From an uncultured Opitutia bacterium (GTDB taxonomy: Bacteria > Verrucomicrobiota > Verrucomicrobiia > Opitutales > Coraliomargaritaceae): a stretch of DNA of 64,000 nucleotides. Position 1 is the stretch's first letter; each line of letters begins with the position of its first letter. The position numbers and the translations under genes are program-made. Location: assembly GCA_937136395.1 (NCBI GenBank), contig CAKZOI010000071.1, positions 1 through 64,000 on the forward strand, given 5' to 3'. The notes below the pieces were generated by a model. The model had not been told where the DNA came from. It saw only the letters and a program-made list of their open reading frames with translations, and made no database searches. Of the stretch, positions 1 to 64,000 are shown in pieces.

Positions 1-369
1 AGCTTCGGGTGCGTGCGTAGCAGCTAAGAGGTTTGGAGCGATGCGTGCCTTTTTATCCACCTGTGTTGTGCGAGGCCGGAAGGCTTTTCGGCGGCGAATC
101 ACGATCCCGTTCTCTCGCATAAGCCTGGCTACACGGTGGCGGCCGCAAGGGATTTTCCGATCATTGAGTTCTTTAGTCATTCTGGGACTACCGTAAGCCT
201 TCATGTGACGATGCGCATGGATCGACCGAATCTCTTTTACAATTACTTGCTCTTCAAGCGCACGTTTACTGCCTGTCGACTGCTTCGATGCATAATAACC
301 ACTGCGTGAAACGCCGAGGATTTCGCACAGTTCTCGAACTGTATATGTTTTCCGCATAGAGTCTATCAT
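1..369 (-). CDS. IS3-family transposase OrfB, N-terminal part
   Basis: This is the N-terminal 123 codons of the OrfB integrase; the rest lies beyond the window start. Translation begins MIDSMRKTYTVRELCEILGV and continues SRSGYYASK, the helix-turn-helix seen at the start of IS3 OrfB proteins, followed by the region that precedes the rve/DDE domain. ATG 369 was chosen as the first start; ATG 357 is an alternative. In IS3 elements OrfB is normally made as an OrfAB fusion by a -1 frameshift on an A-rich heptamer. An A7 run is present in OrfA (complement of 410-416), but OrfB lies in the +1 register relative to OrfA, so this copy may carry an indel. Confidence 0.85.
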   Translation of the reverse strand, partial: MIDSMRKTYTVRELCEILGVSRSGYYASKQSTGSKRALEEQVIVKEIRSIHAHRHMKAYGSPRMTKELNDRKIPCGRHRVARLMRENGIVIRRRKAFRPRTTQVDKKARIAPNLLAATHAPEA

Positions 370-673
370 GGCATACTGCCTGCGGATCCTCGGCCAGTAT
401 ACTCGCTGCTTTTTTTAAGATCTCTCGTTGCCGCCTCAAATAGGCATTCTCGCGCTCCAAGCGTTTGACTTTCATCTCTAAAGTCTCGGCTCCCTGCGCT
501 TCGGCTACGCCTCCGCTCCGGGTGCCGATCCGTCTATCACGCCATGAGCGCAAAGTGCTGGCATTTACTCCCAATTCCCGAGCCACCTGTTTTAGTGGCT
601 TACCGCTATTGATCAAGAGATCCACCGATTGATCGCGGAACTCATCTGTATATTTGAATTGATTTGCTGACAT
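266..673 (-). CDS. IS3-family transposase OrfA
   Basis: OrfA (135 codons) binds the element's ends. Residues 1-50 form a helix-turn-helix (KQVARELGVNASTLRSWRD). Residues 65-95 form a leucine-zipper-like coiled coil with the family's typical ending (LERENAYLRRQREILKKA). The frame runs about 35 residues past the usual OrfA end around KKAASILAEDPQ, and that tail overlaps OrfB out of register and resembles nothing. An extended tail of this kind fits a one-base indel in the overlap. The start ATG 673 lies just inside the terminal repeat, as expected. Confidence 0.88.
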   Translation of the reverse strand: MSANQFKYTDEFRDQSVDLLINSGKPLKQVARELGVNASTLRSWRDRRIGTRSGGVAEAQGAETLEMKVKRLERENAYLRRQREILKKAASILAEDPQAVCHDRLYAENIYSSRTVRNPRRFTQWLLCIEAVDRQ

Positions 674-727
674 TTTTATAGCCTCTCCAAGGCCTCAAAG
701 GCTGTCCATCTTTTCAGGACAAGATCA

Positions 728-1054
728 GTGCAACTCATGGGCGAGCTCGCGACCAATGAGAGCCATCACGAAACGTATCTAGCACGAGCGAAAAATCCAG
801 TTGATGAGTCTCTGGTCGAGAAATTGACCAAAGCGGTTCACGATCTGGAGGCCAGCAAAGGTGGTTTCCAGGGGTGGGTGTATCCAGGTGAGAGCGTCGA
901 ACAAGCGTTTTTCGATCACGCCCGCACGGTTTGTCGTCGGGCCGAGCGCGAGGTGGTTACTTTGGTGGAGAGTGGGGCACAAGTGCGGCCTGTCCTGCAG
1001 CAATACCTCAATCGCCTCTCCGATTGGCTCTGGATCGCTGGCAAGATCGCATAG
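728..1054 (+). pseudogene. cobalamin adenosyltransferase, 3' fragment interrupted by the IS
   Basis: The frame encodes the C-terminal part of a PduO-type ATP:cob(I)alamin adenosyltransferase. Visible family features are the MGELAT stretch, a helix with VEKLTKAVHDLEA, the FxGWVYPG turn, the arginine-rich HARTVCRRAEREVV helix and the terminal LNRLSDWLWIAGKIA. The N-terminal ATP-binding half is missing: the homologous frame begins exactly where the IS terminus ends. The GTG at 728 is only the first in-frame start-like codon and has no ribosome binding site. The enzyme would make adenosylcobalamin for B12-dependent enzymes; the gene is almost certainly inactive here unless the IS was caught in a polymorphic state. 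Confidence 0.88.
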
Positions 1055-1147
1055 TTTGGCAGTTGAAAATAAAGAATGTATTTCCGCCTTTGCCATTGAC
1101 AGGTGGCGAGGCGCGCCCTTTTTTCTCCCATTCCATTAATTTCCGTT

Positions 1148-1273
1148 ATGAAAGTAGTATCTTCACTTAAATCTCTAAAAGACCGTCACCCTGACTGCCA
1201 AGTCGTTCGTCGTAAGGGGCGTGTCTACGTAATCTGCAAGTCAAACCCACGCTTTAAAGCGCGTCAGGGATAG
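1148..1273 (+). CDS. rpmJ: 50S ribosomal protein L36 (bL36)
   Basis: A 41-residue basic protein starting [20 protein letters not shown] with the L36 signature [22 protein letters not shown]36 sits in the large ribosomal subunit. Only two cysteines are present (DCQ and ICKSNP) and the C-x2-C-x12-C-x4-H zinc pattern is incomplete, so this is the zinc-independent C-minus paralogue that many bacteria keep for zinc limitation. The L31 gene follows 26 bp downstream and is also zinc-independent, so the two very probably form one small transcript ending at the hairpin at 1572-1605. Confidence 0.95.
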
Positions 1274-1299
1274 ACTTCTAACCTAGGAAACTTTTTACC

Positions 1300-1545
1300 G
1301 TGAAAGCAGACATCCATCCAAAGCTCAACCCGGTTGCCTTCGTCGACGTTTCGACTGGCACTAAATTCCTTACTCGTTCCACTATGCGTGGCAGTAAGAC
1401 AGAAACTATCGACGGTGTAGATTACCAAGTAGTTATCTGTGATATCACATCGGACTCGCACCCAGCCTTCACAGGTGAGAAGCGTTTCGTCGATACCGCA
1501 GGTCGCGTCGAGAAGTTCCAAAGCAAGTTCCGCCGCCGTCGCTAG
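1300..1545 (+). CDS. rpmE2: 50S ribosomal protein L31 type B (bL31)
   Basis: An 81-residue ribosomal protein with the type B pattern: MKADIHPKLNPVAFVDVSTG, then FLTRSTMRG, the CDITSDSHPAFTGEKRFVDT block and a basic tail ending KFQSKFRRRR. Type B L31 lacks the CxxC zinc site of type A; here the only cysteine is in CDITSD. In many bacteria type B L31 and C-minus L36 are co-regulated by the zinc repressor Zur. That is family knowledge; no Zur box was recognised upstream. The gene directly follows rpmJ and is followed by a strong intrinsic terminator. Confidence 0.96.
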   Translation: MKADIHPKLNPVAFVDVSTGTKFLTRSTMRGSKTETIDGVDYQVVICDITSDSHPAFTGEKRFVDTAGRVEKFQSKFRRRR

Positions 1546-1571
1546 TCGCGGTCGAACGAAACAAAATTTTC

Positions 1572-1605
1572 AAAAAGCCCCGCAGGAGACTGCGGGGCTT
1601 TTTTG
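1572..1605 (+). terminator. rho-independent terminator of rpmJ-rpmE
   Basis: A perfect GC-rich stem, AAAAGCCCCGCA paired with TGCGGGGCTTTT, with a six-base loop and a run of six T on the plus strand, 27 bp after the rpmE stop. The upstream A run could also let it act on the opposite strand. Confidence 0.93.
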
Positions 1606-1610
1606 TTTGG

Positions 1611-1767
1611 CGTAGGGGCTTCATTGATGAAGACCGCAGTGCATTAGGCCGATTTGAATAAGAGTTTGATCTTTAGCAATCATTCCCTTGGAGCCTCGGA
1701 TCTCGGAGCTGAGGCCTAAGCTCCAATATCCCGAAACTCTGCGGTCTTCATGAATGAAGCCCCTACG
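1611..1767. repeat. inverted pair of REP-like palindromes (BIME-like), GTAGGGGCTTCAT family
   Basis: The 29-base segment at 1611-1639 (CGTAGGGGCTTCATTGATGA..) recurs as an inverted copy at 1739-1767 with one mismatch. Each arm has a GTAG head followed by a small palindrome (CTTCATTGATGAAG). The 100 bp between the arms has no clear reading frame but holds a further stem around 1700-1725. The layout (intergenic, short, two inverted arms with GTAG heads) is that of a bacterial interspersed mosaic element made of two REP sequences. A MITE is the main alternative. Confidence 0.75.
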
Positions 1768-1793
1768 GCTATCGTTGCTAGCTCTGGCCGATT

Positions 1794-2101
1794 CTAACTT
1801 CGTTTCTTTACCCGGTGTTCCTTTATGGTGATTGCAATGTATGAGGTTAAGATGCCTAGAGGTAAGCCATACAGGGCATATTCAATCTGCACTTCCCTTG
1901 CTCTGCCGCCCCAGGCGCTCATTGAACTTTCGAAAGCATTAAAGATGTAAATACATCCAAATGGGATAGTAGCCATTCCTACGGTAAGCATTGTGGCAGC
2001 GAGGAGGGTTCCCTTTTTCCTTCGGAAAAGAAAATTCCGAAAAGTCCCGCTAGTGGGAATAGGAAAGTAAACAGGCTGGTCAAAAGAAGTATGGCTTCCA
2101 T
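1794..2101 (-). pseudogene. small membrane protein gene with a frameshift
   Basis: Two overlapping frames together read as one membrane protein of about 100 residues. The 5' frame starts at ATG 2101 (MEAILLLTSLFTFLFPLAG) and stops after about 40 codons. The 3' frame, open through RRKKGTLLAATM, encodes two further hydrophobic segments (MLTVGMATIPFGCIYIF and YGLPLGILTSYIAITI) and a basic tail. The frames join around 2030-2050, in a T-rich stretch, which suggests a one-base indel. No function is recognised. If the indel is a sequencing error the gene is intact; otherwise the 65-residue 3' frame alone is a doubtful product. Confidence 0.55.
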
Positions 2102-2120
2102 TACGGGAACGATGCCTTGG

Positions 2121-2885
2121 CTACTTGGCTGGCTCAGTCGCGGCTTCTGCTTTTTTCGCTGCGGCGCGTTCTCTGCGAAAGGTCATCATTTTCTTCTGCA
2201 TGCTTTGAGCGGCTCCCATCAAGGCAGGCATCATCAGTTTCATCGTTTTTTCTTGTAGCTCTGGTTGTTTTACAAGTGTCGCTTGTCCTGCTGGTGTTGC
2301 ATAGAAATTCGAAATGCTGCCGAGTTCATCTTGAGTGAAGACTTCGGCGTAGGCTTGCGACATGCCTTCTTTGATGGGCTCCCAATCTATTTCGTCAAAC
2401 ATCTCTGCCATCGCTTTGCTCTGAAAGGCGACGAGCTCTTCGTCCACTTGTCCGCCTGCTGACATTTGTTTGCGCATCATATCACTCATGGCCTTCATTT
2501 GAGCTTGGATGGTTTTGTCCATCATGTCTTCAAAGTTCATGAGCTCCATGATGTTTTTTGCTTCGGCAAGACGCGATGCCATGTCGCCTGCTTCGCCAGA
2601 GCCTTCTTGTGCGGCGGCAAGCGACAGTGTGACTGTTTCACCGTTATGCTCAAGCGTCAGCACTTGCGTCGTAGAGTCGAAGGCGACGACCTTGTGCTCT
2701 TTAAAGGTTTGACCGATTTTGACCCATTTGGAAGCGACACCATCATCGGTGCTTAGGGAGAATGATTGAGAGGTGCCTAGATCGAGCACGCCGCGCAGTA
2801 GTAAGCTAGGCGCATCTTCAGATTGGGCAGAGGCAAGGTTGAGGCTGAGGAGTAGGGCGAGTGTGGTGCGGAATAATGTTTTCAT
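2121..2885 (-). CDS. secreted DUF2059-domain protein
   Basis: A 254-residue exported protein. Residues 1-20 form a signal peptide ending ASA/Q. Residues 25-95 look like a small beta-rich domain ([29 protein letters not shown]). The C-terminal half matches the DUF2059 pattern: methionine-rich helices around [19 protein letters not shown], then [20 protein letters not shown], where FY-TP-G is the family's conserved core. The tail is rich in Lys, Ala and Glu. DUF2059 proteins are periplasmic and of unknown function. The gene overlaps the CCA enzyme upstream by 4 bp (ATGA), so the two are translationally coupled. Confidence 0.82.
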
Positions 2886-4282
2886 AAGGGTTGATTGGGG
2901 GTGAATTCGTTTTCGACCATTTGTTTGAGATAAAGTTTCGCGGCGTCGATATCGGTGAAAGCGCCGTCGAGTTGTGCTTCGTAGCAGCGGTCGAGGATTT
3001 TACCGAAGTGTTTGCCTGGCTTCACGTTTAACTCGACGAGATGGCGACCGAGTAGGAGTGGTTTAGGAGCGTTATCTTGTATGGCGAGTTCGGCGGCTTT
3101 GTTCAAGAGCCATTCGCCCTCGGGAAAGCCGTTGGGGACGATGGGCGGGCGACCGTGTGTGTCTGCGTGGGCAACGCGCACGAGTCGATCCATTCGTTTG
3201 ACGCGGGCGGCGAGACGGCGGACTGCTGAGTCGCCGGCACCGTCACGGTAGAGTGCGAGTGGGCGCATGTGTTGCTCGACCAGTGGCAGCACTTCTTCAA
3301 AGATCTTCTTTTGGCGTGTGATGCGTTCGAGGAATGTTTGGGCGATGGGCACGCCTTCGATGTCGTGGCGTGGGCTACGGATGCGACCGTTCTCGTCTTT
3401 GAAACTGGTTGTGGGTTTACCCATGTCATGGCAGAGCACAGCAAGGCCGACGATGAGGTCTTCCCATTCGTCTCCAATGCGTTCGTTGGCGTAAGCGTCG
3501 AGGCAATGGCAGGTATGTGTCCACACATCACCTTCCGGGTGCCATTCAGGTTCTTGTTCACAGCCGACGAGCGCTTCGATCTCGGGGAAATACGGTAGCC
3601 AGTCGCAGGCTTGTAGGAAGCGCAGGCCTTTGCCGATTTGTTGTCCTTTGAGAATGAGCTTTTTCCATTCTTCCCAGAGGCGCTCCATCGGTAAATGCTC
3701 GGGTGTGAGTGCACGGCAGAGCTCGATGGTTTCAGGCGCAGCTTTCAAGTTGAATCGCGCCATAAATTGCATGCCGCGAAGCACACGTAAGGGGTCTTCG
3801 CTAAAGGCTGCGGAAACGTGACGGAGTGTGCGGGTTTCCAGATCGGCAACACCGTTGTAGGGGTCCAGAAGTTCGCTAGTCAGCGGATCGTGGCTAATCG
3901 CGTTGATCGTAAAGTCGCGCCGGGCGGCGGCGTCTTGGGGTGACATGTTGGGATCACCTTCGACAACAAAATCGGTATGCTTGGGCCCAGTTTTGGATTC
4001 GCGGCGGGGCAGGGCGATGTCGATTTCGAGTCCCTTGACGATGAAGACACCAAACGCTCGGCCCACAGTATCGAGCCGATAGTGCTCCGTGAGTGTTGCT
4101 TCCACCGTATCGGCATCGAGACCATACACTTCGATGTCCACATCTTTGGAAGGAATGCCGAGCAGCCCATCACGCACGCAACCACCGACCAGCAAAGCAC
4201 GACCGCCAGCCGCTTGGATACGGCTTGCGATCTCGATACAGGCAGCGCGTTGCTTGGAGGAGAGGTTTTCGAGAATAGTCAT
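2882..4282 (-). CDS. cca: CCA tRNA nucleotidyltransferase / poly(A) polymerase family, HD domain
   Basis: A 466-residue class II nucleotidyltransferase that adds or repairs the 3' CCA of tRNA. Motifs in order: the polymerase-beta-like head [13 protein letters not shown] with [10 protein letters not shown] (metal-binding DxD), RRDFTINAI near residue 121, the RNA-binding segment [16 protein letters not shown] near 160-175, and an HD phosphohydrolase domain ([12 protein letters not shown]) near 290. The HD domain is typical of the bacterial CCA enzyme with phosphatase activity. Start ATG 4282 gives the usual N-terminus. A purine-rich inverted repeat (4286-4360) sits directly upstream, between this gene and nadK. 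Distinguishing CCA-adding from A-adding enzymes by eye is not possible. Confidence 0.93.
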
Positions 4283-4285
4283 TTT

Positions 4286-4360
4286 GTCTTACTCTTAATC
4301 TTACTCTTAATCTTATTCCATAGCTGGGATTAAGATTATGATTAGGAGTAAGATTAAGAC
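4286..4360. repeat. purine/pyrimidine-rich inverted repeat between nadK and cca
   Basis: One arm is built of TTACTC and TTAATC hexamers (4286-4318); the opposite arm (4329-4360) carries the complement (AAGATTATGATTAGG, AGTAAGATTAAGAC). About 19-20 bases pair (CTTAATCTTACTC against GAGTAAGATTAAG). It lies in the 88-bp gap between two minus-strand genes, 4 bp from the cca start. It resembles in composition the arms that bound the four-helix-bundle gene at 37697-38115. It could also simply be a transcript hairpin. Confidence 0.6.
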
Positions 4361-4370
4361 TTTTTATCCT

Positions 4371-5207
4371 TCACGATTGTATCGTTGGGCCGCCCCATTT
4401 CAATTTATCGCGGACGATGGCGAAGTGTGAGTGATCTGGGTTTTGCATGAGTCGAAAGGTTTTCTCAGCAACGGTGATCTTGATTGGGAAGTTGTTATCG
4501 TTCTTAAACCGCACGCGGCCATCGATCGTGATACGTGGACAGGGGCCGGGTTGTAGGGTCGACACGGCAATCACGGAAGAATTGTCAAAAATCACAGAGC
4601 GATTTCCGAGGGTGTGCGGGCAGATCGGTGTCATCGCGATAGCGCTCACACGTGGGCCGATAATGGGTCCTCCAGCTGATAAGTTGTAGGCCGTCGATCC
4701 AGTTGGTGTGGAAAAGATCAAACCATCGCAGTGATATTCGGAGACAGGGTTACCGTTCGATGCTACTTTCAGTCGGATCAAGCCACTACCTTCGGTTTCC
4801 TTTAGCACCACATCATTCAGGCCGTAAACCGCCTCACCGCTTTGAGTTTCACAGCGAAGCACCGAGCGGTCCGCGATTGAGTAGTTTCCCTTGATCAGTG
4901 ATGGGAGGTCACTGCCCGCTTCCGCTTCAGTGAAGGTCGCGAGAAAGCCCAGCTTGCCCATGTTGACCCCGAGCACCGCGCTTTGCGAATGAAGCGCTGC
5001 GTCGAGCACGCCGAGTAGGGTGCCATCGCCACCGATTGCACAGCAGAGATCTTGCCCCTCCAACGCATTCATGGGGAGCGGATACTCGGTGGTGATCATT
5101 GTCTGCACCCCCTCGCATTCGGCAATGCCGGCAAGGTAGCGTGCCGCCGCTTCAGCGCCAGGCTTCGATGTGTTGACCGCAAAGGTGATGGTTTGGATCG
5201 GATTCAT
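4371..5207 (-). CDS. nadK: NAD kinase
   Basis: A 278-residue ATP-dependent NAD kinase that makes NADP. Diagnostic motifs are GGDGTLLG (residues 58-65, the catalytic GGDG loop), [13 protein letters not shown] (79-91), the glycine-rich [16 protein letters not shown] (167-182) and PICPHTL (about 193). The length matches the family. It lies upstream of cca on the same strand. An intrinsic terminator belonging to the next cluster lies about 150 bp upstream of its start, so it begins its own transcript. Confidence 0.95.
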
Positions 5208-5357
5208 TCTTCGTGAATGATGTGCAACTCGTCGCGAACGTCCAGCTTCGACGTAGACTTTTGGGAGCGGCGTATTCGATGTAGGGCAATCTTATGCCGC
5301 TACTAGATGCAGCAGAAATACATCTTAGGCTTTTAGAAATATACAAGCCGCTGTCGT

Positions 5358-5396
5358 AAAAAAAAAATCAAGCCGGAGTGTTGGCTCCGGCTTGAT
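5358..5396 (-). terminator. rho-independent terminator downstream of the CBM gene
   Basis: Perfect 12-bp stem ATCAAGCCGGAG / CTCCGGCTTGAT with a six-base loop. Read on the minus strand it is followed by a run of T (complement of A at 5358-5367), and it lies 38 bp after the stop of the minus-strand gene at 5434. Confidence 0.92.
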
Positions 5397-5433
5397 GGTT
5401 TTGCGTGAACGATTACACGTTCATTGTGTTAAA

Positions 5434-7227
5434 TCACTCTTCCGTTTCAAAGAAATCGAACATCACATTTCCGCTACCAAGCACGAGCAGTTCGATCGTG
5501 TGCTGCCCGTAAGTAAACAGTCTGCCGCTATCATAAATGACCTGCTGATGGGCGGCAGGGGTGGTCTGGGTGTTGATTGAGTTCTCTACGATGTTGCCAT
5601 CTAACAGAACTCTGCATGTGCCACCATAGGTGCCTTCGCGGACAACTACTTTGACTCGATCCCCGGTGAATGTGTATTTAACAGAATGGCCTGCAACCTT
5701 GCTCCACTTCATGGATCCTCCACTATCATTTGAGTTATTCTGGGTGGACCACGCTCCTGAGTAGACAAGATTGTTGCTGCTGTTTTCAGTCTTCACGCTG
5801 GATATTGTAGCATCGCGAGGCAGTATAGTGAATGACTGCAGGTTTAATAATCCCCCACTGCCACCCTTGAAAACTAGGTATAAGTCGTGGGTTCCATTTC
5901 TTGAGCTGATTTTCTTGCTAGTATTTTGATAGTTGCCCCAGTTGCCAGTATTTGGCACATCAATAGTTCCTAGTAAGGGGCCTGTAGCGGATCTAATACG
6001 CACTTCAATCTTAGATCCTGTTTTCGGAGTTGCAGCGGAAACGCGAATGCCTCCAAAGCCATCACTCGTAAAATTAAAGTCGTTATAGCGAACCCATGTT
6101 CCATCGACGATGTATCCAATATTGCTACCGGCATCACGAACACTATTGTCATTTCCAGGGTCTAATTCGGCATCGTAAGCTGCAGCAGGTATTAAAATAT
6201 TTAGGTCATCTGAAACGATGGTTCCAGTTCGTTCGTAGCTTTTGCAGAAATCCTCGTCCACAAGACCAGTGCGGCCTTCAAAGACGGCACGTTGTTCGAT
6301 TAAGGAAAGCGCTAGGCCTGACTTTGTATCTACGTAGCGAGTATCGTTGTTCTCGGTCTCGGGATAGGTGTCGTAAGTGTCCCCATAATTACAAACTAGA
6401 AAAACCGCTTGATCGCTTTGCATAAATGCATCGCCCATCAGATCTTCATGGCCCACAATGCTCGACGGGTTTCTACATATTGATTAATGGGTGAAGAGGG
6501 GATACCGTTTCGCTGACTCAACGAGCCGGGGGATTCACTGCGCGGAATCTGAAAATAAATATTCTTGGAGCTGGTGCTCGGATCCGTCCAAAGATCCTGC
6601 AGCAGAGTATGAATATTAAACCGATCTTCCACCCATCGGGTCGCACTGGCTTCAATTAGAACTCCATCGACGATTGATAGCTGGGCAAGTCTGAGTCTTT
6701 CCTGATCATTATTGGTGAGTCGAAATACAATGGAGACATCGGCATGTCCATTGTTGTCCAACCAGTCGCGAACTTCTTCAACATCTTGAAGGTCGTATTT
6801 CCAGACGGTGCCGTTTCTAGCCTCATCATAAAGCATGATGATGTCTATTTCGTAGTCTCCGTTGTTACGCGCGGTGCTGAATTCGTTTCCATTCGAGCAG
6901 CTAGGCTTCGGTTGCTTGCGGAGAATATTGAGATCGTGAAATCTCTGCCATTCCGGGGATCGACTGATCAATTGGGGCAATCATGGTTCTCCAATCATTG
7001 GCAGTCGCTCCCTCGCCAGCTGGCCGGTTTGTTCGAGAATCGAGGAGCACGTAGTTGATGCCATCGATTTTATCGATAACCATGTCCCACTGGTCGAGGT
7101 TGTCGGCACCGGAGCCTTCCCATTTATGGGTTCCTAGCCAGACTTGGTAGGCAAGGCATTTGCTGGCAGTGCAAAGCATTGCGATGCCGATGAGAATAGT
7201 CGCTATATTTATTTTCAGTTGTCTCAT
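5434..7227 (-). pseudogene. secreted protein with C-terminal CBM6-like domain, two frameshifts
   Basis: Three overlapping minus-strand frames (7227-6901, 6980-6438, 6456-5434) read as one protein of about 595 residues. The first has a signal peptide (MRQLKINIATILIGIAMLC.., cleavage near CLA/YQ). The last carries a CBM6/CBM35-like beta-sandwich (residues about 95-220: VRYNDFNF, GFGGIRVSAATP, GSKIEVRI, THDLYLVFKGGSGGLLNLQSF) and a second beta-rich module ending FDFFETEE. The middle frame is plausible protein and is needed for continuity. The two shifts compensate: the first and last frames share a register. A secreted carbohydrate-active protein is likely; the catalytic family of the N-terminal region is not recognised. 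Real decay or sequencing error are both possible. Confidence 0.65.
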
Positions 7228-7982
7228 TTGGGGGTATATGGGGGTTGGGGTGAGTGTTGGTAGCCTCTCTCTATAGGCGATAAACTGCTTCGAGTTGAAC
7301 CTGTAGGCGGGCCTTCTCGTTATCGCTCAGATTTGCGGAATATATCGGGATTTATTGGGGGAATATATTCGCTGATTGGGAAAAGGGACTATACATGATG
7401 AGTCAATACGGTGTCCTCCTTGGCCGAACTAATGCAGTTTTTTGGCTAAAGTAGTGTCTTTTCCTTAATCAGTTTTCTGCAATAAAGTATTTTTTTGGGG
7501 GTGTTTCTAATCGTAGATTTTACTAGTTGTTATTTGTTAGGTAATTTTGAAGGGATATTACTTTATTTTATGACCGAGTGATTCTATCGCAGATTCGACC
7601 TAAGTCTTATGTCATGCTATGGCTTTAGTTGGACGTTTAGATACAACGGCCCCAGTTCTGAGGATCGAGGTTTCTGAGGGTCTTCGGTTTCCAATGAATT
7701 TCGTAGCCTGAGATTACCGCGAATAGAAATCCGTCGGAACAGGTATTCGTAGAGTTTGCGCTTTAGATTCGAGCAGTCATTTGAATGCTTTGAAATCTCA
7801 AGAGAGCTTTTCGGTTTTTGAAGGCCGAGCGTATATACTGGGTCCGCCTGTATAATTACAATTTGGTGTCTGAGGGCGAATTAGGATTTGAATATAGACC
7901 TTGTTCTCGCTGCTGCTGTCGAGCTGGGAACTGAAGAATCGTGGTCGCATTTGAGCGGTTAATGTGCTTTTGTATCCTATCT
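7228..7982. other. gene-free AT-rich stretch
   Basis: About 750 bp between the broken CBM gene and ecotin. No frame here has a recognisable protein, and no hairpin terminator, tRNA or long repeat was seen. It contains G-rich runs just upstream of the CBM gene start (7228-7250) and several T-rich blocks near 7435-7560. Promoters of both flanking genes should lie at its ends, but none could be assigned with confidence. It may hold a fully decayed gene. Confidence 0.5.
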
Positions 7983-8459
7983 ATGAAACCATTGATGTTT
8001 GCTTGTCTTTTCGGGTGGCTGATGTGTGTTGGTGTGAATGCGGCGCATCCCAACTTAAAGCCGTATCCACCAGCGGATGTTGGCTATGTGCGCTATGTAA
8101 TTGAGCTTCCAGAGCTGGTGGATGAGTCCTTACGCCAAGTTGAGTTGCTTGTTGGTAAGACCGTGATGACGGATAGTGTGAATCGTCACTTCTTTGGTGG
8201 GAAACTAACGAGAGAGGTGATTTCGGGCTGGGGCTTCAATTACTATGAGTTGAAACGCCTAGGGCCGATGGCTGGCACGCTCATGGCACCCGATCCGAAT
8301 GCGCCGAGTGTGGAGCGTTTTGTGCCAGTGCGGCATGACTTGGGTCTATTGCGCTATAATAGTCAGTTGCCTATCGTGGTATATGTGCCCGAGGAGGTCG
8401 AAGTGAATTATCGTATATGGACGACCGAGCCAAAGCTTGTTGAGGCGAAGATTCAATAG
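7983..8459 (+). CDS. eco: ecotin-family serine protease inhibitor
   Basis: A 158-residue exported ecotin (MEROPS I11). Residues 1-20 (MKPLMFACLFGWLMCVGVNA) form a signal peptide, so start 7983 is preferred over an in-frame start 42 bp upstream. The mature part follows E. coli ecotin throughout: LKPYPPADVGYVRYVIELP, VELLVGKTVMTD, FFGGKLTREVISGWGFNYYEL, LLRYNSQLPIVVYVPEEVEVNYRIW. The reactive loop aligns as AGTLMAP against STMMAC, giving Leu at P1 where E. coli has Met. Both cysteines of the E. coli loop disulfide are replaced (Ser and Pro). Ecotins dimerise in the periplasm and protect against trypsin-like proteases, including host or predator enzymes. Confidence 0.95.
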   Translation: MKPLMFACLFGWLMCVGVNAAHPNLKPYPPADVGYVRYVIELPELVDESLRQVELLVGKTVMTDSVNRHFFGGKLTREVISGWGFNYYELKRLGPMAGTLMAPDPNAPSVERFVPVRHDLGLLRYNSQLPIVVYVPEEVEVNYRIWTTEPKLVEAKIQ

Positions 8460-8601
8460 CTCTTGGAGGGAGCGATTATTCTGACGGCTTATTTATGTCG
8501 TCGCTGCTCAGGCGTGGTGTTGCGCGAAAATCGGTAAACGGGTATTTCGTAGAGATGCAAAAACCTTGCTTGTTGATGGGGCTCTTTTTAACCATTCAGA
8601 C

Positions 8602-9144
8602 ATGCCTAAAAAAGCACTGTGCAAAGTTAAGGAATCATCGATCCACCAGCGAGGCTTATTCGCGACCTGCAACATTAAGGAGGGCACGGATATTATTCAA
8701 TATGTGGGCGAGAAAATTTCGAAGGAAGAATCGACTCGACGTGCATTGGAATGGGAAGAGCGGGCGCGTGAGACGGGTGAAGGCTTGGTATATATTTTCG
8801 AGCTCGATGATGAGTGGGATTTAGATGGTCGCGAAGGGGAGAACCCTGCGCGCTACATGAATCACTCATGTGATGGAAATTGCGAAGCGGTGAATTGCGA
8901 GGGCGAGATATGGATCGTGGCGCGAAAGGATATCAAGAAAGGCGAAGAGCTGGTGTATGATTACGGCTACGATATGGAGCACTTTTTGGATCATCCATGC
9001 TTGTGTGGTTCGGATAATTGCATCGGCTATATTGTGCGGGAAGATCAACGTCATAAAGTGCGTAAGCTGTTACGAGGCCGTAAAAAGAAGAAGGGGAAGA
9101 AATCCGAAAAGAAGAAGGGCGGCAAAAAAAGGAAGAAGTCCTAG
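8602..9144 (+). CDS. SET-domain lysine methyltransferase
   Basis: A 180-residue protein with a complete SET domain. Seen are the N-terminal SET entry ([20 protein letters not shown]), the catalytic knot [12 protein letters not shown], the [11 protein letters not shown] motif with the active-site tyrosine, and a cysteine-rich post-SET segment ([14 protein letters not shown]) that would bind zinc. The last 35 residues are almost all Lys, Gly and Arg. SET proteins methylate lysines with S-adenosylmethionine; bacterial ones in chlamydiae and relatives act on histone-like or ribosomal proteins. The target here is unknown. ATG 8602 is preferred over an in-frame TTG at 8566 because the family homology starts near residue 5. 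The basic tail suggests nucleic-acid or ribosome contact. Confidence 0.9.
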
Positions 9145-9223
9145 GGCTTTGTGCGACTCGAAAAATGTCGCCATTTTCAGATCGAGCTGTTTAGCTATCA
9201 CATACTCTTAACTATTTGGACCT

Positions 9224-9730
9224 ATGCTAAACCCTACTATAGACGCGCTTGTCGCTTTTCTTGAATCGGTTCTGGGCTATGAAACAGGCAGTAGTCAGTA
9301 TTACACTGTGTTGCTCGTGACACTGTTTGCAGTTTGTGTGGCGACGCGACTCTTGGTCGGTATCTTTGGTAGCGAGCGCGGTATTGTGTTAGCTAGCTTA
9401 GGCGTATTATTACCGGTGTTGATCGGTAGTATCGCTTATGCGCTTATTGAGATTTATCTAGTCCCTAAGGCGCAAGTAGAGTGGGGCGCTGAGTTTGGAC
9501 CTTGGATTGGTTTTGGATTATTTACCTTTTTGGCAGCCTCAATCTTGTCGAGGCACTTTTTTGATTTAAATCGCTTAATGTCGGTATTCACAGTTTTGTT
9601 GAGTATTGCTGTGTGTGCGGCAGGGATCATCTGTTCTGGTTTGATTGTCGATGTCTTGCTGACGAGTAGCTCTAAGATGGAGCAACGTGAAGAGCGAGTT
9701 ACCGATGAGCTAGAGCGCATTCATCGTTGA
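9224..9730 (+). CDS. conserved four-helix membrane protein, unknown function
   Basis: A 168-residue protein with about four hydrophobic segments: residues 27-47 (YTVLLVTLFAVCVATRLLVG), 54-77 (IVLASLGVLLPVLIGSIAYAL), 90-108 (FGPWIGFGLFTFLAASIL) and 117-143 (SVFTVLLSIAVCAAGIICSGLI). A charged C-terminal helix (KMEQREERVTDELERIHR) probably faces the cytoplasm. It has no recognised family. It ends 19 bp before the TonB-like gene, so the two are probably co-transcribed. It does not look like ExbB or ExbD. Confidence 0.7.
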   Translation: MLNPTIDALVAFLESVLGYETGSSQYYTVLLVTLFAVCVATRLLVGIFGSERGIVLASLGVLLPVLIGSIAYALIEIYLVPKAQVEWGAEFGPWIGFGLFTFLAASILSRHFFDLNRLMSVFTVLLSIAVCAAGIICSGLIVDVLLTSSSKMEQREERVTDELERIHR

Positions 9731-9749
9731 ATGTTGGGTCGATCGCTAC

Positions 9750-10418
9750 ATGCCATATAACTATAAAGCGCAGGGCAGTGGTGTCGGTCTGTGGACGAGT
9801 CTCTCGTTGGGCCTGACCTGTGCATTGATGATTTTCTTACTGGTGCCGATGACGCAATTGTTGCGTGATACCGACAAGGCGGCCACTATCATTGAAGCTG
9901 TGGAAGTGGCTCCGCCGCCGCCCCCTCCACCGCCTATGGAGGAGCCTCCACCGCCACCGAAGGCTGAGGATGAGACGCCGCCACCAGAATTCGAGGTCGC
10001 GCCGCCGATGCCTAGCTTGGAGCAGTTGGAGTTGAGCCTTAATCCCGGGCTGGGTGGCGATCTGAGTTTTGATAGTAGTTTACAGTTAGATCTCTCGACA
10101 GAGTCTGTTGAAGCGATGAGCCGTCTATTTGGTTTCGATGAGCTCGATGAAGTGCCCCGGTTGGTGCATCAAGGGCGACCCAAGGTGCAGCAATCCGCAG
10201 AATTTCAGCGGCTTATACGTCGACAAGGGACGAAGCAGGTGGTGCTAGAGGTTACTTTGAGTCCGCAAGGGGTCGTGACCGTGCAAAATGTGCGGAGCGC
10301 CACACATGAGGCTTTGATTCCAGCGGCAAAGCAAGCAGCAGAATCGTCTCGTTTCAGTGCCCCGACTCGTAACGGGCGCGCTGTGCGCGCGCGCTATGTG
10401 TGGCCCTTGAGCTTCTAG
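9750..10418 (+). CDS. TonB-like energy transducer
   Basis: A 222-residue TonB-family protein. Residues 15-35 form the inner-membrane anchor. Residues 50-85 are a proline-rich spacer (PPPPPPPPMEEPPPPPK) of the type that spans the periplasm. The C-terminal 90 residues match the TonB carboxy domain (VVLEVTLSPQGVVTVQNVRSA, AAKQAAESSRFSAP, RARYVWPLSF). TonB proteins carry proton-motive energy from ExbB/ExbD to outer-membrane receptors; no exbBD or receptor gene is next to it here. The upstream neighbour is a membrane protein of unknown role. A TonB-like role in general envelope stress or transport is possible. Confidence 0.85.
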   Translation: MPYNYKAQGSGVGLWTSLSLGLTCALMIFLLVPMTQLLRDTDKAATIIEAVEVAPPPPPPPPMEEPPPPPKAEDETPPPEFEVAPPMPSLEQLELSLNPGLGGDLSFDSSLQLDLSTESVEAMSRLFGFDELDEVPRLVHQGRPKVQQSAEFQRLIRRQGTKQVVLEVTLSPQGVVTVQNVRSATHEALIPAAKQAAESSRFSAPTRNGRAVRARYVWPLSF

Positions 10419-10517
10419 TCAACTACCTTGTGTTCTGAGCCGTTACTTTATGCTGGAACATTTGCACCGTTTTGATAATAATAGGCATCTTGCTCAAAAT
10501 AACTCTATTTAATTATT

Positions 10518-10777
10518 ATGTCAGACAAACCAGCAGGTTCAGAAAAGAAAATTGCAGCCGGAATCGTTGGCATCCTTTTGGTGCCTTAGGAATCCATAAG
10601 TTTATCTTAGGTTACACAAAGGAGGGTGTCATTATGTTGTTGGTGACGGTTCTAACTTTCGGTATTCTAGGTGTGGTGATGTCGATCATCGGTATCGTCG
10701 AAGGAATCATCTACCTAACCAAAACCGACGAAGATTTCGTGGCTACATACATCAATGGTAAAAAAGGCTGGTTCTAA
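10518..10777 (+). pseudogene. TM2-domain protein with a one-base frameshift
   Basis: The gene starts at ATG 10518 (MSDKPAGSEKKIAAGIVGIL) and runs into a stop near 10585. The downstream frame continues GALGIHKFILGYTKEGVIMLL and ends at 10777 with a second hydrophobic helix and FVATYINGKKGWF. Together they form a standard TM2 protein (about 86 residues) with the G-xHxFYLG-type turn. One T missing from the T run in ATCCTTTTGGTGCC would restore the frame exactly (IL-F-GALGIHKF). TM2 proteins are small two-helix membrane proteins of uncertain function. The short homopolymer deletion makes a sequencing error quite possible. Confidence 0.85.
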
Positions 10778-10796
10778 ACCGCCTGCATGATCTTTC

Positions 10797-10827
10797 AAAA
10801 AGCCGTTCCAATTGGGACGGCTTTTTT
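10797..10827 (+). terminator. rho-independent terminator after the TM2 gene
   Basis: Stem AAAAGCCGTTCC / GGGACGGCTTTT around a short AATT loop, followed by six T on the plus strand, 20 bp after the TM2 stop. The A run upstream makes it potentially bidirectional. Confidence 0.92.
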
Positions 10828-10949
10828 GTTCTTTGTCGTTAAATTCTTTGTCACACCGTCCTTTAGCGGTGCGATCGTAATACCAAAGTCCAATCGTGGC
10901 TAGATTGCCGGTTGCATTGGTTTTTGAAATGGATTCATTTAGCTAAAAG

Positions 10950-11603
10950 ATGACGAAGACTGAACGTGCTGCATATGTCCATAAACGCCTGGCTGAGTTG
11001 TATCCGAATCCGCCGGTGCCTCTGGACCATAAAGATCCATATACTTTGTTAGTCGCCGTGTTGCTGTCAGCGCAGTGCACCGACGTGCGGGTGAATCAAA
11101 TCACGCCACTACTCTTTGAGCGTGCGGATACGCCAGAGAATATGGTCAAACTCTCGGTTGAGGAGATTCAGTCTATCATCCGTCCGTGTGGATTGTCGCC
11201 AATGAAGTCAAAGGGGATTGCAGGTCTTTCACGTATTCTGATCGATCAATACGATGGGCAAGTGCCGGCAGATATGAAAGCCTTGGAGGCCTTGCCTGCG
11301 GTTGGGCATAAGACGGCATCTGTGGTCATGGCACAGGCTTTTGGTGTGCCAGCGTTTCCGGTCGATACGCACATACACCGTTTAGCGCAGCGATGGGGGC
11401 TGACCTCGGGCAAGAATGTGGTGCAAACCGAGCGTGATTTGAAACGTCTGTTTCCGGAATCGAGTTGGAATGACTTGCACTTACAAATTATTTTCTATGG
11501 TCGAGAGTTTTGCTCAGCTCGCGGCTGCGATGGCACTGTTTGTGAACTGTGCCGCGCACTCTATCCTAATCGTAAACGACCTAAAGTGACGAAAAAATCT
11601 TAG
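10950..11603 (+). CDS. nth: endonuclease III-type DNA glycosylase/AP lyase
   Basis: A 217-residue base-excision repair enzyme that removes oxidised pyrimidines and cuts the abasic strand. The helix-hairpin-helix LPAVGHKTASVV carries the catalytic lysine (K121), followed by the catalytic aspartate in PVDTHIHR (D139). LLSAQCTD near residues 38-45 is also conserved. The C-terminal iron-sulfur region is atypical: Cys in EFCSARGCDGTVCELCRALYP do not follow the usual C-x6-C-x2-C-x5-C, and no cysteine follows the last CELC pair. The [4Fe-4S] cluster is therefore probably absent or altered. The opposite-strand gene at 11610 converges with it. Confidence 0.93.
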   Translation: MTKTERAAYVHKRLAELYPNPPVPLDHKDPYTLLVAVLLSAQCTDVRVNQITPLLFERADTPENMVKLSVEEIQSIIRPCGLSPMKSKGIAGLSRILIDQYDGQVPADMKALEALPAVGHKTASVVMAQAFGVPAFPVDTHIHRLAQRWGLTSGKNVVQTERDLKRLFPESSWNDLHLQIIFYGREFCSARGCDGTVCELCRALYPNRKRPKVTKKS

Positions 11604-11609
11604 ACGGTT

Positions 11610-12008
11610 TTACTCTCCGAATACAGAGCTGCTCTCTATGCCGAATGTGGACCCAGAGCTGTCAGTCGTATCCGTTCCGAATGAGCTGCTCTTTAGCGTC
11701 ACATCAATAACTTCCACATTTGAGTCGTCGAAGGCGCTCGGCTTGGATGATTCGATGTTTATGCCTGCTAGGAGTTCCGGTGAAAGCTCACTGACCTCGG
11801 AGCTTGGAACGTTCGGTTTTTTACTTGCGACGAAGTGGCTGCGTTCGATTTGAGGGCGGGCGGGAGCGGCAGCTGTTTCAGCTTTTTTTTCTACAATATC
11901 TAGGATGAGGTAGCTGCCTTGTTCGTAGGCTTCCAGGCCTGAAAGCCCAAAGAGAAAGACCCCGAGGAACGACAGGGTGCGATAGGCTTTTTTAGGAGGA
12001 AAAGGCAT
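11610..12008 (-). CDS. small secreted serine-rich protein, unknown
   Basis: A 132-residue protein with an N-terminal signal or membrane anchor (residues 10-27, LSFLGVFLFGLSGLEA). The rest is low complexity, rich in Ser, Thr, Asp and Glu (KSSSFGTDTTDSSGSTFG) with no cysteine and no recognisable domain. The segment YEQGSYLILDIVEKK near residue 28 could be a short beta region. No family was recognised. It is divergent from clpB across a 230-bp gap. The reading frame has a plausible signal peptide, so it is probably real, but the evidence is limited. Confidence 0.6.
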   Translation of the reverse strand: MPFPPKKAYRTLSFLGVFLFGLSGLEAYEQGSYLILDIVEKKAETAAAPARPQIERSHFVASKKPNVPSSEVSELSPELLAGINIESSKPSAFDDSNVEVIDVTLKSSSFGTDTTDSSGSTFGIESSSVFGE

Positions 12009-12235
12009 AACTTTCTATTGCGCTTATACAGAGCTGTGTCGAGCAGTTTAACAATGAAATAATGTGGGACAGAATGGCGCGAACGCCCAATAACTGAGTC
12101 GATATGTAGCGGCAGTTCAAGTTGTTGGGTTCTTGTTATTAATTGATAAAACGATGTTTATTAGTGGTTTGTGTCATTTTAAATGGTTAATATTTGACCT
12201 TCCCCAATTGGAATAACTTATGCAGTGAATTTATT

Positions 12236-14854
12236 ATGAATATTGATTTTAATACCTTTACCGAAAAGTCTGCACTCGCTGTTCAGGAGGCGCAGAACTG
12301 TGCGCGAAATTTTGGGCAGCAAGAGATCGATGTATGGCATCTGTTGTTTGCTTTGGTGAAAGAGGAAGGTGGAATTGTGCCGAGCGTGCTAGAGCGCCTG
12401 CAGATCACACCATCGGCCTTGGAACTTGCCTTGCAGCGTGAGTTGGAGAAATTGCCTAAATCTTCGGGTAGTGTGAATGCGAGTCAGGTCTACATATCGG
12501 CGCATTTACAAAAGGCATTTGCCGAGGCTGAGAAAGCTAAGGAGCTGCTAAAAGACGATTTCGTTAGCACGGAGCATTTGCTGCTCGGCTTGCTTAAGGT
12601 CGATTCGAAGACTCAGTTCGGACGCTTGATGAGTCAATTTGAACTCGATTATGATAAAGCACTGACAAGCGTGCGGTCTGTGCGCGGTAATCAGAGAGTC
12701 ACCAGTCGCCATCCTGAGAGCACCTTTGAAGCCCTCGAAAAATACGGAATCGATCTAGTAGAACTCGCCCGTAAGGGGAAGATGGATCCTGTTATCGGGC
12801 GTGATTCTGAGATCCGTCGTGTGATCCGTATTTTATCTAGAAAGACAAAGAACAATCCGGTGCTTATCGGCGAGCCTGGCGTGGGTAAAACGGCGATTGT
12901 TGAGGGATTGGCTCAGCGTATTGTGCGAGGAGATGTGCCAGAAGGGTTGAAGGATAAAACGATCTTCTCGCTCGATATGTCTTCATTGGTCGCTGGTGCC
13001 AAGTATCGGGGTGAATTTGAAGAGCGTTTAAAGGCCGTGCTGGCCGAAGTGAAGTCGAGCGAGGGACGTATCCTGCTCTTTATCGATGAGCTACATACGA
13101 TCGTTGGTGCGGGTAAAACCGAGGGAGCGATGGATGCGGGTAATATGCTCAAGCCCATGCTTGCTCGCGGAGAACTCCACTGTGTGGGCGCGACCACGCT
13201 TGATGAGTATCGCAAGCATATCGAAAAAGACGCCGCGCTTGAGCGTCGTTTTCAAACGGTTTTGGTGGATCAGCCGAATGTGGAAGACACGATTTCGATC
13301 CTTCGTGGTATCCGTGAGCGTTTCGAGTTGCACCATGGGGTGCGCATTCAAGACAATGCCCTCGTGCAGGCAGCGGTGCTTTCACATCGCTATATCTCTG
13401 AGCGCTTTTTGCCAGATAAAGCCATCGACTTGGTCGACGAAGCCTGTGCGATGATACGCACAGAAATGGATTCGATGCCCACTGAGCTCGACGCTCTGAC
13501 GCGTCGTGCACTACAGCTCGAAATCGAAGAAGCGGCCTTACAAAATGAGAAGGACAGTGCATCAAAAGAACGCCTAAAGAGTTTGTCGAAAGAGCTCGCA
13601 AACATTCGCGAAAACGAATCGGCGCTGCGCACTAAGTGGGAAGCAGAGAAAGGGGCGATCGATCAGATCCGCACTGTTCGAGAGCAGCTTGATGCGACCC
13701 GTATTGAGATGGAAAAAGCGGAGCGCAATTACGATTTGAATACAGTGGCACAACTTCGCCACGGTAAGATGCCCGAGCTGGAAGCGCGTCTGAAAGAGTT
13801 AGAGGCGGTTGAATCGAGAGAGGGTGCGCTGCTAAAGGAAGAAGTCTCTCAAGAAGAGATTGCAGACATCGTTTCCAAGTGGACTGGCGTTCCTGTGACG
13901 CGCTTAGTCGAAGGCGAGAAAGAGAAATTGCTGCGACTTGAAGAGGTTTTGCATGAGCGAGTGATCGGGCAAGATGAAGCGGTGACGCTGGTCTCTGAAG
14001 CGATCTTGCGCGCCCGAGCAGGGATCAAAGACCCCTGTCGCCCGATCGGAAGTTTTCTATTCCTCGGACCCACGGGTGTGGGTAAGACTGAGCTGGCGCG
14101 CACATTGGCCGAGACTCTATTTGATGCTGAAGAAAACATCGTGCGTATCGATATGTCGGAATACATGGAAAAGCATTCTGTGGCACGCCTGATCGGTGCG
14201 CCTCCAGGATATGTCGGCTACGATGAAGGTGGTCAACTGACCGAAGCGGTGCGCCGTCAGCCTTACAGTGTGGTGCTGTTTGATGAAATTGAGAAAGCGC
14301 ACCCCGACGTCTTCAATGTGCTGTTACAGGTGCTTGATGATGGTCGTATCACGGATGCGCAAGGGCATACGGTGGATTTTAAGAATACGGTAATTATCAT
14401 GACGTCCAATGTTGGCAGTCGCTTTCTAACCGAAGGTGTCAATGGCACTGAGATACCAGAAAGTATCCGTGAGTCAGTCATGGCGGAATTACGCCAAGGG
14501 TTCCGCCCAGAGTTTTTAAATCGTATCGATGATGTGATTCTCTTTAAGCCATTGAATCTCGAAGAGATCACTCAAATCGTGGATTTACTCTTGGTTGATT
14601 TGAATAAGCGTTTAGTGGATCGTGGTATCGTTATTGAGTTCGATGATTCCGCTCGCAAATGGATCGGTGAAAAAGCTTATGATCCCGTTTATGGTGCGCG
14701 CCCCCTAAAACGCTTTATGCAGAAGCAGGTGGAAACGCGGCTCGCACGTTCGATACTGTCTGGTGAGATCCTAGAGCACAGCACAGTATTGTTTAAGCTT
14801 GAGGGAGATGCGCTTGATGTGGAGATAATCGATACGGTCGAGGTCGTGGAATAA
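12236..14854 (+). CDS. clpB: ATP-dependent disaggregase ClpB
   Basis: An 872-residue Hsp100 chaperone that pulls proteins out of aggregates with DnaK. Domains in order: Clp N-terminal double repeat (1-150), AAA1 with Walker [10 protein letters not shown] near residue 211 and Walker [11 protein letters not shown], the long coiled-coil middle domain (about 400-525) that defines ClpB against ClpA/ClpC, and AAA2 with [10 protein letters not shown] near 610 and [11 protein letters not shown], then the ClpB-type C-terminal D2 small domain. ATG 12236 is preferred to an in-frame start 42 bp upstream because the family begins MN(F/I)-xFTEKS. No CIRCE element was recognised upstream. Confidence 0.96.
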
Positions 14855-14918
14855 TGCCGGTCCTAAAAATAGACGCTTCGTCGTGGACATTTTTGGGCGG
14901 CATGCTTCTGTCATATCA

Positions 14919-16079
14919 ATGTTACGTTGTTTTATATCTGTATGCTTACTGTGTGGTGGCTTTTCACTCAATGCACAGCCACGGGCAGATGAATTGGCGT
15001 ATCAATTGAGCACTCGCTACGCACCCTACGCGGATTGGGGTGCGGTGTTGGATGTTGATATTCTGGCAAAGCATACACGGACCGCATACTGGTCCAGCGC
15101 AGCGACGATTTGTGCTGCCCGCTCGGAGGCGGCCTTGCCTCTCGAGGGGCTGCATTTAGCTGTAGACCCTGGGCACGTGGGCGGGCGCTGGGCGACATAT
15201 GAGGGGCGCGACTTCTTGATTGATGAAGGCGATTTTCGTGTGCGTGAGGGCGAGCTCGTGCTCGAAGTTGCCCAGCGCGTGCAAGTGGCCTTGGAAGGAT
15301 TGGGAGCGACGGTCACACTGCTACGCGAGCAGGCGAAACCAGTGAATCCAAAGTCACCACTGGATTATTTGCAGCTTGCGGATAGCCAAGTGCCGTTGCC
15401 AAAGGAACTGTCTTTCGACTCGTTAGTGAACTACGGGGAAACCGTGCGTCATCGCGCGATACGCCATAGTATCGTCGTGGGTGAAATCGTCGAGCGGGCT
15501 CGATTAGTCAACGAAGTGATTCAGCCCGATGCGTTGCTTTCTTTACATATTAACGCCGCACCATGGCCACCTGTGGGGCCTGAGGAGACCGATACGGTGT
15601 CGGGCTTACGCTTAGTAAAGAGTAATCATGTGCATGTTTTGATCTTCGGCTGCCTGAGCGATGCGGAACTGCGTGCGCCGCGTCAGCAGGAGTCGTTAGT
15701 GACTAAGTTGTTAAATGGGAGCGGAGCAGAGGAGTTTGCACTCGGTCGAGCGATCGGGCGTGCCTTGATGGATGCAACTGGTTTGCCTGCCTCCCATTAT
15801 GATGGGCAAAACGCCATTCAATTGGATCGAGACACACCAGAGTTATGGGCGCGTAATTTGATGCTCTTGCGTATGGTGGAATGTCCGATTGTTTTACTGG
15901 AGCCTTACGTGGCGAATTCTGAGGCCGTGTATCCACGTCTCCAAGCGGCCTTAGCAGCACGCGCGAGCGGAGGAGACTTAGCTGAAGACGATATCCTTGT
16001 TGAGTATGCGGACGCTGTCATAGATGGAGTGCTGCGCATGTATGGGCGGGAGTCAGTGCCTGAGTCCGAGGAGAACTAG
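14919..16079 (+). CDS. exported N-acetylmuramoyl-L-alanine amidase (Amidase_3)
   Basis: A 386-residue periplasmic zinc amidase that cleaves the bond between MurNAc and the stem peptide. Residues 1-19 (MLRCFISVCLLCGGFSLNA) form the signal peptide, supporting ATG 14919 over an upstream in-frame ATG. The zinc ligands follow the Amidase_3 order: His in LAVDPGHVGG, Glu in REGELVLEVA and His in SLHINAAP. The catalytic Glu is probably the one in IVLLEPYVANSEA. The catalytic core is longer than in AmiA/AmiC, with insertions between the first two ligands. It lies 64 bp after clpB and may be read from the same or its own promoter. Confidence 0.88.
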   Translation: MLRCFISVCLLCGGFSLNAQPRADELAYQLSTRYAPYADWGAVLDVDILAKHTRTAYWSSAATICAARSEAALPLEGLHLAVDPGHVGGRWATYEGRDFLIDEGDFRVREGELVLEVAQRVQVALEGLGATVTLLREQAKPVNPKSPLDYLQLADSQVPLPKELSFDSLVNYGETVRHRAIRHSIVVGEIVERARLVNEVIQPDALLSLHINAAPWPPVGPEETDTVSGLRLVKSNHVHVLIFGCLSDAELRAPRQQESLVTKLLNGSGAEEFALGRAIGRALMDATGLPASHYDGQNAIQLDRDTPELWARNLMLLRMVECPIVLLEPYVANSEAVYPRLQAALAARASGGDLAEDDILVEYADAVIDGVLRMYGRESVPESEEN

Positions 16080-16130
16080 GGGCACTACCCTCTGGACTTT
16101 TTAGTGATTTGATTGGTAATTGTGCGGTTA

Positions 16131-17081
16131 ATGGCTTTTCTTCGGGCTATGCTGAAACTGGCAACTGTGAGTTTACTTTTATCTGGGATTTTGTCTGCTG
16201 CCTACGGGTATCACCGAGTGGAGCTTCAATCTGGTGCGGCGCTTCGTGGTCATATTGTTCTGGAGCGCGCAGATAGGTATTTTGTGGATCTTGGCTACGA
16301 TGTGATCGAAGTGCCAAAGCCTGCGGTGCGATCAATCGTGGAGATTGATGAAGCGAATGCAGAGGTGCTCGATGCTCCGAAGTCTGATGCGCTGTATCGC
16401 ACGACGAATGTCCAAGGTGATCAACCTGTGGGGCAATGGGTGGATACACTTGGTGAGGCAGTTGGGCTCGTGCAAACGCCAACGGGTTTGGGCTCTGGGT
16501 TTATCATTCACGAGGATGGTTACCTTGTCACCAATGATCATGTGATTGCAGGAGAGCACAAAATATCCGTCACTATTTTTAAGCAAGGTAAGCGAGAGCT
16601 TTCGAAAGTGACCTACGATAATGTTCGCATCGTGGCGACAAGTTCGGATCTTGATCTAGCGTTGTTGAAAATCGAAACGGATGCGTTCACTGAACCTTTT
16701 AAAGTCGTTCCATTGGCTTCAGTCGATCAGGGTCTAAGTGAAGGCCAAACTGTATTTGCGATAGGAAGTCCGCTGGGCTTGGATCGAACTGTTTCGCAAG
16801 GAATTATAAGTGTCGCCAATCGCGTGATCAACGGGCGCCTTTATTTGCAAACGACGACACAGATCAACCCTGGTAATTCCGGTGGTCCCTTATTTAATCT
16901 AAGAGGAGAAGTGGTTGGCGTGAACAACATGAAGATCGCAGCAGTTGGAGCAGAAGGCTTGGGCTTTTCGATTTCATCGCGTGTCTTAAAATCCTTTTTA
17001 GATAACAGGGATGCCTATGCATTCGATCCACGAAATCCTAATTCAGGCTTTCGCTATCTCGCACCGCCGAAGGCGAAATAG
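16131..17081 (+). CDS. exported trypsin-like serine protease (Deg-like, no PDZ)
   Basis: A protease of about 316 residues with a signal peptide (MLKLATVSLLLSGILSAAYG). Numbering from ATG 16131, the triad is His137 (VTNDHVIAG), Asp175 (SDLDLALLK) and Ser250 (NPGNSGGPL), all in the order of the HtrA/DegP S1C family. The oxyanion region and FAIGSPLGLDRTVSQG are also typical. No PDZ domain follows; the protein ends 35 residues after the barrel. Residues 30-75 (VELQSGAALRGHIVLERADR, YFVDLGYDVIEVPKPAVRSI) form an extra N-terminal beta-rich module like the Sm-like modules common in PVC envelope proteins. A role in envelope quality control is inferred. A TTG start 18 bp upstream is possible. Confidence 0.9.
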   Translation: MAFLRAMLKLATVSLLLSGILSAAYGYHRVELQSGAALRGHIVLERADRYFVDLGYDVIEVPKPAVRSIVEIDEANAEVLDAPKSDALYRTTNVQGDQPVGQWVDTLGEAVGLVQTPTGLGSGFIIHEDGYLVTNDHVIAGEHKISVTIFKQGKRELSKVTYDNVRIVATSSDLDLALLKIETDAFTEPFKVVPLASVDQGLSEGQTVFAIGSPLGLDRTVSQGIISVANRVINGRLYLQTTTQINPGNSGGPLFNLRGEVVGVNNMKIAAVGAEGLGFSISSRVLKSFLDNRDAYAFDPRNPNSGFRYLAPPKAK

Positions 17082-17117
17082 TTATAATATAGAGGCCGAC
17101 CCTTGCGGGTTTAAGAT

Positions 17118-18905
17118 ATGAAGAAACCAATTACAATTTTAAGTTTTGCTGTATGTGCGGCATTCACGCCAACGCTTTCTGCTGCTACGCTGGATGCATA
17201 TGTTGAGTCGGATGTGCAGCTTTTGATCTCTGCTCGAAGCCTATCGGATAGCTACGCTCAGTGGGACAGCAATCCAGTCGCTGCGATCTACAATGATAAG
17301 TCGATACAGGCATTTATTAAGGCACTAGACGCCGACGATTCGATCGATGAGGGAGCGGATTCGGATGGATTTGTCGCAGTGATGGAAGATGAATTCGGGC
17401 TTAGTATAGATGCATTTTTCGAGCTTTTCCCGGGGGAATTCGCCTTGGCATTTTATAATTTAACGGACGACATTCTTGGCAAAGATGAATCTACCGATGG
17501 GGTGCTGATGGCTGAGTTTTCAGGTGATTCCGAACGCCTAAATGAATTGATGCAAATTCAGTTTGAACGAAATGCCGAGGCCCAGAAAGAAATCAATCCA
17601 GAGATGGAGCATGTGATGATTAAAGAAACCTTCATGGGTGAAACGCTTTACATGGACGAGGCCTTTGATGGTGAAAAGACTTACATTGAAGATGGATATG
17701 CGCTCGTGGAGGGTATTTTTATCTTGGGCACTGAGGAGCGCCTGCGTCGCACTGTCGAATTGATCAAAGAGGGCGGCGATTCGATTGCGAAGTCGGCCGC
17801 CTATCAACGTGTTATTGAGCAATCGGGACTTGGAGATGTGCGCTTGTATCTGAACTTGAGTGCATTTTTTGCGCCGTTAAACGAGGCGCTGTTAGCTGAA
17901 GTGATGAAGGGTGGTCTAGCCATGTTTGGTGTGACGGCGCAAAGTATTGACGCAGCACTTTCGATTGAGGCTATGCAAGCGGCATTTATCGATTTCAATT
18001 TGGTTGATGAGGCGATGCAGATGCACACTGGAATTATCTACTCCGAGAAAGCTGGATTTCCACGTTTGTTGACTTACACCGAGGATAGCTTACCTGCGGC
18101 ACCGTATGTTCCTGAAAGTGTCCTAGCGACTTCTGTGTCGAGTTTTGATCTGAGTGAAATGCTTGCAGAGCTAGAAAAAATGCTGGCACTCGCTAGCCCC
18201 AGCGTGCCGATGTTGCTGGATATACAGCTACAGCAAATTAAGACCAATACAGGCGTGGATTTACGCGCAGCTATTCTTGAAAACTTTGGCGACGATGTCG
18301 TCTCGCTCTCTGTCATGGAAGAGGCCTCACTCGATGGGAAGTTACCATTGTCGGAGCAACTCTATGTGCTCGGTATCAAAGATGCACAGGCCTTGTCTGA
18401 GGCGATGGCTGCGCTCATGGATATAGTGCCCGGTCTGCGTGATATGATCGAGATACAAGAATACGAAGGGGAGACGATTCACACCTTCAAGATGCAGCCA
18501 AACCCGATGCAGCCAGATGCTGTCGCCAACGATGTGAGTTATGTGATTACACGCTCTAATTTTATTTTGAATGTTGGGCGCATTGGACTCTTACGAGAAG
18601 TGCTGACAGGTATGGCTTCGGGTAAAAGCGGCTTTTGGCAAATGAGCAGCACGGAGCAAATGTTCGAATCGATTGCACAGCCTAATCCAGTGACTCGCTC
18701 ATATGTTGATCTCAAGCAAATGGTGCAGCCAGTCTTGCAGTCTTTCTTGATGGCTTCTGTGATCGGGGGGCTGGAGCCGAGTATGGAGCTGTCGGAGATG
18801 GCTAAAGATTTAGAGGTGCCTTTGGTTATCGTTTCGGAGTGTAACGAAGCGCCCGATGGTCTATTCATACGGGCACGGATTTTTAAACGAGAGGCGACTG
18901 AATGA
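17118..18905 (+). CDS. large secreted protein, DUF3352-like, unknown function
   Basis: A 595-residue exported protein with a signal peptide (MKKPITILSFAVCAAFTPTLSA). The remainder is soluble, acidic and made of two similar halves in which segments of the type ERLNELMQIQFERN / FIEDGYALVEGIFILGTEERLRRTVELI alternate with beta strands. The motif 'G..ILGT.E.L...' followed by a helix is what DUF3352-like proteins show. No catalytic residues, cysteines or lipobox were seen. The next gene overlaps it by 4 bp (ATGA), so the two are translationally coupled. Function unknown. Confidence 0.75.
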   Translation: MKKPITILSFAVCAAFTPTLSAATLDAYVESDVQLLISARSLSDSYAQWDSNPVAAIYNDKSIQAFIKALDADDSIDEGADSDGFVAVMEDEFGLSIDAFFELFPGEFALAFYNLTDDILGKDESTDGVLMAEFSGDSERLNELMQIQFERNAEAQKEINPEMEHVMIKETFMGETLYMDEAFDGEKTYIEDGYALVEGIFILGTEERLRRTVELIKEGGDSIAKSAAYQRVIEQSGLGDVRLYLNLSAFFAPLNEALLAEVMKGGLAMFGVTAQSIDAALSIEAMQAAFIDFNLVDEAMQMHTGIIYSEKAGFPRLLTYTEDSLPAAPYVPESVLATSVSSFDLSEMLAELEKMLALASPSVPMLLDIQLQQIKTNTGVDLRAAILENFGDDVVSLSVMEEASLDGKLPLSEQLYVLGIKDAQALSEAMAALMDIVPGLRDMIEIQEYEGETIHTFKMQPNPMQPDAVANDVSYVITRSNFILNVGRIGLLREVLTGMASGKSGFWQMSSTEQMFESIAQPNPVTRSYVDLKQMVQPVLQSFLMASVIGGLEPSMELSEMAKDLEVPLVIVSECNEAPDGLFIRARIFKREATE

Positions 18906-21208
18906 AGCACGCGATTTTTTTATCCATTACCTTCTTTTCAGGCGCTTGCCTAGCGTATGCCGATCCGATCTCGTTCACAGGTCCCGAGGTGATTAAATTG
19001 GACTGGTCGACACGCGCTCTGAATGTGAGTGATTTAAATAACGACGGGTTGAATGATGTCGCCTTGATCAATCAAGATACCGCGCAGATTGAAATTTTGC
19101 ATCAATACTCAGAAGCTGCAGGAGATAATCGGACGAAGAAGCGTTTAAGTCGTAACCGTTGGGAGCCCGTGCTCGAAGATGCTCATTTTGACTTGGACAG
19201 TGTGCCCGTCGGCTTTCCTATTTTTGACTTAGCCGTGGGTGATTTGAATGGTGATGGCTTAGAAGATATGGCGTATAGCGCTCGAGAAGTGCCATTGACG
19301 ATACGCTATCAATCCAAGTCTGGTCAGTGGGCAGATTTGACGGAGTATGATGATTTTCAAGCACTGGGTTGGACGGGGACCATTCAGATTAAAGATTTGA
19401 ATCAAGATGGTCGGGCAGAGTTGGTGGTTGTCGCCGCGGATGGAGTGCGCGTGTTCGAGCATGATGCAAATGGTGAGATGAAACAGCCGAACATGTTTTA
19501 TCTGACCGGTGAGAACCCGTATAACTTATTGCTAGAGGATATTAACGAAGATGAGCGCATCGACATACTCTACATCACATCGAAGGGTAAACAATCTTTG
19601 GTGGTTCGCGAGCAGTTAGCCGGAGGTGGCTTTGGCTCTGAGCGTCGTTTTGTGTTTGAACGCCCGGTGCGCATCGTGCGAGCGCTGCCACGCGCCAAGG
19701 GTTCGCCGCTGCAGTTTTGTGCGTTGGATTCTCGCAGTGGTAGTCTGGACTTTTTCGAGCTGCAGCGTGCGACGCCGCCAAGCCCTTCCGCTGCCTTACA
19801 ATTGCAACCAGCAATCTACCCTATCTTTAAGAAGGGACGAATTCCCACGAGTTATACCTTATCTGATATGGATGGCGACGGAGACGATGATCTACTGGTC
19901 GCCAATCCAAGTGAGGCAGAAGTGGTGCTATTTTTTAAAGCGGAAACGGGTTTTTTGGCACCGAAGCACTTCCCCTCATTTTCCTCAATTTCGTCGATTT
20001 CGAGTGGGCGCTTTTACCATGATGAGGCGATGCATCTCGTGGTGGTGAGTGCAGATGAAAAGACTATTGGGCGGAGCACTCTCGGGCAAGCAGGGCGCTT
20101 GCTATTCCCCAAAGCGCTTGCGATTGGTGAGGGCGACCCAGTTGTTTGCGAGGCGATGGATTTGGATCGTGATGGCTTTGATGAGTTGGTCTTAGTGAGT
20201 GAGACTAAGGGTCGCTACACATTGATAGTTGCCCAGCCATCAGATCGAGGCGACGCAGATTCGATATGGTCGATATTGATTGAGAAGCCGTTAGCAGGGG
20301 TGAAGCGTAAGCCTTCAGCTTTGCTGGCTGTAGATATTTTTGCGCAAGGAACCTCTGGTTTTATGGTGTTTGTGCCGCGTGAGGCACCACTGTTTTTTGC
20401 GGCACCGCAAGAGGCTCTGGACTCATTAACGGAGGTGGGGGCGGATTCTCCAATTCGTCAGAATTTATTGAAAGAGGTCGAGCCGTCTCAAGTGAGCTGC
20501 TTTGATGTTACAGAGGATGGACTGAATGAGTTAGTTGTGGGCCGGAAGGGCTACGCTCGTGCACTTAAGATTGTGGATCAGACCTTAGAGATGGTGGATC
20601 AATTTAATGCGCGACAGGGCGCCGATGAAATTTCTGTCGTTATGCCATTGTATAAGGGTGGGGCTGTGGAGCAGTTACTCTTCTATGTGCCTGAGTCTGG
20701 TGAATTCCAACGTTTGAAACGCGATAGCGATGGTGTCTATCGTTATGAAGATTCTGAGGCAGTGGGACAGATCGATGTGCTCGGATGGAGTGCCTTGAGC
20801 GACTCTGGTGACGCTCGCGACTTTGTTTTTTTTGGAGATGCACAATTTTGGTGGTTACCTAAGAATTCTCAGAAGTGGACGAGGCAGGTCTATGCAAGTC
20901 ATGAAACGGAACTCGAAGATGTGCATTACACACATTTAGAAGCTGCAGATTTTAATGGTGATGGCAGACTTGAATTGCTTGCGGTAGATGGACAGAAGCA
21001 TGTGGTCGAATTGTTAACCAACGAAGCGGAAAGCACATGGGGCAGTCTTATGTATTGGGAGATTTTCGAGCAGAATATGCACTATCAAGGGCGACAAGGT
21101 GGCAAGCTAGAGCCCCGGCAGGCGATCATTGCGGACCTTACTGGAGATGGTCGCCTAGATTTTGCCTTCCTGATTCATGATCGCATACTCTTTTATCCTC
21201 AGGATTGA
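18902..21208 (+). CDS. secreted FG-GAP/VCBS repeat protein
   Basis: A 768-residue exported protein with a signal peptide (MKHAIFLSITFFSGACLAYA). It carries at least seven calcium-binding-type repeats of the FG-GAP/VCBS pattern: DLNNDGLNDVALI, DLNGDGLEDMAYS, DLNQDGRAELVVV, DMDGDGDDDLLVA, DLDRDGFDELVLV, DFNGDGRLELLAV and DLTGDGRLDFAFL. The repeats form a beta propeller, usually for binding or adhesion. It overlaps the preceding secreted protein gene by 4 bp, which suggests a two-protein unit. No enzyme domain was found. Substrate unknown. Confidence 0.9.
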   Translation: MKHAIFLSITFFSGACLAYADPISFTGPEVIKLDWSTRALNVSDLNNDGLNDVALINQDTAQIEILHQYSEAAGDNRTKKRLSRNRWEPVLEDAHFDLDSVPVGFPIFDLAVGDLNGDGLEDMAYSAREVPLTIRYQSKSGQWADLTEYDDFQALGWTGTIQIKDLNQDGRAELVVVAADGVRVFEHDANGEMKQPNMFYLTGENPYNLLLEDINEDERIDILYITSKGKQSLVVREQLAGGGFGSERRFVFERPVRIVRALPRAKGSPLQFCALDSRSGSLDFFELQRATPPSPSAALQLQPAIYPIFKKGRIPTSYTLSDMDGDGDDDLLVANPSEAEVVLFFKAETGFLAPKHFPSFSSISSISSGRFYHDEAMHLVVVSADEKTIGRSTLGQAGRLLFPKALAIGEGDPVVCEAMDLDRDGFDELVLVSETKGRYTLIVAQPSDRGDADSIWSILIEKPLAGVKRKPSALLAVDIFAQGTSGFMVFVPREAPLFFAAPQEALDSLTEVGADSPIRQNLLKEVEPSQVSCFDVTEDGLNELVVGRKGYARALKIVDQTLEMVDQFNARQGADEISVVMPLYKGGAVEQLLFYVPESGEFQRLKRDSDGVYRYEDSEAVGQIDVLGWSALSDSGDARDFVFFGDAQFWWLPKNSQKWTRQVYASHETELEDVHYTHLEAADFNGDGRLELLAVDGQKHVVELLTNEAESTWGSLMYWEIFEQNMHYQGRQGGKLEPRQAIIADLTGDGRLDFAFLIHDRILFYPQD

Positions 21209-21314
21209 GCTTTCGATTGATAAAAGATCACTTTCAAGGGTTGTCATTTTTTACAGATTTTAGATTGTGGAACTGTTCTGATATTCTGTTCACAAATAAA
21301 GTTTTGTAGCTGAA

Positions 21315-23648
21315 ATGCGTATTTCCACCAAAATCTCGATTTCCTTATTTGGTGCCCTAGTGACCTTTACGTTGTTTCTTGGGTTAAGTCGCTACACTTT
21401 ATCGCAGATTGAAAAGCAAGGGCAGGATATCTTATTAATTCATGAGATCTCCCGAGAGGTTGCCAATGTAGTGATTGGTAATCGTGTATTTCAAGATGGA
21501 CTATCTGACGCTGGCTATGTGCAAGATGCACTGAGCGCATCGCGTCAGAAATTGACAGTGTTGATAGATCGTTCTGAAGAGATCGATGCGATTTTTATGC
21601 GGGGGATGCTCGAGCGTCTAGATGAGTTTTCGAAGGTGTTTGAACAGCTCGTGAATAGCACGGATTTCTTGGAGCTTCTGGATCGTCAAGTTCGTGATAA
21701 AGTGCAGAGCTTTAGTGTGATGCACATGGATATGCGCAATCGCTTAGATGCATTACATGAGGACCTGCACGGTGATGAGGTCGCTGATCCTAAGCGAGTT
21801 GAAGCGGTGGAGCGATTTATACTGGAGCACGCAAACTTATGGGGTTGGCTGAACCGAGCAGTGAGTGTCATCGATCGAGATTTGATCTTGGAAGATGATT
21901 TAGAGAGTTTCAGCAAGAATTTTGAGGTCGCTCGACAAGCCTATGAGAAGAGTATGGATAAACTGAATAGATATGGAGACGCGACTGGCCTGCCAAGTAT
22001 GCCACTCTACTTGAGTGCTCTGGACGAAGTGCTTCAAGATTTACGTAGCGTTTCTATCGAATTTACGGTTTCGAGTAAAGTAGAGGCAGATGCTGCTAAG
22101 TTACTTGAAGATCATAGTCAGCGGCTACGAGAAATGGTCGATCGTTTAACTGAACGAAGCACGGGTAAGTCTGAGCAATTCGCAACAAATCTAAGTCTTA
22201 TTTATTGGCTATCAGTGGTCGTTTTACTGTTTGGTTCGATTGCGCTCACAGTCTGGTTTTCTTTCAGTATCAGCCGCCCATTGACTCAGTTGGCGAGCAA
22301 CTTTAAGGAGGTCGCGAGTGGTAATTTTAATCTTCAAATTCCAGCTGAAGGTCGCAGCGAATTGGATGACTTGGCTCGGGCATTTAATGATATGACGGAT
22401 AAGCTGCGCCGTAGCTACGGTGAGGTAGAGGAGCGAGTTCGACAACGCACGAAAGAGCTACAACTCGCGACTGTGCGCTCGAAGAAGCTCGCAGACGCCG
22501 CGCAGGAAGCCAACTTAGCTAAAAGTGCGTTCTTAGCGACTATGAGCCATGAAATCCGCACACCTTTAAATTCGATTATTGGATTCAGCGAGATGTTAGA
22601 TGGCACGACTCTAGATGAAGAGCAGCGTTCTGACTTAGCGACGATTCGTATGTCGGGTGGTATTTTATTGGATCTAATAAATGAGATTTTAGATTTATCT
22701 AAGATCGAAGCCGGTAAGGTATATATGGATGTTGGGCCTGTTGATATCGAAGAAACACTTCAAGAGGTCAGCAGCTTGTTTAGTCTCAACGCTGAGAGAT
22801 GTGGATTGAGTATCCATGTTGAAGTCGCGGAGGACGTGGTTGAACCGGTGATGACTGATCGCACACGTTTACAGCAAGTTTTAAACAATCTGATTAGCAA
22901 TGCTGTGAAATTTACTACAGAAGGTGAGATACGAATTCGCGCCTGGAAGGAAGGGGCCGCAGAGAGCGGTGATTTACGTTTTTATTGTTCGATTATCGAT
23001 ACTGGAATTGGCATACCCAATGATAAGCTGGATGAGGTCTTTTTGGCATTCACGCAAGCGGACTCATCCACAACTCGTAAGTATGGTGGCACTGGCTTGG
23101 GGCTCGCAATATGCTCACGCCTAGTTGAATTACTAGGGGGCGAAATCAGTGTCGAAAGTCAGGAGGGAGTCGGTAGTAATTTTACGTTCTATATTCAGAA
23201 CCTAGCTGAGCCTATAGATGCCAATATGGCTGAACAGGAGTTACTCAACGACGAGCTCAAGTTTGATATCATGCCAAAGGTGCTCGTCGTCGAGGATGAT
23301 CCGACCAATTACACCTTAGCGAATAAAATACTTGGGCGCTATGGCATCGAAGTCGATTGGGCGAAGGACGGTCAAGAGGCTGTGGAAGTTGTCGAGAAGG
23401 GGGATTACGATCTTATTTTCATGGATTTGCAGATGCCAGAAATGGATGGGGTGTCGGCAGCATATGCGATACAGGAGCTTGGCTTGAGACACCCTCCGTA
23501 TATTGCTGCGCTTACGGCGAACGCGCTCGCGGAGAGTCGCTTCGCATGTGAAAAAGCGGGCATGCAAGACTTTGTCACAAAGCCTGTTTCAGGTAAGGCA
23601 ATTAAGACGGCGCTGATCCGTTTTAAGCAGCACTATGAGAGCGTCTAG
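21315..23648 (+). CDS. hybrid sensor histidine kinase with C-terminal receiver
   Basis: A 777-residue membrane kinase. TM1 is at residues 7-26, a helical periplasmic sensor region follows to about 290, and TM2 is at 296-318. A HAMP linker (320-372), a coiled coil, the DHp domain with phospho-accepting His412 ([14 protein letters not shown]), an HATPase_c domain ([23 protein letters not shown]) and a receiver domain with phospho-acceptor Asp704 ([13 protein letters not shown]) complete it. The sensor resembles the four-helix bundles of chemoreceptors, but the ligand is unknown. No separate response regulator or HPt protein is adjacent. The stop codon shares a CTAG with the convergent stop of the next gene. 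Confidence 0.95.
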
Positions 23649-24883
23649 TAGATCCAGAAGTGCTGTGATTGTCTCTGAAAAACTGCCGCTTGATTTGACC
23701 ATTGCTTCACGAAAGCATTCACGCGCGCCTGAGCTCCGCGTTGCTGTAATTCATTCCACCATGCGGTGCTACCGACGTGCTTGTTAAACAGAGCTGGATT
23801 TTTCACATTCTTAAAAGAGTTTGATGCAGACCAAGTGGCCGCGAGCTGCATCATATGAAAGCTGATCTCTGTAGGGCGCACCGCTTGCCAGTCGTTGACA
23901 CTGACATAGACACCCTCGACTGGAGCACCTGCTGCGCTACGTGTCTTGAGGATACGGTAGCGCAGCCCTGGGATGCTTCTTGTCTCGAGTGCGCGTTTTA
24001 ATTCTTCGGGAGATTTACCCTTAAAGCGTAACAAGCGAAACGGATAGGGCGTGCCGATACCGTGGCTGAAGCCACCTTCTTGTGCACCCAGACCAGTCAT
24101 CGCATAGCCAAGCACCGCAGAGAGGTCTGGTATATAAGGCGATGTGGGCACCCAGCGTAGGCCAGTGCTGGTCCATAACATATTGCGGGTCCAGCCCTTC
24201 ATCGGTATGATGGTGAGTTTGCCATCTTTTCGAACACGCTCAGATATTTCCATTGTGTCTGGTGTGTGTTTCGCAATCCGGGCAAGCTCTGCGATGGTAA
24301 GTCCATGCACGTAGGGCACATGAAAGGCACCCACATAGCTACGCCATTGGCGATCCAATGGTGGGCCGTCGACCTTTAGGCCTCCGAGTGGATTGGGGCG
24401 ATCAAGGACCACGACTTCAACGTTGTTTTCAAAGCATGCCTCCATTGCATAGCGCATGCAGCTTACATATGTGTATGAACGCACGCCCACGTCCTGTAGG
24501 TCGATCACAAGTGCATCAATTCCTTGAAGCATCTTTGCTGTGGGCTTGCGAAATTTACCGTAGAGCGAATAGACTGGCAGGCCAGTGCGCGGGTCGATCT
24601 TATCATCTACGGGAATATTTGCTTTCTCATTACCGTAGATGCCGTGCTCTGGACCGTATAGAGATACAAGGCGGACATTCGGTGCGCGACGAAGCACGTC
24701 GATGGTGCTTTCGCCATTACGATTAACGCCAGCGGGATGTGTTAGGAGGCCGACGCGTTTACCGGAGATTGCACGAAAGCCGCTTTGCTCCAAGACATCG
24801 ATTCCTAGATAAATGGGTTCGGCTTGTGCTAACCCAAAAATACTGAGGAGTGAAATTAAAAGGGTCGTGAATAATTTAGGCAT
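23645..24883 (-). CDS. namZ: exo-beta-N-acetylmuramidase NamZ (DUF1343)
   Basis: A 412-residue exported hydrolase with signal peptide [21 protein letters not shown], which sets the start at 24883. DUF1343 marks: [67 protein letters not shown] and [19 protein letters not shown]. Biochemical work on NamZ of Bacillus and related enzymes established release of N-acetylmuramic acid from peptidoglycan ends; the assignment here rests on the whole-family match. The gene starts 5 bp after the DUF2062 gene stop and is therefore part of a run glycerate kinase - DUF2062 - NamZ on one strand. A recycling role for cell-wall sugar is a reasonable inference. Confidence 0.9.
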
Positions 24884-24887
24884 TGGG

Positions 24888-25532
24888 CTAGGAATCTTCG
24901 GTATTGGTCGGGTGGGTTTTGTGTGCGTGAACTTTATCGAGAATGATCCTGTAGCTGGCTGCAGTGCGAATAGCGACGACGCGGTAAACAAAGCTGGCAA
25001 TGAGGCCAAAGAATATGCCCATGATGATCGCTCCCAAATTAGTGACGCCAAACACGACCGCAACCGTGTGCATATTGTCGCCCCAGTTACCATGCGTAAA
25101 GTTATCTAGCATGAGCTGCACTTCTTGGCGATTGAGAGACATGACGTCGACCCCAAGCACGCTTAATGTATGTCGTCCGATTTGGTATGCGGCAAACCAG
25201 ATCGGAATCACGGTAATTGGATTCGAAATAACTTGCAGCCCTGCGAGGATGGGAAGATTTGCTCGAAGTAGGATTGCTAGAAGGAAGGATAGTGGGATTT
25301 GTATGCCGTAGATCGGCATCAGTGTGAGGATACAGCCTGCATAGATGGCGGGCACCGCATTCTCGACTCGAAAACTCCAGAGATAGATACGCTTGCGAGC
25401 GGCGTCAGCGAATAATCGAAGCACTGGGTAGCGATGGATGTTCGCCCGTCGAGGGAGTGGCCTTAGCCACCACTTCACACGCCTGATGCGCCGAAATTTT
25501 GTTTCGTTTAGTTCTGATTCGTCAGCCGTCAT
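24888..25532 (-). CDS. DUF2062 membrane protein
   Basis: A 214-residue membrane protein. A basic N-terminal region ([16 protein letters not shown]) precedes a family-specific block [20 protein letters not shown] with helices at roughly 70-95, 95-118 and 165-190. DUF2062 proteins are small conserved bacterial membrane proteins of unknown transport role. ATG 25532 lies inside the end of the glycerate kinase gene (11-bp overlap), so translation is coupled; a GTG at 25544 is an alternative. The neighbours suggest no clear function. Confidence 0.85.
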
Positions 25533-26712
25533 GTAGTAGAGCACTATGAATCACCTCAGAGATCTTTACGTCCAGGTTTCTGGCTCCATTGGCAAGTGCA
25601 TCGGGCAACGGGCAATTCTCAGGGGTGATCGTGTAAACCGCTGATCTTGCGAAAAGTTCACTGACTCTGTCAACTGCTACCGCATCGACAGCACCTGCAA
25701 ATACAATACTAGGTTTATCGTATTGGTCGGCTAATTGCAGTAGTGCGTAGGGGCCTTTACCTGCAAGTGAGCTTTGGTCGAATTTGCCCTCGCCAGTGAG
25801 CACTAGGTCGGCCTCGAGGACCTTGGTTTTTAAGTCGAGCCACGATTGCACGAGTTCAAAGCCGGGCACAAACTCGGCGCGGCAGGCAACTTTCAATCCG
25901 AACCCTAGACCGCCAGCTGCGCCGCTGCCAGGGATGTTGAGCAGAGTCATGGGGCGTTCACAATGTGCGCATAGTTTGGTGGCGAGCGTTTTGGACAGCT
26001 GATCAAAGGCTTCGATCTCTTCTGTCTGTAGTCCTTTTTGAGGTCCATATACCGCGGCCGCACCGCGATCGCCGAGTAGTGGGTTGTCGACATCGCAGGC
26101 GATATAAATAGGGGGCACTTCGATGTCGAGTTGCCCTTCAAAGCCTTCAATGAAAGGCCATTGCTCGGGCGTGCTATGCGCGATAGCTTGCCCATTATTG
26201 GCAATACATTTGATGCCGAGAGATTCCAGTGCTCCGAGCCCGAGGTCGCTAGTGGCACTGCCGCCAATACCCAGCAAGATGGCGTCGGCTTTTGATGCGG
26301 TCGCGATACGAATGAGTTCGCCGACGCCAGTGGTGGTGCAATTTCTTGGATGGCGTTGCTCATTGGGCACTTGCTCCAGTCCTGCAACAGATGCCATTTC
26401 GATCACCGCGAGTCTTTTGCCACTGAATGGCAGCATTTGATTCGTCGTTGCTGACAGGGTGCGCGCATCCACCCAGCCGAGTGGTGCGTGAATATCTTCA
26501 CCCAAGGGACCGGTGACTAAATGTTGCTCGATATGACCGCCGACAGAGTGGGTCAAGATCGAGCAAAAGCCTTCACCACCATCGGTCAGTGGGGCCTCAG
26601 TGATTGTGATACGATCTCCGAGGACTGTCCGAATACCAGCTGCAGCTGCCTGGCAGGCCGCGAATGCAGACATGGAATCTTTAAATTTATCGAAGGCGGC
26701 GAGTATGTGCAT
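25522..26712 (-). CDS. glxK: glycerate kinase (GarK/GlxK family)
   Basis: A 396-residue glycerate kinase that phosphorylates D-glycerate with ATP, feeding glycolysis through 2- or 3-phosphoglycerate. Marks of the family are the N-terminal [27 protein letters not shown], the glycine-rich [17 protein letters not shown], the [10 protein letters not shown] stretch and [19 protein letters not shown]. The length and motif order match the two-domain GK family found in most bacteria. Gene order puts it first in a run with DUF2062 and NamZ. Whether it is glyoxylate-linked or serves serine breakdown cannot be told from neighbours. Confidence 0.93.
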
Positions 26713-26810
26713 CGTAAGTGAGTAGCAATCTTAGTGCCGATTGGAGTGCGTTCAACAGTGCTTTATTGAATTCTTTCTGATCAGGCTTCCATGTGTTGGC
26801 TTTGATTCAC

Positions 26811-26866
26811 AAAAACGCCCAAGGCCAACATCAAATGGTTTATTCAATGTTCAGCCTTAGGCGTTT
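26811..26866 (-). terminator. likely intrinsic terminator of rodA-rng
   Basis: A long hairpin: AAACGCCCAAGGC on one side and GCCTTAGGCGTTT on the other (one bulge), enclosing about 27 bases. On the minus strand it ends in a T run (complement of CAAAAACG at 26810-26816), 32 bp after the RNase G/E stop. Confidence 0.75.
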
Positions 26867-26897
26867 GTTCATGAAGTGTTAGCTAAACGCTTCGAGT

Positions 26898-28634
26898 TTA
26901 GCGCTGCTCGTGTCCGGTATTGACGTCGATGATTTTAAAGTTCTCGACGTGATAGATTGGGTCGGCACGGAACGAGAGACGCGCACCATAAGATTCTTCG
27001 ATACCGAGTAATAGATCTTCGTCTTCGTTACGAAGGCGCTCCAAATTTGTCGGGTGTAGCAGCACGCGAAGGTTGATTTCCTGATCGTGGCCATCACGCG
27101 CGCGGATGTGTCGAATCACGCTGATGATCCGACGCTGCACCTCGACACTCATCGTGCGGGAGGATTTGACTGAACCGCGGCCGTGGCAGTATGGGCAATC
27201 GGTATAGATCCCACTGGAGTGACTTTCGGAGTGGCGCTGACGGGTCATTTGCATGATGCCTAGCGTCGAAATCGGTAAAATGTGATTTTTTGCCTTATCG
27301 TTGGCCATTTCACGGCGCATACGTGTGAGCACGGCATTGCGATCTTTCTTCGCTTTCATATCGATGAAGTCGAGGATGATCAATCCACCGATGTTCCGTA
27401 GGCGCACTTGACGGCAGATCTCAGTCGCCGCTTCTAGGTTCACCTGCAGGATGAAGTCTTTACCATCCTTGTTCTTGTTCTTGTGAGAGCCTGTGTTGAC
27501 GTCGATTGAGATCAGTGCCTCGGTTTCTTCAATGACGATTTCACCGCCGCCCGGTAGTGGCACGCAGCGCATGTAGGTCTGTTCGATCTGGCGCTCAATG
27601 TTGAAGCGCTCGAAAACAGGGATATCGTCAGTGAAGCGATGAATCTTTGACTTCGATCGAGGGGATATCTTGGTGACATCGTCGATGATATTATCGAAAT
27701 CCTCCTTCTTGTCGACCATCACGCGGTCAATGTCTTCAGTCAGGAAGTCGCGCACGGTGCGTCCGACGATATCTGGTTCGACATAGAGGCAGGATGGTTT
27801 GTTGGTGGATTCCATACGCTGATTGATGACTTCCCAGCGCTTGAGTAGGATGTGCAGGTCGCGAATGAAGTAGCGGGCTTTTTTACCTTCGCCAGCGGTG
27901 CGGACGATGATGCCCATTCCTTCTGGCAGGGTGAGGTCACGGAGAATTCCCTTTAGTCGGCTGCGCTCCTTGCGGTCTTCGATCTTACGAGAGATGCCGA
28001 GTGTTCCCGTATAGGGCATGAGCACAAGAAAACGACCAGGCAGCGCAATATTGGTGGTGGTGCGCGGTCCTTTAGTGCCAATTTGACCTTTGGTGATTTG
28101 CAGAACGATTTCGCTGCCGATGGGGTAGAGTTTAGGGATGTCCTTTATTGAGACTTTCTCGCTCTCCCGTTTGCGCTGCTTGGCGGACTTGTTGTCGCGC
28201 ACGATCTCAATAGAGTTGTCATTTGCAGCGGGAAGGATGTCCCAGTAGTGTAGGAATGCGTTCTTGGCTTCGCCGATATCGACAAAGGCAGCTTTCAGTC
28301 CAGGCTCTAAGTTTTGGATCTTTCCTTTGAAGATCGCACCCACCTCACGGGCTTCACCTGTGCGTTCGACTTCGAACTTTTCGAGGACGCCGTCTTGGAG
28401 TAGGGCGACACGCTTTTCAAGCGGCTCGGAATTGATGATTAGCTCGGTGTAAGATTTTTTCTCCTGCTTAATCGCTTTAACGATACGCGTAATGAGAGGC
28501 TGCGTTTTGGCTCGTTTTGCGGCATCGTCTTTGAGGCCTTTTGTATCAATTCGCTTACCTTTTTTCTCCTTAGGAGCTGAGATGAGTTCTTCTGTGTATT
28601 GATCGTCAGATTGATCGTTTTTTGAATCTTGCAT
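26898..28634 (-). CDS. rng: ribonuclease G/E
   Basis: A 578-residue endonuclease of the RNase E/G family that cuts single-stranded AU-rich RNA and matures rRNA. Seen in order: a Lys/Asp-rich N-terminal extension, the S1 domain ([32 protein letters not shown]) with a long basic insertion around residues 150-170, the DNase I-like catalytic part ([10 protein letters not shown] with the metal Asp, and [12 protein letters not shown] with the second), and the zinc-link CPYCHGRG. The protein is longer than E. coli RNase G but lacks a long RNase E-type scaffold tail. It follows rodA with an 87-bp gap, a common arrangement in this phylum. Confidence 0.95.
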
Positions 28635-28721
28635 TGGTATTAGATGTCCCGTGTTTGATCGGGGCTCTCCAGTGCTGATTGCTTTGAAACATAAGGATTT
28701 GTGCGTTGTGCGGTGACGGTA

Positions 28722-29972
<1,251 letters not shown>

Positions 29973-30046
29973 GATTGGCTGCGCTAAGTAGTGAGAATTG
30001 TAGAGTTAGAGCGCGAATTTCAGTTTTCTGCATTTCTAGCTTTCAG

Positions 30047-30508
30047 CTAATTCACATCGCCTAGGTAACGGCTTTTCGGCTGAAAACCATCTTCGGTGAA
30101 ATACTGTTTGATGACTCCTGGTAGAAAGCGCGTCTCCTGGATTTCTGATAGTGGGATCCACGATACGCCTATTTGCTTTTTGTCATGCTCAGTGCCAGGG
30201 CCGATACCCTCTGGATTGGGGAGCTGGCAACGAAAGACGTTTTCCACTTGATGAAAGGAGCGGTGCGCGTTGCGGAACTCATGATTTCGACCAATGTATT
30301 CACGCACATAGAGGAGTTCGCCAACGTCTACTTCGGTGCCGATTTCTTCCAAACACTCGCGCCGAAGGCCTTCGCGTAAGGTTTCACCATGATTTTGCCC
30401 CCCACCTGGCAGAATGTAAAATATGCCAGTATTGTCGCGCATTTTGATCGCGAGTAATTTCTTCTCATGGATAATTAAAGCTCTGGCTGCTGTTCGGATT
30501 GGTCGCAT
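30047..30508 (-). CDS. Nudix hydrolase
   Basis: A Nudix protein of 153 residues from ATG 30508 (the in-frame ATG 63 bp upstream would add a hydrophobic segment that the family lacks). The Nudix box is complete: [23 protein letters not shown], with the metal-binding REx2EE. It would hydrolyse a nucleoside diphosphate linked to another group (X). The substrate cannot be told by eye. The C-terminal part has [24 protein letters not shown], typical of ADP-ribose or dNTP-type Nudix proteins. It stands alone on the minus strand, divergent from the small gene at 30634. Confidence 0.9.
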
Positions 30509-30633
30509 CGGTAGATATACCCAAAAGCAGATTATAAATGGAGCAAGACTCAAGCGTGAGATAAGTGACAATTCTGCGACAAAATTACCCGTAGCTTGAA
30601 ATATTCTGCCGCTTAGCTATCTCCCCTACTGAC

Positions 30634-30990
30634 ATGGTCGACCTTATCAATAAACTCGGGCACGAATCTTTTTTCAACGCCTTCGCAGATTCACCCGCAA
30701 ACTTGGCATTTGTTGAAGCTCAATTCAAAGATGCCGATCCAGCCCTCTGTGATGCCTTTTTGGAGAGCGTCGATGAGAGTGCCTTTTCGCTTTCCGAGTG
30801 GATTGATGCGCTCCGCTGTCTGGGGCATTGGCTGGATGCGCACGGTCTAGCAATGGAGCTGAGCGATCAAGTCGGTTATGTTTGTTGTGCATCTACAGCT
30901 GTCGATGCAGGGGCAAACCTCACGCATTTGCCGTCTTTGGTCAGCGAAATGTTAGAGGCCTATGGCTGTGAACGGGCGGTTAAAAAGTAA
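30634..30990 (+). CDS. conserved small acidic protein, unknown
   Basis: A 118-residue, acidic, soluble protein of alpha-helical appearance: helices LINKLGHESFFNAFADSPANL, ALCDAFLESVDESAF and SEWIDALRCLGHWLDAHGL alternate with short loops, then SLVSEMLEAYGC near the end. Four cysteines (two adjacent in VCCAS) are present. No family was recognised. Start ATG 30634 is preceded by a CTCCCCTACTGAC stretch without a strong ribosome binding site. It is divergent from the Nudix gene and precedes the REP-like palindrome upstream of mgtE. Confidence 0.65.
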   Translation: MVDLINKLGHESFFNAFADSPANLAFVEAQFKDADPALCDAFLESVDESAFSLSEWIDALRCLGHWLDAHGLAMELSDQVGYVCCASTAVDAGANLTHLPSLVSEMLEAYGCERAVKK

Positions 30991-30993
30991 CTT

Positions 30994-31024
30994 GGGTAGC
31001 GTGGAGACTCTTGTCTGACTCCAT
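30994..31024 (+). repeat. solitary REP-like palindrome with GTAG head
   Basis: GGGTAGCGTGGAGACTCTTG followed by TCTGACTCCATGC: a GTAG head and a stem GTGGAG/CTCCA(T). It sits in the 120-bp gap between the small gene and mgtE. The stem is short and the call rests mainly on the shared GTAG head of the other REP sequences in the window. Confidence 0.4.
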
Positions 31025-31114
31025 GCATTCGATGTAGGTCCACGCCTCAGTTTTTTAATGTCTAAGCATTTAGCTCCTTTACTCTGACCAAGTGGCTTCT
31101 ATTACGGAGTGCGC

Positions 31115-32464
31115 ATGATCGAGGAAAACACAGAAGCTGAAATCGAAATCCAAGAGTTGATTGAGAAGAATCAACTCAAGGCGGTGGCTGAGCGTTTTCA
31201 AAGTTGGGCGTTTCCCGAGATTGCGGATCTATTGACGCAACTCGATAAGCCGCACCAGATCCTGGCCTATCGAGCGCTGCCGCGTCAGCGAGCCGCCGAC
31301 ATGTTCGCTTACTTAGAGCCCGAAGATCAAGACAGCTTACTAGAAGCATTGACAGATGCAGATACCCGCACGCTATTGGCAGATTTGAGCCCCGACGATC
31401 GCACCGAAATGCTAGAGGAGCTGCCCGCAACGGTGACTCGGCGCTTGATGCAATTGCTCAGCCCCGCGGACTTAGCGGAGTCACGACAACTCCTAGGCTA
31501 CCCAGAAGAAAGTGTCGGCCGATTAATGACCCCCGACTACATTCGTGTCCGTGCCGAATGGACAGTCGAACACGCCATCGAGCATATCCGCAAGTATGGT
31601 CAAGACTCTGAGATTTTTAATATTCTATATGTGACCGATGGTAATGGATCGCTCATCGATATTGTGCGGATGCGTCGTATCATTTTGGCAGCACCAGGCA
31701 CGGTGATTAAAGACATCTTAAACTACAATTGTATCTACATTTCAGCTTTTGAAGACCGCGAGGTCGCCGTGGAGATGATTCAACGTTATGATGTCAATGC
31801 ACTCCCCGTAGTCGATTCTGAGGGCGTCTTAGTCGGTATTGTGACAGTTGATGACATTATGGACGTCGCTGAAGAAGAAGTGACGGAAGACATTCAGAAG
31901 GGTGCTGGTATGGCGCCACTGGAGACGAAATACAGTGCCGCTAGCCCGCTGCAGTTGTTTCGTAAGCGCATCGGTTGGCTGTTGATTCTGATTTTCGTGA
32001 ATCTGATTTCTGCTGGGGTCATTTCTAACTACGAAGAGTATGTGATGGAATTCATCACCTTGGCGCTCTTCATGCCATTGGTTATAGCCAGTGGTGGAAA
32101 TTGCGGTGCGCAGTCTGCCACGTTGATGGTGCGGGCGCTCGCCACGGGCGATGTCGAGCTCGGGGACTGGCTGAAATCTGTGAGTAAAGAGATCTTTGTC
32201 GGGATCTTGCTCGGTGTCGCGATGGCCTTGATTGCTGGAGGTGTCGGTCAAATGTATGGTGGCGATACTAAAATAGCAGCCATCGTCGGGATCAGTATGA
32301 TTTCGATCGTTTTTGTCGCGAATAGCTTTGGTGCATTGTTACCATTCATTCTCAGCCGGATAAAGGTCGACCCTGCTGCAGCCAGCACGCCTTTGATCAC
32401 CTCTTTGATGGATGTCCTTGGCTTGATGATCTATTTCTCGATTGCAGTAGTGATATTAGGATAG
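31115..32464 (+). CDS. mgtE: magnesium transporter MgtE
   Basis: A 449-residue MgtE channel. N-terminal cytoplasmic superhelix (residues 1-125), two CBS domains (about 130-250, with [19 protein letters not shown]) that sense magnesium, and the membrane domain with five helices holding the conserved [20 protein letters not shown] (residues 330-350), followed by [20 protein letters not shown] and DVLGLMIYF. The channel is closed when the CBS domains bind Mg2+. A GTG 6 bp upstream of ATG 31115 is a possible alternative start. No M-box riboswitch was recognised in the gap upstream. Confidence 0.95.
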
Positions 32465-32555
32465 GGGTTCATCACAATTCACAAGCAGAAGCATCGTCGA
32501 TAAATTGAACCGCAAGCTTGAATGCTCGCTAGAGCGTTCTAGTATCTTGTGCTGA

Positions 32556-33386
32556 ATGCGTCATTCAATCTACCACACCCCGCGTCGCTCGCTTACATTA
32601 GGTCGACAGACCTATCTTGCGGGTATTCTCAACCTCACCCCCGATTCGTTTTCGGATGGCGGTGATTTTGTGGATCTTGATTTAGCCGCGCTTCATTTTC
32701 ATCAGATGGTAAACGATGGCGCGACCATTATCGACATTGGTGGCGAGTCGACACGTCCAGGGCATGTCCCCGTCCCAGCCGACGAAGAGATTGCACGCGT
32801 GGTGCCGTTTATTGAAAAGATACGCCCGCATACAGATGCTTTGATTTCAATCGATACATCAAAAGCTGCCGTGGCTGAAGCTGCTGTAGCCGTTGGCGCA
32901 GACATCATTAACGATGTCTGGGGCGCCCGGCACGATCCGTGCATGGCTGAAGTCATGGGGCAGACTGGGGCAGCGTGCATATTAATGCACAATCGCCCGA
33001 GTGAAGAAGCTGGAGTCGGCGACGTAATTCAGGCGATTCACATTTATTTAGAGCAATCCATACAGTTGGTCAAAGAGGCAGGCATGCGCGACGATGCCAT
33101 CATGCTCGACCCCGGCCTCGGCTTTGGCAAAACCTATGAAGAAAACTGGGAGGTCGTGCGTCGGTTACCCGAACTCGTGGCGCTCGGTTACCCCATTTTG
33201 CTCGGAGCATCCCGTAAATCAATGATTGCGAAACTCCTCGATTTAAAAGACCCCAAAGCTCGCCTAAACGGCACGCTGGCCACTACTGCATTAGCGATTC
33301 AGTCAGGCGTTGATTGTCTCCGCGTTCACGACGTTCGTGAAAATCGCGAATGCGCCAACGTAGTGGATCACTGTGTGCGGCCGTGA
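32556..33386 (+). CDS. folP: dihydropteroate synthase
   Basis: A 276-residue TIM-barrel enzyme that joins pterin pyrophosphate to p-aminobenzoate in folate synthesis and is the sulfonamide target. The DHPS signatures are present: GILNLTPDSFSDGGDF, ATIIDIGGESTRPGH, ISIDTSKAAVAEAA, INDVWGARHDP, LDPGLGFGKTYEENW and LGASRKSMIAKLL, with the C-terminal RVHDVREN. The length is normal. It lies 91 bp after mgtE and has no adjacent folate genes. Start ATG 32556 gives a family-like N-terminus. Confidence 0.95.
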   Translation: MRHSIYHTPRRSLTLGRQTYLAGILNLTPDSFSDGGDFVDLDLAALHFHQMVNDGATIIDIGGESTRPGHVPVPADEEIARVVPFIEKIRPHTDALISIDTSKAAVAEAAVAVGADIINDVWGARHDPCMAEVMGQTGAACILMHNRPSEEAGVGDVIQAIHIYLEQSIQLVKEAGMRDDAIMLDPGLGFGKTYEENWEVVRRLPELVALGYPILLGASRKSMIAKLLDLKDPKARLNGTLATTALAIQSGVDCLRVHDVRENRECANVVDHCVRP

Positions 33387-33541
33387 ACGAACGCCGCTAG
33401 CTGAGTCGTTCGGCTGGTTTGTTCAACGGGTAGGATTTGTGTGTTGGCTCAAACCGTCTAGTGACTTTCGCCTGATCAGTCTGGATGTCTCTATTTGGTA
33501 TCGTGATTTCTATTCCTTCTTTCTTTTCTGACCGCTGAATC

Positions 33542-33656
33542 AGGATACTCTGAAGCTTATTTCCACAAAGAAGTATCCTGGAGCCAGAGAGCTTACAGGG
33601 TGGCTGTAGATTCGCGGCCTCGAAACAGAATTTTAAGGCCGCGTGCTAATTTTTTT
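33542..33656 (+). terminator. hairpins in the gap after folP, possible terminator
   Basis: Within the gap between folP and the convergent DUF5069 gene (33387-33666) there are two stems: AGGATACT / AGTATCCT at 33542-33579 and GCGGCCT / AAGGCCGC at 33614-33642. The second is followed by GTGCTAATTTTTTT, a plausible plus-strand termination signal, though it lies about 230 bp after folP. The rest of the gap (33387-33541) shows no gene. Confidence 0.5.
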
Positions 33657-33666
33657 AGAATTAGTA

Positions 33667-34098
33667 TTATATTCGGCCTTCTTCGATGTCGTAGACGTCG
33701 AACCAGTGGTAGACGACTTTGTTGGCTGGGATATTTTCCGGGATGTAAGTTTCGAGGAAAACTTGCAGTTCAATTGGCATTTCGCTGATCCGTTTGTAGC
33801 GGAGCTCATTGTTCCACTGGACGATGGCGTCTTGCGAATTGTCCTTGGCGTGAGCGGTGATCCATTCGGCAACGGTTGCATCATCGGCCCCAGTGGCAAC
33901 GAAAGCCCTGAATGCGTCGACGTCGATCTCGGTGAAGGATATAAACATCTGATCGAGCGGGCAGTTGAAATGGTATTCACCTTGAGTGCCTGCGATTGCG
34001 GCACGGCATTTGTCGAGCATGCGTGCCGCGATGACGTAACCTGCGAGGGTGACTCTTGGGCTTCTTGGAAATTCTTTACTAAGGTCGAGTGCGTTCAT
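33667..34098 (-). CDS. DUF5069 domain protein
   Basis: A 143-residue soluble protein. The N-terminal block DLSKEFPRSPRVTLAGYVIA with ARMLDKCRAAIAGTQGEYHF NCPLDQMF is the DUF5069 signature. The end carries an aromatic-acidic segment (YHWFDVYDIEEGRI). It has no catalytic motif that can be read by eye. The gene starts 19 bp from the stop of the thioredoxin/MsrA-like gene on the same strand, so it is probably co-transcribed downstream of it. Function unknown; the family is common in Verrucomicrobia and Planctomycetes. Confidence 0.85.
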   Translation of the reverse strand: MNALDLSKEFPRSPRVTLAGYVIAARMLDKCRAAIAGTQGEYHFNCPLDQMFISFTEIDVDAFRAFVATGADDATVAEWITAHAKDNSQDAIVQWNNELRYKRISEMPIELQVFLETYIPENIPANKVVYHWFDVYDIEEGRI

Positions 34099-34117
34099 AT
34101 ATCAAAGAAGTTAGGAG

Positions 34118-35059
34118 TTAAAGCTTAGCGGTTTGGATTTGAGAGGGGCTGAGCCATTGTTTCAAGGTCGCATGGTCGTTTTGGCTGAGCGCTGCGTTGA
34201 TTTTGGTTCGCTGCACAGGATTGAGCATTAATTGTTTTAGCTGAGAAAATTGCAGGTGCCGCTTTTGATCACTTTGTCGTGCGGGGCGATAATTTTCTTT
34301 CACAAAAAGCTGTGCTTGTGGCCCTTTTGGGGTCTTTGCCAATGTCTGCGTATCTGTTGCGTAGACCTTTCGCGCGCAGCCATGTGCTTGAGCGATTTTG
34401 ACGAGCTCGGGCCACATGATGGTTTTTGAATCGTAACTGAGACGCACCACCTCGTGTCCATCCAGCCACCCAGCCTCCGTTTCTATGGCGCCCGGTATGC
34501 CACCCAGTTTTGCTTCGCCATCCCAGAAGCAGTTCATACTGAAGACGCCAGTTTGTAGCTCGTTCATTGAGTCGCTCCAAGCAACAGTGCGCAAATAGTC
34601 AGGCACCGATTGCTTCGTGGTTTCCAGTGCCTCGACCATGCGCATGGCTGTGGCGGCTGGTGTCCATATGCGATCTTTGCGAGGGATGATGTCGTGGCCT
34701 TTCGCGTCGATAAAGCGCATGACTTGAAAGTTCCAAGCAGGCTCATTGAAGCGTTTTAAGATGCGCTCATCGTCGCCCCCTTTGTTGTTGTGAATGGCGA
34801 GTGGTATAAAGTTTGTTTCGATCGCATCAACGATGAGTGGATGCGTTAGTGTCGATTGACCATAATTGACGCACCCTTGGCAACCTGGGACCTCTTGAAA
34901 AAGGATCAGGATTGGCTTATTCGCTTCGATGGATTTTTCGACGGCTTCATCGTAATTACGTAGCCATTGAACATTGCCGAGTTCTCTAGGGTTTTCTATT
35001 TCTGCGTGAGCGCTGACTAGTGCTAGCAGTGCGAGTATGAGTGTTGTAGCTATTTCCAT
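34118..35059 (-). CDS. thioredoxin-like protein of the VPGC/VPGU type with an MsrA-like C-terminal domain
   Basis: A 313-residue exported protein: signal peptide (residues 1-18), then a thioredoxin-like domain with VPGCQGC in place of the usual CxxC (residues about 57-63), matching the VPGUxxT/VPGCxxC group in which the first cysteine is selenocysteine in some members. The C-terminal part has VFSMNCFWDGEAKLGGIPGA and ETEAGWLDGHEVVRLSYD, which align with the core of methionine sulfoxide reductase A (GCFWxxE.., GY.., HxEVVRVxYD), keeping the nucleophilic Cys and the adjacent Phe-Trp. A periplasmic thiol-disulfide and methionine-repair role is a reasonable inference. It precedes DUF5069. Confidence 0.8.
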   Translation of the reverse strand: MEIATTLILALLALVSAHAEIENPRELGNVQWLRNYDEAVEKSIEANKPILILFQEVPGCQGCVNYGQSTLTHPLIVDAIETNFIPLAIHNNKGGDDERILKRFNEPAWNFQVMRFIDAKGHDIIPRKDRIWTPAATAMRMVEALETTKQSVPDYLRTVAWSDSMNELQTGVFSMNCFWDGEAKLGGIPGAIETEAGWLDGHEVVRLSYDSKTIMWPELVKIAQAHGCARKVYATDTQTLAKTPKGPQAQLFVKENYRPARQSDQKRHLQFSQLKQLMLNPVQRTKINAALSQNDHATLKQWLSPSQIQTAKL

Positions 35060-35152
35060 CAGTTGTTACTATGAGACCTTGAGCTCGGATGTATTCCTGA
35101 ATGATTGACAAAATGTGTCGCGCTGCTCGACCCATCGCGTTGTAAACAATCC

Positions 35153-36019
35153 ATGCATCCACGTAATCCACATGTTGGCCGTTATGATTTTGATCGTTTG
35201 TGTGAGCTGTGCCCGGACTTGGTAGGATTCGTTGAGCCTAACCCCAAGGGCGATCAAACGATTGATTTTTCCAATCCCGCAGCCGTGCTTTGTTTGAACC
35301 AAGCCTTGCTTGCTCAGCACTATGGCGTGCAGCATTGGATGCTTCCGAAAGGCTATTTATGTCCTCCGATTCCGGGGCGTGCCGATTATATTCATCACTT
35401 AGCCGATCTACTCAACAGTGAATCGTCATCCGTGCGTGTGCTCGATGTTGGGATTGGAGCGAATTGTATCTATCCGATTATTGGTTCTCAGGTATATGGT
35501 TGGAAGTTCTTAGGCTCAGAGATCGACCCTGTTTCCGTGAAGGCGGCGCGCGCGATTGTAGAAGCAAATCCTTGTTTGCAAAAGCAAGTGCGGATTGTGC
35601 AACAACGGGACTCACAATCCATATTCAAGAATGTCATTAAGTCGAGCGATCGCTTTGCTGCAACGATGTGCAACCCACCGTTTCACGACTCGCCCGAAAC
35701 GGCTCAAGCAGGTTCGAAGCGAAAAGTTCGTAACCTAGGCAAAGGTCATAAATCGAAGGAGGCAGCCCCACTGAATTTTGGAGGTCGACAGAATGAGCTC
35801 TGTTGCGAAGGCGGTGAACTCGCTTTTATCCATCAAATGATTAAAGAAAGCGTCGAATATCCAGAGCAGGTGCAATGGTTCACCAGCCTCGTATCTAAAA
35901 GTGAAAGCCTTCCGCCACTCAAACGGCATTTGCAGAAAATCGAAGCCAATGAGGTTAAAGTCATCCCAATGAAGCAGGGGAATAAGCAAAGCCGCCTGTT
36001 GGCTTGGCGCCTGATTTAG
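35153..36019 (+). CDS. rlmF: 23S rRNA (adenine-1618-N6)-methyltransferase RlmF
   Basis: A 288-residue methyltransferase that modifies A1618 of 23S rRNA. Diagnostic are MHPRNPHVGRYDFDRL at the start (setting ATG 35153), LPKGYLCPPIPGRADYIHHL, the SAM-binding VLDVGIGANCIYPIIG and FLGSEIDPVSVKAA, the catalytic NPPF in MCNPPFHDSPE, and GGELAFIHQMIKES. All are in the order of the family. Adenine-N6 targets need the (N/D)PP(F/Y) motif, which is intact. It stands alone between the thioredoxin gene (opposite strand) and the gltD cluster. Confidence 0.94.
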   Translation: MHPRNPHVGRYDFDRLCELCPDLVGFVEPNPKGDQTIDFSNPAAVLCLNQALLAQHYGVQHWMLPKGYLCPPIPGRADYIHHLADLLNSESSSVRVLDVGIGANCIYPIIGSQVYGWKFLGSEIDPVSVKAARAIVEANPCLQKQVRIVQQRDSQSIFKNVIKSSDRFAATMCNPPFHDSPETAQAGSKRKVRNLGKGHKSKEAAPLNFGGRQNELCCEGGELAFIHQMIKESVEYPEQVQWFTSLVSKSESLPPLKRHLQKIEANEVKVIPMKQGNKQSRLLAWRLI

Positions 36020-36059
36020 GGCCTATCACACGAAAAAGCTTCCCCCTGCATTTATCAAA

Positions 36060-36106
36060 GGTAGCGGCGCGCCGCTACTTCCAATTTACAGACGACGGCA
36101 GGTATT
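36060..36106 (+). repeat. REP-like palindrome, GTAGCGGCGCGCC family
   Basis: GTAGCGGCGCGCCGCTAC at 36061-36078 is a perfect 18-bp palindrome with GTAG heads on both strands, a collapsed form of the GTAGCGGCGCGC elements at 43696-44183. The flanking TTCCAATTTACAGACGACGG and GCAGGTATT also resemble the flank at 43821-43850, so a longer unit is shared. Confidence 0.75.
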
Positions 36107-36120
36107 CCACCTATGAATCA

Positions 36121-36151
36121 AAAAAGCCGCATCGGTTAAGATGCGGCTTTT
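36121..36151. terminator. bidirectional intrinsic terminator between rlmF and gltD
   Basis: Stem AAAAGCCGCATC / GATGCGGCTTTT with a six-base loop, flanked by A on the left and T on the right, so both strands end in U runs. It serves the converging rlmF and gltD. Confidence 0.92.
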
Positions 36152-36186
36152 GAAAGAATGGTAGAGTCTGAGTTTCTAACTCCTTT

Positions 36187-37674
36187 TTACGGAAGCTTGG
36201 TGGTTCCCATCAGGAACTTATCGCATTCGCGAGCGGCAGCGCGGCCTTCGTTGATCGCCCACACGATGAGGGACTGGCCGCGGCGCATATCACCGGCAGC
36301 GAAGACACCTTCGACGCTAGTCTTGAACTTGCCGTATTCAGCTTGAACGTTGGAGCGTGCATCGAGGTCAAGACCAAGCTCTTCTGCGATGGTTGCTTCA
36401 GGTCCGAGGAAGCCCATTGCGAGCAAAACCAGGTCGGCTTTGAGCACGCGCTCTGTGCCTTCTACTTTCTTCGGGATGAAACGACCGTTGTCACTGACCC
36501 ATTCGATGTTGTGGACGTGCACGCCCTTGACGTTGCCATCGTCGTCTCCGGAGAAACGGCTGGAAGTGATCAAGTATTGGCGTGGATCTTCACCTTGGAC
36601 GGCTTCGGCTTCTTCTTGACCGTAGTCCATCTTGTAAGTTTTTGGCCACTCTGGCCATGGGTTGTTGGCTGCGCGCTCGGTTGGAGGCTTCGGCATGATC
36701 TCAAGTTGTGTGACGCTTGCGCAACCGTGACGTAGGGAAGTGCCGACACAGTCTGTGCCTGTATCACCACCACCGATGATGACGACATTCTTACCCTTAG
36801 CGAGTTCGCTGAACTGTTCGGACTTGCCGTCCTTAATGTCCCAAAGCTCCTTGGTATTGGGTCCGAGAAACTCCATTGCGAAGCGAATGTTGTTAAGCTC
36901 GCGCCCTTCGATTGGAAGGTCGCGGGGCTTGGTTGCACCACAGCAGAGCACGACAGAGTCGAAGTCTTCCATGAGTTGCTTGGAGGAAAGGTCTTTACCG
37001 ATTTCGACGCCACATTTGACGACGACGCCTTCAGCTTCTATGAGTGCGACGCGGCGTGTCACGACATCCTTCTCAAGTTTCATGTTTGGAATGCCATACA
37101 TTAGAAGACCACCTGGGCGGTCTGCGCGCTCGAAGAGTGTGACTTCGTGGCCCGCTTTGTTGAGTTGATCCGCAGCAGCAAGACCGGCAGGCCCAGAGCC
37201 AACAACAGCGACCTTCTTACCAGTGCGCTCTTCTGGAGGTTGTGGTTTGACCCAACCTTCATTCCATGCCTTGTCGATAATAGAGCACTCGATGTTCTTA
37301 ATGGTAACCGGTGGCTCAATCACACCTAGCACACAAGAGCCTTCACAAGGAGCTGGGCAAACGCGGCCGGTGAACTCAGGGAAGTTATTTGTCTTGGAGA
37401 GGCGGAGGTAGGCGTCGTGCCATTTGTCACGGTAGACCAAATCATTAAACTCAGGAATGAGGTTATTAATTGGGCAACCACTCGCCATGTTACTGAGTGT
37501 GATGCCAGTGTGGCAGTAAGGTGTGCCGCAATCCATGCAGCGAGAACCCTGTGTTTGCACTTTTTCCTGGTCGAAATCCTCGTGAATTTCATTCCAGTCC
37601 TTGAGGCGCTCAAGCGGTGGACGATTTGCAATCGTCTTACGCTCAAACTCTAAAAATCCAGTTGCTTTACCCAT
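36187..37674 (-). CDS. gltD: glutamate synthase, small (beta) subunit
   Basis: A 495-residue NADPH-dependent FAD and iron-sulfur protein that supplies electrons to GltB. N-terminal cysteine clusters ([23 protein letters not shown]) bind [4Fe-4S] clusters; [20 protein letters not shown] (FAD) and [21 protein letters not shown] (NADPH) are Rossmann motifs; the C-terminus has [22 protein letters not shown], which completes FAD binding. Together with gltB it converts 2-oxoglutarate plus glutamine into two glutamates. The gene is separated from gltB by the inverted-repeat element with a four-helix-bundle gene. Confidence 0.97.
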
Positions 37675-37680
37675 AGTTTT

Positions 37681-38115
37681 TAAGGAGTTAGAAGTTAGGG
37701 GGTAGAAGTTAGGAGTGGCTACGGGGCGAGAACCTTGTTGGTGTAGCTTCTTAACATCTTTCCGATTTCGTTGAGTTGATTAGTAAGTGATAGAGTGTCT
37801 GCGTAACCAAGGTCTTTGGCTAGGCGTAGATAGTAACGGCACTCGTTCAGCGAGCCTTGGGCGATGTTGTAGAAACGTGCTTTGTCGGCTGCTGAACGCT
37901 TTCCATATCCTTCTGCGATGTTAGCAGGGATGGACACTGCGGCACGTCGGAACTGAGAGGTCAGTCCGAACTTTTCGCTGCCTGGAAAGGAGAGTGTCAT
38001 TTGATAAATGTCTAATACGTATTGATGTTCTTTTTGCCAAACAAGAAGGTGTTCGAAGCTATGAGTTTCAGATTCAGTTTCCATTCTATCTTCTAACTCC
38101 TAATTTCTACCTCCT
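37681..38115. repeat. inverted-repeat-bounded insert in the gltB-gltD operon
   Basis: The left arm 37697-37716 (AGGGGGTAGAAGTTAGGAGT) and the right arm 38096-38115 (the inverted copy, 18 of 20 matching) flank the four-helix-bundle gene. A further purine-rich TAAGGAGTTAGAAGTTAG precedes the left arm. The whole insert occupies 37681-38115, almost exactly the gap between gltD's start (37674) and gltB's stop (38124). The arms are rich in GTTAG/GTAGAAG units. An inserted or shuttling element with a single gene fits the picture; the borders and any target duplication cannot be proved from one copy. Confidence 0.6.
37719..38084 (-). CDS. four-helix-bundle (S23/IVP-like) protein
   Basis: A 121-residue soluble four-helix-bundle protein of the 23S-rRNA-intervening-sequence family (TIGR02436-like). 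Marks: [47 protein letters not shown] with the conserved SIPANIAEG motif, and [20 protein letters not shown]. Family members lie in rRNA intervening sequences or as free-standing copies of unknown function; a related fold (Avd) works in diversity-generating retroelements. Here it sits between gltB and gltD inside inverted repeats and reads on the same strand, so it would be carried on the operon transcript. No reverse transcriptase or template repeat is nearby. Confidence 0.85.
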
Positions 38116-38123
38116 GCAGGTCA

Positions 38124-42770
<4,647 letters not shown>

Positions 42771-42927
42771 ATTAAATTAAATGAGTGCGTTGAAAGTGTC
42801 TTATTATAGGCGATTGTGCGAGCCGGAGCTCCATTTTACTTGATCGCCAAATTCATGAGGAACGGAAGAAAGTAGTAATAGAACGTAGTCTGTCTAGAGA
42901 AAATAACAGTGCAAGCGACGAGCGGAG

Positions 42928-43001
42928 GGCTCATTGCCGAGTATTACAGCATTCTAGAGGCCAAAAAACCGATTAGTACTCGATTTTTTAAGCAGTGAGC
43001 C
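42928..43001 (-). terminator. nested hairpins upstream of gltB, likely terminator of the glutaredoxin gene
   Basis: An inner stem AAAAAACCGA / TCGATTTTTT (42963-42989, one mismatch, A/T runs on both strands) is enclosed by an outer inverted repeat GGCTCATTGC (42928-42937) / GCAGTGAGCC (42992-43001). It lies between the glutaredoxin stop (43106, minus strand) and the gltB start (42770), which share the strand. The inner stem fits a bidirectional terminator. The remaining 160 bp before gltB show no gene; the fragment could also act as a gltB leader that ends or continues transcription. Confidence 0.6.
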
Positions 43002-43105
43002 GTTCAAAGGGCATCCTTAGAGCCTAAGTCTGTCGGCGAGACTGGTTTAGGTCTCGTCAAGACGGAGCCTTCTTGCTTCTTACCGTTGTCTTAGAATTTG
43101 ATGGA

Positions 43106-43441
43106 CTAGAAGAAGCGAACGGTTTTCGAGCGCATTGCCTCGTGCTCTTCGTCAGTGCAGGGCGCATTTGTTGGTGCGTCGGCTTCTTTTTCACTAGATT
43201 CGATCAAATCATTGCTAAGCATCCAGTTTTCAACCTCTTCGCCACTGACGTCAGCCAGCATGTGGCCGTCGATTTCAACACAGGGAGAGAGTGGCTGACC
43301 TGATTTTTCGACCATTTCCGCGTATTGATCTGCATTATTGATGATGTCGCGATCCTCATATTCGAGATCGTATTTTTTCATGATTGCGCGAACGCCCATG
43401 CTCCATCCACAAGTTGGTTTTAGATATGCAATAATCTTCAT
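43106..43441 (-). CDS. glutaredoxin-like protein, CGWS active site
   Basis: A 111-residue thioredoxin-fold protein: MKIIAYLKPTCGWSMGVRAI sets the start at 43441 and contains a single-cysteine active site CGWS, where standard glutaredoxins have CPYC. The rest follows the fold (YDLEYEDRDI, PLSPCVEIDGHMLADVSGEEV with the cis-Pro loop). A C-terminal extension (ESSEKEADAPTNAPCTDEE..) is acidic and includes a further cysteine. A monothiol glutaredoxin in glutathione-linked redox or iron-sulfur work is inferred. An in-frame ATG 54 bp upstream would add a tail foreign to the family. Confidence 0.8.
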   Translation of the reverse strand: MKIIAYLKPTCGWSMGVRAIMKKYDLEYEDRDIINNADQYAEMVEKSGQPLSPCVEIDGHMLADVSGEEVENWMLSNDLIESSEKEADAPTNAPCTDEEHEAMRSKTVRFF

Positions 43442-43689
43442 ATCCGCTAAGTGTTGTGATTTTTTGCAGATGTCAACCTCTGGCAGTAAGTTCATTTATT
43501 TTTGAACATCGCTTCTTTTTTACTGAAAAGCACTCGTTTATTGAGGCTGCACACTGCTTGATGATCCTATGTGTGGTGATGAATGATCACTTCATTGGAG
43601 GGTAGTGCGCTGTCATTGCCTTTCCTAAGGGGTGGGTAGCGATGTGACCGCTCAAATGTTTGCGGAAAGGACAGGGCTGTTTTCCGCCA

Positions 43690-43835
43690 GTTCTCAAAGG
43701 TAGCGTCTCCCGCCAGTTATTAAAAGGTAGCGTCGCGCGTCGCTGCCAGCCATTACCGAGCCAAAGTCCCCGTAATCGGCAAAACAGATCTGACGTGTGG
43801 CGCGCAGGGACGCGCGCCGCTACCTCTAATTTGCA
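43690..43835. repeat. BIME-like pair of REP sequences, GTAGC(G)GCGCG family, copy 1
   Basis: Left heads GGTAGCGTCTCCCGCC (43699) and GGTAGCGTCGCGCGTCGCTG (about 43727) are followed by an inner spacer with CCATTACCGAGCCAAAGT and CCCGTAATCGGCAAAACA, and end in an inverted arm TGGCGCGCAGGGACGCGCGCC GCTACC (43797-43823). The arms pair over about 20 bases. The left part looks duplicated. Copy 2 (44054-44183) shares the same spacer with a few changes, which proves a repeated unit. Reading frames over these elements are not genes. Confidence 0.8.
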
Positions 43836-43960
43836 GGTGACGGTAGGCATTTCTCTGGGTCGTCTGAGTCATCACTAAAAAAAGAATTAAATTTTGAACG
43901 CCAGGCGCACCCGTGCGTCTATCTCTATATAATTTAGTTTATAGTTTTGTTGTTTGTTAA

Positions 43961-43995
43961 GACGCCGTCCTCAAAAGGGGCGGCGTCCTTTTTTG
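43961..43995 (+). terminator. intrinsic terminator with no obvious upstream gene, possible small RNA 3' end
   Basis: Stem GACGCCGTCC / GGGGCGGCGTC (one G-T pair) with loop TCAAAA and six T on the plus strand. No plus-strand gene ends here; the nearest gene upstream is on the other strand. A TATAAT-like box at 43928-43933 lies 28 bp after a TTGAAC at 43894, too far for a normal promoter. A small RNA between about 43900 and 43995 is possible but weakly supported. Confidence 0.6.
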
Positions 43996-44053
43996 TTCAG
44001 CTTCATCTACTGCTTAAAGCATGGATACAATGGCGTTTCCCTCCAGTTATGAA

Positions 44054-44183
44054 AGGTAGCGGCGCGCGTGCCAGTTATGAAACGTAGCGGCGCGCGTCCC
44101 TGCGCGCCATTACCGAGCCAAAGTTCCCGTAATCGGCAAAACAAATCCGACGTGTGGCGCACAGGGACGCGCGCCGCTACCTC
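44054..44183. repeat. BIME-like pair of REP sequences, GTAGC(G)GCGCG family, copy 2
   Basis: GGTAGCGGCGCGCGTGCC (44055) and CGTAGCGGCGCGCGTCCCTG (44083) form head arms; the spacer CCATTACCGAGCCAAAGTTC / CCGTAATCGGCAAAACA matches copy 1; the closing arm TGGCGCACAGGGACGCGCGC CGCTACC ends at 44183. The arm hairpin GGCGCGC / GCGCGCC is strong. The left head is again doubled (CCAGTTATGAAAGGTAGC / CCAGTTATGAAACGTAGC), as in copy 1. Confidence 0.82.
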
Positions 44184-44252
44184 CAGCCTTTTACCGAATA
44201 TCTTCTTAAGTTCATGTTATTCGTCTTTGACCTTTATTTATGAGCGTCTCTA

Positions 44253-45452
44253 ATGGGTGCTCATATGCACATGGAAACGGTCAGGGAAATTCAAGGTCTT
44301 TATGGGCCGTTTACGTTGTCTGAGCGTGTGGTGCAGAAGATTTGGTTACGGCAGGATTTTGATACCTCAGCACTGAAGACTGCCTGCGGGCGATGTATTG
44401 AGGTTAAAGAGCCAGGGTGCTGGAATCTGTTAGGTGGACCTGATTTTAAGGAAGCTCGTTTGACTGTGGATGGGCAAGTGATCGTCGGCGACGTGGAGGT
44501 GCATTTATCATCCAGTGATTGGTATGCGCATCAACATGAGTTGAACCCAGAGTTTAATCGAGTGGTTTTGCACGTTGTGCTTTATGCAGACCGCGAAGGG
44601 GCTGCGCCCATCAAAACACTCTCGGGAGAGGAGCCGCCAATGTTGGTATTGATGCCCTTATTGGAGCGCGATTTGGAGGCATATGCTACGGACGATGCCT
44701 TGCTCGAAATGGAGAAAGTAGAGGAGCTTGAGTGGGTAGCGACTTACTTGGAGAGGTCACTCGCCGATCGCACCTCGTTGCTTCGCGAACGAGCACAGGA
44801 GCGTTGGGGACAAAAACTTCAGTTCGCGGAAAAACGCTTGGCAGATGTTGGTTGGGAGGAAGCTTGCCATCAACTCTGCTTAGAAGTTTTGGGCTATTCA
44901 CGTAATCGAGCGCCCATGTTACAGATTGGATTGACTTATCCGCTTTATGAAATGGCAAAAGGTTCTCTGGATGCGGACACTCTGTATGCGACTCAGGATG
45001 GGAAGTGGAAGTTGAGTGGTTCGCGCCCTGCGAATCACCCGCGCCTGCGTTTGAAGCAGTATTTGAAACTCTTGCAGTATGATGCGTGCTGGCCAGAGCG
45101 TTTGAAAGGTGAGTTGTCAAAAGCGCCGACGCAGGATGTCCGCTTATCAACCTCGGTGGTGCGGCGAAGCTTGTCGTTTCCGCATCCGACGAATACCATA
45201 CGCTTGAAATGCTTTGATGGAATTATTGGGGAGAAACGTTTTCACACGATGATGGTGGATGCTTTTCTACCCTTGGCATCTGCGGCAGGTGTCATGGAGG
45301 GGTTTCCCTATTGGCTGCATTGGTGGGCGGGAGATAGCCCTGTGGCGATAAACCGCTTTTTGAAGCATGCTCAGCTGACGTCCGCACGGCAACCGCTAAC
45401 GAATGGCCTAGTGCAGGGGGCGCTAGCGCTCTTTATGAGTAGAGGGTTGTAA
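44253..45452 (+). CDS. DUF2851 family protein
   Basis: A 399-residue soluble protein of DUF2851. The beginning METVREIQGLYGPFTLSERVVQ, the core PGCWNLLGGPDFKEARLTVDG / IVGDVEVHLSSSDWYAHQHE with FNRVVLHVVLYAD, and the C-terminal HPRLRLKQYLKLLQ are family marks. The sequence around DVEVHLSSSDWYAHQH resembles a PD-(D/E)XK nuclease core; that comparison is inference. Start: ATG 44253, 44265 and 44271 are all in frame; the family start is closest to the last. It follows REP copy 2 by about 70 bp and precedes the BI-1-like gene by about 70 bp. Confidence 0.85.
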   Translation: MGAHMHMETVREIQGLYGPFTLSERVVQKIWLRQDFDTSALKTACGRCIEVKEPGCWNLLGGPDFKEARLTVDGQVIVGDVEVHLSSSDWYAHQHELNPEFNRVVLHVVLYADREGAAPIKTLSGEEPPMLVLMPLLERDLEAYATDDALLEMEKVEELEWVATYLERSLADRTSLLRERAQERWGQKLQFAEKRLADVGWEEACHQLCLEVLGYSRNRAPMLQIGLTYPLYEMAKGSLDADTLYATQDGKWKLSGSRPANHPRLRLKQYLKLLQYDACWPERLKGELSKAPTQDVRLSTSVVRRSLSFPHPTNTIRLKCFDGIIGEKRFHTMMVDAFLPLASAAGVMEGFPYWLHWWAGDSPVAINRFLKHAQLTSARQPLTNGLVQGALALFMSRGL

Positions 45453-45523
45453 TTCTTATCGACACATAGCCTTGGAGCGTTATTTCTTAGTTTATGTTTG
45501 AACGCGAATACCCTGTCCACTCG

Positions 45524-46195
45524 ATGTCTAATGCGGAGCCAAGTAGCCGCGCTCGTTTTATTCGTCGCACTTATGCGCACTTGGCTGGAGCCTTGGTGGC
45601 GTTTGGCTTGTTGGAAGCCTTTCTTTTACAACTCGAAGCTTCGTATACGATTACTGAGCGTGTGCTGTCGATGCCCTATGGTTGGTTGATGGTGTTGGGT
45701 GCTTTTATGGTCGTTAGTTGGTTGTGCCGTGGTTTGGCAAGTTCAACGTCAAATAAGGGTCTGCAGTATGTGGGCTTGGTATTTTATGTTGTGATTGAGG
45801 CGTTGATTTTTGTGCCCTTAATGCTTCTGGCTTTGGGTGTGGCGGGACCTGGTTTGTTGGTGCAGGCGGGTGTGATGACGGGGCTATTGTTTGCAGCGCT
45901 CACGGCGACGGTGTTCATGACGCGTAAGGATTTTTCATTCTTAAAATCAGCGCTCACTTTGGGTGGATTCATCGCTCTTGGTTTAATCGTTTGTGCCGTG
46001 CTCTTCGGTATCACTTTAGGCACATGGTTTTCGGTTGCGATGATCGTCTTTGCAGGTGCCGCTATTCTTTATGATACTTCGAATGTATTACACCACTACG
46101 ATGAGGATCAATACGTGGCGGCGTCTTTGGAGTTGTTCGCCTCGATTGCATTGCTACTCTGGTATGTGATTCGCTTGCTGATGTCTCGCGACTAG
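45524..46195 (+). CDS. Bax inhibitor-1/YccA-like membrane protein
   Basis: A 223-residue integral membrane protein with seven hydrophobic segments beginning MSNAEPSSRARFIRRTYAHL (start 45524 preferred). Family features are the first-helix FIRRTYAHLAGALVAFGLLE, the repeated-helix region and the C-terminal charged pair in DTSNVLHHYDEDQYVAAS preceding LELFASIALLLWYVIRLLM. These proteins are leak-type calcium/proton-sensitive channels in some members and interact with FtsH in E. coli. The next gene is on the same strand, about 90 bp away. Confidence 0.85.
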   Translation: MSNAEPSSRARFIRRTYAHLAGALVAFGLLEAFLLQLEASYTITERVLSMPYGWLMVLGAFMVVSWLCRGLASSTSNKGLQYVGLVFYVVIEALIFVPLMLLALGVAGPGLLVQAGVMTGLLFAALTATVFMTRKDFSFLKSALTLGGFIALGLIVCAVLFGITLGTWFSVAMIVFAGAAILYDTSNVLHHYDEDQYVAASLELFASIALLLWYVIRLLMSRD

Positions 46196-46281
46196 TCGTG
46201 GGCGAAAGCTCATGGGGCTGCCTTGTCAGTTTTTCTCGGCATTGACCTTTACGCTAGTCTCCCGCTAAAGTGGCGCCACAC

Positions 46282-46890
46282 ATGGCTGGATTTGATGAAA
46301 ATATCGTTCGCGAGTATTTCGAACTCAATGGCTTCTTCGTGCGTCAATTGCGTAAGCATATGGTGCAGACTCGAAAGAAGCAATGGGATGAGGTCGATGA
46401 CCTTGTGATCTATAACCCTTCGGCTGCTGAAGGTGCGAGCTTTGGCTTTCAACTGTTTGCCTCTGATATGGCGAACTTAAGAAGTGCTGTTGTCGGGGTG
46501 AAGGGCTGGAATGCGTCTAAATTTTCACCAGCTATTTTGAAAAGTAGCCCCAAAACCTGTGACTTTTTGAAGAAAGAAGTGATTTTAAAAATCGATAGCT
46601 ACTTTCAAACAGAGCCAGTGGACGACGAAACAGCAGTCGACCCTTATCGAGATTACTCGAAATTGATCGTGGTGCCTGCATTTCCTTCGAGTGACGCGCA
46701 TCGTGAGGAATGCACCACTTTGTTAAAAGAGCAGGGGGTCGATGGCGTGATCGCGTATCGGACCATTCTTGAAAACTTGCTTCGTCAGGTCGCCGTCAAT
46801 CATAGTTATTCAAAGTCGGAGCTCTTACAGATGCTGCGGGTCTTAAAGATTTACGACATGATTCGCGAGCCACAGATGACTTTGTTTTAG
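46282..46890 (+). CDS. conserved protein of unknown function
   Basis: A 202-residue soluble protein. Start ATG 46282 (MAGFDENIVREYFELNGFFV) is preferred over one 12 bp upstream. The reading frame has no long hydrophobic segments; helical and strand predictions alternate, with conserved-looking blocks ENIVREYFELNGFFVRQL, WDEVDDLVIYNPSA and IAYRTILENLLRQVAVNHSY SKSELLQMLRVLKIYDM. The N-terminal block resembles the start of restriction-endonuclease-like proteins, but no active site could be verified. It sits between the BI-1 gene and lpxA. Function unknown. Confidence 0.6.
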   Translation: MAGFDENIVREYFELNGFFVRQLRKHMVQTRKKQWDEVDDLVIYNPSAAEGASFGFQLFASDMANLRSAVVGVKGWNASKFSPAILKSSPKTCDFLKKEVILKIDSYFQTEPVDDETAVDPYRDYSKLIVVPAFPSSDAHREECTTLLKEQGVDGVIAYRTILENLLRQVAVNHSYSKSELLQMLRVLKIYDMIREPQMTLF

Positions 46891-46987
46891 GCTTTAGCGC
46901 CTGAAAGAGTCGCTCCATTGGCTATCATCGACTACGTATTCGCGAACTACGCTTGATGTGGACAGGGAAATGGGTCTTTGTTGGCGT

Positions 46988-47779
46988 ATGTCGATACATT
47001 CAACAGCTCTTGTTTCAGAAGCCGCAACGGTCGGTGAGGGATCCACAATTGGACCTTTTGCATTGATTGAAGAAGGTGTGATCATTGGTAAGTCATGCAC
47101 GATAGCGGGGCATGCAATCCTTCGTAAAGGGACGATCCTAGGTGATTCAGTCACCGTCGATTCGTTTGCCGTGGTCAGTGGCAACCCTCAATCGATCGGA
47201 TTTGACGGCTCATTGCAGAGTGGCGTTGTTGTCGGCAAGGGCACTATCATCCGTGAAGGTGTGACGATCCACCGCTCGACGACAGTTGGTGAGAATACAG
47301 TTATCGGCGAGAACTGTTTTCTGATGGCGCAATCGCATGTGGCGCATGATGCAAACTTGGCAAACGAGGTGGTCCTAGCGAACAATGTGATGGTCGCAGG
47401 CCACGTCGTGATTGGAGAAAAGGTCTTCGTTGGTGGTGGGGCTGGTATTCATCAATTTTGTCGTATCGGTGCTTACGCGATGGTTGCGGGTAATGCATCA
47501 GTAGCCGCGGATGTGCCGCCGTATGTGATGACTGCTGAGCGTAATATGGCGCACGGCTTAAACATGGTCGGGTTACGTCGTGGTGGCTTTTCGAAAGCTG
47601 ATATCAGCGATCTTAAAAAGTGCTACCGTGCCGTTTATATCGGTGGTGGTAATTTAAAAAAGAAAGCCGCTGAGGCAGCACGTGAGCATGAGTTTGGCAA
47701 GACGACGACCGGTTCTCTATTTTTGTGTTTTTTCGAAGCCGGCAAACGTGGATTTGTGCAGTCAGGATTAAGTGATTGA
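46988..47779 (+). CDS. lpxA: acyl-ACP:UDP-N-acetylglucosamine O-acyltransferase
   Basis: A 263-residue left-handed beta-helix acyltransferase, the first step of lipid A synthesis. The hexapeptide-repeat fold is plain from start MSIHSTALVSEAATVGEGST (ATG 46988) through IGPFALIEEGVIIGKSCTI, and the catalytic His lies in the HVAHDANLANEVVLANN segment. The C-terminus forms the helical cap. It overlaps the next gene's upstream region by an 11-bp distance to pdxA's ATG, and both read in the same direction. It is evidence for a lipopolysaccharide-bearing outer membrane. Confidence 0.94.
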   Translation: MSIHSTALVSEAATVGEGSTIGPFALIEEGVIIGKSCTIAGHAILRKGTILGDSVTVDSFAVVSGNPQSIGFDGSLQSGVVVGKGTIIREGVTIHRSTTVGENTVIGENCFLMAQSHVAHDANLANEVVLANNVMVAGHVVIGEKVFVGGGAGIHQFCRIGAYAMVAGNASVAADVPPYVMTAERNMAHGLNMVGLRRGGFSKADISDLKKCYRAVYIGGGNLKKKAAEAAREHEFGKTTTGSLFLCFFEAGKRGFVQSGLSD

Positions 47780-47789
47780 TTTTAATAAG

Positions 47790-48728
47790 ATGAGTGAGTT
47801 ACACGGCAAAGCACCTCTTGCAATCACTTGCGGTGATCCCGCTGGTGTGGGGCCTGAGGTGATCGAACAGACCTTGAATGGCGATGCGGTTAAAGGGCAC
47901 GATTGTATATTACTGGGGCCCTTGTGTTGGGCAAAGCCGTTAGCTGAATCCCTCGGGATTGCCTACGAAGCAGTGGGTTCAGATACATTTCAAATCGAGC
48001 ATGGGACGCCTTCGGCGGCGGGCGCAGAAGTGGCGTTGGCTGCATTGAATCTCGCAGCTCAGGGCTGTAAAAGCGGACGTTTTCGAGGGGTTGTTTCGGG
48101 GCCAGTCAGCAAGCACTGGCTCCAGCAAGTCGGTTTTCAACACCCCGGGCAGACTGAATTTTTTGCCGAATCTTGGGGTGGTGAACCGACGATGGGCTTT
48201 GTTGGCAATGAATTGTGTGTGGTCTTAGCGACCTGGCATATTCCCTTGCGCGATGTGGCCAGTGCGCTCACTGCAGAGTGTTTAAGCCTCGCTGTTGAAC
48301 GTGCGTATTCACTCGCGAAATCGCTCGGAGTTGATGAGCCGCGAATCGGTGTTTGTGGTCTCAATCCGCATGCAGGTGAGGACGGTATCTTAGGTATCGA
48401 AGAGCGCGAAGTGCTCGATCCAGCTTTGGATGTTTTGCGCAAGCGTATTCCCAAACTTTCTAAATGCTTGCCCGGGGACACGGTCTTCTATCGTCAGCGA
48501 AAAGGAGAGTTCGATGTCGTGGTCTCTGCCTACCACGATCAAGGCCTTGCCGCGGTCAAAACCCTCGAATTCGATGTAGCGGTCAATGTCACCCTTGGTC
48601 TACCTTATGTGCGCACCAGCCCCGATCATGGCACCGGTTTTGGTATCGCTGGTAAGGGAGTCGCCGATTCGGGGAGTTTTAGGGCGGCCTTACAGGTGGC
48701 ACGTCGATTGACTTCTCGCGAGTGCTAA
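47790..48728 (+). CDS. pdxA: 4-hydroxythreonine-4-phosphate dehydrogenase
   Basis: A 312-residue enzyme of the DXP-dependent pyridoxal phosphate route. Motifs: ITCGDPAGVGPEVIEQ, the metal-binding His in GFQHPGQTEFFAE, VSAYHDQGLAAVKTLEF and TSPDHGTGFGIAGKGVAD. The metal ligands are present and the order is normal. ATG 47790 lies 10 bp after lpxA's stop. PdxA-like proteins also serve other catabolic routes; the single copy beside lpxA fits the biosynthetic role but is not decisive. Confidence 0.93.
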   Translation: MSELHGKAPLAITCGDPAGVGPEVIEQTLNGDAVKGHDCILLGPLCWAKPLAESLGIAYEAVGSDTFQIEHGTPSAAGAEVALAALNLAAQGCKSGRFRGVVSGPVSKHWLQQVGFQHPGQTEFFAESWGGEPTMGFVGNELCVVLATWHIPLRDVASALTAECLSLAVERAYSLAKSLGVDEPRIGVCGLNPHAGEDGILGIEEREVLDPALDVLRKRIPKLSKCLPGDTVFYRQRKGEFDVVVSAYHDQGLAAVKTLEFDVAVNVTLGLPYVRTSPDHGTGFGIAGKGVADSGSFRAALQVARRLTSREC

Positions 48729-48837
48729 GTATTGCTGCGAATGGTGCTTTCAGTGCTTTTCTAGCTGGTCGCCCGTTGGATAGTTAGAGCTAGCTTTTCA
48801 CATTGCTCAATAGCACGAGTCCGATCTAGCTTTTAGC

Positions 48838-49134
48838 ATGATCGATTTTGATAAGGTTTATCAAGCCATACCAGATTATTTGCCGCTGATCATTGTCACG
48901 GCGGTGGTTCTTATTACGCTGCGCTTGATTCAGTGGCTGTGGCTGGGAAAAAAGTTCGACGCCTTTTCAGACCGAAAAATTATCCCGCAGGTGCTGATGT
49001 TGGTTTTTGGTATTGTGGGTGCGGTATTCATCATCCTCGCACTGCCAATCAGTGATACACTACGCGGAAATATCTTGAGCCTGTTAGGCTTAGTGATGAG
49101 CGCTGTAAACTGCCGAACTGTTTGGCGCTTATGA
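48838..49134 (+). pseudogene. MscS-family channel, N-terminal part only
   Basis: The frame begins MIDFDKVYQAIPDYLPLIIV with two membrane helices and reaches the conserved MscS segment [21 protein letters not shown], then ends after NCRTVWRL. In MscS proteins this block continues into a pore helix and a large cytoplasmic domain. Everything after VMSA is missing, and the sequence from 49104 on belongs to the kinase fragment below in another frame. A deletion that fused two genes is the simplest reading. Confidence 0.75.
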
Positions 49135-49817
49135 CCGAAGGCGACGAGGTCGTCATGTTGCTTGAGGATCTTGATGCTGCTGGCTATAGTGCGCGTCGAT
49201 CAAAGGTGGGTGAGCGAGGCTTGCAGAGTTGTTTATCATGGTTGGCTAATTTTCATGCCACGTATCTGGGCAGTTCAGCTCAAGGGCTTTGGAAGATCGG
49301 AACGTATTGGCATTTGGATACGCGGCCAGACGAGTTGAAAGTGCTCCAAAAAGAAGATCCGCAATTGTGGCGCGCGTCTGCAGTGATTGACCAGCAGCTC
49401 AATTCTGCGCGTTTCCAAACCTTGGTGCACGGTGATGCAAAATTAGCAAATTTCTGTTTTTTAGATAATGAGGCATTGGTAGCTGCGGTAGATTTTCAAT
49501 ATGTAGGAGCTGGCTGTGGAATAAAGGACGTCGCTTATTTTATTGGCAGCTGTCTCGACGAATCTGCATGTGAGGCGAACGAAAGTCGACTCTTAGACTT
49601 TTATTTTGAGAGCTTGGAAAAGGCACTCGCAGAGCAACAGCAAAGTGTCGATTTTAAAGCGCTTGAAGCTGAATGGCGCGCCTTGTATCCAGTGGCATGG
49701 ACCGACTTTCACCGTTTCCTCAAGGGATGGAGCCCGGGGCATTGGAAAATTAACAGCTATAGCGAACGGCTAGCCAAAGAAGTCGTTACTAAGATCGAAC
49801 AGGAGAGGACCTTTTAA
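49104..49817 (+). pseudogene. APH/EcKinase-like kinase, C-terminal part only
   Basis: From TGT 49104 the frame reads [28 protein letters not shown] and continues to TERTF-like end at 49817 (about 237 codons). It holds the catalytic HGDAKLANF and the DFQ metal motif ([20 protein letters not shown]), typical of aminoglycoside phosphotransferase/ecdysteroid-kinase-like enzymes. The N-lobe of about 110 residues is missing, and the frame joins the MscS fragment directly. The protein is unlikely to be active. Ligand unknown. Confidence 0.72.
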
Positions 49818-49855
49818 TCTCGGAGTGAGGCTCGATTTGCTTCGATATAGAGAAT

Positions 49856-50749
49856 ATGGATTTAGCAGCAAAAGATCTACAAACACTATGTTCCATAGCC
49901 GCACTTGCGGCTCGTGAGGCAGGGGCATTGATCGCAGACTATAGTCAGCGTGCGTTTGCGGTGCAGCATAAGTCTGGCTGCGAGAGTCTGGCGACCCAAG
50001 TGGTGACAGAGGTCGACGAGTTGAGCCAAGCGATTATTCTGAAACGTCTGAGTCCGAGCTTTGAGCGCTTTGACATTGCCTTACTTTCAGAGGAGCGTGA
50101 GGACGATGGTAGCCGACTCGAGAAACAGGCCTTTTGGTGTATCGACCCTTTGGATGGCACGCTACCTTTTACTCAACGAAAGCCTGGCTATGCGGTATCG
50201 ATTGCTTTGCTCGCCAAGAGTGGGGCGCCAATGATTGGCGTGATATTTGACCCCGTTGAGAATATCCTAATTGAAGCGATTGCTGGTGTCGGAGTATTGC
50301 GCAATGGACAGTCTTTTAATCTTCACACGGCGGGGGTCTCAGGCGTGCCATTGTATTATTATTGCGACTGTAGTTTTGAAACGCATCCGCAACGCACGCA
50401 AATGGTTGCAAATATGGAATTAGTGGCACAAGCACTCGGTAGTTCTGATTTGGTCGTCAAGATCGGTGGTGGTGCCGTGATGAATGCTTGTCATGTGCTG
50501 CAGCACCCATCCGCTTGTTATTTCAAGCTGCCTAAGATGAAAGCAGGTGGTGGTTCAATTTGGGATTTTGCGGCAACCGCTGCGGTATTTCAGTGTTTGG
50601 ATGTGCCCGCGACGAATTTTCATGGAGAGCGCATGGACCTTAACCGAACTGATTCGACCTTTATGAATCATGAAGGCGTGATGTATGCATCACATCCTGC
50701 TGTCGCACGAGCGGTTCGCGAGGCGTTTGCGTCTAGTCAGTTGTCTTAA
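49856..50749 (+). CDS. inositol monophosphatase-family phosphatase (CysQ-like)
   Basis: A 297-residue Mg-dependent phosphatase. Metal and active-site motifs: LLSEER (first Glu pair), FWCIDPLDGTLPF (DPLDGT) and GGGSIWDFAATAAVF (the WD metal Asp). The family includes 3'(2'),5'-bisphosphate nucleotidase CysQ, inositol monophosphatase and fructose-1,6-bisphosphatase; the substrate cannot be told by eye. The dead sulfotransferase 115 bp downstream makes the PAP-hydrolysing CysQ role attractive, because sulfotransferases produce PAP. That link is inference only. Confidence 0.85.
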   Translation: MDLAAKDLQTLCSIAALAAREAGALIADYSQRAFAVQHKSGCESLATQVVTEVDELSQAIILKRLSPSFERFDIALLSEEREDDGSRLEKQAFWCIDPLDGTLPFTQRKPGYAVSIALLAKSGAPMIGVIFDPVENILIEAIAGVGVLRNGQSFNLHTAGVSGVPLYYYCDCSFETHPQRTQMVANMELVAQALGSSDLVVKIGGGAVMNACHVLQHPSACYFKLPKMKAGGGSIWDFAATAAVFQCLDVPATNFHGERMDLNRTDSTFMNHEGVMYASHPAVARAVREAFASSQLS

Positions 50750-50863
50750 TGCTACATCAGATTGGCTCCATACAACGGCGAACTCGCCATCAATCGGGTG
50801 TCGATTTCTATCTGTGAGTGATTTACCCTTGAGTCAGCTTGTTGATTTGAAGCATTCTAGAGA

Positions 50864-51630
50864 ATGCCAAGTCATGTATTGCGATTGCATCATAAATTGT
50901 TCCGCAAGTTTTCCTCGCGTTATAATTTGATCTGGCGTGCGGGGCAGGAGTCCGAGGCATGGGATGCCGAAGGCTATAACTACCGTCAACTCTGGCGCCA
51001 TCATAGCCTCTTCATTCAAGAAACGGGTAGTATTTACATTGCGATTTAAAAGTAAGCAAAAAGTGCGATCAGGCGATCTCTAACTGGCACCAGTTTCTAT
51101 CGTGCCTTCGATCGAAGACTGAATCGCCAACATCAAATCTTTCAATTGCCGGATATTGATAAGACGCTTTCGGAAGTGATTGAAGCCGCGATCCCAGTTT
51201 TCACGGTTGTGCGTGATCCCGTGGCGCGGTTCTGGTCCGCTTATCAAGATAAAATTGTGCAAAACCCTGGGTCGCGCATCGCGGAGGAAGTGGCTGCTTT
51301 TTACAAGCAAGCGCCGCTAGCGCGATTTCTCCGAAGATGCTTTTGGAATATGTGGAGCAGACTCCTATCTATAAAATCGAAGAGCATGTGCGTCCTCAAT
51401 GGGCCTGTTGTGGATATGGTCGAATTCCTTTTCGCTTTATTGCTAGAGTTGAAAACTTACCGGCAGATATTGCGCAGGCTGTCGAATTGGGACTGTTTCC
51501 TAGTGCGGCTGCTGCGAGTATTCCTCACTCAAATCGATCGAAGCCTGTGGTCGAAGATCAGGTTAAGCAGCAATTGAAGAGCCGGATTGAAGCGTGTTAC
51601 TCAAAAGATTTTGAGGTGTTTGGGTATTGA
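50864..51630 (+). pseudogene. Sulfotransfer_2-type sulfotransferase, broken
   Basis: Remnants across one region: an N-terminal part NYRQLWRHHSLFIQETGSIYIAI followed in the same frame by two stops and AKSAIRRSLTGTSFYRAF, and then FTVVRDPVARFWSAYQDKI with the RDPxxRFxSxY phosphate-binding motif. A frameshift near 51320 moves to MLLEYVEQTPIYKIEEHVRPQ, which carries the HVRPQ motif of this family. The 5'-phosphosulfate loop (PKVGST-type) is destroyed at the stop codons near 51047. Carbohydrate sulfation would be the former function. It lies directly after the CysQ-like gene. Confidence 0.78.
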
Positions 51631-51795
51631 GCTAAGTAAATGCCAGAGAGCCTCTGGGCAGACTACCTTTACATTCAATGGTCTAGGTCGCTTAAATTGA
51701 CGTATTTTGCAACGAACACACACTCTCTCTATATATATGGCCGATATTCTTCTTCTACGTTTTAGAGGTCGAAGGGCGCTGCTGACTTTTTGGGT

Positions 51796-53244
51796 TTATT
51801 GTTTTTCGATGGGGATCTGGATCGTGAATTGGGCGCCACTTTGTGGGGCGTTGGCGGCGGTGATGTTGCCACCATGTTTTTCGATGATCTCTTTGGAGAT
51901 GGCTAAACCTAGGCCTAAACCGAAATCAGATTTAGTTTTCTTAGTGGTGAAGTTGGCTTCGAAGATTTTATCAAGGAGTTCTGGGTTTATACCAGGGCCG
52001 GAGTCGGTGATGGTGAAGTAGATCGTTTGATCTTTTTGTTTGCTAGTAATGGTGATTGTGCCGCCTTCGGGTGTGGCTTGGCTGGCGTTGACGAGAAGGT
52101 TGGTCCATACTTGGTTGATCTCGCCACCGATACAGTAGGTCGGCTCAATGGGATCGAGTTTGAGGTCGAGTGTGTATTGCTTGAGTCGATTATTGAGGAC
52201 GGTGAGCGTGTCGCGGAGTCCGTCGCGAAGATCGAGCATTTGCCATTCTTCTTGGTCTTGCTTACCGTAGTTTTTGAGGCTCACGACAAGTGATTGAATG
52301 CGTGAGGATGCGATGCGTGTGCTACGTAGAGCGGTGCCAATTTCGAAGCAATCCAAGAGTTGTGTGAGACGTGTGGGCTTTCTAAGATCAATTTTCCGGG
52401 CAATGTTTTTGAAGGTGAGCTCGTCAAGATGGGACAGTCGGCGCACCAGTGAGCGCTTTAGCTCGGGATAGTGTTTTGCAATCGTATCCATGCGTGTGCG
52501 GGTTTCTTCGGCACTCCAATAGGGACAATCGATGCCAGCTTGAAGTAGCATGGCTTCGAGCTCTAGATTGTCTGGCGTGCTGTCGAGATCTAGGAGTGTG
52601 GGCACGGATTTACTGAGGCGCTCAACGCCTTGGGTGAGTGCCGCGCAGGGGTTGTTGATTTCATGGGCGATACCGGCGATGAGTTGGCCGAGTGTCGCGA
52701 GTTTTTCTTGGTGAATGAGGCGGTTGCGAGTCTCTTTCAACTCAGTCATGGCTTGTCTGAGTTGTTGGTGCTCGTGGTCGAGTTTCTCGCTGAGTTCGGC
52801 GACTTCGATATTGAGTGAAATCATCCTTCGGTAACGACCAGATAAGTTTGAGATGAAGAGCTGGTGGATGGCTTCGCGAAGTGTCGGGTCGGTGTCGACT
52901 AGGTCTCGAAAGGATTCGGCGTTGAAGCGCAGGCAGGTAGTGTCTGTTTGGGCTCTAGATTCGAGGAAGCTCGGTTGGTTTGTCCAGAAAGAGGTCAGGC
53001 CGATTAGGTCTCCTGGGCCGAACGAATCAATCTGCATCTCCTGTAACGTTTCTTTGCTGTGCTTGAGCATGTCGACCATCCCGCTAACGATAACGTAGAC
53101 GTAGGCATTGGCCGCGCCTTCAACGAGTATGGAGTCGCCAGCCTCAAAGTTGACCGTTTCCGGTTTGAGGTCTTTGAAGCGGCTCATCAAGTTGCTGATT
53201 TTGGCAGTCTCTTGCTCGCTGTCGTTGTGGGGGTCGTTGGTCAC
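51796..53244 (-). CDS. sensor histidine kinase with N-terminal cyclic-nucleotide-binding-like domain
   Basis: A 482-residue soluble kinase. Residues 25-130 form a CNBD-like beta barrel (ILVEGAANAYVYVIVSGMVD, FGPGDLIG), then a coiled coil, a DHp helix with His194 (LIAGIAHEINNPCAAL), a spacer of about 150 residues unlike standard kinases, and an HATPase_c domain (NASQATPEGGTI, DSGPGINP, KSDFGLGLGLAISKEII). It has no membrane segment, so it senses an intracellular signal; whether the CNBD binds a nucleotide is unproven. A response regulator lies upstream on the same strand, separated by a REP pair, and the transporter genes follow in the transcript order DUF2490 - SLC13 - regulator - kinase. Confidence 0.92.
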   Translation of the reverse strand: MTNDPHNDSEQETAKISNLMSRFKDLKPETVNFEAGDSILVEGAANAYVYVIVSGMVDMLKHSKETLQEMQIDSFGPGDLIGLTSFWTNQPSFLESRAQTDTTCLRFNAESFRDLVDTDPTLREAIHQLFISNLSGRYRRMISLNIEVAELSEKLDHEHQQLRQAMTELKETRNRLIHQEKLATLGQLIAGIAHEINNPCAALTQGVERLSKSVPTLLDLDSTPDNLELEAMLLQAGIDCPYWSAEETRTRMDTIAKHYPELKRSLVRRLSHLDELTFKNIARKIDLRKPTRLTQLLDCFEIGTALRSTRIASSRIQSLVVSLKNYGKQDQEEWQMLDLRDGLRDTLTVLNNRLKQYTLDLKLDPIEPTYCIGGEINQVWTNLLVNASQATPEGGTITITSKQKDQTIYFTITDSGPGINPELLDKIFEANFTTKKTKSDFGLGLGLAISKEIIEKHGGNITAANAPQSGAQFTIQIPIEKQ

Positions 53245-53304
53245 TGGATGTGATTATCGTATGTTAATCGGACTCTATTCAATAAGATTGAACTGTTTGT
53301 TTTT

Positions 53305-53389
53305 GGTAGCGCAGCACCGTCCTCGGTGCGCATCGTGCTATCGGGGGAGTCTAGAACTTTCCTGCGGCGCGAGACGCACCTGCGCTACT
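53305..53389. repeat. REP-like inverted pair, GTAGCGCAG family
   Basis: GGTAGCGCAGCACCGTCCTC (53305-) with a GCACCG / CGGTGC stem and an inverted GTAGCGCAGGTGCG head on the other strand (53361-53388) enclose about 30 bases. It sits in the gap between the histidine kinase gene and the response regulator gene. Confidence 0.75.
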
Positions 53390-53396
53390 TTAAACA

Positions 53397-53894
53397 TCAG
53401 CGGTCGGTGACGATGCCTTCGGTGCGGATGTATTCTGAAAGCTTTTCGGCGTCTAGAGACATCATGTATGGCAAGGGGTTGATCTTGCTGCGTATCACGA
53501 ATTGGGTCAATTGGTCCTTGGCGATTTTTATGAGCTCTTCGGCCTGCCATGGTTTTGCGACATAGTGGTTGAGGCGGCCTTCATTGACGGCTTTCACCGT
53601 GGCATCGAGCCCTGCTTGGCCAGTGACGAGCACTTTACGGGTGTTGTAAAACACGTCTTCCTTGTCGAGTTCGATGAGGAAGTCGACACCGTTGTCGCCC
53701 GGCATCACATGGTCGCAGAGCACGAGCCCGAGGAGGTTTCCTTCGTCGGCGATGTGCTTCACGAGTGTGCGCGCTTCGTCGGAGGATTCCGCGGTGAGTA
53801 TCGGGAAGCTGTCTTCGAGTTCAGCGATGTTTTGTTCGACGGCTTGAAGGACTTCGGGTTCATCATCGACGCAAAGTATGTAGATTTTTTTCAT
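53397..53894 (-). CDS. response regulator, single receiver domain plus short tail
   Basis: A 165-residue regulator. Receiver residues: acidic pair in LCVDDEPEVL, phospho-acceptor Asp in LVLCDHVMPGDNGVDF, the conserved Thr in VLVTGQAG and Lys in YVAKPWQAEE. The 35 residues after the receiver (KINPLPYMMSLDAEKLSEYI) do not form a known output domain. It might act as a phospho-relay to a partner or as a stand-alone modulator of the adjacent kinase. It is 30 bp downstream of the SLC13 transporter gene and would be co-transcribed with it. Confidence 0.9.
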   Translation of the reverse strand: MKKIYILCVDDEPEVLQAVEQNIAELEDSFPILTAESSDEARTLVKHIADEGNLLGLVLCDHVMPGDNGVDFLIELDKEDVFYNTRKVLVTGQAGLDATVKAVNEGRLNHYVAKPWQAEELIKIAKDQLTQFVIRSKINPLPYMMSLDAEKLSEYIRTEGIVTDR

Positions 53895-53924
53895 AATGTT
53901 ATATCCTTATGATGGTTGTTTGGA

Positions 53925-55328
53925 TTACTTGATGAACAAGGGCCAGTAGAGGAGCGAGATGGCGAGGGTGATGGCGAAGCCAATGACCCCCACGACAATT
54001 CCCGATTTTGCCATGTCCTTGGTTTCGATCACGCCGGTGCTCATTGCAATCGCATTGGGCGGTGTCGAGATCGGAAGGATCATCGAGAGGCTGACGACGA
54101 CACCGATGGTGACGATGGAGATACCCATGTTGAAATCGGCACCTGCAGCTCCGGAGACTCCGAGTCCGACGGCGAGTGGCACGAGGATAGTTGCCGATAC
54201 GGTGTTGGAGATCAAGTTGGCCACGCCGTATGCGACTAAACCGAATACGATGAGGAGACCAAGCGATCCGAGGCTACCCCAGTTGACTAGATCAATGATC
54301 CAGCTTGCGAGACCTGTGTGCTTGAGCGACAGACCGAGAGAGATACCACCAGCAACGAGCCAGAGCACTTCCCAAGAGAAGCTTCGAATGTCTTTTTTAT
54401 CCAGCACACTGAGTGCGGGGAGTGCGGCAATCGGTAAGAAGGCGACGACCGAAGAAGAGATTCCGTGGATTTTTTCAGTCACCCAAAGAAGCACAGTCAG
54501 CCCAAATATGATGTATGCGATGATCGCGGCGGGCGATTTGTCGACTTTTGCATCGAGATTGATTTTGAACTCGTCCGTGGCCGGCGGAAAGAGGAAGAGT
54601 AAGATACGCCATGCCAGTATTAGCATAATCACTACAAGGGGCACCGCTAGCAGCATCCAAGTGGAGAAGGCGATGTCGATGCCTTGACCGCGTAGCGCAG
54701 CCAGAGCGATCACATTGGGAGGTGTGCCGATCGGTGTAGCAATGCCGCCGATGTTGGCGCCGACGGGGATGGCGAGCGCGACACTCTTTCTGAATGGGTC
54801 ACCCTTGTCGAGTTGTGCAATGATCGGTAGCACCACGGTGATCATCATCGCAGTGGTTGCAGTGTTACTCATGAATGCCGAAAGCACGGCGGTGCTGACC
54901 ATCAATCCGAGGCAGACAAAATGTGGCTTGCTGCCGAATGGTTTTAACAGGAATCGGGTGAGTGTTTTATCGATGCCGAATTTTACCGCAGCGCTAGCCA
55001 GTGAGAAGCCACCTAAGAAGAGGATGATGATCGGGCTGGCCATCGTCCCGTAGAAATCTTTGTAAGACTGCGGGGTGTAGCCCGATTCGATCAGGCTGCT
55101 CGCAAAGAGTCCTTTTTCGCTGAGAAGGAACACTTGTAGCAGGATGATCAATAGTGAGGTTGCAAAGATCGGAATCGGTTCGCAGATCCAGAAGATAGCG
55201 GCCATCAGAAAGATGCCGAATGCTATTTGACCTGCGGGCTCCAAGCCTTCGAAGCCGATGAATTGCGGTAAGATCAGGCCCACAAGTCCTAGTAAGACAG
55301 AGATGGTTTGTTTATTTAGAAATTTCAT
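53925..55328 (-). CDS. SLC13/DASS-family anion:sodium symporter
   Basis: A 467-residue membrane transporter with about eleven helices. Family motifs: FMSNTATTAMMITVVLPI (the SNT motif, first Na+ site), GGIATPIGTPPNVIALAAL near residue 200, the second SNT-like stretch LISNTVSATILVPLAV (about 375), and PISTPPNAIAMSTG (about 435). The family moves dicarboxylates, citrate or sulfate with Na+. The substrate is not decided by sequence. It lies between the DUF2490 gene and the response regulator, suggesting that the kinase-regulator pair governs uptake. Start 55328 gives MKFLNKQTISVLLGLVGL. Confidence 0.9.
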   Translation of the reverse strand: MKFLNKQTISVLLGLVGLILPQFIGFEGLEPAGQIAFGIFLMAAIFWICEPIPIFATSLLIILLQVFLLSEKGLFASSLIESGYTPQSYKDFYGTMASPIIILFLGGFSLASAAVKFGIDKTLTRFLLKPFGSKPHFVCLGLMVSTAVLSAFMSNTATTAMMITVVLPIIAQLDKGDPFRKSVALAIPVGANIGGIATPIGTPPNVIALAALRGQGIDIAFSTWMLLAVPLVVIMLILAWRILLFLFPPATDEFKINLDAKVDKSPAAIIAYIIFGLTVLLWVTEKIHGISSSVVAFLPIAALPALSVLDKKDIRSFSWEVLWLVAGGISLGLSLKHTGLASWIIDLVNWGSLGSLGLLIVFGLVAYGVANLISNTVSATILVPLAVGLGVSGAAGADFNMGISIVTIGVVVSLSMILPISTPPNAIAMSTGVIETKDMAKSGIVVGVIGFAITLAISLLYWPLFIK

Positions 55329-55347
55329 AGTGCGTGTCCGCAGAAAG

Positions 55348-56025
55348 TTAGAATGTGTAAATTAGGTGAGTGCCGAGCGCATGTGCGTGATTCCATTCGG
55401 AGGTGTTGCCGGTCCGCTTGGACTGGATCATGTAGAAGAGATTCAACTTTGTATTCTCTCCGAGCTTGATACCAGAACCAACTGGGATGGTGCGCACTTC
55501 ATTTACTTTTTCTAAATCGAGTAGGTAGAAGAGTTCCACATTCGCGTAGTAGCTCTTGAATGGCCCGAAATCGATGGGGCGGCTGAGCTGTGTGCGGTGG
55601 CGGAAACGAGAGCTCGAGTCGCCACGGTCTTCGTAGAAGCGAACTTCCATACGATTGCGCAGGCTGAGCTTCCAGTTGTCGTCGAGTTTGAAAGACGGGT
55701 TTACTTCGAACTCGAGACGTTGCTGGTCTCGCCAAGAATCGGTTTTGATAGTGCGCACATCAATGTAAGTATAGCCGAAGCCGAGTTGCAGGTTTTTGTG
55801 TGCTTTGAATTTGTAGCGTAGGCTGCCTAGCCAGAGTTTTTCCTCGGTGAGGTCGTCGACAATGCGATTGTCGAAGTAGGCGTGCACCTTGTGGGTGTCG
55901 TTCTGCCAGAGGTTTAAACTGAGCCAGTTCCACATCATGATGTCATCTCTGCCTTGCAGAGCGGTGGCGGCGGTCAGCCAGAGTAGCGCTACTTTGAGTA
56001 GTTGTGTAGTGCGATAGAGTTTCAT
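55348..56025 (-). CDS. outer-membrane DUF2490 protein
   Basis: A 225-residue protein with a signal peptide (residues 1-25, ALLWLTAATALQG) and alternating amphipathic beta strands rich in Tyr, Arg and Asp (LWLGSLRYKFK, LQLGFGYTYIDV, LSLRNRMEVRFYED, YYANVELFYLL), ending in LGTHLIYTF with a C-terminal aromatic residue. This is the pattern of a small beta-barrel outer-membrane protein, and DUF2490 members are of this type. As first gene of the run with an SLC13 transporter it may be the outer-membrane porin for the same substrate; that is inference. Confidence 0.85.
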   Translation of the reverse strand: MKLYRTTQLLKVALLWLTAATALQGRDDIMMWNWLSLNLWQNDTHKVHAYFDNRIVDDLTEEKLWLGSLRYKFKAHKNLQLGFGYTYIDVRTIKTDSWRDQQRLEFEVNPSFKLDDNWKLSLRNRMEVRFYEDRGDSSSRFRHRTQLSRPIDFGPFKSYYANVELFYLLDLEKVNEVRTIPVGSGIKLGENTKLNLFYMIQSKRTGNTSEWNHAHALGTHLIYTF

Positions 56026-56184
56026 TTTGAATTTTCGATTTAATTGATAAGTATATCTAATTTTTATATATAATAGAATAAGATTAATTAATCAATTGAA
56101 TGCAAAACCGAAATCAGCGTTTATTTCTAAATAAGCGTGTTTGTTTAACTCGATAAGGAAGGCTGATAGGGTGGGTGTAGGAAA

Positions 56185-56250
56185 GGTAGTGCACGATATC
56201 CTTATCGCGCCGGACGTCGAAATTGACGGTTCGTTAGGGATAACGAACCC
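56185..56250. repeat. REP pair downstream of the RAYT remnant
   Basis: GGTAGTGCACGATATCCTTA TCGCGCC (56185-56211) and GGTTCGTTAGGGATAACGAA CCC (56228-56250) are two stem-forming palindromes separated by 16 bases. The same pair recurs at 56766-56831 in slightly different sequence and the second palindrome also at 56718-56740. Confidence 0.85.
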
Positions 56251-56701
56251 GACCTGTTGCGAATGGTGTAAGACCAATTTTCTGCAACCGCGCAGAGTCC
56301 AGCACGAACAGGATTGTTTAACAGGTGTGCTTCCTTTTCGATGAGTTCATTCCGATTGCGAATTCGATGCTCAAAGAAATTCTTCTGCCAGTCGATTGAT
56401 TGGGTCTTCGCCAGGTATCGCTTCCAACCGCCTATGATTGTTCGGATGGATTTATCACGCGCGTTGAGAGTTAACAGCGTATGTATGTGGTCTGGCATGA
56501 GCACCATTAGGCGTATGTGCTAAAGACTCGTTCCGTATAGTTGTCTGAGCTGTCTTTGATCGCTTGGAAAACACTATCCTTCGCTAATTGATTTATGCCG
56601 CGTTTATTGCAGTTGATCGTAATGAAATAAGTGTCTCCGTCTGGAACCTAATTTGGAACTTCGTGTGGCAGTTTTTTTCGTTTTGGAAGGTTTTCCGGCA
56701 T
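56202..56701 (-). pseudogene. REP-associated tyrosine transposase (RAYT), broken
   Basis: The frame starts MPENLPKRKKLPHEVPN at 56701, meets an in-frame TAG where a Trp codon is expected, continues VPDGDTYFITINCNKRGINQ and ends near 56520. A one-base shift then leads into the frame MVLMPDHIHTLL (the HUH-like HIH motif), RTIIGGWKRYLAK and LLNNPVRAGL. In the family a catalytic Tyr precedes the NPV block; here the aligned position reads His (KEAHLLNNPV). RAYTs cut and join REP sequences as single strands. The gene has at least one stop, one frameshift and a likely lost nucleophile. REP pairs lie at both sides. Confidence 0.85.
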
Positions 56702-56717
56702 TACTATATTGGCTGAC

Positions 56718-56831
56718 GGTTCGTTTGGGATAACGAACCCTAGCTAATTGAGTTATTTATCATTTGGGTAGGGCACGATATCCTTATCGTGCCGCCGTTG
56801 AAGTGGGCGGTTCGTTAGGGATTACGAACCC
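56718..56831. repeat. REP palindromes upstream of the RAYT remnant
   Basis: Three palindromes: GGTTCGTTTGGGATAACGAA CCC at 56718-56740, GGGTAGGGCACGATATCCTT ATCGTGCC at 56766-56793 and GGTTCGTTAGGGATTACGAA CCC at 56809-56831. The GTAG head and the paired layout match the copy on the other side of the RAYT. The last one abuts the hemL stop at 56835. Confidence 0.85.
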
Positions 56832-56834
56832 TGC

Positions 56835-58112
56835 CTAAATGGCTTGGATGCCTGCGGCTAGGATCTCTGCGGCGCGTTCGATGTCGCTGCCATTGTGGGC
56901 GGTGCAGATGAAGCAGGTCTCGTAGGCGGATGGCGGCAAATAGACGCCGTGCTTGAGGGCGTAGTGAAAGAGTGTATTGAAGGTCTCAGTCGCGCTGGCG
57001 GTGGCGTCGCCGTAGTTGCGCACAGGCTCTTCAGCGAAGAAAAGTGCGAACATGGAGCCGACTTGTGGCACTTGCAGTGGCAGGCCTTTGGCTTTGGCGG
57101 CATCGAGTAGTGCGGTTCGAATCGTGCTGCCCATTTCTTCAAACTGTGGATACGGATCTTCGGACTTTAACTTCTTGAGCGCTGCGATCCCTGCAGCCAT
57201 CGCGAGTGGGTTGCCGCTGAGTGTGCCGGCCTGATAGACTGGGCCGAGCGGTGCGAGGCAGTCCATGATCTCGGCCTTGCCGCCGAAGGCACCCACGGGG
57301 AGCCCGCCGCCGATGATTTTACCCAGTGCTGTGAGATCGGGTGTGATGCCGACGCGCTCTTGCACGCCGCCTTTGGCGAGGCGGAAACCAGTCATGACTT
57401 CATCAAAAATGAGAACGGTGCCGTTGGCGGTGCAGAGTTCGCGAAGGTGTTCGAGGAAGCCGTCGTCGGGAAGAATGAGTCCACAGTTGGCCGGGTAGGG
57501 CTCGACGATGATCGCCGCGATTTGGTTGGGGTGATTCTCGAAGGCGGCGCGCACTTCGTCGGTGTTGTTGTAATCGACTACGATGGTCTCGGCAGCAAAG
57601 CTGGCGGGAATACCTGCGCTGTCGGGGTTGCCGAGGGTGAGTGCACCCGATCCCGCTTTGACGAGGAGTGAGTCGACATGACCGTGGAAGCAGCCGGCAA
57701 ATTTGATGATCTTATCACGCCCCGTGTAGCCGCGTGCGAGGCGGATGGCAGACATCGTTGCTTCAGTGCCACTGTTGCACATGCGGACCTTTTCAATGGA
57801 AGGCACGAAATCGACGATGAGTTCCGCCATCTCGACTTCGTAAGGATTCGGCGTGCCGAAGCTGGTGCCCTTGTTGAGCGCTTCGCCGACGGCAGCGCGG
57901 ATGTCCGGATCGTTATGGCCGTGAATCGCAGGGCCCCAAGTGCAAACAAAGTCGATCAGATCAACGCCGTCTGCAGTATATAGATGGGCGCCTTCAGCGC
58001 GTTCAGTAAAGAAGGGCGCGCCGCCCACCGAACGGAAAGCACGCACCGGAGAATTAACGCCACCGGGAATGAGTTCCTTGGCGCGTTCGAAAAGAGATTC
58101 TGAAGTATTCAT
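56835..58112 (-). CDS. hemL: glutamate-1-semialdehyde 2,1-aminomutase
   Basis: A 425-residue PLP enzyme of the C5 tetrapyrrole route, converting glutamate-1-semialdehyde to 5-aminolevulinate. Motifs: [68 protein letters not shown] and [17 protein letters not shown], whose Lys forms the PLP Schiff base. The length is normal. The REP palindrome abuts the stop codon. The gap upstream holds a purine-rich inverted repeat (58159-58246). No other tetrapyrrole gene is near. Confidence 0.96.
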
Positions 58113-58158
58113 GTTATGGAAAATAGAAATTTGAGAAGGCTTTTGCTCTGTATTAATC

Positions 58159-58246
58159 GGTAAGGAATGCAGGAAAGTAGAAAGTAATAAATCTGAAGAA
58201 TGCAGTCTTCAATTGCGTATATTTAGTCTTTCCTGCTTTCCTTACC
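58159..58246. repeat. inverted repeat upstream of hemL, purine/pyrimidine-rich
   Basis: GGTAAGGAATGCAGGAAAG (58159-58177) and CTTTCCTGCTTTCCTTACC (58228-58246) pair over 18 of 19 bases and enclose about 50 bases with no reading frame. It lies in the gap between hemL and nadE and is reminiscent in composition of the arms around the four-helix-bundle gene (GTAGAAG, AGGAAAG units). Confidence 0.7.
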
Positions 58247-58267
58247 TTAAACCACGTCTCCAAAGTT

Positions 58268-59914
58268 CTAGCTGACGTATTTTTGCACGATGGGGATGCG
58301 GCGGCCGACGCCGAAGGCGAGTGGCGTGGTCTTGAGTCCAGGGGCGGCTTGCTTGCGCTTGTATTCGTTGAGGTCGACTTTGCGGATGATGTCACGCACG
58401 ACTTCCTCTTCGTAGCCTTTCTCAATAATTTCGGCGGAGGAAAGGCCTTCTTCGACGTAGAGTCGCAAGATGCCGTCGAGCACAGGATAGGGAGGGAGAG
58501 AGTCTTCGTCCTTTTGGTCGGGGCGCAGTTCCGCAGAAGGTGGTTTTTCGATGGTGTTCACCGGAATGACTTCGCGCTCGAGGTTCATATGGCGGGCGAG
58601 GGCAAAGACCTTCATTTTTGGCAAGTCGGAGATCGCGGCGAGTCCGCCACACATATCACCGTAAAGTGTGCAGTAACCGACCGAGATTTCGCTCTTGTTG
58701 CCGGTGGTCAGTAGCAGGGCGCCAAATTTATTGGACATTGCCATGAGTAAGACACCACGGGCTCGGGCTTGGATATTCTCTTCGGTGACATCGGCCGGCA
58801 TGCCTTTGAAGAGAGGCGCGAGGGCGGCTTCTGCAGCGCTGACGGTGTCGGCGATTCCCACTTCGTGGTATACGATGCCGAGGTTCTTGGCGAGTGCTGC
58901 TGCGTCGTCGCGACTGTGTTGACTGGAAATGGAGGAGGGCAATGCGATACCGATCACGTTTTCGGGGCCGAAGGCTTCGGCGGCGAGGGCAGCGACGACT
59001 GCGGAATCGATGCCACCGCTGAGACCTATGAGCGCTTTTTTGAAGCCGCTTTTGTGTGCGTAGTCGCGCAGGCCGAGGACGAGTGCGTCTTGCGTGGCTG
59101 CGTTGCCCTTGAGGTTAAAGTGTTCGGAAACGACGACGCCTGCAGGGTCTTCGATATCAACCGTGCGGCTCTCGGCGCGGAAGGCGGCTAGGCCAGCGAT
59201 GAGTCCGCGTTGTGGATGAGCGATCAAGCTGCCGCCGTCAAAGATGAGCTCGTCGTTGCCACCTACAGCGTTGCAGTAAACGGCCGGGCAGTTGCAGCGG
59301 TCGGCTGCGAATTGCAGTAGCGGTTCACGCGCTTCGTTTTTACCATCGTGCCATGGGCTGGCGGAGAGGTTGAGCAGGAGGTCGATGCCTTTTTCTGCAA
59401 GCGTGGTGAGTGGATCTACATTGTAACGACGATTAGTCGGCACGGAAGGTGCGGTCCAGATGTCTTCGCAGATGGTGATGCCGATTCGTTGGCCCTTCCA
59501 TTCGTGGATGACGGGTGAGAGGGCGGGTTGGAAATAGCGGTCTTCGTCGAATACATCGTAGCTAGGAAGGAGGCACTTATGGGCGACGGTTTGCACGGCT
59601 CCGTTTTCGCACCATGCAGCGGAATTGTAGAAGGGGCGGCCTGCCTTGTCTTTGCTTCGAGCACTGACAGTGCCGATAACTGCGGGCACGCTGCCGATTT
59701 CTTTGGTGATTTCGGCGAGGGTGGCTTCGACATCGCTGACGAAGCGACTTTTAAACAGCAGGTCTCGGGGTGGGTAGCCACAGATGGCGAGTTCGGGGAA
59801 GAGCACGAGCTCGGCGCCTTCGCCTACGAGCTGCTGATAGGCGTCCAGTATGACCTGTTTATTGCCGGCGAGGTCACCGACGGTGGTGTTGATTTGAGCG
59901 AGACCGATCTTCAT
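58268..59914 (-). CDS. nadE: glutamine-dependent NAD+ synthetase
   Basis: A 548-residue two-domain enzyme. The N-terminal nitrilase-like glutaminase has its Glu-Lys-Cys triad in [30 protein letters not shown] and [11 protein letters not shown]. The synthetase domain carries the P-loop [18 protein letters not shown] near residue 300, followed by [29 protein letters not shown] and the C-terminal [15 protein letters not shown]. It ligates ammonia (from glutamine through a tunnel) to nicotinic acid adenine dinucleotide. ATG 59914 is preferred over one 42 bp upstream. It is divergent from tolC. Confidence 0.96.
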
Positions 59915-60023
59915 AGGTGAAATTTTAAAACAATTGTTTGATGTGGCGACTTGCAAATAGTTCGCTGCCAGAGATAGTCACGACCAGTAAAATAACGAGC
60001 TGTGACCCCACCACTATTTTCCG

Positions 60024-61364
60024 ATGTTTAGAGAACTCAAGACTTTCAGTAGCTTCCTTTTAATGACGGCGCTTTTTGCTGGCGGATTGTATGCTGGCGA
60101 TACTGCAAGTGATGCCGTATCGGAAAGGCCAGAGATCTTAACCGTTGCTGCTATGTTTGAGCATATTAAGACGCAAAGTCCACGTGTGCTCTATGAGAAG
60201 GAATCGGTGAGGCGTGCTTTAGAGCGCAGCTTTCAGCAACGTGCGGCCCTGTTGCCGCAACTTTCGATTCGTGCACAGCAGTCGCGCACACAGTTTGGTA
60301 GTGGTTTTTCGGGAGGCGGTTTTGACGGCCCGCCATTCAATTCATTTACATCCAGAGTAGTCGGGTCGCAAACGATTTTCGATACGCAGAAATATTCAAA
60401 TTATCGTCTGGCGAAGTTGGATGAAGCTGTTGCTAGCAATGATTATGAAGTCGCCCTGCAAGATATATTGGATCAAGCGGTGCAGCTTTACTTCACGCAT
60501 CTACGAGATTTGCGGCGAGTTGAAATCGTGCAGAGTAATATTCAGCGTTACACCGAGTTATTAGACTTAGCACGAGATCAATTTGCTGCGGGAGTTGTCG
60601 TAAAAATTGATGTGACTCGTGCGGAAGTGCGTGTGGCTACCGAGCAGCGTTCATTGATGGAGGCGAAGGCCTTGGTGCAGGAGTCGATTTTGCAACTCAA
60701 GGCACTGCTCGATCTGGATCTCGATGCGACCTTACTGCTGGATCGTTCAATAATTGAAGGGATTAACGCGCCGCCCTCTTTAAAGAAGTATGCGAACCAA
60801 GAGAAGTTAGTTGATTTACGACCAGAGCTACAAAGTCAGCAATTACAACTCGATCAGGCGCGGCTCGCTCGCAAGGCTGCCGCATGGCAACGCTTACCGA
60901 GCATCGAGCTGTTTGGGGAATGGGGCTACGATACCGATGAAGCTTTTGATGGGAATGAGCAAGAAGGGTGGATTGTAGGTCTGCGGGCAACGATGCCGCT
61001 GTTTGAAGGAGGGCGCATTGCTGCTGAGCGCCGCGAGGCAATCTCGGCAGAGCGTCAGCGTGAGTATGCGATGCGCGATTTAGTGAATCGTATTCAGCGT
61101 GAGTTTCGCTTTGCGATGATTGATATGGATTCCCGTTATTCGCAGATTGAGATCGCCCGCGACGAGATCCGCTTAGGCCACGAAGAAGTGAAGCAAGCGA
61201 CTGAGCGCTACCGTGAAGGTTTGGCCGACAATCGAGAGTTGATCGACGCGCAGCAGAATTTAGCCGATGCAGAGCAAAGTCATTTACGCGCGATTTACTT
61301 ATATGGTCTCAGTCGATTAGCCTTTGCGCGAGCGATTGGCTCAGTCGAGCGTGTATTGGAATAG
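60024..61364 (+). CDS. TolC-family outer-membrane efflux/secretion channel
   Basis: A 446-residue TolC-like protein with a signal peptide (residues 1-25, [17 protein letters not shown]). Long coiled-coil helices and two similar halves: residues about 55-225 and 265-440. The first has LEVALQD-type segments and [22 protein letters not shown]; the second has [20 protein letters not shown] and [20 protein letters not shown]. Trimers form an outer-membrane barrel with a periplasmic tunnel for efflux or type I secretion. Matching inner-membrane pumps are not in the window. It is followed by maf 3 bp downstream, so these two are probably co-transcribed. Confidence 0.93.
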
Positions 61365-61366
61365 TT

Positions 61367-61963
61367 ATGGCAGCGCATCCGAATAAACTGATTTTAGCCT
61401 CCGCATCTCCGCGACGAAGCGAGTTGTTAGAACGTATGGGGCTGCGCTTCGAAGTGCATCCTTCTCATGCAGATGAAGACGATTCAGGCTCGAACGGGCC
61501 TGAGCTCATGGTGCTTAAGAATGCTGAATTAAAAGCAGATGCGATGGTTGCCAGCTATCCAGATGACTTAGTGCTCGGTTCAGATACGACCGTGGCACTT
61601 GGAAATGAGGTATTGAGCAAGCCGATCGACATCGGAGATGCAAAAGCAATGTTGCAACGATTGTCTGGCAATACACACACCGTCTATACGGCCGTGGCAC
61701 TGCGTTGGCAGGCCAGTGAGTTTGCGGAGTCATTTGTCGAGCGCAGCGAGGTGCGCTTCAAGCACCTGGATGACGCCACCATAGACGCTTATTTTCGCAT
61801 GGTTAATCCACTCGATAAGGCGGGCGCGTATGGTATACAAGAGGGGCGCGACTTAATTATCGAATCAGTCGATGGCTCCGTAGAAAATGTAATGGGGTTA
61901 CCCATACAAGCGCTCGTAGTTAAGTTTAAGGAACGCAGTTTCGACTTTGCGGTCGAAAGCTGA
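61367..61963 (+). CDS. maf: Maf-family nucleoside triphosphate pyrophosphatase
   Basis: A 198-residue house-cleaning pyrophosphatase. Marks: [39 protein letters not shown] (catalytic Asp), the [17 protein letters not shown] stretch and [20 protein letters not shown]. The motif set fits the YhdE/dTTP-UTP type more than the YceF type. It degrades non-canonical or excess nucleotides to monophosphates. Start ATG 61367 lies 3 bp after the TolC-like gene; its end overlaps the TTG start of the next gene by 17 bp. Confidence 0.93.
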
Positions 61964-63107
61964 TCTGATTCATAAAACTTTGGGCACCACAGAAACAGTC
62001 AGTGGGTGGAAGCATCCCTTCGATAACTATCGTCAAGAACGACGATGGACTACGATCTGCGCGCTGGTGTTGGCGGCCTTGTTGCACCTTGGAGTCTTTG
62101 TGGTGCTTCCCGATGAGCTATTACCAGAGTCTGCGGTGGGGATGAATGAGGACTCTGCTTTGGAGGTCGAAATTTTACTGCCAGAGGCATTGACGGCTGA
62201 CATGTTGAAGTTTGTCGAGGTCAATCCAGACGCACCAGAGAACGAGCCAGATCGCCAGGATCAGTATTCGTTTCGCAGTCAGCAGGCAGCGAGTGAGAAT
62301 GTCAGCGACAATCCGCTGGAGGCCCCCGAGGTCGATGGTGACACCAATTCACAGAAAATACTGCAAGGGTCTCTCGACCAAGCGGCACCATTACCTCCTG
62401 GCGTCTATGCGCCTGCAGCTAACCCAGGAGAAGGAGAAGGGATTGATGGAGGTAAGCTAGGCGTGCCAGAGCAAGCCCCGCAAGTGACCGCTCAACCCTT
62501 GCCTACTCCTGCCTTTTTTCAGCAAGCAGCAGTGACTGATAAGGGGCCAGGTAGCCGCTTAGAGGAATCCGGGAAAGCACTTGAAGTGACAGAAAATCCT
62601 GATCCGAATGCGCCGATCGATTTATATCGTCCACAAGCTTCTCAAGCAGAGCTCGCTCAGCAACAGCCTGGTGATGGCAATGGAGGATCGCAGGCAAAGC
62701 CTGTGCCTCGTGAGCGACCGCGGTTAGCGCCCGAGCTCGTTCGCGGGCCGCTTATGCAATCACGCGGCACCACGCGCCTACGAGGTTCGCTCGCTATTGA
62801 TGCAACATTTAGTGAATTTGGTGAATACCAGCAGCAGTTCTACGCGGCCTTACAGACAGGCTGGTATCAAGAAATTGAGTTTTATCAGCCGATCGATACG
62901 TCAACGAATGTGATCGTGCGCTTTACGATGCAATCTGATGGAGTGATTCGTGATGTGGAGGTGGTTGAGTCGACTGCAAGCGAGATTGCCACAATTATTT
63001 GTGAAAGCGCGATTATCAAACGCTCGCCTTATCGAGCATGGACGCGTGAAATGGTTCAAGTCTTTGGTAAAGAGCGCACATTGCAGGTCGCATTTAGGTA
63101 TCGCTAG
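61947..63107 (+). CDS. TonB/TolA-like periplasmic protein, C-terminal domain
   Basis: A protein of up to 386 residues with an N-terminal membrane anchor ([20 protein letters not shown]), a long spacer rich in Pro, Gln and Ala (residues 100-265, [17 protein letters not shown] and similar) and a TonB-C-like tail ([37 protein letters not shown]). It looks like TonB/TolA-type energy or structural linkers. No ATG lies near the start of the anchor; TTG 61947, overlapping maf, has an AAGGA 13 bases upstream and is the best choice; TTG 61980 is another option. It is co-transcribed with tolC and maf. Confidence 0.8.
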
Positions 63108-63150
63108 GTCGGGCGTATTTAGAATGCCGCGCGAGCTAAGAGGCAGCGGA

Positions 63151-63753
63151 TCACATCGTCGCTTCTACTGTGCTGGAATTGGCTGATTGGATGTCGTCGT
63201 TTGTCCAAAACTGACGATCTGGACCTGCAGACCTGATTTCGATTTTTTGTCCAGACAAGGGGTGGAAGAAATAGGGTGTGCCCCAAGTGTCGACGAGTTG
63301 ATTGCCCTGAATGGCTTCGCTTTCTGGATCGATGAATACGATGCGCAAACGGTTTTTGCCTAAGAGTTGCTCAGTGAATTCAAAGTTTTCAACACCAACA
63401 GGGTTTTCTTGATAGGCGAAACGGTAGTGATCAATGAGCTCGTGAATCGTCTCGAGTGCGCGTTTAGGTTCGATGGTTTTACTTAATGAACGACTGGCTT
63501 CGATCGATGGATTGTAGAGCACATTGCCATTTTTGAGACGCGTGATTCGTGGATCGGCTGGGTCTGGGGTGTCGTATGGATTTTGTAGTTTCGTCGAGGG
63601 TGTCGCCGTCTCAGTTTTTGATGGAGCTGTCGCTTGCTCGATCGTCGTCTCTTCTGATTGGCGAACCTTTCCAAGCTGTGATAGCTGAAAATAAAGATAG
63701 AGGGCGACGGCCGCGATGAGGATACCGAAGCCGATTTGTAGTTGAATTTTCAT
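63151..63753 (-). CDS. type II secretion pseudopilin-like protein (GspG C-terminal pattern)
   Basis: A 200-residue protein with an N-terminal membrane helix (residues 5-25, IGFGILIAAVALYLYFQLS) but no classic GFTLIE cleavage site. The C-terminal DTWGTPYFFHPLSGQKIEIR SAGPDRQFWTNDDI has the D-WG-P and S-GPD-T-DD signature of GspG-type pseudopilins, which bind calcium. The middle is a linker rich in Thr and Pro. It may be a minor pseudopilin or a Verrucomicrobia variant of it. Start ATG 63753 overlaps the preceding stop by one base (TAATG). Confidence 0.7.
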   Translation of the reverse strand: MKIQLQIGFGILIAAVALYLYFQLSQLGKVRQSEETTIEQATAPSKTETATPSTKLQNPYDTPDPADPRITRLKNGNVLYNPSIEASRSLSKTIEPKRALETIHELIDHYRFAYQENPVGVENFEFTEQLLGKNRLRIVFIDPESEAIQGNQLVDTWGTPYFFHPLSGQKIEIRSAGPDRQFWTNDDIQSANSSTVEATM

Positions 63754-64000
63754 TACAGGAATCCAAGGTTTGCGGCAGGTGCAAACGGGTCGTCGAAGCG
63801 GTAGAGGTTTGGGAAGATGGTTTGCATTTCACTACTACCGGCGGGCACACCGAACCAGTTGGCAAGCACGGCTGCAAATTGATCGACGGATGTAGTCGGG
63901 ATCCAGCGACCGCGCGAGCCGCTTGGCACATCGTCGAGACCTCCGACGGAGAGTTCGGGGTAGGCACCGTAGAATGATCCGCCATTGACTGCGCCGCCGA
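63753..64000 (-). CDS. DUF1501 protein, C-terminal part
   Basis: The last 82 codons of a minus-strand gene cut by the window end. It reads GGSFYGAYPELSVGGLDD, RGRWIPTTSVDQFAAVLANW and FDDPFAPAANLGFL, matching the C-terminal conserved block of DUF1501 proteins (RGR.IPTTS.DQ.. and W.G). DUF1501 proteins are common in Planctomycetes and Verrucomicrobia, secreted, of a sulfatase-like fold and linked to the DUF1800 partner. The stop codon TAA overlaps the next ATG (TAATG), so it is coupled to the pseudopilin-like gene. Confidence 0.85.
   Translation of the reverse strand, partial: GGAVNGGSFYGAYPELSVGGLDDVPSGSRGRWIPTTSVDQFAAVLANWFGVPAGSSEMQTIFPNLYRFDDPFAPAANLGFL

Follow-up and report, generated by a model that had tools for sequence, protein, structure and literature searches.

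The 449-base gap between gltB and gltD in the genome of an uncultured Opitutia bacterium holds one gene, which encodes an S23/IVP protein of 121 residues and is set between two inverted arrays of tandem units of about 7 nt. We analyzed this locus within a window of 64,000 nucleotides, which lies on contig C71 of the genome (G000). The insert is probably the free-standing counterpart of the intervening sequences (IVSs) of 23S rRNA, that is, a one-gene, probably selfish cassette in which the arms are part of the element. At the level of sequence, our analysis demonstrates the anatomy of this cassette, its ~7-nt (sometimes 8-nt) unit, the matched arms, the co-variation of arms and protein, gene-less derivatives of these arms in the same genome, a counterpart in rRNA, and a patchy and recurrent occupation of the gap.

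An S23 gene between inverted heptamer arrays

In the host operon, gltB (glutamate synthase large subunit; 38124-42770; NF008730, 1659.9 bits) is the upstream gene and gltD (small subunit; 36187-37674; TIGR01317, 782.8 bits) the downstream one. The insert fills the gap between them, as the first-pass annotation had stated, and its sole gene is the four-helix-bundle S23/23S_rRNA_IVP gene at 37719-38084. Since gltB, the IVP gene and gltD all lie on the minus strand, the S23 open reading frame is in sense with the host transcript, as it is in IVSs; the flanks are gltB and gltD and not a 23S rRNA gene.

That annotation had also placed the gene within a 20-base inverted repeat, and we found that 37697-37716 and 38096-38115 are indeed complementary at 18 of 20 positions. 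What it overlooked is that the arms are inverted tandem ~7-nt units, TTAGGAG/TTAGAAG. Because they are built of such units the arms pair in more than one register, and a better register joins 37683-37712 to 38086-38115 with 25 of 30 positions paired. The downstream arm (gltD side; 37683-37716, minus strand; sense 3′ arm CTCCTAACTTCTACCCCCTAACTTCTAACTCCT) was delimited by direct repeat, Tandem Repeats Finder (TRF) and pairing. It contains a 14-nt direct repeat equal to two 7-mers, has a TRF period of 7, and is the pyrimidine-rich complement that ends 8 nt ahead of the gltD start codon. The upstream arm (gltB side; 38086-38115, minus strand; sense 5′ arm AGGAGGTAGAAATTAGGAGTTAGAAGATAG), recognized as the inverse complement of the other arm and by its lag-7 match, is purine-rich and contains a Shine-Dalgarno-like AGGAGG/TTAGGAG before the IVP start. 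As in IVSs, the complementary ends are able to form a stem, and the predicted RNA fold, with a z of −3.0, is closed by the arms. Immediately outside the upstream arm, at 38116-38135, a 12-base palindrome (GTCACTAGTGAC) lies over the end of gltB.

Pairing as high as 25/30 was reached by none of 5000 shuffled arm pairs and by one of 2740 same-spacing segment pairs sampled along the window, that one possibly being the cassette itself. Chance or an ordinary repeat as the source of the arms was ruled out by these shuffles together with the ordinary-gene flank controls described below. A target duplication had been proposed at 37675-37681 (AGTTTTT) and 38115-38124; reading the two stretches, we found no direct repeat common to them.

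The encoded protein is under purifying selection

The S23/IVP assignment made from the letters alone was upheld by profile matches to PF05635 (23S_rRNA_IVP; E 1e-37, 129 bits against a curated cut-off of 33.8) and TIGR02436 (E 2.6e-37, 127.4 bits against 24). Avd models matched the window protein at 32-33 bits (bAvd), below their curated cut-offs; for the Avd equivalog the match was 33 bits against a cut-off of 80. The two solved relatives have five chains each, and 2gsc is a solved S23, Xanthomonas XCC0516. S23 is a toroidal homopentamer (PMC4990558).

Compared with the intact orthologues in G002 and G031, the glt IVP gave dN/dS values of 0.14-0.16, from which we conclude that the gene is under purifying selection; for gltD the value was about 0.05. 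The earlier view that gltBD tolerates the insert is borne out by gltD, which is intact and strongly constrained. Purifying selection at glt counts to some extent against a selfish cassette, as it also fits a host function.

Heptamer arms accompany S23 genes in 18 phyla

We surveyed 174 IVP loci, of which 91 belong to the same phylum; the other 83, chosen as nearest to one query alignment, come from named genomes and plasmids across many phyla and include two ANME-group archaea. The survey spans 18 phyla plus one unassigned locus. Period-7 arrays were present in 197 of 348 IVP flanks (57%) and lag 8 in 37, along with multiples of both; the lag spectrum had one peak, and the controls gave 4 (shuffled) and 4 (distant). 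Among ordinary G000 genes, 37 of 1156 flanks passed (3%), with both flanks passing in 3 of 578 genes. For IVP genes both flanks passed in 64 of 174, and 154 of 174 had some array of lag 7 or 8. The length of the arrays peaked at 4-5 units. That such repeats are common to all gene flanks was thus rejected by the 3% of ordinary genes and by the flanks of PDDEXK_3 genes, where lag 9 occurs and lag 7 does not.

The arms are also matched to one another. When each upstream flank was aligned to its own downstream flank in reverse complement, the score was 31.7 versus 16.0 for mismatched flanks in the same-phylum set and 37.3 versus 15.9 in the named set, and in each set about 71% of loci exceeded the 95th percentile of mismatched pairs. 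The remaining loci, about 29%, may reflect decay or a wrongly chosen start codon, as start codons were picked mechanically. Where neighbors could be called, the upstream one was co-directional with the IVP gene in 39 of 44 cases and the downstream one in 43 of 47; an exception is Nostoc plasmid pNe_5, where both annotated neighbors are antisense to the IVP. In plasmids of Anabaena sp. 90 and Pseudanabaena galeata (L324, L325), type I-D CRISPR operons have an S23 gene placed between cas6 and cas4. A tblastn search of a phage collection with one IVP query gave no match.

An ordinary small operon gene that happens to sit beside a chance inverted repeat would, like the glt IVP, be under purifying selection. 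This explanation is refuted by the 0/5000 shuffles and by the cross-phylum statistics, and we regard its probability as close to nil. The build of the S23 cassette around a gene family in 18 phyla instead suggests an overlooked, widespread small mobile element.

Arm sequence follows the protein

The sequence of the unit varies between copies, yet it is common to similar proteins of different phyla. We compared arms and proteins in locus pairs from different phyla without common context, and arm similarity rose with protein identity, from 15.3 (30-40%) to 19.2 (55-60%) and 22.7 (at least 60%). Among pairs with at least 58% identity (n = 85) the mean arm similarity was 22.2; exchanging arms within the phylum gave 16.4, and none of 5000 permutations reached the observed mean. 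The overall arm-protein correlation was modest (Mantel r 0.15, 0/2000), becoming clear only at identities above ~55-60%. If whole elements spread horizontally, with no active recognition by the protein, this could explain part of the co-variation.

A parallel comes from PDDEXK_3 (GxxExxY) genes of the same genomes, which lie in inverted repeats with a peak lag of 9 (12 of 59) and none of lag 7 (0 of 59). Unit length therefore tracks the protein family, 7 nt for IVP and ~9 nt for PDDEXK_3. Across the phylum, the inverted repeats around PDDEXK_3 genes at L212-L241 are made of ~9-nt units (CCACAGAGG ACACAGAGG ...).

These results bear on the idea that the repeats belong to the site, with heptamer arrays arising from replication slippage and hairpin-directed copying and IVP genes preferring to land there. 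Many arrays without a gene are consistent with it, as are the heptamer microsatellites without an S23 gene that the accessible text of PMC4692102 describes in Nostoc and Xanthomonas. Against it stand a unit length that tracks the protein family, arms that track the protein across phyla, and an rRNA IVS that bears arms too. Site-borne repeats are already disfavored on these grounds, and we consider them improbable.

A counterpart within a ribosomal RNA gene

One of the 174 loci sits within an LSU rRNA gene of the Azospirillum lipoferum plasmid AZO_p2. Its IVP is bordered by TCAGAGG-ACGGATG-ACAGAGG-ACGGAGG-ACAGAAAG and the inverse complement. The Coxiella IVS has terminal inverted repeats, is cleaved by RNase III, and carries tandem GACAGAT heptamers ahead of its S23 ORF (PMC4990558). 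From the Azospirillum arms and the Coxiella anatomy, we take the cassettes in operons and the rRNA IVSs that bear an S23 gene to be a single kind of element residing in different transcripts. The tie of the cassette to rRNA IVSs is clear, and it bears on the origin of rRNA intervening sequences, which is described as unexplained (PMC4990558).

Gene-less copies in the host genome

G000 contains five PF05635 genes. By reading, we found all five flanked by inverted short tandem repeats, with a different unit each time: TTAGAAG, ACTCGAA, ATACGGG, AACGTCC and the 8-mer GCTGAAAC. A search of 824 kb of the genome returned 38 intergenic arrays without an IVP gene; for 18 of them, comparison with the arms of the five resident IVPs gave a score of at least 30. 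Sets of five IVPs drawn from other genomes matched a mean of 1.1 of these arrays, with a highest count of 10 in 2000 draws. Because gene-less arrays match the arms of resident IVPs, the arms belong with the resident genes, much as MITEs do with their transposon. Dispersed copies that share ends, as expected of insertion sequences and MITEs, are thus found in G000, and gene-less hairpins with AACGTCC arms recur in G000, G001 and G002. The first-pass annotation had held that arms scattered throughout the genome with no link to the gene would speak against a cassette; the same arms are indeed found apart from the gene in other places, yet the two are statistically linked across the 18 phyla.

Several further repeats were seen. 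Between atpG and atpD (L172-L189), G000 has a TTAGAAG-type hairpin; in G001 and G002 the arm before atpD is the only one present. In the window, a short (TTTCAGC)n array at 30018-30048 adjoins the end of an ORF and by eye resembles the GCTGAAAC arms, whose IVP locus is on C10 (L008). At 4282-4359 the window has a hairpin made of 6-nt units (TCTTAATCTTACTCTTAATC ... GATTAAGATTATGATTAGG). Arrays of a similar kind are found on C73, C95 and C22 of G000; they match none of the five IVP arms and may be the arms of a different cassette family. The stretch 43684-44180 carries G+C-rich repeats (GTAGCGGCGCGCGTCCCTGCGCGCCA), both direct and inverted, which are REP-like palindromes, and similar motifs (GGTAGCGGCGCGGGTCCCTCCGCGCC) occur elsewhere in the genome (L002; C95 near 41387). 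Finally, the palindrome GGTTCGTT(A/T)GGGAT(A/T)ACGAACC is present in three copies at 56228-56830.

The element could also be mobilized in trans by a known enzyme, either a reverse transcriptase, S23 being a relative of Avd, or a Y1/RAYT-type transposase acting on the hairpins. The weak bAvd similarity and the presence of Y1_Tnp in 22 of 23 genomes tested are in keeping with this. Against it, G127, G151, G171, G058, G083, G086, G153, G168 and G066 have 6-18 IVP matches each and no RVT_1 match, and G002 has neither an RVT_1 nor a Y1 match yet carries the glt cassette. We hold mobilization by such an enzyme to be improbable, and a reverse transcriptase as general mobilizer in particular is not supported, given the several IVP-rich genomes without an RVT_1 match.

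The gltB-gltD gap in relatives

Comparison of the gap in relatives, as the first-pass annotation had proposed, revealed a patchy insert and not one shared by all. The glt cassette is present in G000, G001, G002, G021, G027 and G031. In other members of the family, gltB and gltD are separated by 18-68 bases or by hairpins of 109-167 bases built of another heptamer, with no gene. On the gltBD tree the cassette must have changed state five times, and well-supported branches force at least three of these changes; G018 was scored as lacking the IVP in this tree only since its contig ends at gltD, and so represents missing data. No clean pair of empty and filled sites was seen at glt, and relatives without the cassette often have hairpins of other heptamers in the gap. 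No transposition event was seen among the relatives compared.

Across the phylum, the gap holds three IVP types (G000; G083/G133/G058; G104) that are 27-37% identical between types. Each is closer to IVPs at other loci, a recurrent occupation of the gltB-gltD gap. In the leuB-alaS gap, G000 and G001 have an IVP cassette, whose unit in G000 is AACGTCC, and G002 has a PDDEXK_3/GxxExxY gene in inverted CGCAGAT repeats (L205). Between G031 and G001, synonymous divergence of the cassette (0.67) is lower than that of gltD (1.77) and gltB (1.49), and the order of distances is reversed relative to G002 and G021. These values, which come from few sites and are near saturation, give a hint of transfer. 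The earlier suggestion of a mobile or programmed element carrying one gene holds as far as a patchy one-gene cassette is concerned, while movement, a target duplication and programmed behavior were not borne out.

Two relatives have a broken IVP ORF at glt, shifted near its 5′ end in G001 and interrupted by an in-frame stop in G021. Together with the patchy presence even in close relatives, this weighs against a domesticated intercistronic control element, immobile today, in which binding of S23 to the arms on its own mRNA adjusts how the operon is processed or translated (gltB/gltD balance). Such an element would account for the sense orientation in operons, the Shine-Dalgarno-like motif in the 5′ arm, the placement of the 3′ arm right ahead of the following start codon, the stable fold (z −3.0) and the purifying selection (0.14-0.16). 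It would not account for cassettes in unrelated operons of different genomes, for gene-less copies dispersed in the genome, or for unrelated IVPs recurring in one gap. We therefore judge local control to be a serious but unlikely explanation.

A candidate mechanism for the selfish cassette

For the selfish cassette we envisage a 5′ heptamer array, an S23 gene and a 3′ inverse-complement heptamer array, in sense within an operon, that would be co-transcribed and expressed from the host promoter. The arms would form the element's termini and move together with the gene. In the transcript they would pair into a stem, presumably a substrate of RNase III as in rRNA IVSs, and opening of this stem by RNase III would explain why the operon tolerates the insert. 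Avd forms a pentameric barrel, and the TRAP ring reads spaced triplets. By analogy with TRAP, the toroidal S23 pentamer may recognize the tandem units, one unit per subunit, in which case the fixed spacing of the units would be set by the S23 subunit repeat. Through this putative binding, S23 might protect, process or mobilize the element that encodes it and do likewise in trans for the gene-less hairpins.

Relation to known systems

S23/IVP genes are widespread in bacteria and have no known function; for the heptamer repeats reported from Nostoc, Xanthomonas and Beggiatoaceae genomes, no cause has been given. One testable idea, that the protein reads the repeat, would join S23 genes, the origin of rRNA IVSs and heptamer repeats, with the specific prediction that S23 tells cognate from non-cognate 7-mers. 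Tentatively, as a proposal that may well prove too broad, we suggest a general class of prokaryotic one-gene mobile cassettes with short tandem-array ends, in which the protein family sets the unit length, at 7 nt for S23 with its pentamer and at about 9 nt for PDDEXK_3, and each protein reads the unit proper to it. On this view, rRNA IVSs, free-standing S23 genes and many of the heptamer repeats in bacterial genomes would be variants of one and the same thing. This wider class is the novel part; in the open-access literature we found no description that links S23 genes outside rRNA to heptamer arms, though one may exist elsewhere.

The closest known systems are the rRNA IVSs with an S23p ORF (Coxiella, Leptospira and Brucella, and here Azospirillum AZO_p2), which share with the window copy a sense ORF, terminal inverted repeats and heptamers in the ends (PMC4990558); they lie in rRNA, whereas the window copy lies between protein genes. 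Intergenic tandem 7-nt units are known from cyanobacterial STRRs, as GGGGA(T/C)T in Nostoc, and as GGGAATC in Xanthomonas, there often as inverted pairs (PMC4692102), and TAACTGA heptamer repeats occur in Beggiatoaceae (PMC4679880). These too are tandem units between genes; the accessible portions of the two papers give no link to an S23 gene, whereas here arms and gene form one unit. With MITEs and insertion sequences the cassette shares inverted ends and gene-less copies beside a gene-bearing one, but it encodes no transposase or nuclease, its arms are tandem arrays with copy-specific sequence, and no target duplication accompanies it. The Avd (bAvd) of diversity-generating retroelements (DGRs) is a distant homologue, at the 32-33 bits given above, and has an adjacent reverse transcriptase, unlike the window copy on C71, since RVT_1 is matched just once in G000, on contig C77. 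Lastly, PDDEXK_3/GxxExxY genes resemble the cassette as single genes between inverted short tandem repeats, and differ from it in their nuclease-fold protein and in a unit of ~9 nt instead of 7.
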